Origin: Pseudofabraea citricarpa
Taxonomy: Eukaryota > Ascomycota > Leotiomycetes > Helotiales > Dermateaceae
DNA: 64,000 nt
Direction of reading: 5' to 3'
NCBI GenBank assembly: GCA_029641185.1
Contig: JAPWGK010000024.1
Location: forward strand, 248,001-312,000
The notes under the pieces were generated by a model, which saw only the letters and a list, made by a program, of their open reading frames with translations, was not told the DNA's origin and did not search any database. This document shows positions 1 to 64,000 of the stretch, piece after piece; position 1 is the first letter of the stretch, and each line of letters opens with the position of its first letter. Position numbers and translations under genes: made by a program.

Positions 1-3000
1 CCATCCAATTTTCCAACCAGCCTCGAGTAAGTGGTCCGAGATCACGGAGTGTCTTGCTTGCGCCCTCAGATTGCGCTGTCGGTAATCGCCGGCGACCCTT
101 TTCAGCGTCTACGGAGGCAGCCCCAGTATAGAAGTCTACCAAGCGCATGGCCGGATTGCGCTCCACGTCGACAGTTCCATCATTCTCAGCCTCTTCTACA
201 CTGGCTTTTAGTTTTTCCAACCATTCTCCAAACGGCACGGGCCGCACAAGGCCATTCGGGTAAGAGGCCATTAGATCGGCAGCTAGGTCGTTACTCCATG
301 AAGCGCCATGTGGGTTGACAACGTGGTAAGTTTTAGCTCGCAGGGTGGTGGATCCATCATCTACGACATCTGCAAGACCTTCATCTAGATGATCGGGTGA
401 CAGTTGAGAAGCCGATGAAAGAATCTCTACTAGGATTGTTGAAAGCTTATCCACTGGCAGCCAGTCGATGTGATCCCGGGAAGGGAAAGTTTCCGGGAAT
501 ACCCCTAAGTGAGCTGACGAAACAATGATCTGATATTGAAAACATATGTAAGCAAGGAGTCATTATATTGGATGAAGGTGTGATATATGGACTTACCGAA
601 GGAATATATTCATGTTTGTTCCACATGCCCTGTGATTTTTCCACTGGTCCTGCCACGATTCCCACTCGACAGATTGCTGCACGCACACCTGATATCTCAG
701 CAGCTTTATCCAGGAGGCACTCGGCTATGATCTTCGATTGACCATAGCCCATATTGGCTGCCGCTGTGAGGTCATGAATAGGTGCCTCTGGAACATCGCC
801 AGAAGCTTTCCATCCACCAACAGACGCGACACTCGACACGAATAGTACGAATGCGTTGTGATTCGAACTTGCAGCTAGTAGAGCAAGGTTCCGAACACCC
901 TCAATGTACGGTTTGAAAGAGGAGAGGGCCCAGTTGAAATTGACTGGCCATTGGCAGTCTGTAAAATGATAAATTAGTGTCACTACGCTTATATAGGAAA
1001 TATTGAGGGATTCTTACGAATGACATGGGTGACAGTGTTCAAAAGTCGACCATATACTTCATGTCCAAGTCCTAGCTGAGGGTCCGCAAGATTTGCCTTG
1101 AAAAACTCGACTCGTTTCGGATCGAGCGGAGCTAGCCCTCGTGGAGGCCCAGACTCTTGATGCTTTTCAGCAGCAGAAGCACTACGGTTGAGACAAATGA
1201 TATGCTCTACATTTGGATCTCGGTTTAGTTCGTCAAGTAGATATGAGCCTAGAGAGCCAGTACTTCCAGTGAGGAGTACGGTTTGCCCTTGGGTGACAGG
1301 GTGTGGCCGAGGTTTGCTCGCTATTGGGAGAGTCTGAACATATTTTGCCAGTAGCGCCTCCATGCGTTTTGGACTGCTATTCTCGTCATCAGACGCATCA
1401 CTCTGATAGGCACTATCAATACCCCGCGGTGCCAAGTCTGCTTGTTTGAAAAGGAATGCTGTAAGTTCGTTCAAAGAAGGATGTGAGTAAATCACACCAT
1501 GAGTAAGTACCTCGGGGGTGAGAAACTTTCCTCCGGCAATCTTGGCTTGAAATTTGAGTTCTCGAACGAGTCGAATTACATGGAGGGAGTCCATGCCAGC
1601 CTCGAAGAATGCGTCGTCTCCCTCAAGATTGTGAAGCGCAGCAGTCTCAGCAATAAGCTCCCCAAGCCATTTCCTGATGCTAAGTCGATCGCTAAAGTCG
1701 ACCTTGGGTATGTCGCCAATATCACCAAGAGTCAGGCCCAGCTGCTCGTCGAAGTCATCAGCTGCAAGATAAAGCTGCTTGAAATCCTGCTCGTATAGCT
1801 GGAAAGTTAAACGTCTTTGGATTTTGCCTTGACCGAGATAGTGCACAGGCCGGCTTGGATCGACAAATAAAATGTGGTACGGGTCAAGTTGACCATGTGC
1901 AGGTGCATGCTTGTTTGCCTCGGTGATAGCTGGCACTAGATCTCTCACAATGGCGTGGCGCTCAATCGGAGAAGCGGGCGGTGCTTCACCCAGGTCGATA
2001 AGTGCTGCTGGTTGAAACTCACCATGACCAACCACCATGGCACCCTTCACCAGTGGACTAGTCAGAAGACTTGCTTCCATGAGTGCAGGAGCGAGTTTCT
2101 CTCCATTGCTGAGTACAATAACATCGTCTGCTCGTCCTCTCCATTTGTACAAAAACTGTTTGGCGGGGTCAGGGTGCTTCGAGTAGATGTCATTCATAGA
2201 GTACTCTTGGAGATCCGGGAAAGTACTGAAGATACCCTGGTATAGATCCAACTTAGGATCCCGCACAATGAATAGCTCATATAGACCATCCATGTACTCT
2301 CGTAATTCGATACCGGAGTGACTGGGATGCCAGTAGAAATAAGCCCAATCATCGATTGAGGGGGCCAATCTTTGTAGAACAGCTGTCTCAGTTGCTCCAA
2401 AATTTGAGATAACTCTGGTTTGCTTGGATATTATATCACCAGCTGTTTGTGAAAGGGGTGCTTTAAAAAATTAGCAAGTCATTTAAAATATGAAATCAGG
2501 AGGCAAAAGCTTACCGCCACAGACCAGAACATAGCGAAGGTTGTGTAGACGCTCGAGTGATGTGGGATCATGACTTAGTTCCTCGTAAATCGATGGGGGG
2601 CCGATAGATACATCGACATCTGCATATTTGTGCATTTCATCTGCGTAGCCAGCATGGGGCACGACGCTTGCTGAACCAAAAACAGTCGTTACGCCAAGAA
2701 GAAGAGACATAGTGATGCCCGTATTCAGGCCGCTTGTGTGGAATAGCGGCATGGAGTTGTATGCTCTCCGACCTTCTTGGTAGACCTCAGTCATTGGCAC
2801 GTGGCCATCTATCGAGGGAATTGTTCTCCAAGCTTCATATGTGCTTAAAATTTCTAGTTTCCAGGTAATGGGCTTCGGCAACCCAGTTGAGCCAGTTGTA
2901 TGGAGGACGAGACATGGGTCTTTTCGTGCCTCAGCAAAGGTCTTTGTGTATGGGTATATCTCAACAGGTGTTTCGTTTAGTAGCTCTTCGAGGTCTGGCG

Positions 3001-3585
3001 CAGTAGCCGTCCTCATGGCTCGTTGGATAAGAATGTGTTCAGCATGGGTGTTTCGCCCAGTCAGAAATATATTGCAGTCCGCCTTTTCCAGGACGTTGAG
3101 ATGGCCTGCGACGCTGTTTCGAGGGGAGAGGAATAACATCTAAAAGATCATTAGAAATTTAGAATGCAAAACAAAAAGTCCTTGGGATCAACCAACCTTG
3201 TATCCGGCTTTTATTGCCCCAAACATAAAAAGAAAATATCTAATATCGCCTTCACCAAGTCAATAACGTGAACATCAATCGATCCCATAGTTTGGTTGAA
3301 CTCACTACTTCCCATATACCCAACACTTGGGAACCCCTCTGGGGCCTTTCCAAGCAAAGACTCCAAGTACCAACTTGTCCTGTTTATCGCATTGGCAAAG
3401 CGCTTAGCGGATACTTCTACAAAACCATCCTGCGGCAAATTGGTCTTAGGATAGGCGAAGAGGGAATGCTCTGGAACAGTTCTGGCAAGTTCATCTGGAA
3501 TTAAATGAACTAAGCGATCTGTTACTGCCGTTTCGAACCGGAAGGGAGGCAGAATATCATGGCTGGGGGCGGATGCTTGAGACAT
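1..3585 (-). CDS. NRPS-like adenylate-forming reductase (A-T-R), C-terminus cut by window edge
   Basis: Predicted to activate a carboxylic or amino acid as adenylate, load it on a carrier domain and release it by NADPH-dependent reduction. Exons run 3585-3306, 3249-3197, 3139-2515, 2460-1018, 958-597 and 529 to the edge, about 1,097 residues. Each junction keeps frame and restores conserved motifs. The adenylation domain has the A3 loop HTTGSTGLPKP (about residue 191) and an NFGATE motif after intron 3. The carrier domain has GMDSL (Ser near 611). The reductase domain has the TGSTGSLG nucleotide loop (about 717) and a YGQSK catalytic pair. The last visible residues, LRDLGPLTRGWLENWM, match the usual extreme C-terminus, so only a few codons are missing. 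The start at 3585 is the first Met of the exon. Domain identity is secure; the substrate is unknown. Confidence 0.9.
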
Positions 3586-3969
3586 TGTTGGAATCGGTAG
3601 GCTTATTGACTTAAAAGTAACTCAGTCAAACGATAACCTGGATATGCCTTAATTATAATTGTCGGTATCTAACCTACTGTCATTCTTCTTGGGCTAACAT
3701 ACCTTCTTGACCTTTATAACAATGATATCTTGGCATCATGCAATCTGCACATTGTTTACATGAATCCGTCTACATCAATCCGTTTACACGATTCAATAGA
3801 TTCTACGATAATGGCAACACAAGGGCCGGGAAACCGGAGCAAATCTCATATGAGGTATTTACAGCCTATCAACATCATACGGATTGAGTCCTATCTCCGT
3901 ATGTCTCACTAGAGGCTGCACCATTCGCAACGATGCACATATTTGAGGTGATTATACGAAACAAAATCA

Positions 3970-4001
3970 AGCCTAACAGCCTAATAGCCTAACAGCCTAT
4001 A
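3970..4001. repeat. Four tandem octamers, AGCCTAAN-like
   Basis: Four adjacent 8-bp units read AGCCTAAC, AGCCTAAT, AGCCTAAC and AGCCTATA. This is a simple microsatellite in the promoter-side region of the first reductase gene. Confidence 0.85.
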
Positions 4002-4631
4002 ACGCGAAGACCTTTCTACCGAGTCATGTAGGGCCCATTATTATAAGCGTATTGAGATTGATTCACCTAACAATATGTTGGTGCTTTTGCTTGAGTAAAG
4101 CTAACGATTTGCCTACGACCAAGAGGAAATGACTTTTCTAATATTTCTACCCTCTCAAGCTCTTCCGTACTGATCTTGGTCTAACTGAGTCTATTCATAC
4201 AAAAAAAAACCAATCTCTAATTGACTCAGCATTTTAAGGAGCCTCCAAAGTTACCTAAGCGTAGAAGAAAGGAAGATTCTTCGGGCTTCTACCTGGTCGC
4301 TTAATTATCGCAAAACTTTAATCAGAGGTACTATCCCATCCTCATACGCTCATAAGCTCACGCACGTTACCCAGCCTGATTCCTCTTATTGGTAGCAAAG
4401 ATAAGGTTGCCGGCAACGTCTCAAGTAAAGTATCTGACAGGTCCTATCTCCGGCCGGCAGTAGAGTCTAGAAATCCCATTTATGAAAGAAAGTCGCCCCT
4501 ACTGTGAGGAAATCTCTCCGATCTGTCAAATCACCGGAGTTACATACGCGCCAATGATCAGCACGTCATAGCCAACACTACCTTTTGCCCTACGTCGACA
4601 AAGCGCCTTCCCAAAGCTTGTGCTTTTCTTA

Positions 4632-4647
4632 TTCCGGAGCCCCGGAA
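4632..4647. promoter_or_regulatory. Candidate Zn2Cys6 site: CGG-N4-CCG palindrome
   Basis: The sequence TTCCGGAGCCCCGGAA is two perfect inverted 6-bp arms around a 4-bp spacer. Zn2Cys6 dimers typically bind inverted CGG triplets with fixed spacing, so this is a plausible operator about 1 kb upstream of the first reductase gene. Binding is inferred only. Confidence 0.3.
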
Positions 4648-5482
4648 TCTAAACTTAGCTCCGGTAGGTTGTCTCCGAAAGATCCCGCTTTAGGGTTACT
4701 TGCAGCTTGCAGTACGCAGTGCGGATCGTGGGTGGCGGCTGAATACTGCAACGGGAGGATAGTCCGAAAAACGTGTTTTAAAAGGGATGTCGTTAAACTC
4801 GCTTAATTCTCGGACTTGTTGGCACTGTTTAGGCAGAGCCGGATTGCTATCGACCAACTAGAACTTAGCGGTTGAACTTCCTTAACTGTTTGAGCTTAAT
4901 CCGGGCAATGACTTCAGGGAACCTTTTATTTGAGTTAGGTGATCGAATGGATCTTCGCTTTTACATCGGCTAAAAAAGTAAATCGCAATTGACAGGAAAG
5001 CTAAACTGATATCCTAATGCTTAACACCTGCTGCCAATACATCGTATCCCTATCTGCTGGTAGTATCATATGAAATAATCACCTGATATACCATGTGACT
5101 GGACTGAGTGAATTCTTTCAACCTGTACATATTCAGGAACCCCTACGGTTTATCCATAGAATCACCAATATTACCTACCAGCTCACCCCTCGATCACTCG
5201 CACTACGTGGTAGTCCGGGTGTATCGACACTATCTTAAACCAGATCTCTGACTACCATCAGTACAGCTTATTTGAATATATCCATTTAAAAGAACAGATG
5301 ATTAAGTAGAGAGTATTCATAATGTCAACCTATTTTCGGATTTTAAATGATTTGTCATCTGACCTTACCCAAATACATGTAGCCAGATTCTTGTGTGCAG
5401 AAAGTGAGAAATCTAGAATGGATCTATATTGTGTGTATATAAAGAAATTGACAGTAAGATATCAGACTATGTGCCTATTACA

Positions 5483-6738
5483 CTAGTTGGAAAGAAATTT
5501 TGGCTGAGGTGTGTCCATCACAAGGGCACCCATCAAGTGCTCAGCAACTCTAGTTCCAACCACCTCAGCATTATCAATAGCTGCTCGAACCTCGGCACTC
5601 TCCTCATCGGTTAAAGTTACATATAAAGCTCCAATGTTCTCCTCCAAATACTTGATTTTCTTAGTGCCGGGGATAGGGAAGATATCGAGACCCTGCTTCA
5701 TCATCCAAGCAAGTGTCAGCTGGCCCGAAGTACAATTCTTCTTGGTGGCCATATCTTGTAGTTTGTTTACAAGTGCCAGATTTTTGTCGAAGTTCTCCTT
5801 TGTTGAGAAACGGGGGATGGTGCGACGGAAATCACCCTCGCCAAAGTCGTCAACGGACTTATACTGACCAGTCAACATACCACGGCCCAGTGGAGAGTAG
5901 GCGACAGTTGCGATACCAAGCTCACGGCAAGCGTCGAGCAGTCCGACTTCTGGCTTTTCAATGTCCATGGAGAATGGGCTGTACTCGATCTGGTACGCCT
6001 GAATGGGGTGGATCTTCACAGCTCGGTGTAAAGTGTCAACACCACACTCGCTTACACCCAAATAACGGACTTTTCCGGCACTTGAAAAATATTAGTGTCA
6101 AGCAGAGAGCACAGGAAGAGGTACAACATACTCAACAAACTCCTTCATAGTGGTAATAATCTCCTCGACTGGCGTCTTTCCGCTGAATCGATGACTAGAA
6201 AATTCTATGTCAATACAAAATTTCCGATCATCATGTGAAAGTGGTTAAAATACCAGTAAAGCAGATCTATGTAGTCGGTCTGAAGCTTTTCCAAGCTTTC
6301 CTTAACGGATGCTCGGATATAATCTGCGTCATTGCGGATCTCACGACCACCCTCTGGGGTTACGAAGTTACCAAATTTAGTGGTCAAGAAAATCTGTCTA
6401 AGTGTAAGAACAGAGGTCCTTTCTTAAAATTATGGTTTCTTACCTCGCTACGTTTTCCTGTTCTCTTGAACCATTTGCCCAACAGAACTTCGCTATCGCC
6501 ATACATGGCAGCTGAGTCCCAATGCACACATCCAAGCTCATAAGCTCGGTCAAGGAACGCGAAGCGCTCCTCATCTGGAGGGGGAGTTCCGTAGAAAGCT
6601 AATATACTCAGTATCTTACTTTCTCTAACTTCAATTTGCGGATGACTTACTGCTGAGACCCATGAGACCTAAGCCAAGGGCAGGAATTTGTGGTCCATTA
6701 CGGCCCAGGGCACGAGTTGGGAGCTGGGCAGCAGGCAT
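5483..6738 (-). CDS. Aldo/keto reductase (AKR13-like), 347 aa
   Basis: NADPH-dependent aldehyde or ketone reductase with a TIM-barrel fold, probably cytosolic. Exons are 6738-6651, 6598-6444, 6393-6254, 6194-6132 and 6080-5483; introns are 50-57 bp and the total is 347 codons plus stop. The start at 6738 gives the family N-terminus with LGRNGPQIPALGLGLMGLS. Family landmarks follow: D-S-A-x-x-Y-G (catalytic Tyr), TTKFG (catalytic Lys), LLYCHR in the His region, VRYLGVSE, YSPLGRG and PIPGTKK for cofactor binding. Normal length, no breaks. It sits between two acyl-adenylate reductases and shares a 471-bp divergent promoter region with the second. A role in further reducing the aldehyde they release is inference. 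It could equally be a housekeeping detoxifying enzyme. Confidence 0.93.
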
Positions 6739-7209
6739 ATTGGGGTCTGGCGAGTGAGAGTAAAGTCGATTTCCTTTGGAAGAACTGCGAGTAAAAAAAC
6801 AAATACTTCAATTTTAAGACAGAACAGGTTTAAAAATTCTAAGTCTCGCAGTGGGATGACACGAGTAATATACATCTCATTGCACCCTTACAATGCCCAA
6901 TTGAGGCAAAAGTGGGCGATTCAGTTGATTCCGTGAGTAAGCGAGGCTCCGCAACTCCTTCGTCCAAAGGGGCAAGCGGAATTTAAAGAGCGCAAAACTG
7001 CATCTCCGCGCCTCTTCTTGAGTAGTTGTTCGATATGGAAAGTTAGTTTCAACCCGCATTAAATATATACATAGAATCGTACATATGCCAAGAAAACTCC
7101 GGAAGCTTAACGGACATTGAGTTTATAAATCACAAAACCCTACTGTATATGAGTCAAGTCGGTTTCCTGATGTCAACACAGACCATATTTTCTTGTCATT
7201 CAAATCACA

Positions 7210-10200
7210 ATGGCCCACCTTACTCCAGAACGTGTTCAGCATCTCTATGAGACCTATGGGGAACTTAAGGTGTTGGACGATATAATTCGTTATCGCGCAA
7301 CCGACAATCCCCCAGCCCCCATCTTGGGGTACCCCAGGAATGAAGATAACGTGGATGACTACGAAACCTTTACTGGTCAGCAAATCGATGAGTTTGTGGA
7401 TAATGCTGCCAAATACTACATTGAAGCGGGCCTGAAACCTGTAAGACTTCCCAAAGTGTTCATTCAATGAGTCTTATGAACTTTGACTGACCTATATCAC
7501 AAGAATGCAAGAGAGGTTGTTGGCATTTTTGCTCCATCCAATGTCGATTTTCTTGTCACTTTCTTTGCCCTTAGTCGTCTAGGCTATACTGTTCTCTGCA
7601 TCTCCCTCCGACTGCCCCCGGTGGCTATTATCAACATCTTAAAGCAAACTAATTCCAAAATTATCACCTGTGGTGACACCCAACAGATTGCCGCTACTAC
7701 TGCAGCGGTTGGCCAAGAGATTCCCATAACGACAGTACTAGTTCCGACACGGGCGCAATATGGGCGTGTGCGCCCGTCAAATGAGTTGCCTTTTGTACGG
7801 GAGTTTGATCGGGAAACAGAGACTAACGAGATCGGTCTCGTTATGCACAGTTCTGGATCGACGGGGTTGCCAAAGCCTGTGTTCCTTACGCACAAGAATG
7901 TCTTAACCCATCCAGTGCAGGGAGCTGGGATGCACAACTTTGGCGCACTTCCACTATACCATATGTATGGACTATCCACAACGCTGCAGGCAATGTATTG
8001 GGCAAAAAAGGCAAATTTGCTGAGCGCTACTCTGCCTTTGACCGCAGATAATCTCATGGCCGCTATAGAAGCAACGCAACCCGAAGTGATCCACGCCGTT
8101 CCGTATGCCCTGGGGCTCTTAGTCGAGCACCCACGAGCCATGGCGTACTTGAAGAAAGCAAAGATTGTGACCGCAGCAGGTGCTCGAACTCCAGATGAGC
8201 TTGGAGATCGTTTGATACAGGAAGGGGTTAACTTTGGTGTTGTTTTTGGAACGTAAGTAATAGCATTTCAAAACTGCTCTGAAATAAAAGCTCACCGAAA
8301 CTAGTACCGAAGCCGGACTTCTTGGTGACACTATGCGCCGAGATGAAGGAGACGACTCATGGAACTACCTCCGAATTTATTCTAATATCAGAAGTTCTAT
8401 CTATATGGAACCGATGGGCGATGGCCACTTCGAGGCCGTGTATCTAAAGAGCCACCCCGGACTATTTGTATCCAATTCAGAGGACGCTTCAGGCCCATGG
8501 CATTCGAAGGATGTTTTTATTCCACATCCGAGCATCCAGGACACTTGGAAGTATGTCACTCGCCTTGATGATCGTGTCACCTTGAGCAATGGAGAGAAAG
8601 TTCTGCCACTTCCAATCGAAGGCCGTATTCGACAAGAAGATCTTGTACGTGAAGCTGTTGTTGTCGGCGTAGACCGAGCTATCCCAGGTGTTTTGATTTT
8701 CAGAGCTTCTGACGACTTGTCGGACAAAGATTTTCTTGACGCTGTGTGGCCCTCTATTGTGGACGCCAACTCACGGGCTGAGGGATTTTCGCAAGTTCTT
8801 AAAGACATGGTCACTATCCTGCCGGCAAACACTGAGTATCCCAAAACGGATAAGGGTAGCATCATCCGTGCACAGGTGTACCGACAGTTTGCGGATAAGA
8901 TTGATGAGCTTTATGATGATGGAAAAGATGAGGGTACCCTACAGCTCGATCTCGCGGGAATCGAAACATTTTTGCAAACCACGTACGAGGAAATTATGGG
9001 CAGTCCTTTGGACTCGATAGACTTGGATTTCTTCAGCGCCGGCGTTGACAGTCTCCGGGCTATCCAAATCAGACGAGTTATTCAGAAGACCCTCGACTTG
9101 AAAGGCAAACAATTGAGCAGCAATGTTGTTTACGAACGCGGAGATGTCAAGACGCTTGCGAAATACTTATTCTCACTTGGCCAGGATGGTGATGATAGTG
9201 ACATAGATCACGTAGATCGAACACCACTGATGAGAGAGCTGATTGAAAAGTATTCCAGCTTTGGAGAGACTGTGGTATGTTGTTCCCCCTCTCCCTTCTT
9301 GGAATAAATGTGCACGTACTGAAGCAGAAATAGATCCTAACGGGGGCCACTGGCTCTCTGGGTGCACACACATTGGCCCAAATGGTCAACAGCCACAACG
9401 TCAGAAAGGTGTATTGTTTTGTCCGTGGACAAAACCCAATGGGCAGAGTGCTCGGCTCGTTGAAGGAACGTGGCATTGAACTCGATTCATCTAGCAAGTC
9501 CAAAATTGTAGCTCTCACTGCTGACCCCACCCAAATTGACCTGGGGCTCGGCAAGGAAATGATGGAGCAATTCAGAGGCGAAGTCTCGCTTATTGTTCAT
9601 CTGGCCTGGCCTGTCAACTTTAACATTCATCTGCAGAGTTTTGAAGCTCATTTGGCCGGGTTGCGAAACCTCTTGCAACTTTCGCTTTCTGTCTACCACT
9701 CGGAACCAGCGCGCCTCTGGTTTGCCTCATCCATATCGACGGCCGAGAACACCCCAGCACCGGCCTTAATTCCAGATGAGCCGATAGTGGACTTCAACCA
9801 TGCGTTGCCTATGGGATATGCCCAATCAAAGCTGGTAGCAGAGCATATGGTTCTCAATGCTGCACGCGGAGGAGCACGAAGCTACGTGCTGCGTATTGGA
9901 CAGATCGTTGGCGACAGGCAACACGGCTTCTGGAATGACGGCGAGTTCGTTCCGTCCATGATCCGATCAGCATTGACCATGAAGACCTTGCCAATCCTGC
10001 ATGAGGACTGTTCCTGGATTCCCGTCGACACGTTAGCAACGGCCATTATACAACTAGACCAGAAATTACAAGCGGGCCCCAAACCTTGCGCTTTGAACAG
10101 CACTAACCCACCCATTATCTACAACATGACCAACCCACATTTATTCCCTTGGGAACAATTACTTGAAGAGTTGGCAAAAGCTGGTCTCGAGTTTGAGCCG

Positions 10201-10707
10201 GTGCCATTCGGAGATTGGCTTCAGAGCCTACGGGAAAGTGCGTCAGGCGGCAATGAGAAGGTATGCTTGAATTCTACTTTACCATTTCCTCTGAGTTGGA
10301 AGTTCAAAAATGTCACATACTCTGGAGTCAAGACTTGTAAACTTCTAAATCATTCCCTGGATTCATTTACTTTATCAAATCAGGTTTACTGACGACGAGA
10401 TTCCGGCTTATAGGAGAACCCGGCCGTGAAGCTGCTTGAACATTTTGAACAGCGCTATATATCCGCAAACAAAGCCATTGCCAATAACGCCAGCATCAAT
10501 GGTACCAGCACTAACGGCACCAACGGTACTAATGGCACCAGTGTCAATGGAGACAGTATCAATGGTTCCAAAGCTGGCGGGATCATTTTCGACACAAAAG
10601 CCGTGCTGCGGGACAGCACCATCCTGCGACAGCCACCAAACATCATCAAGGATGGATATGTACAGCAATTCCTTTTCCAATGGCTGAAGAAATGGGTCAG
10701 CAACTAA
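7210..10707 (+). CDS. NRPS-like adenylate-forming reductase (A-T-R), 1,056 aa
   Basis: Same architecture as the gene at 1-3585 and predicted to do the same type of reaction: adenylate an acid, tether it as thioester, reduce it off. Exons are 7210-7440, 7504-8252, 8305-9274, 9334-10260 and 10414-10707; the coding length is divisible by three. The A domain has HSSGSTGLPKP (about residue 191) and FGTTEAG rebuilt across intron 2. TDKGSIIR is the A10-like end. The carrier has GVDSL (Ser near 574). The reductase begins at the third intron with ILTGATGSLGAH and has YAQSK. A low-complexity NGT/NGS stretch (about residues 981-1009) precedes the final QWLKKW segment. The N-terminal region differs clearly from the paralogue, so the duplication is not recent. 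The substrate cannot be read from sequence. Confidence 0.93.
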
Positions 10708-12479
10708 TGGCTGAAGAGAAATTAACGAGTAGAGAAGACACAGATTGTATCAGAAACATAGACTAGATAAGAATAAGAAGTGAATGATATTCCATACTCA
10801 TTATTCTCAATTGGAATTTTCTAGGGCCATCACGAAATGGGTTTATTTGTTGGCTATTGAAGACATATCGCACGCTATCACTCCAGAGTCGAGGTGTTGA
10901 AAGAGGTCTGCGTTTCGAGAAAAATTCCCTCTCAAACCTTTGCTCTTTCGTCCCTTTTTCAACCAGGCCCTACTTGCAGATTTTAGACTGCATTAAACCC
11001 GACAGGCTCAACCACGAGTTGGAGCTAGCAGCACGCATGTCTCATTTATTTGCTTTTATCCAGCTCCAAGTCGAAGAAATTTGTGAAGATATCTCAAAGA
11101 CATGGGAAACATTAGAGGTGGTTTCACTGCTTCTGCAAATGCAGGGCAGTCTTCGGTGGATTTCGACAAGGCCAATCTTCAAGCTTCCATCATTACCAAA
11201 CACGCGTAATGGAGAAATCGCACAAACCCCCTTGAGCAAGATATATGGAAACGTGTGGCACTGCAATCTGGATGAGAAATCTGGATGAAGTCAAAGCAGG
11301 AAGCTAAAAGAAGTCCCTATGAAGAGTCCTCTTAGACCCACGAGTCGTCGTTTAAACCAACTGATTTGCCCTAGACTTTCTCTAGGCCCTATAAAAACTG
11401 ATGAGAAATGTAATATATTAGAATGGCTGTGAAATTAGTACTACTAAATTGAAGTAAAATTTGTAATGCAGTCACCTAGCACTAGATGAAACATTGTTAA
11501 GGTCCATTTTGCGCTGTAATATTACAACCAGCCGTCGGAGTATCTAAGGCCCTTAAGTCTCTAGCATATTTAAAAGCCTACTAGAGATTTTTAATATCCT
11601 TCCTTTCTTAGAAGCAGGATCAAAGCATTTTAGCCAAAATCCCTATTCCCATAGCCCAATTAGTGTTCCCGCTAGTTTAAAAATGAACATTTTAGGATCT
11701 TAAACATTTTAGTCTGCAGGATTACGCTCAAATGCTTCGGTTTGGTTGGCTGGTGACGTGGCTAGCTTGATGGCTCTATTGATCTAGCGTTCTCAGGACT
11801 CAGGTATTAGCTCAGGCTAGCGTAGCAATGGCTCAGGTTTAAATACGGAAATGGACTTTTGTAGGGTCAATCATTGTCCAAGATTATAGTGGTACTCACG
11901 CGAGACTTTCCTTTGAACGTGTGGTTAGTCAGCATCGGTGCCTTACTCTGACGCAACACACCCTCAAATTACCCTGCTTATCCCTAAAAAAGTTTATTTG
12001 TATTTTGAATGGTTTCAAGATTATTGCCCAGTCTCACTTCTTCTTCAAAGCTAGAATCTTAATTATTCAAGTATTTATTTTCATTCCAGTGATAGGCACG
12101 TGGTTGGGAGCAAATGGTAAGGAAACGAGTTCGAAATCTGGGAAATCTGGGGGCTATCGTCTTAATCGGTGAAAAGTTCGGCTTGAAATTCCTCCGCAGT
12201 ACCGCTTAGTGGCCCCTTGCTACGCTGTTCGGTAGCTAACCAATTATGGATAAGACTCTCAGGAGATTGGCTGCAAGTAAGCGATGATGCCTGCTTGAAC
12301 AGGGGTGAAGTACGTTGATCGAGATGTTATCATAACTTACAGCTGAAATTTGAACATGTTCTTGTTCTTATGTTTATCATTCAACAAACAGAATATGATA
12401 TTTCAAATCCTCAGTTACAATTAAAGAGCTGACTTCTACCGTTTTTGCGACTGCAAATAAGACGTACCGAGCTATCAAA
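10708..12479. other. Intergenic, 1.8 kb, no gene supported
   Basis: A 143-codon open frame at 10857-11288 has no recognisable domain, and its base composition and lack of family motifs do not support calling it. The remainder is AT-rich with many stops. The right end serves as the spt3 promoter. Confidence 0.5.
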
Positions 12480-13756
12480 ATGACGGATAAAGGTGGACTA
12501 CAATTCAAGCAGGAGATCCAGCAAGTGAGTAGAAAGGTTCTGATTTGATACGAAATAAAACCAGAAATTTTCGTCAGAGCTCTTTAAGCAGAAGAAAGTT
12601 GCCTTCTCAGTCCAGAATTCTCTTGATCGCTGTACTTTTTACTCTCTTGTCAATTTTCAACGTAGACATCAAAGTCACTGCTCGCATAAAATATAACATT
12701 GAAAACAAAGGTCATCGTTCCAAGTAGCTTACAAAGTATGTAAACAGATGATGTTTGTTTCCGGCGAGACATCCGAGGCCTCCACTGAAACTCTGATGGT
12801 GATCGAAGAAATAGTTCGCAACCAAGTTGTCGAGATGGTAATTTTCCCTACGGTCAACTGTACTGCAACTACTAAATCAGACATATTAGTTAACTACAGC
12901 CAATGATCTGGCCGCCCGTCGTGCTTCTCGCTTTGTAACCAACAACGACTTGATTTTTCAATTCCGCCATGATTTTCCCAAAGTCTCCCGGGTCCAGAGT
13001 TTTCTCGCATGGAAAGATCTCCGAAAGAACGCAAAGGATGAAGATAAAGACATTGATTCGGACCTCATTGCTACAGAAGACCCAGGGGCAACTGAAACTA
13101 CTGACGAAGTTGCCAGTAAAGTCAAGAAAGAGATGGTTCCGCTACCGTGGGATATTTCTTCGTTCTACAATCAGACTATACCCATGGATTTCAAAGAAGA
13201 AAAAGACGAAATGGATCGGGCGACTCTTGAACGACTCCGAAAAGAAGATCAGAGAACTAAGGATATGACAAAGGATGAGTATATGACTTGGTCTGAGTAC
13301 CGACAAGCTTCTTTCACTAGGAGAAAAGCCAAGCGTTTCAAGGAATGGGCTGGAATTGGTGTCATTGCTGAATGTAAGGCTAATGAAGATGTGGTTGATA
13401 TTCTTGGGTTTCTGATCTGCGAGATGGTGCAGAGGATTACAGAAGAGGCGTTGATGGTTAAGGATCAAGAGGATATCCGGAAGAATCAGAATGAGAATAG
13501 TGACTTTGGGATTGGGAATTCGGGGAAGAGTGTGGCACAAGGAGGATTGTTTGATCTCGCCGCTGAGGGAAGAATGCCAGTGGAGCCGAAACATATCAGG
13601 CAAGCGTTTGCGAACTTGCAACAAAGGCCGAAGAAAGGTCGGGCGATGCTCAATGGGACGCGGGTGCAGCAGAAGACATCATTGAAACTTGTTAGTATAC
13701 CTTATACCTTTTATCAGGCACTCGGTTGGAAACTAACAGACTTGGTTTAGATTTAG
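12480..13756 (+). CDS. spt3: SAGA complex subunit Spt3, 313 aa
   Basis: Histone-fold subunit of the SAGA coactivator that helps deliver TBP to promoters; nuclear. Exons are 12480-12524, 12748-12837, 12890-13690 and a two-codon last exon 13751-13756 (Ile-stop). The N-terminus reads FKQEIQQMMFVSGE, followed by IEEIVRNQVVEM, LTTANDLAARRASR and the IFQFRHDFPKVSR block, then SWKDLRKNAKD-type residues (here AWKDLRKNAKD), all typical of Spt3. An acidic linker rich in Asp and Glu follows, then a second histone-fold-like half. The first intron (223 bp) is longer than the others. The last tiny exon is inferred from a clean GTTAGT...TTTAG intron; reading through gives a 20-residue longer tail. Confidence 0.93.
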
Positions 13757-14478
13757 ATTTTCCTTGGTTCTTTGTTCCTCCGTTTTGGATCACTGGCTGT
13801 CCTTTTGTCCCAAAGTGTTTGTAAATCCCTGCCGACTAGCTCTATATTGACTAAATTCTAATTTGACCAAATTGCTTAGTAGATCTCGGGATCTCTTGGG
13901 ACTCAAACAGATGCATTTGGAAAGCTCGGCTCAGGTTGGAGCAGCAACTGCTCAGGCCGGAAAAAGGAACTGTTTTTTTTATTGAAGTTACTTTTCGTGT
14001 GAAATTTTAAAGTTTGGAAATTGTGAGCTTGTTTGAAGGGAGGAAGCATCTCCAAGACTTTGGTGAAACTCTGCTTCTTAGTTATAGCGGTCCACGTGGA
14101 CCATGTGCTTCTAACAGCGTTCCAGATCCCCCCTCCCCCTCCCCTAGCTAAAAAGGCTGTTAGAAAAACGTTATAGCGAAAATCAAAGCCGTGCTTGGTA
14201 AAATTGCTACCAGTGACCCGGAGATACTCAACCCGGTGCTCAAGCTTGCAGATAATTACCACAGAATCATATCAAAAGTAACTTGAGCGTGTTCATTTCT
14301 GCAAAAACATCTCGTAAGCGAGCTCGGAGATTTAAATTAAGCGATTCAAACGTGAACTTAATAAGAACAGATATTGGCAACCAGTACGCTGGATCTTGAT
14401 TTTTGACTACTGTGACTAAAAATAAAAAACAAATACTTTTCTTCCCCCGTTTGTTTCATTCTACAATAGAATCATCAT
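13757..14478. other. Intergenic between spt3 and the GFA gene (convergent 3' ends)
   Basis: It holds a C-rich tract near 14128-14145 and a 14-bp palindrome GGTCCACGTGGACC at 14089-14102 with an E-box core. A 119-codon minus-strand frame crosses it but shows no family features. Confidence 0.5.
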
Positions 14479-15117
14479 CTACGTATAAGCGCTTCCTTCA
14501 ACCTGGATGACTCCCTCAACACCAACTGGCAACCAACCCACGCGGTCTTTGGTAAACTGCTCTATTCTGGGTCTCAACTTGGTTTCGTGCAAGTGGAAAT
14601 CATCCACAGTACCGATACGCATGATGCTCATTCCTGGGAAGTTTTCGCCGACGCGGTACATGAGAGTGCCGCAGTTGGAGCAGAAGTGGTTGGTCATCTT
14701 CTTGCCCGAGGGAATAGTCTTTGTTTGGCCAAAGGTCTTCAAAAGCTCGCGGCCGCGAATATATTTCACGTGGGTGTCGGCAACAGTGAAGTTAGATGCG
14801 AACATGGATGCCGTGAGCTTGCGGCAATCAGTGCAGTGGCAGATGAAGGTGTCGACTAGGCCGGGAGCACTAGTTGGCTGCAGGTTTAGACGACGCATTA
14901 GAGTAGATTAATTAAAAACCAAAAAAAAAAAAAAAAAGGAAAAGGATAGAATAGATTCAGTCGAGTCGGGTAATGGACTTACGAATGCGATTTGAATAGA
15001 GCCACAGAAGCATGTGGCCGTTGCTTCATCGTCTTTAGACCAGCCGTCACTGGCACAACCGGCCAGAGGAATATAGGGTTGGTTCTTGGCCGGGCGGTCG
15101 GCGGCGGGGGTAGTCAT
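14479..15117 (-). CDS. GFA-family zinc protein (glutathione-dependent formaldehyde-activating like), 177 aa
   Basis: Member of the Mss4-like GFA family, small zinc-binding proteins named for formaldehyde-glutathione chemistry although most fungal members are untested. Exons are 15117-14983 and 14877-14479. Zinc-ligand cysteines are visible in three groups: CFCG (36, 38), CHCTDC (58, 60, 63) and CSNCG (111, 114), followed by the usual G-x-x-D region. The intron (105 bp) carries a long A tract on the plus strand. The splice acceptor CTGCAG is chosen because it keeps phase 0 and joins the two Cys groups at normal spacing; the alternative Met at 14898 would lose the first zinc ligands. Likely cytosolic; no operon-like context. 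Confidence 0.88.
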
Positions 15118-16924
15118 GATAGCTACGGACTGACTCGGAGTGACAACTAAGTGGGATGTAGGATTTGAACGGAGTATGACAATGCACGATTTAAAGTTTT
15201 CAAGGGATTAATGACGAGACCTGTAAAGCGGAGATAAACGATTTATATGTACGACTTGGAAAACTTGTTTGGGATGTGTACTGTAGAAACTCAATTAGGC
15301 AACCCCACTTAAACTCCGGGACTCCGAGTCACGCTTTATAATCGATAAACTAAACGCCTAGGTTTCAAAATTTGAGATGACAAATCTATCAGATTTACTT
15401 TCCTTTGTAATCCTGTAGCTTGTTGGAACTTAGAAGGTGGGAACGCATTCCTGACTGGGTAATTTTGTCAACGGTGTTATCTGGTCACGTGATTGTGACA
15501 AAAATCCTCCGCCATCGACCAACGAGTTATTCTGTTACTTACAATCTATCTTTGAAATCTCTGACTATTCTCATTCAAAGATATCACATGATAGATGTAT
15601 GCGTTATGATTACAATCAGTAAAAAAATAACAAGTAAAAGATTTTCTTGAATTTGTCTCCGATTTGCACGCGAAATAATAATTTCCTGGGTATCTATTTT
15701 CTTCTTATCGGCTGATGTTAAACATTCTACTCTCTTTATCAAGGAACTTTATCAGAACACTATTCACCAAACTTTATCTTTTTCTCCGCTTTGGCAAGAA
15801 GTTAGACTCACTACATGATCCTCAAGGTACATTCATTTGACTTCCGGCTTCTCCCTCCCGCAAACTCTCAGTTTTCTGTAGCATGAACACGTTTAGCGAC
15901 GGCAAACCTTGGTGCTCGCTTTCATTCCTGTAAACTATGTTTACCGAACATGTCACTATTGATGAACTGCTTCTGGACAGCTTAAGTTTGGGTGCCAAGG
16001 GGTGGCACGTTAACGTAGATCTATTTTGTATCTGCACTGCACCCTTTCCGGGTGATGTGCGTCGATCTGATCTGGTCCGTGCAGTTCCTGAACACACGAT
16101 TGATTGCCCAAGAGGAATCTCTGCTAACCGGCAAATATTTACTTGGCATTAACACTCATACCTTGACTCTTACATAGAAGTACCACGAAAGGAGTTAAGG
16201 ACCAAGACTCATCTCATATTATTACGTTCAATTATTGTTCAGATATTTTAGAGTCTTGAGAATTCTTATCAGTTATGGTCTAGGGTTAGTGAAGCAAGGT
16301 TACATTCCCCGTGACTCCGAGAGTGGATGGACCCTGATGCTGCACCTATGTGCTCCACCTTGAACCTCAACGCACGATACAAGGATTAACAAGAACTTGA
16401 TCCATAATTTGCCACACATATATCAAGTCATCTGATCATGCAAGGCTAGCAAGGCTGATTCTGCATCATACTCTTAATTTTGGATGTCGCTGCATCACAC
16501 TGCCGTCGGTAGTTTCTCGAAGGTTGATTTAGCGTTATGTAGGTTTCCGGGGGCTCCGGCATATGCATATACATCCCGTAGCTGCGTATGTATGTCTGCA
16601 TTATTCCCTCAATCGCTAAAATGCGGCGTGGGTTCATGTGCGTCTGCATTATTACCTCAGTCTAAAATGTGGAGTAGGTTCATGGTGGACATCTGAACTT
16701 TCAACTCGCGTACGAGTTGATGGGACTTGGAGCTCCGGACTTGAGATGGATTGTACGAAAAACTTCAACAATCATACGAGATCGATCCATGAATTAGCAG
16801 GCAAGGTGAGGAGAGTAGACATGCTGTTCAAGTATAAAGTCATGAACTGGCCCGAGTTTTGAATAATCATCCACCAGCCTCACAGATCATCACATCAATC
16901 GACATCAGAACTTCATCTGCTACA
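15118..16924. other. Intergenic, 1.8 kb, no gene supported
   Basis: Short frames at 15937-16152 and 16446-16862 show no domain and overlap stop-rich sequence. The only clear structure is a degenerate tandem duplication (16594-16684). The right end is the tyrosinase promoter. Confidence 0.5.
16594..16684. repeat. Degenerate tandem duplication, about 45-bp unit
   Basis: Copy one (16594-16638) and copy two (16642-16684) both start GTCTGCATTATT and end GGTTCATG. They differ mostly by C-to-T and G-to-A changes, as expected if an old duplication decayed by transitions. Confidence 0.75.
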
Positions 16925-18235
16925 ATGTCTCTCCTCAGGCTCTCATCCTTGGTGCCTGCACTGCTCTCTTTGGCAGTTGCAAGCCCCGTCAAGCAGTTTG
17001 CACCTTCTGATATGTCACAGGGAATTGAGATTAAGTTCCCAACTATCATTTACCCCAACGAGACAACAGCAGTTGCCGCAAATGTGGTCTTCCCTCTGGT
17101 GGCACACCCTCTCCAACCCAACGAGACAACTTTGGAAGTCGTCTACCAAAACGAGACTGGAGTCTGCAACTATGCCAGCGCCGTCGTTCGTAAGGAATGG
17201 AGCTCTCTCACGAAGGGCCAGCGAACACAGTATATCGATGCAGTCCAATGCTTGATGGACAAGCCCTCTGTGGTCCCAGGTGTTGGCGCAACCAAGTCGT
17301 ACTACTCCGACTTCGCTTTCCTCCACATCAACTATGCTCGCTACACTCATTTCAACGGCAACTTCTTCTCTTGGCACAGACACCACGTCTGGCTTTTCGA
17401 GCAGGCACTTCACGGCTGCGGTTTCCCCGCGACACTCGGTGTCCCATACATGTACTGGCCTTTGTACGCTGAACACGGTTTTGAGAACAGCACCATCTTT
17501 GACGAGAGCCCAACCAGTCTCGGTGGCAATGGTTGGCCCACTGACTTGAGAGACGGTAACGATCGCCGAGTTCCTCACGGCACTGGTGGAGGATGTGTGA
17601 TGAGAGGTCCTTTCCACGATATGGTTCTCAACTTCCGATCTTTCTACGATGTATATGCTCTTCCTGGTCTCCCTGAGGATTGGGCAACCCCAGTCGAGCG
17701 CTGCTTGGACCGTGACTTGAACCAATGGCTTCTTCAAAACAACCTCAACCAGGAGATCTATAACAGCGCTCTTGCTCAACCTGATCTTCCATCATTCCAG
17801 AACACTTCCGATAACCCCATGTCCTCCTTCGCTATGCACGTCGCCGGACACGGAGCTGTTGGCATGACCATGAACGATCTTTTCGGAGGTTAGTATTCTT
17901 TACAAACTCTCCTCTTTGCCCACCTACTAACTCTCAATTCCAATATAGGAACCATTGATCCATCATTCTGGCTCCATCACTCCAGCATGGACCATCTCTG
18001 GAACCAATGGCAAGAGCAAGACCCAGCACGCAGAGATGTCTACTACGGCACTGACGTTGTTTACAATGCTGGTGGTAACGATGTCGATGCCAACACCGTT
18101 CTTGAGTTCAGCACTGTTGGTCCTCGTATCACTTTGGGCGAAGTCAAGGACCCCATGGCTGGACCTTACTGCTACAGATTCGAGGAGCCTACCTGCTTGG
18201 ATGGCCGCGGTTGCACCTGGCTCCCAGGCCACTAA
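16925..18235 (+). CDS. Secreted short tyrosinase (type-3 copper oxidase), 416 aa
   Basis: Oxidises phenols to quinones, extracellularly. Exons are 16925-17888 and 17949-18235. The Met at 16925 starts a signal peptide with a hydrophobic core (SLVPALLSLAVAS), so the in-frame upstream codons are excluded. CuA histidines are visible in FLHINYARYTH and SWHRHHVWLFE. CuB histidines are in FAMHVAGH and FWLHHSSMDHLW, the intron falling just before that last motif. Several N-x-S/T sites fit a secreted glycoprotein. There is no long C-terminal pro-domain as in classical fungal tyrosinases, so this is the short bacterial-like/secreted class. The tail has Cys pairs (YCYRFEEPTC, GCTW). The substrate is not deducible: phenol or catechol oxidation are both possible. 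Confidence 0.93.
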
Positions 18236-19242
18236 GCGACGACTAACTAGTCAGCCTGGCCGACATATCGCACCATTTACAATGGCTTTAAGAATTTCGA
18301 CATGTTGGACAGGCATACGACGTGGCAATCATCTATGAGGGAGATGAGTTTTGCCAGATCATGTTCTGCTGCGATTTGTACATGGCTGTGGACGGATATG
18401 ATCGGTGCAACAGCTCAAATGGGGGAGATTTTCAATTCTTTCAACTTCTGGCCTAGCGGATACACGCAAGTGTTCAGCCAAGCCGCAAAAAGTTCCTTTT
18501 TAGTTTTATCGTTGATTGTGGTCTTTGTTGTTTTCTTCTTCGTCCCTCTTTATTCCTTGTCTCATGTTATAGCGAAGCTTTATATATTTCCGAGTATATC
18601 TGCCAATTTACAAGCTGCCACCAAAATCGAGTTCAGAGATGTGTGATGTGAGATGTGATTGAAACGTGAGCCTGATAATATATATGATATATATAATACT
18701 AACCTACATCCCATCAGTTGCTATTGGCAACACACAAGTTAAGCGACCGGAACAACCTCGCTGCCATCGGTGGATCGTGTCTCCGGCATCCAGCGACCCA
18801 GTGACCACAACAAAGCGCTCATCACGTGAAGCTATTCCTAGCATATGCCAGTCCACTTCTTACTGGATCTGGTGCTGACCGACGTTGAAGCCAGCCCGTG
18901 TCTGTCCAGGGGCTACAGCGTCATCTAAAACCCAAACCATGTTAACTTGATGGGCTCTCGATTCTCAACGTGTCTGCATCCTTTTCCAGTCATTCTCGGC
19001 GTGCTCTTACATCGTTTGTTGTTGTTGCTTTCTGCTGTGTTGAACGAACTGTTGATGCCGCAGTCGCCCCGCCCCGCTCGTATTGTAGAATACGGTTCGG
19101 AGGTAATGGTGTAACCCGGTTGTCTGTCTACGGCTGCTCCCCGCATTCCAAATTCCAAGGCCAATCGAAGTTGTCGAAGCACGTAAGCAGATCGTACCAA
19201 CACCACCATCGCGTTGCCGGCTTCAGCGGCCACAGGCGCCTC
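18236..19242. other. Intergenic/UTR between tyrosinase and regulator gene
   Basis: No gene is supported. The reading frame of the downstream regulator stays open back to 18970, but that extension is not conserved-looking and is treated as 5' leader. Confidence 0.5.
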
Positions 19243-21750
19243 ATGAATCACGCCGAGGAGTCCAAGAAGAAGCGACGCATTCCAGAGGATCTTCGAAAAC
19301 GGGCCCTTGTGAGTTGCGATCGATGCAAGAAGAGGAGGGTGCGATGTTTGCGCACCGCTCAGCAGTCGGCCTGCCAAGCGTGCATCGAGAACGGCGTCAA
19401 GTGTGAATCCACCCTGCCACGAAAGCAGCGCATCTATGGGAGTATCGAGACGCTGAGTATCCGCTATCGCGTCCTAGATGCCCTGATCAAGGGCCTGTAT
19501 CCAAATCACGACACGGATAACATCGATGTTCTCTACGACATTGCCGAGAAGAGTGGTATCGAGGTGCCCAGCCCAAGTCACGAGGGCGCTGAAGATATTC
19601 TTCTCAACCAGGCTCGCAGCCCAGCCATAAAAGAAGACCCAGGCACTCCAAGCCAAGAGAATATCTCTTACTTTGAGACTCCAGCAATACCCCAGGCTGC
19701 GGCTGAGGTCCCCAGCGAGAAGGTGGTGGCCAACGCACAGGGTGGGCCATCCCATTATATTGGTCCTTCGGCGTCCTTTGGATTTGTGCTGGAGATCAGG
19801 AATCTGGTTGCCCAGTACAATGCCGGACTCAGGGGAGCACCACCTGATGCTAGGCCTCCTTCAGCCATGCTACCATCGCAGCCGAGTAAACTCTCACCCA
19901 TCTACAAAGGCAAAGAGAAAGAAGCCTCTGCGTGGACGACCAGTGGTGATTTCAATGGGAAGAGGATCCCACCACGCCAAGCTCCTGCAACTCCACCTCT
20001 TCTTCAAGCAGAAGTCTTAGCCACACAGCCGCTCAGACCGCTGTCTGCTTTCTTGCCTCCCAGGTCTCTAGCTGACCAGTATGTGGACGCCTACTTTGAA
20101 AAGGTTCATTCGAATTTCATGGTTCTCCACCCAGCGACCTTCATGGCCCGCTACCACGCAACATGGAACGACAGAAAATTCATACAAGATGTTGAGGCTG
20201 GTTGGATTGGTTGTCTCTCTCTTGTTCTGGTATTTGGAATCCAGGAGTTGGAGCCTGACAAGGACAAGTCCATGGAACTCCAACGTCGATTTTTGGGACT
20301 TGTGCTACCACGAATACATCTCATCATCAATACCAGCACCCTCCAGAACATCCAGGCATTGCTTTTGACTCAACTATACCAACACAATAATCGGGAGCGG
20401 AACAGTGCATGGATGTTGCTCGGTTGTGCCTCTCGGATGGCCATCGCACTTGGTATTCACCACGAAGGCTCGACGGGAGGATTTGATGAAGTCGATAGAG
20501 AAATGAGACGTCAAGTGTGGTGGACCTTGTACAATTTTGAGCATACTCTCTGTATGATGCTTGGAAGACCTACATCGATCGATGAGACAGATATGAACGT
20601 GGATTTACCAAATGAAGCAGTGGTCGACAGTCTTCCTCTGGAGCAGATACCGGATATCAGTCAACTATCTGTTCCATTTGGGTATTTGGAACACTCGGTT
20701 CGATTGACAAAACTCTTGATCAGGATTAAATTTGAGATTTACGACCGGCCCGATGATCCATTGCAGCCTGATCTGAAAGCAATTGCTGCTAATAAACTTC
20801 TAGATGCCTTAGATGAATGGTACCAAAATTTACCTCCATCTCTCCACCTCGAGAGTATGTCACCATTACGGAAACATCAAAGAGCCGTTCTATGTCTACA
20901 TATCCAGTTCCGTCATACCCAGACACTCGTATGCCGGCCATACATCTTGCGAAAAGTTGGCGCACAATTAGCCTTCCATCTGGGCTGGAAGCTCACAAGT
21001 CCTGGAATAGACCCCCAAGAATCAAGACTAAGTCATCTTTGTTGTAACTTTGCCCGGCAAGTCGTCATACACCTTCATCAGCTTTCGACTTTCGACATGC
21101 TAGATGGAGTCGCTTGGCTAGACTTTTATTATCTTTACCATGCCGTTCTCGTGCTAGCACTTGATTTTCTTGCTCGACCGCGTGATCAGTTAGATACAGC
21201 TGAAGATACAATCCGCAAAGCCGCTGTTCGTGAGGCTCTAGACGCCGTGCGCAAAGCTAGACTATGCCCGACCTTTACTTTCCTGATTCAAGTTTCAGTA
21301 CAACTCGCCAAAATCGTGGGCATCTTCGATGAATCCTACACGTCGCCGATCAAGAGACATCCTCCTCCAGCTCCCACACAACATCAAGTCAACAGCCAAC
21401 CACAACCACCAGCTCCAGGCGTTGAGGAGCTCATCAACGAATGGTTCCAGTATGACCCTACAAATGCGCCGTGGCATTTCTTCGGCGCGACCGGCTCAGG
21501 TGAGCTGGATAATAACAACATGCTCGCTCCCGCTGTCAACAGCGACATGGTTGTCCCAGTCATGCACCATGATCCTGACCAAGTGTCACTCCAAGCACCC
21601 GCACAACTAGATTTCCATCACCTGCCGCCTCAGCACACAGGCGAGTATACGTGGAACCCTGTGCTGGATCAATCTTCTGTGGGGTATATTCCCAAGCCAG
21701 GGAACGGGAATCCTGGAGCGGGGTCTGGGCATGGAGGAGGGGCTTTTTAG
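19243..21750 (+). CDS. Zn2Cys6 transcription factor with Fungal_trans domain, 835 aa
   Basis: Nuclear DNA-binding regulator. The zinc cluster CDRCKKRRVRC-x8-CQAC-x6-C uses Cys 25, 28, 35, 44, 47 and 54, preceded by a basic KKKRR stretch. A linker-like segment (SIRYRVLDALIKGLYP) follows. The middle-homology region begins near LADQYVDAYFEKVHSNFMVLHPATF and continues through LGCASRMAIALGIHHEG and the RRQVWWTLYNFEHTLCMMLGRP signature. The tail is Pro/Gln/Asn-rich and ends in Gly-rich low complexity. The gene is a single exon. The start at 19243 is preferred over the first in-frame ATG (18970) because the extra residues look like translated leader. It lies next to a tyrosinase and an FAD monooxygenase; regulating them is only inferred from proximity. 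Confidence 0.92.
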   Translation: MNHAEESKKKRRIPEDLRKRALVSCDRCKKRRVRCLRTAQQSACQACIENGVKCESTLPRKQRIYGSIETLSIRYRVLDALIKGLYPNHDTDNIDVLYDIAEKSGIEVPSPSHEGAEDILLNQARSPAIKEDPGTPSQENISYFETPAIPQAAAEVPSEKVVANAQGGPSHYIGPSASFGFVLEIRNLVAQYNAGLRGAPPDARPPSAMLPSQPSKLSPIYKGKEKEASAWTTSGDFNGKRIPPRQAPATPPLLQAEVLATQPLRPLSAFLPPRSLADQYVDAYFEKVHSNFMVLHPATFMARYHATWNDRKFIQDVEAGWIGCLSLVLVFGIQELEPDKDKSMELQRRFLGLVLPRIHLIINTSTLQNIQALLLTQLYQHNNRERNSAWMLLGCASRMAIALGIHHEGSTGGFDEVDREMRRQVWWTLYNFEHTLCMMLGRPTSIDETDMNVDLPNEAVVDSLPLEQIPDISQLSVPFGYLEHSVRLTKLLIRIKFEIYDRPDDPLQPDLKAIAANKLLDALDEWYQNLPPSLHLESMSPLRKHQRAVLCLHIQFRHTQTLVCRPYILRKVGAQLAFHLGWKLTSPGIDPQESRLSHLCCNFARQVVIHLHQLSTFDMLDGVAWLDFYYLYHAVLVLALDFLARPRDQLDTAEDTIRKAAVREALDAVRKARLCPTFTFLIQVSVQLAKIVGIFDESYTSPIKRHPPPAPTQHQVNSQPQPPAPGVEELINEWFQYDPTNAPWHFFGATGSGELDNNNMLAPAVNSDMVVPVMHHDPDQVSLQAPAQLDFHHLPPQHTGEYTWNPVLDQSSVGYIPKPGNGNPGAGSGHGGGAF

Positions 21751-22046
21751 TACTGGATATATTTTCTAGAGATTGTTTTTTGTTTTTATTCTTATTCTTT
21801 TGGGCCCTGATTTCTTCATGAGCGGTTGGACGGGAAATAATATGAGATAGATGGATGGATGGGTGGATTGATAGGATAGCGATGAGATGGGATATGATGT
21901 AATTGGCATGGTTCGTTTACACAGCATACATAGGTATGGGTAGGACAGGATGGGCCGGTGGGATGGGATGGGATACAGGATGGAGTAGGAGAGTTGTAGA
22001 ACTTAAAAAGAAAATGTGTTTGTTCGGGAACATTTTGATTCTCCCC

Positions 22047-22072
22047 TTCTCTTTCTCTTTCTCTTTCTCTTT
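22047..22072. repeat. CTCTTT microsatellite
   Basis: About four tandem CTCTTT units downstream of the transcription factor gene. Confidence 0.9.
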
Positions 22073-22744
22073 ATTTTTTGTAGTTGCTTGATCATTTGTA
22101 AATCCTTCAGTCAACCCAAGCCAAGTTTAAAGAAGACTACTAACTATTCAATAGGTACAAGTACCGACCGTGAGAAAAAACCTTGAGGCATTCACCAAGC
22201 CAAAGGGAGAGAAACTAATAGTATAGCTTGGTCAATCTCTGTGGGCTTTTCATAGAAACAAAAGGGGATTCAGTTCATGTCGTGCTAACGGAGAGGGGTT
22301 TTATTCTATTCTATCAAAGTTTGAAGTCGTACTCTACATGAGATTATCTATCTCCCACTCTACTGTATCAACTAGATTAACATCCGACACCCCACGATCT
22401 AACTATAATGCTTATCTTAGAGTCAGATCTGATTGGCTGCCCCCAGACGCGGCACAGGTGCCGGTCCGGTTAATAGGATAAATCGAGGCACAAGCATTTC
22501 GACTTCGACTTCTCACTTCCCACTTGCAGCAGTGCTTGCATTGCATGCAGGCAACTGCGATTATTGTAGGTTTGATAACATACCGTTGTAGCACTCGGCC
22601 AATTACACATGTACCCACTCCCGCTGAGCAGCTCCGATCCGGAACGTGCATGTATGTCATGGCTTTAAAGGGAACGATAAATACCTCTGTGCCTAGTAGG
22701 TACCACGCATGTGTGCTTCCGACCCAAGATGACATACATATAGG

Positions 22745-22786
22745 TACACACGCACACATACACGTACACGTACATGTACATGCACA
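22745..22786. repeat. 42-nt alternating pyrimidine-purine tract (CA/TG/CG-rich)
   Basis: Every step from 22745 to 22786 alternates pyrimidine and purine, made of CA, CG, TA and TG steps. Such tracts can adopt left-handed Z-DNA under supercoiling. It ends about 140 bp upstream of the monooxygenase start. Confidence 0.8.
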
Positions 22787-22927
22787 GGCACGGGGAATAT
22801 ATGTAAGCACATAAAACCAAAGGTATATGAAGTTGATGTTCCCCTCTTTTCCTCTGCGCCTTATCAGTTATATTCCCACTCGACAATCCCGACTTCTTAG
22901 TCGAAGGAACGACGTCGGTTACTAATC

Positions 22928-24497
22928 ATGCCGGAGTCAGAAGCTCTGCGCGTGTTGATCATAGGAGCAGGTAAGTTCTTACTTGTTTCGATTTTGTACA
23001 ACATACGGGACATCTTGTTGAATGAACCAACCCAGGATCCGCAGGATTACTTATAGCGCACGCGCTCAAACAGGTATATAGGACCCCCTGGTACAGTTCC
23101 CATGATGTAGCATAGCTCACTGCACACTCCAGGTCAACATCGCCTGCAGCGTCTTCGAGGCAGATCTCACAAGCACCATCCGGCCCCGAGACTGGTCTTT
23201 TGGCATCTACTGGGCCCAATCCCCACTGTCATCCATTCTCCCGCCCGAGCTCGTCGCCCAGGTCGAGCACTCGCAAGTCGACGACCAAACCCCGTCCGCC
23301 GACGACGTGCTGCCCATCTACAACCTCGAGACAGGCAAGCTGATCTGCAACGTGCCGTCGCCCTTCAGCCTGCGGCTGCAGAGGCGGAAATGGCTCAAGT
23401 TGATCTCGCAGGGGATTGATATCCAGGTACGTAATTGACGTGCGTGCGTTCTACTTCCCGCCTTCAGTGACGAGTTGAATCCCATTATTATCCTGCCTGC
23501 AGCGCTGAAACCAATCACCCGTCGAGCAGTATGGGAAACGCCTCGCTGATATCGAGACGGATGGAGAAAATGTCACGGCTATCTTCGCAGACGGCTCTAA
23601 AGAGACGGGCAACCTCTTGTTCGGCACTGAAGGCGCCCACTCGCTTACGCGCGATTTCCTCGTCGGTCCTGAGAAGGGTGCACTTATCCCATGCCCTGTC
23701 GTCGGGACCGTCGCCATAACCAAGATGCCGCGGGAAGCAGCGCTGAAGATCCGCGAGATCCACGGACGGCACATAATCGGGTTCCATCCGAACGGGTACT
23801 TCACATGGATGGGCAGTAAGTTTTCCTCTTCTTCCTTTCTTTCTCTCGCGGCTCGTCGCCTATTTTTCCAGCTCGAGGCTTACAGAAGGCGCGCGTATCA
23901 AGTTCACGAGAGTGTGGGCATTGCGGATCCCGAAGACTGGACTTTCATGCTGATGAATTCCTGGACGGCGAGCGAAGACGAAGATTCAGCCTTGCCGAGC
24001 AAGGGACCTGATCTGGTCAGGGACGCGAAGCTGCGTGCGAAGGTCTATGGACAGCCCTTCCGCGACTGCTTTGAGGCCATGCCTGATGATGCTCCGATCT
24101 GGCATGGCCGGCTGAGCCTCTGGCCGACGCAGGAGTGGGATGACCGGAATGCCACTGTGACGCTGGCGGGCGATGCGGCGCATCCCATGACTTACCGTGA
24201 GCTTCACTCTTGACTTTTGGCTCGTGGCTGTTGGTGCTAATCCTCGCGCGGCGCCTAGATCGCGGCCAGGGACTTAATAATTCCATCCTGGACGCGGCGG
24301 ATCTTCTGGAGCGCTTGAAGGCTATGAAGCAACATACGCCTGATGAGTTGAAGAAGGCTGTCAGGGATTATGATGCCGCTTTGTGGCCCAGAGGTAATGA
24401 TGCTGTTCGTAGTAGCGAGCCGAATACCCTGATGATTCATGATTGGTCGCAGTTGATGGATAGTCCACTGATCACACTTGGGTTGAAGAGGAAGTGA
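22928..24497 (+). CDS. FAD-dependent monooxygenase (PHBH/salicylate-hydroxylase type), 397 aa
   Basis: Flavin monooxygenase expected to hydroxylate an aromatic or related substrate with NAD(P)H. Exons are 22928-22970, 23036-23073, 23133-23426, 23530-23815, about 23903-24196 and 24259-24497. The N-terminus has the Rossmann FAD motif IIGAGSAG rebuilt across intron 1. ADGSKETGNLLFGTEGAHS is the second NAD(P)H/FAD contact region. VTLAGDAAHPMTYHRGQG is the FAD-ribityl GD motif, rebuilt across the last intron. Phases add to whole codons. The acceptor of intron 4 (23902) is the least certain; it is chosen for frame and gives FTWMG followed by HESVG. No signal peptide or membrane anchor. Adjacent to a tyrosinase and a Zn2Cys6 gene, so a small phenolic-compound locus is possible. 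Confidence 0.88.
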
Positions 24498-24517
24498 TAT
24501 GTGAAGAATGATCTTGA

Positions 24518-24550
24518 GGAGTTGAGTAGGAGTTGAGTAGGAGTTGAGTA
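24518..24550. repeat. 11-bp minisatellite, three copies
   Basis: GGAGTTGAGTA occurs three times head to tail starting 20 bp after the monooxygenase stop codon, within its presumed 3' UTR. Confidence 0.9.
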
Positions 24551-25190
24551 GAGGGAGGTGTATTTGTGAAGTTAGTCATATACCTATTTACCAGTTTTGG
24601 TTTAGGAATAGCTTGCGATTTTTCGTTGAGTTTCTCTTGGACCAATTGAAACGCCACAATTTTCACAATGAGTAATTAAGTATACGATTGGAGCGTCGCT
24701 ACTTGTGGCGTGGCTTATGTGACCATATACGCATGATCTTAGTTCGGATGGAGTTTAACTTCCCCTGATACTTGCATTTAAAAAAGGGACAAGTAAACCT
24801 CAAAGGTTCCAATCCAAGAGCTACTATGAATGCTATTTTATTTACTTACAATCCATCTATAATTCATCTTTACAGTCAATTATAATCAATCCAATGTTCG
24901 AGTTGACACTCGCTTAATATCCCCTTGGGCAAAATGTCGAAGACAGAGACGTATGAAAAGTCCAGGCACCATGTAATTCTTACGTCAACGTAGTCCATCC
25001 TTTGTCGGAGTGATTTGAAATGCAACAAATCCCACATGATTTGGATGACGACTTGAGCAGACGGGTGTGGGTTTGAATCATCTTAGTAGCCGCAGTCTTC
25101 CAACAGACTCAAGGTAGAGATAGTTACTCTAAGCTTTCTATAATCTACCAAAGAAATTATCAACTGCGTTCTGAAAACACTCCGATAAAG
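24551..25190. other. Intergenic, convergent gene ends, nothing supported
   Basis: AT-rich sequence between the 3' ends of the monooxygenase and the kinase-like gene. I see no gene or clear element. Confidence 0.5.
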
Positions 25191-26223
25191 TCAACAGCCC
25201 AGGACTTCCATATGGAACTGCCAGCCCTCAAGCCCATCCGGGGTTTCTAAGATCTGGGGGACATACAGCGTGGCCCACTCTTCCCTGGGGTGAACCGTCC
25301 ACAGCATCTTAGCATGTTCCCAGTACGCAGGATACCAGCCTGACTGATGCCAATCGACCAGCGCTCTCAGCTGAGCTATTCCAGCCTGCAGCGGCGAGAC
25401 AATGATGTTGAGCGGATTGAGATCGGCGTGCGTGAACCTGATAGCGTCGTGATCCGGAAGCAGATGTCGCATAGGATTGTTGTATTCTTCCACTCCGGGC
25501 TTGATCCGGTGCACGACTCTCGCCCACCACGTGTTGAAGTCTCGCACGCTTGAGAAGGGCCCGCCCGCTTCGAAGCCGTCGAACATGGCATCTTGAAGGG
25601 GCGTGCGGCTGATGGTTCCTGATAAGATGTTAGAACAAAGACTTATATATATACATACATAGGTACCTACCTAAGTAAATAAAGCACTAATACTAATAGG
25701 AGGGCATACCGATATAACAATCACGTGGATCTTGACGCAGCCTCCTCAGTTCAGAAACCGCCTCTCTCAACTGTGCGCAGATCAGCACCCTCTCATCTCT
25801 CGTGAGACTCTCCCAGCGCTCACAGAGCGTCACACCGTCCATCAGCTGCTGGTAGATGAACATCTGGTCTCCATCCCGGCGCCATGCGTACACTTCTGGC
25901 ACCGGCACGCGTGGCAGGTACCGACGTACTACCCATAGACATTGACCTTCGCGAATCGTGATGCTAGCGCCGAACTTGACGAGCAAGCCCAAGGCGGGAA
26001 AGCAAACGGGTCTCGGGCGCCACTCGCAGTCTTGATTACCGTCGAGGTGCGCTTGCTTCCTGATCTCGTTGGGCGAGGGAAGTCGGCGTTCTTTGTCTGC
26101 ATGTGCGTGTGTGAAGAATGACGACTCGAGGAATATCTCCTCTTCTCTGGATGGTAGGTCATGATATGAAAGCTCAATGGCCTCGGGAGGATCCGCGGCG
26201 TTGTTGGGGATTGAAGCTGTCAT
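25191..26223 (-). CDS. Aminoglycoside-phosphotransferase (APH)-like kinase fold protein, 313 aa
   Basis: Fungal APH/choline-kinase-superfamily protein, predicted small-molecule or protein kinase with unknown substrate. Exons are 26223-25710 and 25618-25191 (91-bp intron, phase 1). The N-lobe has VKFGASITIREGQCL, the YLPRVPVPEVYAW strand and a MFIYQQLMDGVTL hinge. The C-lobe has the Brenner-type catalytic loop HADLNPLNII (Asp and Asn present) and ALVDWHQSGWYPAYWE, whose Asp is the metal ligand. All key residues are intact, so it is likely active. Such genes are abundant and expanded in Pezizomycotina; the name does not imply antibiotic resistance. Confidence 0.9.
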
Positions 26224-26536
26224 TTTGGAAGGTGTGATGGCTTTGTTTTATTTGAGAGCTACCATGCTAGCGGTAAGTATAGCACAGAGGGATATTTTTA
26301 GCGCCCATCCAACTTTAATGTGTCATATGACTTTATAAGTAAGGACAGAACCTGCAACTAGACCTTCTGAACATATGCCTCCACTAAACTCTTCCTACTA
26401 GCTATAGTAAATTAATACGTGTAGCCTCTAAATTAGAGGTATATCGACACGATCCTTCTCGGGATATATTTTTAGAAAATAGTTTCAGCCAACAACCCCC
26501 CCAGACTTTGTTTTATATTCCTATATTTTGTATGCC

Positions 26537-28021
26537 TTACTCAATATTTGTTGCCACAGGCAATACATCCTGCAGCACTTTCGACCACCGACTATGATAT
26601 ACTCGTCCACCCTTAAACACCGCCAAGACATGTTTGTCAGGCGTGTCCAGGATCCCAACATCCTTCAGCGGGTCCTGGTTCAAGACGACCAAATCCGCTG
26701 CAAATCCCTCTTTGATCTGGCCCAGGAACTCCTCCTGTCGGAACATGCGAGCTGGGTTGACCGTAGCACTCTTCAAGACCTCGTGCCCACTCAGTGCTTG
26801 GGCTCTCAGTCCAAATTCCTTAGACTGCGCTACCCCCAACGGACCAAGCAGATCCGTACCAAAACATATCGTGACGCCAGCATCCGTAGCCATCTTGAGT
26901 GCACGCAGTCCAGCCTTCAGAACTTCTTCGTTCTTGGCTCTTGATTCATCCGGTAGGAAACCAGGAAATTCGGGCGATGCCATCTCGGAATATGTGATGA
27001 GCGTGGGAGTCAGGAAGACTCCCTTCTCAGCCATATATCTTGCCGTCTCCTCGTCAATGAGGTTCCCGTGCTCGATTCCCGTCACTCCGTTATCGATGGC
27101 ATGCCGTACAGACCGAGACGTATACGCGTGGGCCGTGACATAGGTGTTTGAATTGCGTGCACACTCACTGATCGCTCTGACTTCCTTAGCATTAAACTGG
27201 ACATTCTCCAATCGATCCGTCGGGCTCGCCACGCCTCCGCCCGCCATGATCTTGATAAAGTCCGCACCAGTGCGTAGTTCTTCCCTTGCGGCCTTCGTGC
27301 ACTCGGCCACACCATCACACACCCTCGCAAGTGCTATTACTGTTCCCCCGCAACAATCGCTGCCGTGGTGATTGTGTGGCCCCCGAGTATCGCCGTGTCC
27401 TCCTGTTTGTGACAGTGCGCGGCCCGCGATGAAGAGTCGTGGGCCTTGGATCACGTTCTCGTCAATCGCTTGTTTCAATGCCAACGAGGCGCCGCCGCAG
27501 TCGCGTACGCTGGTGAAGCCGCGTCGTAGCATCTGTTGACATACATATGGCTGTCTTAGAAAACTCCGCTCCCTGTCGAGGGTAAAGAGGTCTCCGAGAT
27601 CTTTCTCTCCCGGCACGGCTGTGAGGTGCACGTGTGCATCTATCAGACCCGGACAGAGAAATTTGCCAGTCAAGTCGATTTCTTTCTCGTTCCTGAGAGT
27701 TCTATTCGATCCGGTCGAGGTGATGCTGGAGATGAGACCATCTTCTAATCGTACGTCTTGTCCGGATATCAACGTCCCTCTCAGGACATCCACGACAGTT
27801 GCATTCTTCAAAACGTAAACACTCTGCTGTTGTGGTTTCCATGGCCGCAAGACATCTTTGCTCGATTGGCGGGTGGCCGTTGACATTGTCCCTGGTATCA
27901 TGCGTGAGGACGCAGGTGGGTTTCTCATCTTCTTCAAGTGGGGTTGTCTTACCCTTGTGCCCTTGGGCTTTGAATTGAAGCAAGGGGGAGGCGATTGAAT
28001 AGACTTTATTGAAGTGTGCAC
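26537..28021 (-). CDS. Metal-dependent amidohydrolase, ochratoxinase/imidazolonepropionase-like, 494 aa
   Basis: Binuclear-metal amidohydrolase of the AMDH/prolidase-like branch. It is a single exon. Metal ligands are visible: HxH (H130, H132 in DAHVHL), the carbamylated-type Lys (K257, FIKIMAGGG), H298 (TAHAYT), H318 (IEHGN) and D390 (FGTDLLG). The K-H-H-D order and spacing match the fungal enzymes that cleave amide bonds of ochratoxin-like and N-acyl-amino-acid substrates, but the real substrate here is unknown. The first 50 residues are basic and Pro-rich and not needed for the fold, so translation could start at Met41 or Met46. No convincing signal peptide is seen. The neighbouring kinase-like gene is in the same orientation with about 310 bp between. 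Confidence 0.92.
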   Translation of the reverse strand: MHTSIKSIQSPPPCFNSKPKGTRVRQPHLKKMRNPPASSRMIPGTMSTATRQSSKDVLRPWKPQQQSVYVLKNATVVDVLRGTLISGQDVRLEDGLISSITSTGSNRTLRNEKEIDLTGKFLCPGLIDAHVHLTAVPGEKDLGDLFTLDRERSFLRQPYVCQQMLRRGFTSVRDCGGASLALKQAIDENVIQGPRLFIAGRALSQTGGHGDTRGPHNHHGSDCCGGTVIALARVCDGVAECTKAAREELRTGADFIKIMAGGGVASPTDRLENVQFNAKEVRAISECARNSNTYVTAHAYTSRSVRHAIDNGVTGIEHGNLIDEETARYMAEKGVFLTPTLITYSEMASPEFPGFLPDESRAKNEEVLKAGLRALKMATDAGVTICFGTDLLGPLGVAQSKEFGLRAQALSGHEVLKSATVNPARMFRQEEFLGQIKEGFAADLVVLNQDPLKDVGILDTPDKHVLAVFKGGRVYHSRWSKVLQDVLPVATNIE

Positions 28022-29358
28022 CGAGGGGGTGTCTTGGTTAGTTATGATCAGGTTTAAGCTGCTGTTATCAGGATGTGCTCAAGTGATGTAGTTGTAAGGA
28101 TGGGAGGAATGCAGTCATGAAGATGGGGAAGGTGGGGTTTGCCGAAGCGATGAGGTCGGCAAATAAGGTTGTCAATGTACTGGAATCGAAACTTTGTCCA
28201 AGTAATTGTTCTTATAAGGTTTGATTCGCGATAGCACAGGTCGGAGAAAGATAAGATACATGAGGTGGGATTGATCAAAATATTTCAAGCATTTATTGTA
28301 TTGACATGCATGTCGGTTAATTTTCGAAGCTTTGTATTCGAATGGGTCAGTACCAAGGTCAGGTAGGTAGGTATCTCATGCATCTTGATATTGATATCAT
28401 AGTCCTGATACACAATCCTAATAAGTATGCTTCAACATAACCGGACAATCAAACAGAAAATCGTGAACACACCTTCAGATATGTACATGAGTGGACAGAC
28501 GAGGTCCACTCAGTCCACTCAGTCCCAACCAAAATCATAGTCCTCGGCAAGTACCGCTCACCATAATGCCGTCGACTTCAGCCGCCAGTTTAGTATCTAT
28601 CGGTTCCAGATTTTCTTTCCTGGTGGTTACAATCAAACTGCTAAATTCCATAGTGGTACACGTGACACAGCATACCCAATTGAGGTGGCTATTGCGGTAG
28701 TTGTTTTCGTCGAGGACGTCTCACAGCAAGAAAGGTTCAAGCCCCTCCCGAGTAGGCTGAAGGTCAGCAGAACGGCACGGCGCGTCGAGGTTGCATGATC
28801 AGGGGAAAAGAAACATTCCCTAGGGAGATGCATGGGTTTGTGGTTCAGCAGATGTGGCCTGATACGTAAATGCATTGCGCAATAATCGCTTGGTGCTCGG
28901 GACCTCAGTAGCACCGTGCTATCGCAGTCCCGAGTCCACCTTGTTGGCAGTGGGAGTACAGTACGAGTACAAATACAGCATAGAAGCCAGAGTCGCTAAA
29001 GGCACGTGCTGGAGGGGGAGGCTGAGGGGTATGTACCGTACCGTACAGTAAGTAGGTGGTGATCTTTTACTTGTTCTTGTTCTTGGGCCGTATAGAGTTT
29101 TTCTCACAAACACATGGCTACTGTACTGTATTATTTGTTCTGCCTCTCGCAAACCCTAAGCGGATCCACTAGGAACTTTAGGTTGACAGGCGCCACAGGC
29201 GAAGAATTAGTGCTTATCTAGGACAGGTACCCCACATTGGAAAGCTCGAGCTCGAGCTCTCATCCCTCCATCTCTCCCTCCTCCTCCTCCTCCTTCACTT
29301 TCGCTCACTCATCCCCCATCGCCCGTCCCTCTCGACAACACTCTCGCGCGCTCCAACG
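28022..29358. other. Intergenic, divergent promoters of the amidohydrolase and velB
   Basis: 1.3 kb without a supported gene. It contains a short TCCACTCAG duplication near 28503-28524, a GTACC repeat near 29030-29045 and a long pyrimidine-rich stretch before velB (29258-29335). Confidence 0.55.
29258..29335 (+). promoter_or_regulatory. CT-rich core-promoter tract of velB
   Basis: A pyrimidine-rich stretch including five CTC triplets in tandem lies just upstream of the velB ATG. CT-rich tracts immediately before the transcription start are common in filamentous-fungal promoters. Confidence 0.4.
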
Positions 29359-30793
29359 ATGAACTACACTCTTGCGAACCAGCATGGCAGTCGGGGTCCC
29401 CCTCCACCCCAGCCTGGCCCACCTCCGCCTCCTGCTAATTACCTTCCCCCTCCGGGCGACATGCGAACGTACGCCGTCGCGCCCCCCGCGCAGCAGGTTA
29501 TGGACCTGCACAGTATGTCGCTGACCGAGAAGGGCTGGAAGTACGAATTGAGGATTGAACAGCAGCCCAAGCGTGCGAGGATGTGTGGTTTTGGGGACAA
29601 GGATCGTCGTCCGATTACTCCACCACCGTGTGTGCAATTGATCATAACCGATTCCAACACCGGGAAAGAGGTTGATATCAAGTAAGTACCGTTCCGGGTC
29701 CAGATCCATTGCGCGACTGACGGACCACCTTCAGCTCGATAGACCACAGCATGTTTGTCGTCAACGTCGATTTATGGAACGAGAACGGAGCCCTAGAGGT
29801 GAACTTGGTCAAACACTCCGCGAGCTCACCGGCTATCTCCACTTCAACGCCAACTTCGTACTCCATGCTACAAGCTCAGACGTCGGTGCCCGCCTACTCG
29901 AACATACTTCCGCATCAAGCAAACCACCAGCCAACTCCCGTGGCTTATCAAAATGGTGGTCATTACGGGTACCCCAACCAACCTACTCCTCCACAATATC
30001 AGCAACATCAAGGTGGAGGCTACCCTCACCAACGTCCTCCACCACCGCCTCAGCCTTACCAGAACAGCTATTCGAATGGCCACAATGGCTATCAACCTAA
30101 TCACGGATACCAGCCCGGACCTCCTGGGCCTCCTGGGCCTGCGATGCAGTACCCGCCACAACACCAGCCTCAGTACCAATATAATGGTCACGCTGACAGC
30201 CGGGTCGACTATATCCCGGCTGGAGAGGTTGCGCCCCGGAATGTCTCATCTCTACTAAGCAGGCCACAGGATAATGATCGGCCTCATGATTTGAACCTCC
30301 ATCGCGCACCTGCTAGCTCTACGCAACCCACGGGCATGTTCACCCGAAATCTCATTGGAAGCCTAGCTGCCAGTGCCTTCCGTCTTACCGATACGCAAGA
30401 TAAAATCGGTGTCTGGTTTATCATGCAGGATCTGAGTGTCCGAACAGAAGGTTCCTTCCGGTATGTTTACCACCTCGCGTGTTTGTTACTTATCTAATAT
30501 TTACCAGGTTGCGCTTTTCCTTCGTCAACGTTGGCAACAAGCAAGGCGGGCAAAGTAACGGCGGCTCAATCGTTAACACCGGCAGAGCACCTGTGTTGGC
30601 AGCGGTCTTCTCGGACGTGTTCCAAGTCTACTCGGCCAAGAGATTTCCAGGTGTTGTCGAGAGCACCCCGCTGTCGAAATGTTTTGCTACACAGGGCATC
30701 AAGATTCCTATTAGGAAGGATGGCCAAAATTCGCGAGCAAATGGAGCGAATGCTAACCGTGAAGAAGATGAAGATGATGGAGCTTACCCCTGA
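29359..30793 (+). CDS. velB: Velvet-domain regulator VelB, 444 aa
   Basis: Partner of VeA and VosA in the velvet complex that couples light response, sexual/asexual development and secondary metabolism; moves to the nucleus. Exons are 29359-29681, 29735-30460 and 30508-30793. The N-terminus is Pro-rich. The velvet domain begins near YELRIEQQPKRARMCGFGDKDRR and continues IDHSMFVVNVDLW. It is then interrupted by a long Pro/Gln/Tyr-rich insertion (roughly residues 145-290) and resumes with MFTRNLIGSLAASAFRL and KIGVWFIMQDLSVRTEGSFRLRF. This split domain is the VelB hallmark and separates it from VeA, VosA and VelC. It ends FVNVG...KIPIRKD with an acidic tail. Introns interrupt both conserved halves and restore motifs exactly. 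The gene points into the spaced-repeat array that starts about 365 bp downstream. Confidence 0.96.
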
Positions 30794-31157
30794 ACAGAAG
30801 AGAATCTAGCCGAAAAGATGATAAAAGATAACTGGGCATGCCCTTGAATAGGAAGCCTCTTAAATTACGAAAACTGTGTGTTGCATAAGGACCCTTTCGC
30901 TGGGTCCTTGGATTGGGTGTTTGGCGTTGAAAGTGATTCCTATGTTAAGGATACCTCATAGTTTTTAGCAGCTTGTTTTATGCTATTAGATTATTAATAG
31001 AAACAAGGAACAGCATTGATACCCATACAGATATACCCATAGCTTAGCTTTCTTCTTGTGTGATAGTGATTTTTAAAAATGGTCATTTGATTGTGGCTGT
31101 CTTGAATTTGATTGTTTTATTGAAAGTTGTTTTATTACTAGGAGTTCAAATCTAACC
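30794..31157. other. velB 3' region, AT-rich, no gene
   Basis: Presumed velB 3' UTR and spacer before the repeat array; nothing else seen. Confidence 0.5.
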
Positions 31158-31667
31158 ATTTCGTTGCACGGCGGATTATTCAGTGAATATCAGACATCTG
31201 ATAGACGTGACGGACCTGAAGTGAACTGCATTTCAATAATCAACTGGCAAGTGAGAACTTCCTTTCGTTGCATGACGGATTTGACAGTAGATAAATATTC
31301 CGACCATCAACTAACTGCTTGGTCACTCAGTCACTATAGTGATAGTCTTCATTTCGTTGCGTGACAGACGACCAAGTGAATACAAAGAATAGCAACTTAA
31401 TAATTAAGAATTACTTTCGATGCATGACGGACCTGACAGTAGATAAATATTCCGATAATCAACTAACTGCTTCGGCACTCACCTTGGTAATAATCTGCAT
31501 TTGGTTGCGTGACGGACCTTCAGGTGAATGAACACTCTAGTATCTATCTAACTTGACAGAACCCACATTTCGTTGCATGACGGACCTCTAAGTAACTGAG
31601 CGGTTTAGCAATTAATCAGCAGAGTATATTTTTTATTTTAGGTTTTTCTTCGTTGCATGACAGACCT
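31158..31667 (-). repeat. Array block 1: reverse-orientation copies
   Basis: Seven copies read TTTCGTTGCATGACGGA on the plus strand (for example at 31261, 31351, 31567 and 31648). They are followed by segments such as CAGTGAAT. No forward copy occurs in this block. Confidence 0.9.
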
Positions 31668-32208
31668 TTCAGTGAATCCTAATATTTCTATAGTTAACTA
31701 ACTGAGTGGTGCTTTGCTTTATCAGATGATAGACTCGCAAGTAAAGAGATAGATATCTTATCCCTTATCTTATCATCCCTTCGTCATGCAACGAAAATTT
31801 GGGATATGATATTCCTTATCCTTATCTTGTGGAATGTTCGATGCAACGAAATATCACCCTTTCAGAGTATGGGTATATCTTGGTTGAAGCTAGAGTAGTG
31901 AAGTGTTTTCAGTCCGTCATGCAACATAAGATAACTTATTCAAAAGTTTAGAGCAGTGAATTATTTCCAGTCCGTCATGCAACGAAATTCTATAACTTCA
32001 GAAGTATCTGCTCTGAGTATAAATTATATGTATCATCTCCCAGCTAAACTTCTTATTTATATATTAGGTTTAGGGTTTTCAGTCCGTCATGCAACAAAGT
32101 ATAACCTGTCTAAGGGTTAAGCAGAGTAGTGTTTCTAGTCTGTTGTATAACAAAAAGTTATTTCTTATACTATCTATATATAAAAGAGGTGACTTAGAAG
32201 TGAATAAA

Positions 32209-32585
32209 TATCCGTCATGCAACGGAACCTAGCCCTTTTATCAATATATATCTCCTAGTGAAAGCTTGAATGATAAAGTATCTCTAGATTGATATATAAC
32301 AAAGAGTTATTTCTATTGCTACCTACCTTCTATTAGTAGTTATAATAGCAAGTAAGTTATAATTAAGTGGATATCTGTTATGTAATAAAAAGTTATACTT
32401 GTATAATCAATTAGGTAGCTAGAAGAGTAAAGTATTTCTACTCCGTTATACAACGAAAAATCATTTACCAAGCTATATAGAAAGTAAGTCACAAGTAGAT
32501 GAATATCTGTTATATAACGAAAAGTTATCTTCCAAGACGTATAGAAAGTGAGTCACAAGTGAATAAATGTCCGTCATACAACGAA
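32209..32585 (+). repeat. Higher-order repeat copy A (partner at 32880-33256)
   Basis: This segment carries the same succession of spacers and motif variants as 32880-33256, including TTTCTATTGCTACCTA, AGTAGTTATAATAGCAAG and AGACGTATAGAAAGTGAGTC in the same order. The two copies differ mainly by transitions. Confidence 0.85.
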
Positions 32586-32879
32586 ATTGCTAGATAAGCT
32601 GGCTTCTTTCTAATTAAAATGAATTTCTACTCCGTCATGCGATGAAAGTCAACACAGCTAGATATTATAAATCAAAATCTGTCATATAATAAAATCAACA
32701 GATACCTAGGCTATGCTGGCTTCCTTCGGATAAAGATATGTTACTACTCACTCTGTTATGCAACGAAAAGATATTTCCTTTACTATTTACTTAGACAAAT
32801 AAGTGAAGACTTAATTGGGAGTCCGTTACGTAACGAAATTAAGAGATAGGTTAGCTTCTAGGATAGATAAGTTTCCGCT

Positions 32880-33256
32880 TTGTCCGTCATGCAACGAAAC
32901 CTAACCCTTTTATCAAAGTATATCTCCTAGTAAAAACTTAAATAATAAAGTATCTCCAGATTGCTATACAACAAAGGGTTATTTCTATTGCTACCTATAT
33001 TCTATTAGTAGTTATAATAGCAAGTGAGTTACAATTGAGTAGATATCTGTTATATAACGAAAAGTTATACTTGTATACTCAAGTAAGTAGCTTGAAGAGT
33101 AAAATGTTTCTACTCTGTTATATAACAAAAAATCATTTATTAAGCTATATAGAAAGTAAGTCACAAGTGGATAAATATCTGTTATATAACAAAAAGTTAT
33201 CTTCTAAGACGTATAGAAAGTGAGTCACAAGTAAATGGATGTCCGTCATGCAACGA
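32880..33256 (+). repeat. Higher-order repeat copy B (partner at 32209-32585)
   Basis: Second copy of the roughly 375-bp composite unit, about 670 bp downstream of the first. It holds about six motif copies at the same relative positions. Confidence 0.85.
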
Positions 33257-33457
33257 AACGGATTTATATAGTTAGATATAACTATATAACTACACAGACA
33301 GGTGAGTGAAGAGTGAATTCATGGTCCGTTACACAACGAAATTACTAGACAGGTTGGCTTCTAGGATAGATGAGTTTCCGCTTTGTCCGTCATACAACAA
33401 AACAGAACTTAATATAACTGGATATAATCAGACAACTGAGTGAAGAGTGAATCTGGA

Positions 33458-35388
33458 GTTCGTCATGCAACGAAAAGTGATGCAGTTCGATAACTAACTG
33501 ACTGAGTGAATGGTGGATTCAGAGGCCGTCACGCAACGAAACATAACCTATTCAAAGCCTAAAGTCTGCGGACTTGGAAAGTGAATTGTTGTTACTCCGT
33601 CATGCAACGAAATCTCAATCCACTTCTTTTCTGAAAATATCAGTTCCCAGTCTGTCATGCAACGAAATAGAATACCAAACAGGCAAGTAAGTGAAAAGTG
33701 AATGCAGAATCTGTTATGCAACGAGATGGGATTTGAATACCTGGAAATATGAGGGAAGTGAATTCAGAGTCCGTCACGCAACGAAATGCTAATCCACCTC
33801 CTTCTTAAAGCGCTAGTCCTCAGTCCGTGATGCAACGAAATGCTAATCTACCTCCTTTTTAGAAGCGCTAGTCCTCAGTCCGTAATGCAACGAAATGCTA
33901 ATCCACCTCCTTTTTGAAGCGCTAGTCCCCAGTCTGTAATGCAACAAAACAGAACACCAGATAAGTAAATGAGTCACAAGTGAATACCAATCGTCATGCA
34001 ACGAAAAGTGATGCAGCTAAATATAGCTGGAGAAGCAAGTGAAACGTGAATGTAGAGTCCGTCATGCAACGGAATCCTAAAAGAACTCTGTCTGTTATAT
34101 AACGAAACAAAATATAGCTGGATAAGGATGAGCAGACAAGTAAGTGAATAGTGGTTTCTAGTCTGTTATACTACGAAACAGGCTATAGTTAGGTATAACC
34201 AGACAATCAACTGAGTGAAGAGTGAGTGTAGACTCCGTCACGCAACGAAACCTAAGAAGATACTTATCAAATACCTAATTATTATTATCTATCTTATTAC
34301 AAAAGTTCGTCATGCAACGAAATAGAAATTTATACAGCTAGCTAGGTAGATAGGTATATCCAGACAAGTGAGTGAAGAGTGAATCCAGAGCCCGTCATGC
34401 AACGAAATCCTAACCTAACTATGTGAGAGTTATAATTTCTAGTCCGTCATGTAACGAAACTCAAAATATCAGATATCTGACAAATCAGAATCACCTGTTA
34501 TCTAGTATCTTATCTAGAAGTTCGTCATGCAACGAAGCCCGATTACTTGCCACTATCTCGTCTGTTATCTGCTATCTTATCACATAAGTCCGTCATGTAA
34601 CGAAGGGCGGCTGCAGAGTATTACTAGCAAGCAGGTATAGTAGCAAGTAAGTGAACAGTAGGTTTCGAAGTCCGTCATGCAACGAGATCCAAGCATCTAT
34701 CATCTATCATCTGCTATCTGTTATCTGTTATCTAGAAATCCGTCATGCAACAGAGACTGATTGCTTGCAACTATCATCTATCATCTCCCACCTTATCAGA
34801 TAAGTCCGTCACGCAACGAAATCCAAGCATAACATATCAGATACCTAGCTGCTATCTGCTTTCTTATCACATGAGTCCGTCATGCAACGAAGAGCGACTG
34901 CAGAGTACTAACTACTAGCAGGCAAGTAAAGCAAGAGAGTGAAGAGTGAATCTATAGTCCGTCATGCAACGAGATCTAAAGTACCAGATATCTATCTGGT
35001 TGCTTGTTATTCCTTATCTAGCAGTCCGTCACGCAACGAGATATCCAAGCCTCTATCATCTGTTATCTGTTATCTGGAAATCCGTCATGCAACGAAATCC
35101 AAGCATAATAGATCAGATAGCCAGCTGCTATCTGCTTTCTTATCTTATAGGTCCGTCATGCAACGAGATCTAAGATACCTGGTTGCTATCACTTGTTATT
35201 ATCTGTTATCTAGAAGTCCGTCACGCAACGAAACCCAAGTATAATAAATATATCAGATACCTACCTAGGTAGTTGTTATCTGTTATCTACAAGTCCGTCG
35301 CGCAACGAAATGCTACAATCGAGTTTTGTAGTCAGCAAGCGGAGCAGCAAGAGTGAAGAGTGAATCATAGGTCCGTCACGCAACGAAA
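33458..35388 (+). repeat. Array block 3: forward copies, well conserved
   Basis: Most copies keep CCGTCAYGCAACGAAA. Between 33767 and 33950 a unit of about 55 bp (spacer CTAATCCACCTCCTT...GCGCTAGTCC plus motif) is repeated three times. Further right the spacers are rich in TATCTGTTATCT. Confidence 0.9.
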
Positions 35389-35766
35389 TCCATTCTCGTT
35401 CATAATGGAGAGAGGAGCAGATTCTTTTTTTTTGACATGCAACAGACTCATACAGGCAGTGTAAAAAAGAAAGGAAAAGACAAGAGAATCCAGAGTCAAA
35501 GTCTGATATTCCTTCAAGGCACATGGTAATCCTCATTCATTAAGTAAAAGCATCGAGTAAAAAATCTCCAGAGCTGCAATCCATTAAAGCGGGTACTTTC
35601 CACCCCCAGACCATACCATCGCATCGCAAAGAAGCACCATCAAAAAACCCCCAAACACCGGATATCATAAGCCACTATTCCCATTTTCCTTTTCCCAGTT
35701 GCATATCGCATCCAATTCCAGTCCACTCCGGTCCATTTCAGATCCGACCCCTCGACGCAGCAGTAA

Positions 35767-36352
35767 TCAAGCCTTAGCCTTCTTGCCCGTGAGCCACTCC
35801 TTGCCCTTCTCAGCGAGGCCTTTCGGCTGGTGCTGGTGCTGGCCAGCCTCGTCGTCCTCGATGAGCACGGCACTGTCGTCCTTGTGCGAGCGCTCGAGGT
35901 CCTCCTTGGAAGGCTTGAAGACGTTAGCGGCACCACCGCGACCGACGTGCTGCGAGCCGCCGGATTCTCTGCGCGGGTGTCCCACGACATCCTGTGCGCG
36001 GCGCGCCTCGGCCGGGTCGTTGTTCTTCGCCATGTTGCCCGAGCCGCCGCGGCCCGTCGTGTAGACTTCTGACTTGATGGTCGGCGTCTCGAGCGTCACG
36101 GGGTCGGCGTCTGCTGCTGAGTGGCCCATGTTGCCTGGAGGGAGGGAGTGGTTAGCTAACTATTCCCTTTTTTTTCTTTTTTTCTTTTTTTTTAGGATTG
36201 GGGATTTGGGAAGATCATTATCTTCTTGAGTAAGTGAGAAAATTGTACGCACCTGCGCCGCCTCGGCCGTGGGAGATTCCTGCTGCTCGACGGGACGATG
36301 AAGAGCTGCGTCGGCCTTGCTGAGCAAGAGATGCAGGGATTGCTGCCGACAT
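35767..36352 (-). CDS. DUF3602 (GRGGAGN-repeat) protein, 155 aa
   Basis: Small hydrophilic fungal protein of unknown function. Exons are 36352-36253 and 36134-35767 with a 118-bp intron inside the first GRGGAGN motif, which is rebuilt as GRGGAGNMGHS. Two further motif copies are GRGGSGNM and GRGGAANVF, the hallmark of DUF3602. The protein is Ser/Arg-rich at the N-terminus, has no signal peptide or membrane segment, and ends with a Lys-rich GLAEKGKEWLTGKK tail. It ends about 380 bp from the last good copy of the spaced-repeat array. Function cannot be assigned. Confidence 0.87.
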
Positions 36353-37598
36353 TGTGGTTGTGCAGGTATGTGTGTATGTGTATGTGATGGAGTGTTTGTG
36401 TTGAGGAACGAGAGAAGTGACAAGTAAGAAGAGAGCTTGTCAGGTATCAAAGAAGAATGTGTGATGGTGAATGCGGGGGAGGAATGGGTTGAGTTATATG
36501 AGATGGAAAGCAGCCAAGCCACGAATACCTAATGGAAACTCGGCGAGGCGACCAACAACAAACAAACCAAACAAGGGAAAGAGCCAGAAGAGCCATCATG
36601 TGGCACGAGAGACGGAAGTGTGCAAGACTGGCAGGTAGTTCGCTGGGTGGCTGGCCAGGTACTAGAGTCTAGAGCAGCCCTACCGTGCGTGGTACCTACA
36701 CCTATTCCGGAGAGTAGAGGCTAGAGAAAAGAAAAAGAGAAGAAAAAAAAGCCAGGATGAAAACTCGTAGAGAAAAAATAGTGCAAAGAGCTTAACGAAT
36801 TCTCCATCCTCTTTCTTCACCGCTGGCTCTGTTCTGGCTTGCTACTTAGGCTAGGTACCTAGGTACCCAAGTACCGCAAATCAAGACATGACATGACATG
36901 ACGTTGGGAGGAAGAAAAAGTCGAAAAAAGGGCGATGGGCACTAAGACGTAATGAAAACGGCATTTGGCGTCATGTGCAGCTCGTGCGGCGATTGCGCCA
37001 TATTGTGCTTCGTTTGTGAGGGGAAATTAGAGAAAAGGGCTGGGGGCAATTCCTGGACCTGGAGCTATCTCTTGATTCTCTCTTCCCGCAAAGCCAGAGA
37101 CAAAAGTAAAGAATTGTGAAATCAAGTCCAGTAGTAGAGAGGAGAGGAGAGCTATTTTCACTTCAGCTACCGAACCGAGCAATAACAAATATGCCTGACA
37201 TGGCATGACGTTGTCCTGTCCGAGGAGCCACAAAGCACAAGCCACAGGGAACAGACGAGGCATTTTCTTCTTCCCTGTTGCTGTTGGCTGAAAATCCGGG
37301 GATGGCTTCTCTTGGCCAACCGACCAATTTTCATCGCTGTTCCACTTTTCCACCTTTCAGCCCTAGGAGATGAGATGACACTTTGCAGTACGCAGGAGAC
37401 CGCCGAAGCCTACAACCAACCCAGCTAGCCTTCCCTGCTCTACATCTGGCAAGTCAATATTCTCGTGTTAATTGCTTCTCATCTTGATCCCTAGATAATT
37501 TCTATGCTCTAATGATTTTGACTCCCACTCCCTTTTCTATCCTACAATACCGTACCCTGATGATGGGCGCCTGAATGAGATCCGGAGAATAAAAACGT
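36353..37598. other. Intergenic, 1.2 kb, no gene supported
   Basis: Promoter side of the DUF3602 gene. It contains a TG-rich tract near 36366-36385, a perfect 14-bp palindrome GGTACCTAGGTACC at 36854-36867 and three GACAT units at 36885-36899. No family-like frame. Confidence 0.5.
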
Positions 37599-38971
37599 TC
37601 AATCGTCATCATCGTCCTTTCCACTCCCGTAATCCCCAAGTAAGATGTCGTCCTGTCCCGGTAATCCCAGCCCACCCTGTCCAGCGCCCACCGTCCGAAC
37701 CCATTCAGTCTCAACGCGAAAGAAGATCCACATCCATCGTCTACCCACCTCCAAAAGCTCCATCAGAAAAATACCAGATTCAAAGTCGGCAAAGTGGTCA
37801 AGATGTGGCGAGAGCTTGAGAGACCAAGTACAGCGAAGCAAGAGATCCGTAATCATAGCACCATAGTAGAGCTCCGTGCTGGGGAAGTGCATTCGTGATC
37901 GCAGCCCATACGGATGCATGTGAGACGAACGAGACGCCGAGAAGAGCGACAGATCCCAATCCTTCGCGACATCCCAATAGAAAGAGTAGAAGCTGTTCAC
38001 AAAAACAGCAACTAACCAACACCTATACAGCGTCGTCTCTGTCATCCCAACATCCTCGTGATTCAAGCTCAGGTTTCGCTGCAGCGCAGAGAAGATAATG
38101 ACAGGGAAAGCCGTAGCATATTTCAATGCGTTAGCCAAGTGTTGCCCTCCCCAGCCTGCAGCTCCAATCCCATGTTTTAAGTTGGCGGCCTTGACCCGTC
38201 TGTACTCGGTAATACATTGTCGAAATCGAATCATGGAAGGAATCGCAATGATAATCGGAACCAGGTATTGACCTCCACAAGCCCTATCAGGTCGCTTCGT
38301 CGCAGAGCCCGAAGGTGTAAAGAACATGCATAGTGCCACAAACAGATCAGCAATGACCTTCGCATACGAGGTCAGCACATCTGCGAGCAAGATATCTCCG
38401 AATTTCCCATCGCCAGCCTGTGCAATCCCACCAATCGAGACACGTTTCAGTGTGGAAAGGAACCTCCGTCTACCAATGAGCGAGAAATGCCGCAGCGGCG
38501 ACAGGAAGAGAGCGAGAAGTAGACATAGGTATGAGATTGGGAGGAAGTCGTAGTATATCACAAGCTCAGCTACCCGACGACTGAAGGCCCAAAAAACAAG
38601 CAGCGAAAAGGCGAGCGGTATGCTGAGGAAGAGAGCAAGTCGGTAGGTAGTAAGATGGTGTGAAGGCTGCGTATGCGATTGTCGAGCGGGATACTGTATC
38701 AATGATGGGACATCCTACAATTGTTAGAGAGTCTAGGGGGTTGCAAAGGGGGACTTTTTAGATGCTTACAATTTTCATAAGAGAAAGATAATGCAGATTT
38801 GCACCCCACGCCCATACTCCTGTTCCCTCGTTAGTTATTATCGGAGGAAGCCCTAAGTTTGGGCTCAGGATGAAGCATACCCAGAACTACCAACACCGCA
38901 ACTCTGTACGGCAGGGGGAGAGTAAGGCTGAAGCCATCAAGCTCCGACTCTACAGCCGGGTCACCGTCCAT
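37599..38971 (-). CDS. erd1: ERD1-like EXS-domain membrane protein, 418 aa
   Basis: Golgi multi-pass protein of the EXS (ERD1/XPR1/SYG1) family; the yeast member is needed for retention of ER luminal proteins and Golgi enzyme recycling, and related proteins move phosphate. Exons are 38971-38881, 38819-38770 and 38714-37599. The short first two exons are supported because they rebuild LPYRVAVLVVLGVWAWGANLHYLSLMKIDVPSLI. Hydrophobic segments follow (LALFLSIPLAFSLLVFW; ISYLCLLLALFLSPL). The EXS core has FRQCITEYRR, NALKYATAFPV and the SFYWDVAKDWDL block, which is diagnostic. The C-terminus is an acidic Asp run. It shares a divergent promoter of about 330 bp with pex10. Confidence 0.9.
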
Positions 38972-39300
38972 TATAATCGTGTGGGATTTTGCGGCATCGA
39001 GCGAAATCAAGGAGTGACTGTGGTGAGTTACGAACTGCGGTTTCCAGCGCTGCCTGCCTACGTCTCGATCAGAAGTTGCGTGCGTACGTACGTAGGCAAA
39101 AGGAGATGCTTGTGATAAGCTGTCCAAAAATACTGACAGGGGTCACTGCACTCCACACAATACGACACGTGACCGATGCACCACCACGGAACGAACCGCC
39201 CTCATGCCGAGGTTCACGATGACTTCAATCCGAACTGCGTTGACACCGCGTCGCAAACAAACAAACAATTGTAACCTACACCCAGGTCTAATCTCACAAG

Positions 39301-40446
39301 ATGGCAGAAGAAGATCATGTCCACTCAAAGCCCGATGCGGCCTCTTCATACAACTACCCATTCGCCGCTGCTCCCGACATAATTCGATCCCATCAGAAAG
39401 ATGCTTACTTTGAGGGCATCCTCTTGAACCACCTCTCCAACCTCATACGCCGGCTGTACGGCGCTCGATTCCTTCATACATATACATCCGAGGCTCGAAC
39501 CTTCTCGGAACTATTATATCTGGGGCTTACAACATTCATTGGGAATCGTACATTGGGGGAAGAATATTGCGATATCATACAGATAGAGGACGATACGCTG
39601 AAGCTGCCGACCATATCTCGGAGAGCAGGATATATCCTTACTTCCATTTTGCTTCCGTACTCTCTTACGAAAATCCTGCCGGCGTTTCGGGCTCGAATAC
39701 GGGCGAAGCTGGAATCAAACTTGCGACGACTAACTCGGAATGCACAACATAAATCCGTTTCCTATAGATTCCAGTCATATTTCCTGACACATCTTTCTAC
39801 CATCACATCACCTTCTCCAATTGCCGCTCTGACTCTCACCGTCTTTTATTTCACTGGATCGTACTACCAATTATCGAAACGGCTGTTTGGGTTGCGATAT
39901 ATCTTTACGAAGAGGATCGGACCGAGCGAGGCTAGGGTGGGATATGAAGTCCTGGGAGTGTTATTAGTTCTCCAGATGACAGTTCAATCATGGCTACACT
40001 TACGATCAACATTTGAATCCTCACAAGAAGTACCAGTCCCAGCAAATGCCAGCACGCTGGCAGGCGGATCAGCAATGCTAGACGGCGGCGTCGAGGTATC
40101 TCTTGACCCAAACTCATACTCCACCAACAACGAGCTACTATTCGAGTCATCTATACCAGCTACGTCGTCGTCACAACTCGGCCGAACCACCCACACGGAA
40201 ATTTTACAGAATGGACAGCCGAGATACGATCTCCGGGAAGGGCATGACTCGGTCATGAAATGGATCAAAGGCAGCCAGCAGAGAAAATGTACTTTGTGTC
40301 TGGAGGGACTGAAAGACCCCAGTGCGACTTCCTGCGGCCATGTTTTCTGCTGGGGCTGTATTGGGGACTGGGTCAGGGAGAAACCGGAATGCCCGCTCTG
40401 CAGGCGGGAATGTTTAGTACAGCATATCCTACCACTTCGGGTCTGA
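39301..40446 (+). CDS. pex10: Peroxisomal RING E3 ligase Pex10, 381 aa
   Basis: Peroxisome-membrane RING component of the Pex2-Pex10-Pex12 export channel that ubiquitinates and recycles the import receptor Pex5. Single exon. The N-terminal Pex2/12 domain reads YPFAAAPDIIRSHQKDAYFEG, then YTSEARTFSELLYLGLTT and NRTLGEEYCDI, with membrane helices around SILLPYSLTKIL and SPIAALTLTVFYFTGSYY. The C-terminal RING is C3HC4: CTLCLE, CGHVFCWGCI and CPLCR, closing near the C-terminus as usual. Length is normal and all zinc ligands are present. Confidence 0.95.
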   Translation: MAEEDHVHSKPDAASSYNYPFAAAPDIIRSHQKDAYFEGILLNHLSNLIRRLYGARFLHTYTSEARTFSELLYLGLTTFIGNRTLGEEYCDIIQIEDDTLKLPTISRRAGYILTSILLPYSLTKILPAFRARIRAKLESNLRRLTRNAQHKSVSYRFQSYFLTHLSTITSPSPIAALTLTVFYFTGSYYQLSKRLFGLRYIFTKRIGPSEARVGYEVLGVLLVLQMTVQSWLHLRSTFESSQEVPVPANASTLAGGSAMLDGGVEVSLDPNSYSTNNELLFESSIPATSSSQLGRTTHTEILQNGQPRYDLREGHDSVMKWIKGSQQRKCTLCLEGLKDPSATSCGHVFCWGCIGDWVREKPECPLCRRECLVQHILPLRV

Positions 40447-40982
40447 ATTGAAGAATACCATCTATTATGAAGAATTTCTGACCGACTTGTTGTGTTAATT
40501 TGGCTTGTGGCTCCGAATCTCTGAGCTTTTCGTTTCGAACGTTAGGCGAAAGACGGACTCACTGTTCATCAAGCAAGTGCTTGGTTCTTCGCTCGCTATA
40601 GTTGGAAAAAAAATTCAACGTCAAGCATCCACGATCAAGTGACTCGATTGATTTGTTTTTTGAACCATAAATTTTGGGTCGATGGTTGAAAAAGGTCTTA
40701 TTAAAGAAAGAAAGAAAGACTATCAGCAAAGCCAGTGCTTTGGTTTGCCCTGGTCGCAAGATCTCAGAAGGATTCAAGTCAGAAGGACGACTTGATTCTT
40801 CTCAGAACATCTAGGATTTATTCTGCAATCCGCAGAGGTACTCTCTCATATCTACCATGTACAAAGACACCCAACTATACACATAACATCTCAATTCATC
40901 TCATCCCACGTGTCCTCTCTCATACTCTAACGCTCCCTCTCCATCAATCCCTCCTCGCCTACTCACTCATCCACTCGCTCGC
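40447..40982. other. Intergenic, convergent gene ends
   Basis: 536 bp between the 3' ends of pex10 and the 13-exon gene. I see nothing in it apart from a short GAAA run near 40707. Confidence 0.5.
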
Positions 40983-43900
40983 TCAAACTCTCGCCTGCAA
41001 AATCTTAAACTTAACGATGCGATGCTGGCAGCGAAAAGAACAGGCCTCTCTCGTCTCCACCTCGACATGCATGCCATCACAGCCCGTAAAGTCGATCCAC
41101 GCACCATTCTGACCGAGGCCAGCAACAAAGCGATAGACGGCCAAGACACGCAGCGAGCGGCCATGCTCTCCATGCTGCATCTCGACGACCTGGATTCCGG
41201 GCCCGCGCCAGAGCATGTAGTGGCGCTGCAGGTAGGGCGGCAGCGTGCCGTATTCGTGGAGGGGCGCATAGTCGCCGTACTTGATCAGCGAGTCCATCAG
41301 CTGCTTCACGAGCTGGAACGAGTACTCGGACAGGAAAGCGGCGCCGCCGATCTCTGGCCCCGCGCAGCAGAAGATGGGGTTTTCCGCTGGTGCTTGGTTC
41401 CTGCATCACCATCGCTCCGCGTTAGCTTGTCTCCTGACGAGGTACGTACGGGAAGGCTTGCGGACTTCGTGGGGGGGGCGCCGGGGTCTACTTACACTTC
41501 CCACTGAGGACGTTGCACTGCTGCTGTTGCTGTTGCTGCACGTCTGACTGTAGCGAGCTGTCTCAATGGTGGTCGTCCGGCTTTCTGTGCCCGTCCTTGT
41601 GCTGGTGCCTGTGCTCGGGTTTGCTGTGCTGCACTAGGTGCTTGTCTTGGGGTTGGAAGAGGTGCATATCTTTGTGCCACAGGAAGTCCAGGAACTGGAG
41701 TTGGCACTTGTCCTCGTGCTGGAGCTGGAACTGGAACAGGAGCTGGAACTGGAGCTGGAAAGGGTGGCAGTTGTATTGGAACTGGTGCATTTACTCGAGC
41801 TGGAGCTGGAACTGGAACAGGAACTGAAAAAGGTGGCAGTTGTATTGGAGCAGGTGGATTTACTCGAGCTGGAGCTGGAACTGGAACTGGAACTGAAAAA
41901 GGTGGCAGTTGCATTGGAGCAGGTGTATTTGCTCGAGCTGGAGCTGGAACTGGAACAGGAGCTGGAACTGGAACTGGAGCTGGAAAAGGTGGCAGTTGTA
42001 TTGGGGCAGGTGTGTTTACTCGAGCTGGAGCTGAAACTGGAACAGGAAGAGGTGCATATATCGAAGTATACGGAGCTGTATGTACCGGACCAACTGCTAG
42101 CTTAGTTATCAACTCAACATATCTATTAATACCTCCGACGCCATATTCGTGCCCATCGGATTCCTGTGCCTTTGGGGGGTCGGGAGACTGAGAGGCGTTT
42201 TCAGGATCCTCAGAAGCACCATCCAAGACAAAAGGACTGTGGAAACAACAGTTAGCTATCACCTCTCACACCCTCAAAGGCCATAGATCGACGCGCAACA
42301 TGAAAAGTAACAGCGGAGACATACTTTGCGCTCGTATTTGCACCTTTCTTCTTGCTGTTCTGCGCACCCGTAGCTCTAGGAGTAGTGTCCACTGTGGAAG
42401 TAAAAGGGCTAGATGGAGATCAGTCAGCTGTCATCTTTCATATCCTCAAACACAATAGATCGTCGCGTAAAGGAGACAGGGGGATCATACTATGCGTGCG
42501 CATTTGCACCTCTACGCATGCTGTTCAGCGCATCTTCAGTAGTTGTGGTAACCATGGAGTTCGTTTCAAATGGACTGTGTGAACACCAGTTAGCTATCAA
42601 CCTGCATGCGCCCGAAAGACAATAGGTAGATGCGCAAAAAGAGGAAGAGAGGAGAGGAGAGAAGGGAAACATACCTCGCGTTGAAAGTTGCGCTTTCGTT
42701 CATGTTATGTTGTTCTTGTGTTGCCTCAGGGGAAGCCATTGCGCTAGGAGTATCGTCCATAGTGAAGAAGCTAGATTTAGATCGATAAGTTACCATCAAA
42801 GAGAGTATGAGGAGAAGGAGGAGAGAGAAAGATAAAGAGAAGAATCATACCTCGCGTTCTCTCTTGCGCGTTCGGCCTCAGCTTCAGCGTAGATCTGGTC
42901 AATAACCATACCGTAATCCTCTGAAGAGAGATGGCTTAGATCGACGGGATCAAGGAACATAGGCTCTTGCTCTTCTTGAGGATCTTCAAGGTAGGCGAAG
43001 GGATCTACTACACCTACGTGTGGTATATCGTTCCTCCTATTTTGCGTGCACGTTGGTTAGCTTTAGCACTCTCTCCCTGTTGCTTTGTCTGTCTGTGGAG
43101 GTGAAAATGAAAGTGAGGTTGAAGGTGAAGGTGGAAGTGAAGGGGGAGGTGAAGGTGAACCAGATGAATGGGAATAGATGGGGTGAATATTACAGGTCGT
43201 ATGGTTTCTCTCGCAAAAGCTTGGGTCGCTTGTCACGGTGCAAGTTGGCTTCTGCTTCTTTGCGTTCTTCTTCGTGTATTAGTCCTATCCGTGCAAGAGC
43301 CGATTCGAGTCTGAACTCAGGGCGAATGTAATATGGTCTACTGTGCAATGGTAAGTCTCGTGACTCAGTGGGATGCTATAGAAGAAGGGGAGAGATACTT
43401 TCCAGGAACAGCTTCTTCAACAGATTCTTGGCCTTGAACTTCAGCTGGATCTTCGACTTCATCTTCGACTTCATCTTCGACTTGATCGTAGACTTGATCG
43501 TAGACTTGATCGTAGACTTGATCGTAGACTTCATCTTCACCTTCATCTTCGACTTCATCTTCGACTTCATCCTCGACTTCATCTTCGACTGGATCGTAGA
43601 CTGGATCGTAGACTGGATCGTAGACTGGATCGTAGACTGGATCGTAGACTGGATCGTAGACTTCATCTTCGACTGGATCGTAGACTTGGTCGTCGACTTC
43701 ATCTTCAGTTTGCAATATACTTCTGCTGTATCAGTGAGAATGTTATATATTGGGTGGTAGGTCTCTCAGAAACTTACCTGTCTGTCGTCTCAGAAACTGA
43801 GGAGAAGGAGGTCGTAGGAGATTGTGGGATATCTCTCCTATACCAATTGAGAATCAGATTCTCTATGAAGACAGATGGTTCAAGAAACTTACTCGTGAGC

Positions 43901-44981
43901 TACTCTTTCAGAAACTAATGGATCAATCCAAGTTTGTGCTTGATTTCTACCGCATCATTCAGAATCTGATAAACCAACAAGACACAGAGATTTGAGAAAC
44001 ATACTCTTGGGCTGTTCTTTCAGAAACTAATGGATCGATCCAAGTTTCTGCTTGGTTTCTACCGTATCATTCAGAATCTGACAAACCATTAAGACAGAGA
44101 GACTTGAGAAACATACTCTTGGGCTATTCTTTCGGTAAATGGAGAGTGCGTATTATCTTGTCCTGGGATATCGCTACATCGATTAAAATATGATTTAGCA
44201 GTCCAAAGTCCAGCGAGAACTCACACTTGAGCCAGTCCCGCGGTAAGTGCACCTGACATAAATAAATCATTCCTATTTTATCATTCAGTATCTGATACTC
44301 TAGCAAGATAGGCAGGAGGTCAATCAACACTTACTCATCAATAGGCGAGGATTTAGGTGCCTGCTGAGGCATAGGAATGCCCACGCTGTCGGCATCAGAA
44401 TCGTCCCCAGAAACTTCTTGCGACGGAAAATCGTCATCTCCACCAGCCATCTTAACGAGTTTGGATTCTTTAGATCTTCTGCCTCCTTGTACAACTCGTT
44501 CAGTGGCCCGGATCAGTCTATGAGCCTGCACCTTCCAAGGCCGGCCATGGTGTCGACACTTCAAACTCCAACGGGCCACCAGCGTCGAGCCGAATGATGT
44601 CTTTACTTGCGAGCCCTTACTGATCAGTCTGAATAGCTCACTGTCATCTGGCTCAACGTCGACTTTCTTGCCGGATTTGGCGGGCAAAAACCATGCTGTC
44701 TCTTGAGGATGCTCCGTTTCTAGCCCGACCAAGTAGAAGGCATTAAACGTGTATACCGTTGCACTCATCCTCGAAACGACTTTGTATTTGTGTCCCAGCT
44801 TGTGATTGATTGCACTGAGGAGATTGTGCATGAGGTTGTGGAGATTGTTCTGGACAGTGGCTGTTGTGTCGTCTCGGAAGACAGGACCAGTGTCGATAGC
44901 CATGCTTGAACAGCAGAGCTCGAGGTGTTCTGGATCCTTTGCAGTCCCTAGGAAGTACGTATCCCTGTTTGTAGGATCCAT
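40983..44981 (-). CDS. Uncharacterised 983-aa protein encoded by 13 exons, all introns phase 2, with tandem-duplicated exons
   Basis: Exons: 44981-44335, 44173-44117, 44058-44005, 43946-43893, 43837-43778, 43722-43399, 43340-43194, 43036-42851, 42770-42675, 42574-42491, 42408-42325, 42236-41496 and 41400-40983; total 984 codons with stop. Every junction splits after the second codon base. I do not recognise the N-terminal (1-170) or C-terminal (about 845-983) domains; both look globular. Exons 3 and 4 encode near-identical 18-residue modules (NQAETWIDPLVSERTAQE and NQAQTWIDPLVSERVAHE). Exon 6 is an acidic VYDP/VYDQ/VEDE repeat. Exons 9-12 start with related x-PF or S-FF modules. Exon 12 is a Pro-rich repeat (PVPVPAPAR). 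No signal peptide. Exon 2 could be preceded by one more small exon near 44250. The model is supported by frame conservation over 12 introns; function is unknown. Confidence 0.75.
41640..42060 (-). repeat. Coding minisatellite, Pro/Ala/Val-rich units
   Basis: Four to five imperfect units of about 23-29 residues in exon 12, each with an AR-x-N-x-PAPIQLPPF core followed by PVPVPAPA runs. Likely disordered and prone to length change. Confidence 0.9.
43440..43700 (-). repeat. Coding minisatellite, 12-bp units (VYDP/VYDQ/VEDE)
   Basis: Tandem four-codon units inside exon 6 encode acidic tetrapeptides: a VYDP block, a VEDE block and a VYDQ block. The opposite strand is also open, which is a by-product. 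Confidence 0.9.
43893..44173 (-). repeat. Tandem exon-intron units, about 112-115 bp, three copies
   Basis: Exons 2, 3 and 4 of the gene above start at 44173, 44058 and 43946, a spacing of 115 and 112 bp. The introns are also alike (GTATGTTTCTC donors and TTCAGAATCTGA-type sequence on one strand), so whole exon-intron units were duplicated. Confidence 0.85.
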
Positions 44982-46144
44982 GATTGCATGAGTTTGGGTG
45001 TTTTGACAGCGTGGTGTAGTTCTTGATCGTGTCGTTCTGGAATGAATGTTGTCGTTGACGTTCAGAAGGAAGAAGAAAGTGTGTGCTGAAACGTCTTTGT
45101 CGTCACGGCGATGAACTAAATATTTACCTCGACATCATATTCATCTACCGCTGCATTCACACCGTGTATGATGCTCAGCTGAAGAGTTCGCAGGAGATAT
45201 TTAATGAAAATGAACTGGTTCACTGTACTTCTGCCTAAGTATAGCACATGGCGTTCCTTCATAGCACAATGCAGCCTGTAACGAAACCGAAACGCTATTC
45301 GTTATTATCCGCAACAGTTCTACTTATTGTGAACATACATAGACTGAAATTATCTTTTCTTTCTCTTCGCCGAATGTGAAGCATAGAAGCATAGTAACAA
45401 TACCTAACTAATGAACTGGATGTCGCTTAACTGCTACAAATAGTATATTTAAGCGACGAATTTGAGTATATTATATCAGTTAAATGCTTTATAAAACTTA
45501 TATGAAAGATTAGAAACATATGATAGTATAGTTACCTAAGATATCTAATAACAAGGAATATAAGATCGTTGATAACAAGAGTATTATAACCTATAAAAAC
45601 CATCTAATATTAACTGTATTCCGATCATTGATCAGCAGCATATAATAGAAGGATTTATATTTTGTATAATTATAAGGATTAACTTTTATACTAACATTCG
45701 AGTTAGTATAATATATAATTGTTAGTAGGGAAAACTTGAAGGCAAGATTTTCTTTGAAAGGGCGTCGAAGATAGGAGCAGATGAAGATAATAGGAAAATC
45801 TTAACACGAGATTCTTTTTTAATAGGTTCTAGGATAAGAGTATATGTGATTTACCGGGAGATATTAAAGTTACTAGAAGCTACAGCTGACTATTAGTCTA
45901 GAATGCTAGCTTTTAGCCTTTGTTATATTAATTTTGAAATACTCTTATGAAAATCCGAAAATAAGCTAATAATAAAATCAATATATCAAACAGATGAACT
46001 TGTATAAATAAAAATGGAGATATAATAATATGATATACCGGTATATTATATAATAAATGGGGTGTTTTCAAGGCTGCCTTTACCGGGTAGATATTAGCTC
46101 TTGTGATTTGACAAGTGAGACCACAGACCCAAAGCTGTTTTTAC
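44982..46144. other. AT-rich gene-free stretch
   Basis: Upstream of the 13-exon gene. From about 45,400 to 46,100 the sequence is very AT-rich by eye, with TATA-like runs and no open frame. It could be a strongly decayed repeat. The first 300 bp contain the promoter of the 13-exon gene. Confidence 0.5.
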
Positions 46145-46423
46145 TTATATATTTTCATGTTCCAGATTTACCATACGAATATATGAGTTAAGCATGCCAA
46201 AGGTTCTAGGAAAGATATACTGAAAGTGCTCAGAGAATTGATATGTATCAAAGAGACGTTGTAGATATTTTTTGACATTATTTATCTCTGATTTCCGTAT
46301 TCCATGAAATACCCAGCTATGGTTTGAAGTAGCTTCATGACCCCGCAATTCCGAATTACAACCCGAATAACGCCTTTGGTACACCAACCAATTTTTGATA
46401 CAGAACCCACATCCAATTTTCAT
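46145..46423 (-). pseudogene. Possible relic of a telomerase-reverse-transcriptase-like gene
   Basis: A 92-codon frame contains FHGIRKSEINN-x-VKKYLQRLF and YQFSEHFQYIFPRTFGMLNS. The second block resembles the conserved FPRQFGLHN region of fungal telomerase catalytic subunits as I remember it. The frame stops right after and no flanking telomerase domains are seen, so this would be an isolated, decayed fragment in AT-rich DNA. Identification is tentative. Confidence 0.4.
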
Positions 46424-46506
46424 AACCGCTCATAACCCATCGACCGCCAGGCCTTATTTCAAAATTGAAATCCTCTCAGTTAACTCCATCCTAGAACCCT
46501 TCCAGT

Positions 46507-46980
46507 TTATAAGAATCTCATCATCCAGCATAGTAACATCCACAAAGCCATGATAACCATGGCACCAAAAACCAGCATAGCTGTGAGGACCCATTTTCGG
46601 ATCTCAAAGGCATCAGAAACCTCCATCTTGATCATCTTCTTCTGCTTCGTATTCCAGTGCCATGGTTCTTTGGTTCCTTTCCCTTCCGGGCTCTCGCCTT
46701 CTTTGACGTTCGGTGATCTGACGTATGCGTACGGTTCTGGGGAATCTTTCCAGATCATTCGACTGAGAAGAGATCGTGGTTGCGAAGGGTTACGCGCAGA
46801 GGAATTCTGGGCATCAATAAGTGCCAGTGATAGTAGGAAGGAAATAAATGCGAGAGGCGTGATGAGAAACTATGAGGTATTCATTAATTCCTGCCGCAGA
46901 TCAACGGATGGAGGGGTACATACGCGCACGATAGCACTCTCCTTTGAAGCTTCAACGACCGGTACAGAATTCGGTGCCAT
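46507..46980 (-). CDS. Small two-helix membrane protein, 139 aa
   Basis: Not recognised as a family. Exons are 46980-46924 and 46869-46507 with a 54-bp intron, phase 0. The N-terminus is MAPNSVPVVEASKESAIVR. Immediately after the intron comes a hydrophobic segment FLITPLAFISFLLSLALI. A polar middle (SPEPYAYVRSPNVKEG and a WHWNTKQKKM stretch) leads to a second hydrophobic segment (WVLTAMLVFGAMVIMALW) near the C-terminus. The open frame extends upstream to 47151, but the extra residues are not needed and the Met at 46980 is preferred. Likely integral membrane; function unknown. Possibly lineage-specific. Confidence 0.6.
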
Positions 46981-48369
46981 GTTGCTGGGTATATTTGACA
47001 GACGTATATGGTTAAAGATGGAGGCAAATTGCTTGTGTTGAAATGAATTGGTTTTTCGAAAGACAGGGAGGATTTGTTGTGTGTTTATGCTTGAGGTCCG
47101 TTTGAAAACGAGGCTGAGCTGTGCTCGGCTTGCCGGCTGCGCCGAAAACATGACGAGGATCTGCGAGCTAAATTAAACACATGCGAGGTACGCTATCCGA
47201 GCGATCCTCGTTTACATTTTCGTACTCGCTTCGGCTCTCTTGTAGATAGGGGGGGAACTTTCTCTCCGATTTAAACGAGTTTTAAATCATGGTGCTGCCG
47301 ACTTACTTATAATACAAATATCACAATGACCATAGCCGTCTAGTAATGGATTTGAAAGAACTATCTTTCTAGCCGATAGATATGTTATAATACCAAATAT
47401 CGAAGGTACTTTTATGTTTCCTGTCACCCTTTTTATCACATATGTTCAAGACACGTTGAAATTCTTTTAAAATGGAATGAATTTTATTCGCAAGTATCCC
47501 TCTTACTATCAAATAGAGAAAACGGGAAGAAATAAGAAGTAGTAGAGAACAGGTGGCATTTTGAAGAAGTGAAGAGCTGATTGTATAGCCAAAAAGAAAA
47601 CAAACGTGGTCGGTCACACGACGCGGTCAACACCCACTTTTCTAGAGCCTAATTTCACAAACAATCTTCGCTTTCCCTGGAATTGCCTTGTTCTGGGAGA
47701 TAAAGCCAATCACTTGGCTATTGATAAGCAAATATCTTCGAACTCATAGAAAAGAAAACCATAGGACTAATTACTAATATTACATAGCGATAGATTCACA
47801 TCAATATTCAAAATATTCATCTTTCAAAACGGGCTTGACCATCATTGCACGCATCAATAGGCCATATATCCGAAAGAACCGAAATTCAAACTTTCTTTCG
47901 CTTCTTTGTTTTTTGATTCGTCATCCGTGGCTCTCAAATGCTACCCATGAACTGCCCATTTCTTCATTATTATCAAGATTTCTTGCCTTTAAATTTTCCT
48001 TTAGTATGATCTCTTTGTTTCCTTAGGCTACTCGTACCCTTTGGCGTTCCTCGACGAGAAAAAAAGACACTTCCTGTTTCTTCAATTGTGTGCTTGGAAC
48101 TTGCGAAATGAAAAATGATGTGGAGCCCTGCGGTTCTAGCACTGTGCTTGGGAGCCCGGTCAATAGTTTTCGACCGTCAAGCTCGCCCGTTCTTGCTTTG
48201 AATTGCCCAGTTTCTGTGGTTTATTTTACGAAGTTATTCCTTGAAAATTCTCGCGTCCTATGAGCTTTGTCGAATAAAAATTCTTCGTCCTTCGGTTCCT
48301 TATAGACAATCCGAATAATGTATCGTCGAGCATGCCTGTTTCTGGCAATCTGCTTTTAGATTTTGAAGC
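46981..48369. other. Gene-free region
   Basis: Stops in all frames; a short G run near 47249. The part from about 47,640 could be further decayed sequence of the TPR pseudogene, but I cannot show this. Confidence 0.45.
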
Positions 48370-49375
48370 TCTAAGACTACACGGGCATATAACCTTTTAG
48401 CTTCCTGGTTTTTCCACGCTTCCCGTAAACCACGGCAAGATGTCCAATCGCGACAAGTGTTTCAATATTTTGTATTCCCATTCTTGTTTCTAAGTGCCCA
48501 CAAGCCACCCGATATGTCTCCTTTGATGCGGTTAACCCGTGGATTTCTAGGTAAAAATATCCCAATTCTCATATGGCAAAAAATGCTTGGTCTTGGCCGG
48601 GCCTTTCTAAACCTCAATTTCTGAAATAAACTCTTTAAATAGCTTCTCAGCATCGGTCAAGTTTGAAGTGGAGTAACTTTTTAAATTGCTCCACATCCGT
48701 TTGAAGCCACACCCTTGGTTCATCTAAACTGCCTCAAATTTCACGGTGATTTCCCAAATACATCAAAGTTTCGAGTCTCCTAAAGTGGCAAGATCCTAAA
48801 ATTCTTTGCTGTTCTTGCAACGCGTTTCTTAGCACTTCCTCTGCCTGCATATATCTACCATGGAATGTGTGCAATTGGTCACGATAAGAAATTACCGGAA
48901 ATTAATCGAGTGCAGGGAGCCTAACAGTGGTTAACAATTTGTCAGACTTGCCGCAAAATATTCTGAGCTTCGCCTGATCTGCTTCTTTCGCAGATATGTT
49001 CTATTAACTCAACATCACGTTCGAGACAACTAACGAGTCGTCCCAGAAGAATAGACACTCGGCCACCTTGAATCTTTGGTTTTGTAGACGTTTTCCAAGT
49101 TCATGGAAGTACCTGCAATCAAGTCAGGCATCTGGAGACCTCCGGTGCTGGTCATCTTCTCTAGCTCTTTCATAATTTCCTACCACCAAAAGAAGGTCTT
49201 TTTGGTGATAAAGATTAGCAAGGAGCACTTTTAATATCAGAGTTTCGATATGGTTGTTAGCTAATACTAACCGTAGTAAAAGTGGGTTACTTTCTTCTAA
49301 TCTGCCCTTACAAACAAGGGTTTGTCCAACGCTACGAGCGGCGTGCAAACGCCACAATGGTGTTTGGTCCAAATT
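48370..49375 (-). pseudogene. Decayed TPR (kinesin-light-chain-like) protein gene
   Basis: Minus-strand translation gives TPR-type helices in several frames. One stretch reads TPLWRLHAARSVGQTLVCKG then RLEESNPLLLRLVLANN (49372 downward). Another reads GRYMQAEEVLRNALQEQQRI then LETLMYLGNH (about 48870-48740) and meets an in-frame TGA. A third, after a frameshift, reads TDAEKLFKEFISEIE (about 48660). The last reads KETYRVACGHLETRMGIQNI and TLVAIGHLAVVYGKRG (about 48530-48410), followed after another shift by NQEAKRLYARVVLELQNL. Such TPR blocks occur at the C-terminus of fungal NACHT/NB-ARC and serine-protease/phosphorylase-like proteins. Multiple stops and shifts make it a pseudogene. Confidence 0.75.
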
Positions 49376-50438
49376 TGCCTAGAAATTAAAAGTTGATACA
49401 ACTCCCTCACCTAGTTATAGCGAATGTTATTTCCTTAAGAGAAGAAAAAGGTTTCGTTCCTGAGTATCATAGCAATGCGACATGTATCCACGTGGGAAAG
49501 AAACTCTTGACTGGCTTTTAAGGGAGGTTTAACTTCAACCGCTTTATCACAAGGCAATGCACGTAGATATACAATCTTTTGCTGTGCCGATTTTTACTTA
49601 ATAAAGAAATTTAAATTGAACTACCAGGCAACGAAGTGACATCTGTATGCTCCTAATTACCCCCTATTACTCTCTCATATGTAGGCCGAGGTCCTTATCA
49701 GGCACGTGAGTAGCCTCGAACTATTCTATTCACCAGCCCTCGCATCAGCTTCAACACGAAGAATCAAATCTGGTTTTGACGGTTCCATTTAGTCTAGCTG
49801 CTAAAAATCTGGTTAGCAATCTAAAAATACGAGACTGGAACAAGTACGCTTTCACATGTTGAGCTCGATGTAATCAGATGGAGAGAATGAGTCAGTGGCG
49901 CTTTTCCATGAAACATAATTCCAGAAGCTTGTCTGCTCAGTGCGCTTGAGAATTATGTGATATCTATTTTGGTACTTTGTACATAAAGGAAATCTAAAGC
50001 AAATATAATGTCCATAATTCGTTAAGGTATATATTGTCATTTTGATCTCCCCCAAAGGTAAAAGGCGAGAGACTCCAGGCGAATAAAAGTTAAAGCGAAA
50101 ATGTGCCCGTTTTTCGATCATAATACATGAAAGTATTACCCATCCCCTAGTCCCATGTATACGCCAAACCGCTATGCTGTCGTCTCTAAAAAGAATCACG
50201 GTATACAAAAGAAATGGTGCTTTGAGTAAGCTTGTTGGAATCCTAAATCTTCCTCTGCGAAAGCGCTGTGCCTATTTGAAATGATTAGAAATTGTTCTCA
50301 AGACTTGTCGATGGCACCACATACATTTTGTCTTTGAACACCACATATCAGGATGATTCACTGCGCCCAACGTTGATCTTCTTAAGCTGTAGAGCTTCAA
50401 TGCCACAATTTGTTGCTATTCCTCTCTCTCTCTCTGGT
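49376..50438. other. Gene-free region, one unexplained open frame
   Basis: A 118-codon minus-strand frame at 49852-50208 has no recognisable domain. It may be more of the decayed material upstream of the TPR pseudogene. Otherwise nothing is seen. Confidence 0.4.
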
Positions 50439-51435
50439 TCATAGAAGGTGAAGTTTGGTCAATGGCAGCAAATATAATATGACCAACCATAGACACCACA
50501 GCTTGAAGGTCTGTCTATCTGACTCCACACTCCGTAAGGCCAGGGTCCGTCCAGCGATTATGAGGCTTAAAGTTCCAGGTACCAGATAACCGATCAAGTG
50601 TGTCTGCCAGAAAGCTGGTGCAATGACTGAAAACGCAATGATGACAACTGCGTTCACTGCTCGCGTTGCTGATTCGCCAAGGATGATTGGCAACGTTCTT
50701 CTGTTTCGCATTCGATCTCCCATCTGATCCTCCATATCTTGGAACTGTATCGTAAATGTGATGACAGCAGCCACCACTGTCAGCCAGTAATATGCATTTT
50801 CGTTGAGTGTGTGCACGGGGAAGCCACAAGCGACCTGACTTGCACCAGCAGCAAAGGCACAAAAGCCGAGCGCATTGAGAATATGGCGAATGAGGAAATT
50901 TTCGTCGCCGGCTCCAATGTCATTGTATAACCAAGTAAGAACCATCAAGGTTATACTCTCGCTCCTACCACCGAGGTAAAAGGTCGAAAAATAAACGATC
51001 GGGATCAGCGTCAGTAGCAAGTGTCGTGCCTGTGTTGCTGTAAGTCTGCCGGATGGAATTGCACGCCATGGCTTGTTTATCGAGTCTTCTATTATCGAAT
51101 TCGGTAGCCGTTGGTTTGCAAGGTTGAAGACGCAGAGATTCATCCAAATCCAAAGAAGAGTTTTCGGTAGTCGCAGTAAAATCGCCCATAACGAAGGTGT
51201 AGAATTTGTCGTAAGTAAAGGTCCAGAGATAGCATTTACAAGAGCAAATACTGTAGCTGGGCCTAAAGTCGATTTGATATCACTTTTGGTAACAAGATAA
51301 ATCGTCTCGAGATGGTAGAGAAAGCTCGATCGGTTACTCTGTTGACTCGATCAGTAAGAGTAAGAAGCATCGCTTAGCAGAATTGTTCCATACCTGCGTA
51401 AGCTCTTGAGATTCTAAAACGCTTATTTTTTCCAT
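50439..51435 (-). CDS. UbiA-family prenyltransferase, 313 aa
   Basis: Integral-membrane aromatic prenyltransferase that would transfer an isoprenoid chain from a diphosphate donor. Exons are 51435-51394 (MEKISVLESQELTQ) and 51338-50439. Acidic motif one lies in NLANQRLPNSIIEDSINKPW followed by RAIPSGRLT, typical of the fungal secondary-metabolite branch. Motif two is FQDMEDQMGDRMRNRRTLP (DxxDxxGD with the following Arg). About eight hydrophobic helices are evident (for example ARHLLLTLIPIVYFSTFYL; AVVIIAFSVIAPAFW). It looks intact. It has no obvious biosynthetic neighbour within this window, so the acceptor and chain length are unknown; it differs from the mitochondrial COQ2 type by its short N-terminus. 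Confidence 0.9.
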
Positions 51436-52934
51436 ACTGATAGCCTTCCACTCATGTTATGATGTGAAACTTCTCTCAAAGGGATCTTGTGACGGAACTT
51501 GGTTCAATATGAGGGGCAGCAAGTGGCACGGAGTGTATCTGATCTGCGGAGCCACCGGGCAATTGGCAATTGGAACTAAGGAACCGACCTGTGCTTGGCT
51601 TGGTACTGGAACAGCGGCGTCATAATTTCCGGAAGTTCTGGTGCCGTTTAAGCCGGTCTATTGAATACCTAGAAATATCTCCTCGTCGGTACTTATTCTG
51701 CCCTTCACACGTGGAGTTGTCTCCTAGCTCGTGTGCTGTGTGCACTACATTGCCTTTGGGTTTCTTGGGCGTCCACTAATCCGGGTCCAGCTCGTGTTCG
51801 GCTGAAGTGCACTGGCATAAAATTGCATAACATCAGTTCATCAGTCGGTATTTAAACGTTTCTTCCCATGGACTCGGGTTCGATGCTCGAAGCGTCTTAG
51901 GAAGATCTAGAATCAGAGTCGGACTTATTCCACTAAATCGTTTTAGTATAATGGCAGAAGTGGTAATTGGAGTATCTGTTGATAGGAATTGGTAAACAAA
52001 ATCATTTACTCCGAATGATGAAATATGATGATGATTGAGTAATGCACCATGGAGAATGATGAAACAAAGCTTATTTCTTATCTCATGACTGTGTTGACAC
52101 AGACATGAACTTCCTTCTAGTCTCTTTACCCACAGGTTAAGCAAAGGTGATGGTAGAGGAGTTCAAGCGAAGTCTAGCGACTAGCTTGGCTTAGTCTCAA
52201 CAATAGCTTAGGGGTTCAGCAGCTATCATCAAGCCACATCAAAGGCAGTACCTTCCAATGCACATCACCCATGGATTCGGATCTTGGTACCTGAAGATCA
52301 ACAAACCATCTGATCCACAGAATATGGCCTGATTTTTTGTATGAACTCAACCGTGCCCTAGCCACCATTGACGCCATTCGTCTATGGATGCCATCTCGTT
52401 TATGTGGCGCCTGGGGCTTAACCCCTGATATCTCAGAGTTCGTAAGTTAGTCTGACCAGGCGGGTAGTTCATCTTTGGTGAGTGTCACAAGTGCTCAGCA
52501 TAGACATTTTCCTCGTATGTACCCTCGTCCACATGCGTCAAAGGGTCTGAGATCCGGTGGAGTGGTAGGATGGCGATCCATGGCGTTCTTAGTACCAGCT
52601 GTCGATAGTTCGGATGAAGTCCTGTTTTGCCAAGTACTGAACGCCTTGATGCCTAGCGGTGCCAACAACCAAAAGTCTAGAGCAGGCAAAGGTAGTATGC
52701 CATTACCTCACTGGAAAGATCATTTCTCTGGAAGATCATTTTGTATAAGTCATGTATCCCCACCATTTTACGCACAGCACTGGAAACACGGCACCCCCGC
52801 TTGCGAGGCAACGTCTTGGCCAATGATACTACAACAAGAAGCATCCTATATTCTCACGCCAACCACCACCTCACGCTTTCTTACTTTCCTGCAACTGTCA
52901 CAGCAGCTGGAGATCGCTCAATCATTCTTACGCA
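51436..52934. other. Intergenic, 1.5 kb, no gene supported
   Basis: Divergent promoter space between the prenyltransferase and the receptor-like gene. A 155-codon plus-strand frame (52475-52942) overlaps the receptor start in another phase and shows no family features. Confidence 0.5.
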
Positions 52935-54240
52935 ATGTTTGACACCCTCCAGCCTGCCTGTTATGGGATTGTCTCCATATTTTTTGCTCTCTCCACGATC
53001 ACTATATTACTTCGCCTTTATTCTCGTGGGTTTGTCATTAAAAGTGTAGGTTGGGATGACTGGTGCATGCTTGCGATTCTGGTAAGTTTCTATTGTTGAT
53101 CTCTTGCTACAAAGGCATATTACTCACGAGCAAAGTTTTTCAACTGTGGTCATCAAGCCATTCTCTATTACTTTATCCATTATGGAGGAGGATTGTGAGT
53201 AAATTTGTTCAAAACATTTAAGACAATTCGCCTTTACTAATGTCTCATAGGCATATTGAAGATGTCATGCGGATACAACCCGAGTGGATAACTCACCTCA
53301 CATACGTAAGTAATTTCCAGCACATGATCGACACATACTAACAAATTTGTCGCAGGCTCTTTTTGCTGAGGAACTTTACTATGCCTGGATGCATTTCGTT
53401 ATAAAGATGGCATTTTTGCTTTTCTATTTGCGCTTTGCTACTAAAACTTTCCGGACTTTGGTCTATTGTACAATTGCAGTGAATGTGATATTCACAGTAT
53501 TGCAGTGGCTGCTCTATTGTTTTCAGTGCATTCCATTGGAGGCCTTCTTCGATAGAGCAGCGCACCCCACTGTCAAGTGTCTCGATAACAAACTCTTAGC
53601 ATTCCTACCTGCCGCTTGTGTAAGTGGAACTTTCTTGTTGTGTGAATTTAAAAGTCTAACATAGCACCAGAGTATTTTCACTGATGCCTGTATTGTGGTT
53701 CTGCCAATTCAGCCACTTTGGACCATTCAAGTCAGTCTACGAAAGCGGATCATGCTAATCGGACTTGTCAGTCTTGGTGGCATAGTTGTCTTGATATCTT
53801 GCCTGCGCCTAAGCGTGCTTCTTGAGTTCCAGAAGATGACAGACTTTACCTATTCTCTGGGCAAGATTATCATCATTTCATCCATCGAGCTCGAAGTTGC
53901 TATCATGGCTGCAAATGCGCCCGCATTGAAAATCTTCTTCTCGCAGGCTCTTAATAAACGACCAGGAACTCGAGATGGGGCCACCAACAAATCTCACAAT
54001 CTGTCAGATATGTCAAGGGGTCACTTGAAGCACAACCCGACCTTTTCTGGCTTGTCCTTCCATGCTAGTGGTAACTACTCACGTCATATCACCACACGCA
54101 ATGACAAGGATGACAGCTCCGAATCTCTCACGAAAGACAAGACAAGCATACTTGTCACATCCTCAATAGGGGTTGAAAGTCATGAAATCTCGAGCTCATC
54201 TCCAGAATTCGGGATCTCAAGCCATTATGAAGCTGTTTGA
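52935..54240 (+). CDS. PTH11-like / fungal rhodopsin-fold integral membrane protein, 364 aa
   Basis: Seven-helix receptor-like protein of the family that includes the appressorium receptor Pth11 of rice blast, without an N-terminal CFEM domain here. Exons are 52935-53081, 53136-53194, 53251-53305, 53356-53619 and 53671-54240. Family landmarks are GWDDWCMLAI at the end of helix two and the Tyr-rich stretch ending in HYGGGLH. EELYYAWMHFVIKMAFLLFYLR, FQCIPLEAFFD, TDACIVVLPIQPLW and ALPKLR-like SLRKRIMLIGLVSLGG follow. The last 110 residues are Ser/Thr-rich and cytosolic. All introns are 50-56 bp. Ligand unknown. Confidence 0.9.
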
Positions 54241-55106
54241 TAACGATTTTTCTTGGCAATTGGAGTTAGGAGTTTAAGACAAGGGTTTGGGAGTTTTAGA
54301 TTTGGAGGCCCGGCGAGGCATGTATATCTGCGAAAACTGGGAGTACTTTTTGGGTTAGACTCGACTTTGGAATGGTATCTTCTGCTTCCTGAGCTGGTTT
54401 TCTTTTAATATTCTGTATATTTATTATTTATCATTATGTAACCAAATATGTATTCAAGAACTCAAACATTATCGTACAGGGAACTCCAACAGATAAAGCT
54501 GTTTCTGTCCCTTCCTTGCCTCACAGCGAGCCACTTCAATACGAAGAACCCTTTTTGATCAGTTCAAGCTCAAATCAGACCGATAGAGAACGATTGCCAC
54601 ACGTGCCACATCCATTAATTCGTCGAGCTAAAAACATTACGACACAGCCACGATAGGCGAGCAGGCGAGCAATCCGGAACGTGGCACAAGACCCAGGAGA
54701 AGCGAGGAGGGCACGTGTCAGCCATAACAACAGCTAAGAAGGTCCAGACCAAATGAGAAGCGCAACCCTCTCAGTCAGGTCAGGGTCCCATCGCGGGCAG
54801 AACCCTGAAGATTATCCAAAATCAAGAGATCTGATCATGCATCAAACAGGATTCGTGCAGTACCGTGCAGACAGTACGGGTGTCATTCGTAGATCAACCC
54901 CGCATACGTCATTTTATACCCTCCTTAACCACTTGACGACACAGCGCGATGATGATTCTTAGGTGTCTACTGCATTTCCATTTCTCCAGTCCTCTTTGCA
55001 TTCCAGAATCACCTCGTTCATAAATATATAGTCGTAGAAGAAAAAAACGACGGCCATCTATTTATTCATATATCTCTTTACATCGAAGCCTCATACAGGC
55101 AGAAAC
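54241..55106. other. Intergenic, 866 bp, no gene supported
   Basis: 3' region of the receptor-like gene and promoter of the next gene. A TATA-like ATAAATATATA lies at about 55021, roughly 85 bp before the next ATG. Confidence 0.5.
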
Positions 55107-55761
55107 ATGGATACCCTTAAGAACGCAACGGACACGGCGCAGCCAACCGAGGAGCAAAAGCAGCAGATCTACAACAACCTGCCGGAGGACCAGCGTAAGA
55201 AACAGACATACACCGAATGGGCAAAAGAAGTCTACGCCGACCAGTACGAGAAGTGGATGCCGTGGATCGAAGACCAGTATCTGAAATGGTTCGGGAAGGG
55301 CGACAACAAAGCTTCGTACGCGACGAAAGGTATGCAGACACAAACCAAAACCCAAACCCTAACCTAAACCCACGTTCCATGACAAGCTATTAATGATCTT
55401 TACTGACTTCGGATCCGTCATAGATGCCCTGAATAAAAGCAAGGTCACTGGCATCAAACAAGTCGATCAGATACAGGATGATGTTCACAGTCTTGTTGGC
55501 AACCAGGTCGGTGAGAACGGTCTGCTCGCCCCGGTGGGGAATATCATTTCAAAAGAGGGCATCAACAGAGCTGAGAGGGGTGGCAAGGATGAGAATGGTA
55601 CTTATGGAGGTCCATTGTCTGGTGTCAGTGATCCTGTCGTTAAAAACGCGAAGGGTGCTGGCCAGGGAATTGTTGGAGGTGCTCAGACAGCCGGTGGCTC
55701 TATCGCTGGTGGAGCGAAAAGTGCGGGTGGTTATGTCGGAGGTGTATTTGGAGGAAAGTAA
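55107..55761 (+). CDS. Conserved fungal protein with Gly-rich tail, 186 aa, function unknown
   Basis: Exons are 55107-55329 and 55424-55761. The N-terminal half has the charged/aromatic block YTEWAKEVYADQYEKWMPWI followed by EDQYLKWFG, which I have the impression of seeing in many ascomycete predictions but cannot name. The second half has GIKQVDQIQDDVHSLVG and NGLLAPVGNIISKEG. It closes with a Gly/Ala repeat tail (GGAQTAGGSIAGGAKSAGGY). No signal peptide or membrane helix; likely soluble. A nearby TATA-like box and short leader suggest strong or inducible expression, which is inference. The intron carries a telomere-like CCCTAA stretch. Confidence 0.85.
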
Positions 55762-56060
55762 GTATGTCAGCAGAGCGATGTTGTAAGAACCTCGTGTCAC
55801 GATGTCATGATGCTATGGCGGGAGGTTTTTTCTTTACCGGTCGCATGATACCAGAAATATGATTGCTAGGGTAATCTACTCTAGAGTAGATTTGAAATAA
55901 GTTTGTTCAAGAAGTGAAGTAAATATGTACAATAATAGAAGTGTTGACTGACCCCAGCAATTGTGAGGCCGGATATCTCCAGAATATCCATCGCGACGAA
56001 TTCTCCATAACCAGCCAGTTTTTAATCAGGGCTGGTTTCATAGATTATGGAATTATGCGC

Positions 56061-57500
56061 TTATAGCTTGCCATAACCGGCGTTCTCAGTGACGCTGGTG
56101 ACAACTGTTGAGTAGGCTTCAGCAGTAGCGACACTGTACCCGTCGAAATCGGAGAAGAATCCAGTATCAGACTGGCTGAAAGTTCCAGAGGTACCGAATC
56201 CATTAACTTCACAGTTGTGGCCAAGATAAGCCTCGCAAGCCGTGTTGGCGCTGGTCGTTGGAGAAGTAAATAACTGGCCATCGATTGGATCTTCGGCAAC
56301 CACTGGGATATTCTGGAAGACATTGCCCTCCGCCAAGACATATGCTCCTTCGCCGATCTCGAACGCGTGGCCGCTGTTGTCATACCAGTAGTTGTTGACC
56401 TAATCAAATATTAGTATTGATGTTATAATATACTTATCGGAGTTATGAAACAAGACGGCAGCGGCAAAGACTTACAGCGTGGAGTACGGTGTTGCCCTGG
56501 ACCTTTGGACTGCGACCACTAGTATTGTAGATGAAGTTGCCTTTCATTGTGACCAAGTCGTTAGATCCATCAAGATAGATGCCCCAATAATGGTAGCCAT
56601 CACAGGTGGCAGAGTAATCAGAAACACCATTGATCTCAGTGTTGGAGATGGTAATTCTGTTTGAAGCGCTTGTGCCGAGGACAATATGTTGACGGCCAAT
56701 ATGGGAGGTCTGTTTATAACAATGGTCAGCAAATGCTAGTAAATAGCTGCCGTACATTAACATACCGTTACATGGTCGATCCAAACGAGATCAGCATCAT
56801 TAATGGTAATAGCATCACCACCCCAAACATATTTAGGGTTGATTTCGGTAATGAAAATGTTTCTGGAACAATTAGTAAAAATCAACGTTTTTCCATATGC
56901 AAACCCACTGGATAATAATGTTGCTGGCGCCAGAGACAATGCGAAGACCTTTGCCCTTGATGACACCACTAGAGCCTTCACCGAGAAGAGTCTTATCTGA
57001 GCCAACTGAAATTCCTAAAGTTCCTGCATTATCACTTTGGCAAACCTATTAGCATGCAGCATAGACGGAGTGACCAGAACAAACATACTATGTGACTGAA
57101 ACTGTTGGAGCATCTGGCTCGTAATTTGTACACCAGCTGTTCTGGTCGATGGCAACTTGACAAGCAGCAGCCGTTCCCCAAGGAGCGCAACCAGTCCCTG
57201 TAGTGGTACCCTCAGACTCGGTGAAATCAAAACTTTCAAATTAAAATGTTAGCAATCTACAATTTTAAATTACGACAAACATCTACCAACATACGTCTTG
57301 GAAAGAACAATAACCCGAGCTTCATCATCACCAAGATAGCTCACTAGCTCATCAATAGTATCAGGGTAGACAGCTGTCACAGAGCCACCACCAGTAACAC
57401 CCGAGGCAAACCCTTCTGCAGCCCCAGAGACACTAGTAGCAGCGACTGCACTGCCAACGCATGCAGCTAGCGCAGTGCTGAAAAGAACGAACGACTTCAT
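56061..57500 (-). CDS. Secreted pectin lyase (polysaccharide lyase family 1), 381 aa
   Basis: Extracellular enzyme that cleaves methyl-esterified pectin by beta-elimination. Exons are 57500-57295, 57232-57089, 57034-56909, 56862-56766, 56709-56476 and 56399-56061; introns are 46-76 bp. The signal peptide is [20 protein letters not shown]. The parallel beta-helix includes [20 protein letters not shown], the [20 protein letters not shown] segment followed by IDHV, and the IGRQHIVLG turn with the Arg expected at the active site. [20 protein letters not shown] follows. The VWGGDAI and WIDHV sequences favour pectin lyase over calcium-dependent pectate lyase. Length is normal. It points to plant-cell-wall degradation. 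Confidence 0.94.
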
Positions 57501-59600
57501 CTTGGAAGTACTGACGAAATGAGCGTGGAAAACAAAAACAAAGAGTGGACGGAAACAGAGGATACGATCAAAAGCGGCCGAATTTCCTAGCCAGCCAAAG
57601 TCGGTGGTTGGCCTCTGGTAGTGGGCACATAAGCCAAAGTACTTATATCATTTTTTTTAATGCCCAGCCCTCACTTACCAAAGGGTTGTTCAAAAGTGGT
57701 TTGACATGTCGGTACTTTGTCTATAGTGCTTTAGTGGAGATTTAATCATTTTTATATAAGGGAAACGGTGTTGTTTGAGAGGGCTGACGATGATCAGTTC
57801 TTCTTTGCATCCGTACCGTTCTTCCTTGGGAAACAAGGCCGTTGCCAGAGAAAATGGGAAACTCTGATTTGCCTGCAGGGCATTTTGTTCCTGATCCACA
57901 ATTCATGATGGGGTTTTCAGAAGATGCATGCGCCTCGGTTTATATGGAAACAGCAATCTCGCTAGCCGCTGGCCACGCCAGCAGGTCGTGCGGGTGCTGC
58001 GAGTAACTGTTTCACAGTCGCTCTTCTCCACACTTCGATAGAGCTGATAAGACGCAATGATCAACCATGGCTCATCCCTTCTATAGGAAGGTTGCTCTCC
58101 ACTTTCCATGCTTGCCTTATGCTCCCATAAACCAATGAAGCAGAGAGCGCAACAACATTTCAGCGTCTCGGAGGCTCATTGCATGCTCCGCTTGGATTCG
58201 GTCCATTTAGTTGGTGGAAGACGTCTGAAAAAGTACCGTCTACTCGGTGACTTCGGGCAAGCGACGAAAGATCAGCAAGCACATGGCCCTTGTGGACCGA
58301 GCCGACTGCCGCAATATCAAAGAAATTCTTCTCCGCAATAATTTATGGTAATAGATTGTTCCTTTCACGCAGTACATGCTGTGTAAAGTGTTGAAACTCC
58401 AGTAATAACCGACGGGAGGAGCTCAGGACTGTGGAGAGGAAGAAGTGACGAGGCTTATCTTGGCAACAGCGAGCATGGCGATTGATTATGCTGTAGCCTC
58501 ACTCAAATCGTCCCATTATGTGCCTTCTAGGTTGTAAATTCGGAATAAAGGCACCCAAATGCCGGGTCAGATCTCCAAGACCTGACGGCACTGCATCACA
58601 GAATGAGCGGGTAAACATATCACCAAGTTCTAGTATCCAGCACACAGACATATTTCTGTGGCAACTTTGCCATCTGCAGAAAGCATAATACCACCATTTT
58701 CCGACAGGTCTCTAGAAGGAATGGTAAGTGATGAGACAGCAGAAGTGCGGCTCTATTTGACAGCAAGTAGAGCTTATACACCCAATTCAGCATAGCCGCG
58801 TTGTTCAAGCAGCCGTGCAGATGCAGATGTCATTTACCATCCTTATGGTACCCAAGTTTGATGCTGTATTGCCATCGTACTGGATTTCTTTTTTTTTTTC
58901 TTCTTTACAACAGCATCGTGTTGCATATCGTGAAAGGCTGGGCTCCGGTCGACCAGCAAAAGACATAAAAAGGGGCTTCGTGCTGCTTTTCACACTCTCC
59001 TTGGGACTTTGCTAACCAACTCCAAAGTCCCTGTTCGTGTCTTGCCGAGTTGGCCAATCTGGCTGGCAGATGGCGCGTGGCCCATCAACCATCGGATTGG
59101 CGTTGGCCGTGTTGTCGACACGAACAAGTTTTAGGGCTCTAGATCATTATAGAGAGAGACGATGATGTGTGGAGAGACGTGTAAAGACCGGATTTGTGCT
59201 AATCGGGTAGACCAGTTACCCGGCTCAGGGGTTCTCGAATGGCGCTCATGATGCGATGGCCAGGAAAGACGGCGCTGTTTCTGGTTACCCCGTGTGGCCA
59301 GCTTCAGTTACCAAAGTAGTCGAAACAATAGTTCCAGCATCAAAAGGGTCGCAATGCGACCTCTTTGGTGAAGAACCCCTTGCTGCGTTCCGTTGGAATA
59401 CGACACTATCTTAAAGTTGCTCGCTCGGCGATAAGAAACACGAAGGTATCACGGTCACGTGGCACGCCGATGAATGAATTTCGGATATTAAATTAAGTCA
59501 ACATCCTTCATGCTAACCCCTTTTCAAACTCTCTTCTTGAATATCTTTAGAGCTCGTAGGAAGATTCTCACTTCGTTCATAGCAGCTTTTCAATAATAAC
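57501..59600. other. Intergenic, 2.1 kb, no gene supported
   Basis: Divergent promoter region of the pectin lyase and the coiled-coil gene. Several frames of 60-80 codons occur on both strands without family features. A T run lies near 58888. Confidence 0.5.
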
Positions 59601-60401
59601 ATGGATCATCTGTAAGTATTCACCGCAAATGCTGCTTTTCGGTGGTTTATCATTGCCTGTTGTAAACTAACTTCGCATAGAGAACAGGCTTCGCTCGCCC
59701 AAAGGGCTTATCCCATAGCGCGGAAATCAATGCCCTTTCTACGCGGACCACCGAGCAACGATTCCACGACAACCTCCAAACCTCTTGTTGCAAGACAAGC
59801 GGCAGACCTGGCAGAGAAGAGCAGGATAATTAAGGACCTCCAAAAGCAACTGCAGTTGGCACAATCTATCATTGACGATGGCCTACGAAAGAACGAGACG
59901 CTGGAGACTAAAGTGGACGACCTCGAAACAACCCTTGAAGAGGTGAAGAAGGAACTGGGAGCACAAAACCGGATGGTGGATTTCCTGCGGGATCAGAACA
60001 ATACACTCCAAGGCAAACTGTTCGACCTTCAATTCAAGGAACCAGTGGCAGCTCCGAGGCATCCTGGATTTACTCGGACACAGGGCCAGACAGAGGTGCA
60101 ATGGCTCTTACAACTCCGCGGTCAAGGTTGGTATGAGCTGGAAGATCTCGCAACGACTTTTGCTGGCGAAGAACGCTTGGGAGAGGGTTTCACTCCCAAG
60201 GATTATACTGCCATTATCCAATCTGTCAATACGAAGACCGTCACTGTGCAGCACTCCGCCACCGCACCACTCCGTACATTTTATTTCGAATCCCCCAAGG
60301 ATTTCGTCCCTTCATTGCCCCTATATTATAAAGGCAAGCCGGTTGGAGTTCTAGATGAGGGAAAGCACGTCGACCGATTAATGGCCCTGGAAGGTATCTG
60401 A
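59601..60401 (+). CDS. Coiled-coil protein, 243 aa, function unknown
   Basis: Not recognised. Exon 1 is only 11 nt (59601-59611, ATG plus eight bases) and exon 2 runs 59681-60401. The intron is chosen because it joins Met-Asp-His-Leu to EQASLAQRAY in frame and has consensus borders. Otherwise translation could begin at Met 59730. A long heptad-like segment (about residues 45-115: AEKSRIIKDLQKQLQLAQSI and following, then TKVDDLETTLEEVKKELGAQ) predicts a coiled coil. A globular C-terminal part follows with LRGQGWYELEDLATTF and a basic/aromatic end (LYYKGKPVGVLDEGKHVDRL). Probably cytosolic or nuclear. Confidence 0.7.
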
Positions 60402-61443
60402 GATCCCGAGTCGGCTGGCTGAGGATTGTTAGTTCCCTCTAAGCAGAAACAAGACAGATTGCAGATCATGGAATGCTACACTCTTCCCCACCATGCACCA
60501 CGGTTACAGTAAGTTACAACCACGAGATTTATCTTCGGCCGTCAGGAAAATCTAGTCGTCTTTACTATTGAGCTAGAACCCAAGTTCACGATAGCGAATG
60601 CTCATCACGCCATGGCAGGCCCCGGCAGGATGGGCAGTGCATCATAGAAGAAGATCACGGCTGTGCCAGTAAAGCTTCACAAGATGTCCCCGCGAAAATG
60701 GGTGCCAAGTTCGTAACGGTAATACCAGGCTACACTTCGGCTGTTGCCTGCTAGCAGGGCTCTTGTTTATTTCGATACCCCACGCTCGAGAGCGGTACTG
60801 GCTCTTTTGGAAGCAGCTTTACGAATGTTTGTTATGTTCTATTATTTTTGATCTTACGAGAGGGAGAGGCGGGGGTGGAAGGTTTTTGAAAGGAATGACG
60901 GTGTATTAGCATACATTTCCTATCGCTGTGAAATGAGTCTACCGACTGGATGAAATGTTGTATTATCTTACCTTGTATACTTTATTGTGTATGCTTTAGT
61001 TCTATATCTTAGTTTCCATGAATCTTTGAATCGCTACTTGATCTTTGCTAAGGAACTGCTTGAAAGCCAAGGAAAGGGTTCGCCACAAGTGAGAGGCTAT
61101 CCCCAATTGCTCATTCTACCCCTCGCATCATTTAAATTGCAAGCCCTTGCTGCCTCACACAAGAGTATACACTAAAACTCGAAAGCAATGAGACCATATT
61201 TATATATAGATAAAATCTTCAAGTCGAGAATGGATGTAGAGTCAAAGAGGGCTTGGGAGGGCTATAGCTTTACCCTTTGCTAGAATAAGCGAGGGATTCG
61301 CAAGCCTGTAGCTACATCTTCCAAGTTCGAACAAATTAATAGAATTAACGAAAGAGCAATACTCACGGGATTTACCCCCAGGAGAAATATCTACATCACT
61401 AAGAAGATGGGGAGGGGGATCTTGAAGTTTAGTATTCAAAACT
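60402..61443. other. Intergenic, 1.0 kb, convergent gene ends
   Basis: I see no gene or element in it. Confidence 0.5.
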
Positions 61444-62493
61444 CTATTCTATATCCTTATCTTCGCCATGAAGAAACCTCAAGATTGCAGCTGCCACTTT
61501 GACGCCATCATGCTCCAGCCCAGCTTTTTCTTTGGCCTCTTCCGCTTGTTTCTCATCCTCAATCAAACCCTTCTCAACCCGTGAGTCAATATGCTTCTTC
61601 ACCATCTTCTCATCGTATCCCAGGTGTCCCTGACTGGTAAACAATCTCTCACGGATATAAACTCCCTGGATCGGGATGAGATCTGAACTCCCCCAACATA
61701 CAACCGAGGAATTATCCTCGATCAAACCTCTGGATGAGGCAGAGGTAGGTAGGTTTACCACGTGATCTACGTGCATCTGATGCAGGAAGAGTCTGTCTCT
61801 TGTTCGGAAGAGTGCTTCGCCCGTTGGTGTCAGGTTGATCTGGGTATGCGAGAGTTCCCATTCTTCTCCCTCCGAGGGCTCAACGGTGGATCCTAATGCC
61901 CGACACAGAACTTGATGTCCGAAGCACACACCACTGAAGCGCATATGCGGATGCTGTTTCCATACCGCTGTGAAGACAAAATCAGTAAATGTTTACCAAA
62001 GAAATAAAAATTGAGAGAGATTCCACTTACTCCGGATCCAATCTACCAGCTTCAGAATCCATTCATCGTCACCATGAGCATCGTATTTGCTTCCCGTCAA
62101 CAGCACGGCATCAATATCGCCCACGTCGTCCGGGTCAGGAATCTTGCCTCCCTCCGGCTCGACGACGAATTTCATCACCGTTTCAATCTCCAGTGGTGGT
62201 TCATGATTCCTTCCCGCCGTGGAGAACAAGTCGTGAAAGATCTCGCCAAAGGTTCCCTTGCGCACGCTGGTTGATTTAAAGGTCTGGTCGGTTTCTAGTA
62301 CAAGCATGCGTACTCGACCTGGGTGGCTAGAGCCGGTGGTTTTCACATCTAGCGAAGCCGTTGCCATGACGGAGCAAGAGCGAGAGCGAGACTGTGTAGG
62401 CGAAGCGATCTGGGAATACGCTGGCAGCAAGAGGCGACGGCACACAGAAATCGAGGCTGAAGAGAATGTCGAAAATTGTCTTTGGATTGTCAT
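61444..62493 (-). CDS. Class-I glutamine-amidotransferase-like protein, 328 aa
   Basis: Flavodoxin-like GATase1 fold. Exons are 62493-62031 and 61967-61444. After a variable N-terminus (Ser/Arg-rich, possibly a mitochondrial presequence; Met at 62367 is an alternative start) come VLETDQTFKSTSV, DAVLLTGSKYDAHGDDEWI and the nucleophile elbow GVCFGHQVLCRALG with the catalytic Cys. LHQMHVDHV follows. The usual HPE of the catalytic triad reads HLGYDEKM (in SQGHLGYD), so the Glu at the normal place is missing. The closest characterised relatives are YLR126C-type and GMP-synthase-like stand-alone amidotransferases. Activity on glutamine is uncertain. Confidence 0.88.
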
Positions 62494-63506
62494 TTCCAGA
62501 CTTGTTCTATCTATAGTTTGGAGATCTGGAGGCTGTTCTAACCCCGAGATGTTGGTGACGAAGGAGGCTCTTTGCTAAAACGTAATAGTCTCAATTGAAG
62601 GCTCGGCGCGATGAATCCATGACGATGTCAAGAGAATAAAACCTAGAATCCCACGCGTAATTTGCATCTAACTAATCGCATTGCAGAACTTGCTTTGAGG
62701 GTTTTCGGCTGCAAGATCCGTCTTGGTATGGCGAAACTCGTGTAATATTATGTGTGCTAAAGCCTGCGAGTTGGGAGATCTTGGCGTGAGAAAACCCTCT
62801 TCGTATAATAATCGATGTGGAATAAATAATAGAAGACTTCTAATGGCTTGTATGAAGAAAGGGCTTTTTTGTAACTTGCCTGGCTGTTTGTTGGTTTTGA
62901 AAGTAATTGCAGGTCTGTACTAAAGCAGATCTCTTCATTTTGTCTAAGATTCCTATGCATAATCTATTCGAGTTATAGGCAGCATCTAAATAGCCAGAGA
63001 ATTGTGTATTATTTGGGAGATAGTTCATACTATAAGGACTTTGAGAGCATTTCAGTTCCAAATATGAAAACATTTGATCGAGATGGCGACCTGCCGAGCT
63101 CCCGTCCAGGTTGGTTTCAACTTTAGCGAGCTGGGGCTCCATGTGGATTCGAAGTCCGTCGTGCAACAAAATACAATACATCGGATCACCTGCATAATAT
63201 GACTAAATCCACCCCGAGAGCTGGTAGGTAGGTATTTAGATTGGGAGGCTCAATCGATCACTTTGGAAAAGAGAAATGCACGTGATTGCTTATATCATGT
63301 GATGCCCGGGTTCCGCTTCCGGATGGCGTGCTTCTAGAACAGGGTCGCGGATGGTGATCGGCTTCGCCCTACCCGTTCCGAGGCACAGCCGTCGCCGTCC
63401 ACGCCATCAAAAGACCCTTTTCGTTGTCCTGTCACCTGCCCACCAATATTTCTCCCTCAACAAACAAAACCTCCTACACACGATGCGATAGCAAAGCACC
63501 CCAAAC
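62494..63506. other. Intergenic, 1.0 kb, with a solitary array motif
   Basis: No gene supported. It holds one copy of the 17-bp motif of the 31-35 kb array (listed separately). Confidence 0.5.
63153..63171 (+). repeat. Solitary copy of the spaced-array motif
   Basis: AGTCCGTCGTGCAACAAAAT differs from the array consensus at two positions, both transitions, and keeps the leading AG often seen there. No second copy occurs nearby. Confidence 0.75.
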
Positions 63507-64000
63507 ATGGCGATACTCATCAAGAACAGCGCCCGCATACTATTGCGTCGTGCGCACCCACGAACTCCCTCCCAGACTACCAAGCGCCACTCCTCCAACT
63601 CCCCCACTCCAAAGAACGACCCCACCACGACCACCGGCACTTCGATCCCAGTTCCCAATACCGTCGCAACACTCCCACTATGGCAGCGCCTGGGGCCGCT
63701 GACACGAGGACTTGAGGCGTATGGCAGGAGTCAGAGAAAGAGGCCTTATGCGACTCAGTTCTGCAGCAGTTTGGTCATCTACTTCCTGGGAGACTTGAGC
63801 GCCCAGAGCATTACTGGAGAGGATTATGATCCCAAGAGGACAGTACGAGCCTTGTTGATCGGGGCCGGAAGTTCAATACCAAGTTATAAATGGTGAGTTT
63901 GGAGGTCTCCAAGTCCAAAAGCGCATTGCTGACGTCAGAGCAGGTTTATGTTCTTAGGAAATCACTTCAACTACCGCTCTGCAATCCTTTCTCTGGCGAC
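63507..64000 (+). CDS. Mpv17/PMP22-family membrane protein (Sym1-like), 3' end beyond window
   Basis: Small four-helix protein of the inner mitochondrial or peroxisomal membrane. Exon 1 is 63507-63892; exon 2 starts at 63944 and runs off the window. The Arg/Ser-rich start MAILIKNSARILLRRAHPR looks like a mitochondrial presequence. The family signature follows: YGRSQRKRPYATQFCSSLVI, YFLGDLSAQ, YDPKRTVRALLIGAGSSIP, and YKW-FMFLGNHFNYRS across the intron. Only about the first half is visible; nothing is broken. Confidence 0.9.

Follow-up and report, generated by a model that had tools for sequence, protein, structure and literature searches.

The array of short repeated motifs in the 64-kb window (the whole stretch of 64,000 nucleotides that was analyzed) belongs to a genome-wide family of site arrays in Pseudofabraea citricarpa. 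The family is real; its details are new, and in kind it comes close to satellites that carry a conserved box. From the pattern of kept and drifted sequence we infer selection, protein binding and an effect on the cell, and we lean modestly to the reading that these are protein-binding-site arrays kept by selection.

The window array and its genome-wide family

A motif scan of the window found 49 copies of the 17-mer TCCGTCATGCAACGAAA at ≤3 mismatches within 31159-35388, against a chance level of 0.14 copies (mean of dinucleotide shuffles of the window, ≤3 mismatches). At ≤4 mismatches there are 53 copies, which makes this the largest of the arrays examined. Decayed copies that remain in register, five more at 5 mismatches and one at 6, bring the total to ~59, in line with the "about 60 copies" of the preliminary description. 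The intervals of 55-80 bp given there are too narrow, the spacing ranging from 33 to 163 bp with decayed copies included. The first 7 copies lie on the minus strand and the rest on the plus strand. The features of the region are as follows.

29542..30793, plus strand: velB, a Velvet factor; exons with Velvet matches up to the stop codon, which ends at 30793; 3' end faces the array
31159..35388, both strands: whole window array, 53 copies at ≤4 mismatches, ~59 with decayed copies
31159..31664, minus strand: left part, 7 motif copies (motif scan)
31159, 31352 and 31648, minus strand: left-part copies with a TTCACT box upstream (by eye)
31780..35388, plus strand: right part, remaining motif copies (motif scan)
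32211..32586, plus strand: first copy of an internal 376-bp duplication whose copies differ in a RIP-like manner, 336/376 identical to 32883-33258
32883..33258, plus strand: second copy of the 376-bp duplication (alignment); motifs inside decay to forms such as TCTGTTATATAACAAAA
33768..33949, plus strand: young run of ~3.3 near-identical 54-bp units (TRF)
35767..36159, minus strand: last open frame of the DUF3602 gene (PF12223 match); 3' end faces the array
63155..63171, plus strand: solitary motif copy with 2 mismatches, preceded by GAAG (motif scan of the window)

With velB coming from the left and the minus-strand DUF3602 gene from the right, both genes converge on the array. The Velvet domain match, the PF12223 match and the orientations agree with its earlier placement between two converging 3' ends. 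The solitary copy at 63155-63171 has no array in the surrounding stretch, and the same is true of single copies at L040:716 and L041:749; these are possible seeds or remains of arrays. Ordinary tandem repeats were also detected by TRF elsewhere in the window, at 41731-42047 (69/87 bp), 43455-43703 (12 bp) and 43883-44133 (112 bp).

The DNA between the motifs had been described as varying. This holds for most spacers, which have drifted, but not for three stretches in which TRF detects repeated units, nor for the 376-bp duplication. Transitions account for 34 of the 40 differences between the two copies of that duplication. The surrounding patch, 32100-33240, has a GC content of 0.302, a TpA/ApT ratio of 1.32 and a (CpA+TpG)/(ApC+GpT) ratio of 0.72; the corresponding values are 0.371, 1.05 and 0.99 for the whole window array and 0.46, 0.78 and 1.23 for the window as a whole. 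By what we take to be the usual RIP thresholds, the patch is RIP-like and the whole window array borderline. For the pooled spacers of the arrays (GC 0.373, TpA/ApT 1.10, (CpA+TpG)/(ApC+GpT) 1.24), one of the two indices is RIP-like and the other is not. In Neurospora, an overall identity of 36% is enough for RIP to recognize interspersed homology, according to the accessible part of that report (PMC4858203).

The preliminary description had proposed a whole-genome search for the 17-mer at ≤3 mismatches. Over 43,985,132 bases in 43 contigs this gave 681 matches versus 80 for a reversed control, and the window array thus belongs to a family. Positions are known for the first 100 of the 681 matches; searches with two more exact patterns yielded another 76 and 14 places. 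The loci examined comprise 20 of 10 kb and 19 short stretches, 7 of the latter picked for a sister motif. The scan for the main motif covered 30 sources (29 loci and the window array; L040, L041 and L043 were left out), and from these the genome holds at least 30 arrays of 3 or more units, with 490 units and 35.9 kb in total and 3 to 53 units each. L011 contributes two clusters and L016 none with 3 or more units. The arrays sit at many interior contig positions, for the most part in intergenic DNA; 24 of 30 are confined to a single strand and 6 hold both. The motif strings were absent from the literature searched, and the titles found by wider searches showed no report of such arrays. A search for relatives by way of a spurious open frame of the array returned 75 candidates, none at E≤10, a weakly informative query that says little about relatives of the array itself. 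A single Rfam match, far below its gathering score, was discarded.

Neighboring genes were called from hexamer-scored open frames at 21 loci (20 plus the window). Ten loci are convergent, nine tandem and one divergent, and one (L021) is without a call; the directions come from a crude score, and a stricter one disagrees at L018, L022, L023, L024 and L028. The sole divergent locus, L016, has two units and weak open frames. That the neighbors are convergent or tandem and almost never divergent favors protein-binding sites placed between genes. Pfam scans of 30 open frames, 28 of them from other array loci and some beyond the immediate neighbors, gave mixed results. Arrays lie near both SNF5-family genes of the genome (2/2) and at 2 of 5 Velvet loci (L012:6827-8887, L027:1815-3791, L026:1416-2603 and window 29542-30793), a post hoc observation that may be due to chance; it may hint at a link with regulators.

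The repeat unit and its divergence

A logo of 353 copies defines the conserved core of the unit as ARG-TCCGTCAYGCAACGAAA-T, positions -3 to +17. Outside the core, to 40 bases on either side, information is at most 0.22 bits. A motif common to 30 arrays, with spacers near background, argues for protein binding. The same sequences bear out the earlier statement that this is not an ordinary minisatellite: the near-identical, fixed-period, head-to-tail units of such a repeat are not found, TRF recognizing just the three stretches, the spacing being variable and the spacers carrying so little information. Dyad symmetry of the motif was no better than in shuffles (P 0.47).

Same-strand intervals below 130 bp (n=328) have a mean of 74 and a median of 72 bp. 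One measures 33 bp and the rest are at least 50, and this floor, with 1 of 328 intervals below 50 bp, is a further point for protein binding. No helical phasing of the motif spacing was found among the 328 intervals. With all neighbors up to 260 bp apart included, there are 460 intervals, of which 429 measure ≤110 bp and 5 <50 bp; few motifs therefore seem to have been lost. Two inverted-orientation motif pairs, each 38 bp apart, lie at L037:567-823 and may represent a duplicated inverted unit. L013 has a long G run <90 bp from its first motif, upstream of the array in motif orientation.

Just upstream of the core, many units carry a second box. Within 24 bp, AGTGAA or TTCACT occurs upstream of 213 of 470 units versus 7 of 470 downstream. 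AGTGAA is found 122 times upstream and 6 times downstream, and TTCACT 91 times and once; shuffling of whole upstream spacers (435 units) leads one to expect 11.5 and 6.6, respectively. The box stands at set distances from the motif in either orientation. This upstream bias, the set distances and the use of either orientation favor a bound site. At least one upstream box is present in 23 of the 30 sources, with both orientations in L023, L028, L033 and the window array, where AGTGAA lies upstream of 18 of 49 copies counted over the whole array. Neither orientation is found upstream in seven sources (L011, L012, L016, L020, L025, L042 and L044). Other local boxes were noted by eye, TTATCTGAAAG in L037 and TAGCGCTAAG in L044.

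A variant of the motif was first met in L043 and L011. It has 133 genome matches at ≤2 mismatches versus 0 in the control, and among the 100 listed many are copies of the first motif. The sister family comprises 72 sites in eight loci (L043 and L045-L051), with the consensus RRGT-N-CGAYATGCAACAAAA in the register of the first motif; the loci were chosen by pattern, so the consensus leans towards that pattern. L043 and L049 also contain copies of the first kind, and L045, L046 and L051 have in common another upstream box, AAGTCTAGCGACGGGGT.

The rates at which motif and spacer diverge were compared in 4891 within-array unit pairs, 741 of which have spacers aligning above the 99.9% null score and within the length limits. 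Pairs whose spacers have diverged by 23-43% (462 pairs) show a difference of 12-15% in the motif, and those with spacers at 16.5% (230 pairs) show 11.2%. In the youngest duplicates (49 pairs with spacers ≥90% identical) the order is reversed, the motif differing by 8.3% versus 4.9% for the spacer; of the 58 motif differences counted in 46 pairs, the last position accounts for 14 and position 8 (T/C) for 10. Over long times the motif is thus more stable than the spacer, which is not so among the youngest pairs. The earlier claim that the motif is what is kept stands for the older units and for the sharing of the motif by 30 arrays, and fails for the youngest pairs. An alignment of units had been named as the place to look for equal rates in motif and spacer; it shows older spacers outpacing the motif and the youngest pairs doing the reverse.

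The slow divergence of the motif despite its CpG sites, together with the few missing motifs, favors protein binding; the youngest pairs and the mismatch limit on copies weaken that reading. The limit of 4 mismatches for gathering copies bounds the motif divergence, and units with 0 to 4 mismatches number 72, 183, 156, 57 and 22; judging from this distribution and the scarcity of long gaps, the limit probably excluded few copies.

Competing origins of the arrays

The arrays may instead be a mutational minisatellite family, an explanation that we rate as distinctly less probable than not, while taking it seriously. Here the motif core would promote nicking, breakage or template switching and thereby seed tandem duplications, and the arrays would be neutral or selfish. 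Tandem duplication is visible in the arrays, unit sequences are array-specific, solitary copies could act as seeds, and a motif no better kept than its spacer in the youngest pairs is what this explanation expects. It also expects old motifs to decay like spacers, yet nearly all intervals are filled and motif divergence reaches a plateau near 15%. Nor does it predict an upstream box in two orientations. In human minisatellites many loci have in common a short core inside otherwise unlike units. The fungal arrays differ from these in that their units have drifted apart even within one array and in having a second box beside the core.

In a narrower form of the protein-binding reading, the arrays would be roadblocks at which the bound protein halts transcription or replication forks in intergenic DNA. 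Known fork barriers include Rtf1 at the RTS1 repeat motifs of fission yeast and TTF-1 at Sal boxes (PMC5368702), and as described in the accessible text of that source these, like the fungal arrays, are repeated short protein-binding motifs adjoining genes. The similar layout, the 24 arrays with all motifs on one strand and the 10 of 21 loci between convergent genes all point in this direction. Of the 9 tandem loci, however, 4 have the motif reading with the genes and 5 have it reading against them, so that there is no polarity towards transcription, and a uniform motif strand is also expected from tandem duplication. RTS1 and Sal boxes, as far as they are covered there, act at one or a few special loci, whereas the fungal arrays occur at dozens and show no polarity towards genes. 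A roadblock is unlikely.

Still less probable is an origin from DNA transposons, in which the motif would have served the transposase as a terminal or subterminal site and the arrays would be non-autonomous derivatives. The window array does begin with minus-strand and end with plus-strand copies, the genome has HTH_Tnp_Tc5 genes, and CENP-B boxes occur in transposon ends, according to the part of the source at hand (PMC7325037). Most arrays nevertheless have all their motifs on one strand, and a search with 1.1 kb of the window array uncovered no long copy elsewhere: the matches are the piece itself, three other places in the same array and stretches of 77-98 bases in two other arrays. All-against-all BLAST of the 21 loci gave mainly short matches around the motif. 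Weak longer similarity exists between some arrays, such as L013 and L018 (75% over 348 bases) and L026 and L027 (68% over 453), which suggests that some have common ancestry. Target-site duplications around single motifs are in no excess over permuted flanks (470 units), and a DDE_1 profile search of the genome gave no match, the control being likewise silent. The lack of long copies elsewhere and of excess target-site duplications upholds the earlier statement that this is not a transposon.

A eukaryotic CRISPR-like memory array can practically be dismissed: the comparison made earlier holds for the look alone, a short repeat with variable DNA between, while the spacers vary in length, are related within arrays (741/4891 pairs) and in the RIP-like patch change along with the motifs, the same motif lies at dozens of nuclear loci with both strands in 6 of 30 arrays, and the two-unit array pattern has 0 matches in viral and 0 in prokaryote contigs.

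A candidate binding protein and the meaning of the arrays

The reverse complement of the motif, TTTCGTTGCATGACGGA, agrees with the human CENP-B box, YTTCGTTGGAARCGGGA, in 13 of its 17 positions when Y and R are included (shuffle P 1.7e-4, post hoc). Since this box was picked for its resemblance, the true odds are weaker than the P value. At the nine positions that we take to be essential for the CENP-B box, the motif agrees at seven (shuffle P 0.0085, post hoc). The motif likewise fits a pattern like the RFX X-box, taken from a consensus that we presume correct and relaxed until it agreed (shuffle P 0.0026), and the resemblance by itself cannot name the binder.

HTH_Tnp_Tc5 profile matches occur at 4 places in the genome, one at 70 bits. 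The gene at the 70-bit match has 1172 relatives at E≤0.001, and among the relatives listed many filamentous ascomycetes are represented. The CENP-B-like protein of the genome is 95% identical to one from Phlyctema vagabunda. P0001, the closest among the best 120 of the 1172 relatives, matches both halves of the CENP-B DNA-binding domain 1HLV (E 3.2e-9). A profile search of the genome for PF04218 gave no match, and the control matched in two bacteria; introns perhaps split the domain. A second possible HTH_Tnp_Tc5 gene, a possible DNA binder, lies at L031:826-3010, with matches in two adjoining open frames, and is repetitive by eye. We know of no defined DNA target for CENP-B-like proteins in filamentous ascomycetes, and none was obvious in the literature surveyed.

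The conserved CENP-B-like protein is, tentatively, the leading candidate for the binder. The box match, the HTH_Tnp_Tc5 gene and the match of P0001 to 1HLV favor it; the post hoc nature of the comparison, the RFX-like match, the missing PF04218 match and a motif strand unrelated to gene direction weaken the protein-binding reading. In fission yeast, homologues of CENP-B maintain fork stability at LTRs, and recruitment of histone deacetylases has been reported for one of them (PMC5368702, accessible part).

The closest published parallel is found in Meloidogyne. In the available portion of that study, a 17-bp motif is kept (15/17 on average) in 11 satellites whose units are 36-74% alike and which occur on all chromosomes; in 10 of these satellites the motif has 10-12 of its 17 positions in common with the human box, and the authors propose CENP-B-like binding (PMC9673304). 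As in the fungus, a 17-bp box is kept amid diverged DNA. The Meloidogyne repeats, as presented there, differ in being satellites of nematodes with a holocentric signal, whereas the fungal arrays are short and gene-flanking, with variable spacing, a second box and RIP-like decay. Human alpha satellite likewise carries a 17-bp box, the one compared above; in the fungus the arrays number in the dozens, lie within chromosome arms, span no more than a few kb and have no fixed period. The pairing centers of C. elegans (ZIM/HIM-8) are also clusters of short motifs that recruit a DNA-binding protein to chromosomal sites. As far as the source at hand describes them, they form one region near one end of each chromosome, in contrast to the several arrays per large contig seen here (PMC3820632).

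In the protein-binding reading, a unit would consist of a 17-20 bp site, the core defined above, followed by dispensable AT-rich DNA, and in ~45% of units a second box, AGTGAAT or ATTCACT, would stand 9-21 bp upstream of the site. Tandem duplication of units, most of them 50-110 bp in length, would enlarge the arrays. The spacers would drift afterwards, and RIP-like mutation would speed the drift where a long near-identical duplication arises, while selection on protein binding would keep the site. The site being CENP-B-box-like, the first candidate to bind it would be the conserved transposase-derived CENP-B-like protein, and the arrays would act as interstitial chromatin or fork-stabilizing platforms between genes. 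More speculatively, and rather doubtful as a whole, the arrays might form an interstitial network, in which a CENP-B-box-like site and its partner box are selected despite RIP-like mutation and read by a domesticated pogo-type protein, organizing chromatin, fork stability or homologue pairing between genes, with the sister motif perhaps read by a paralogue.

The standard repeat finder TRF detects mere fragments of such an array, and others may therefore have been overlooked. If the arrays are the target of CENP-B-like proteins, the role of these proteins away from centromeres could be put to a direct test. The family further suggests a way in which repeated functional sites may persist under RIP-like mutation: the sites stay and the spacers diverge.
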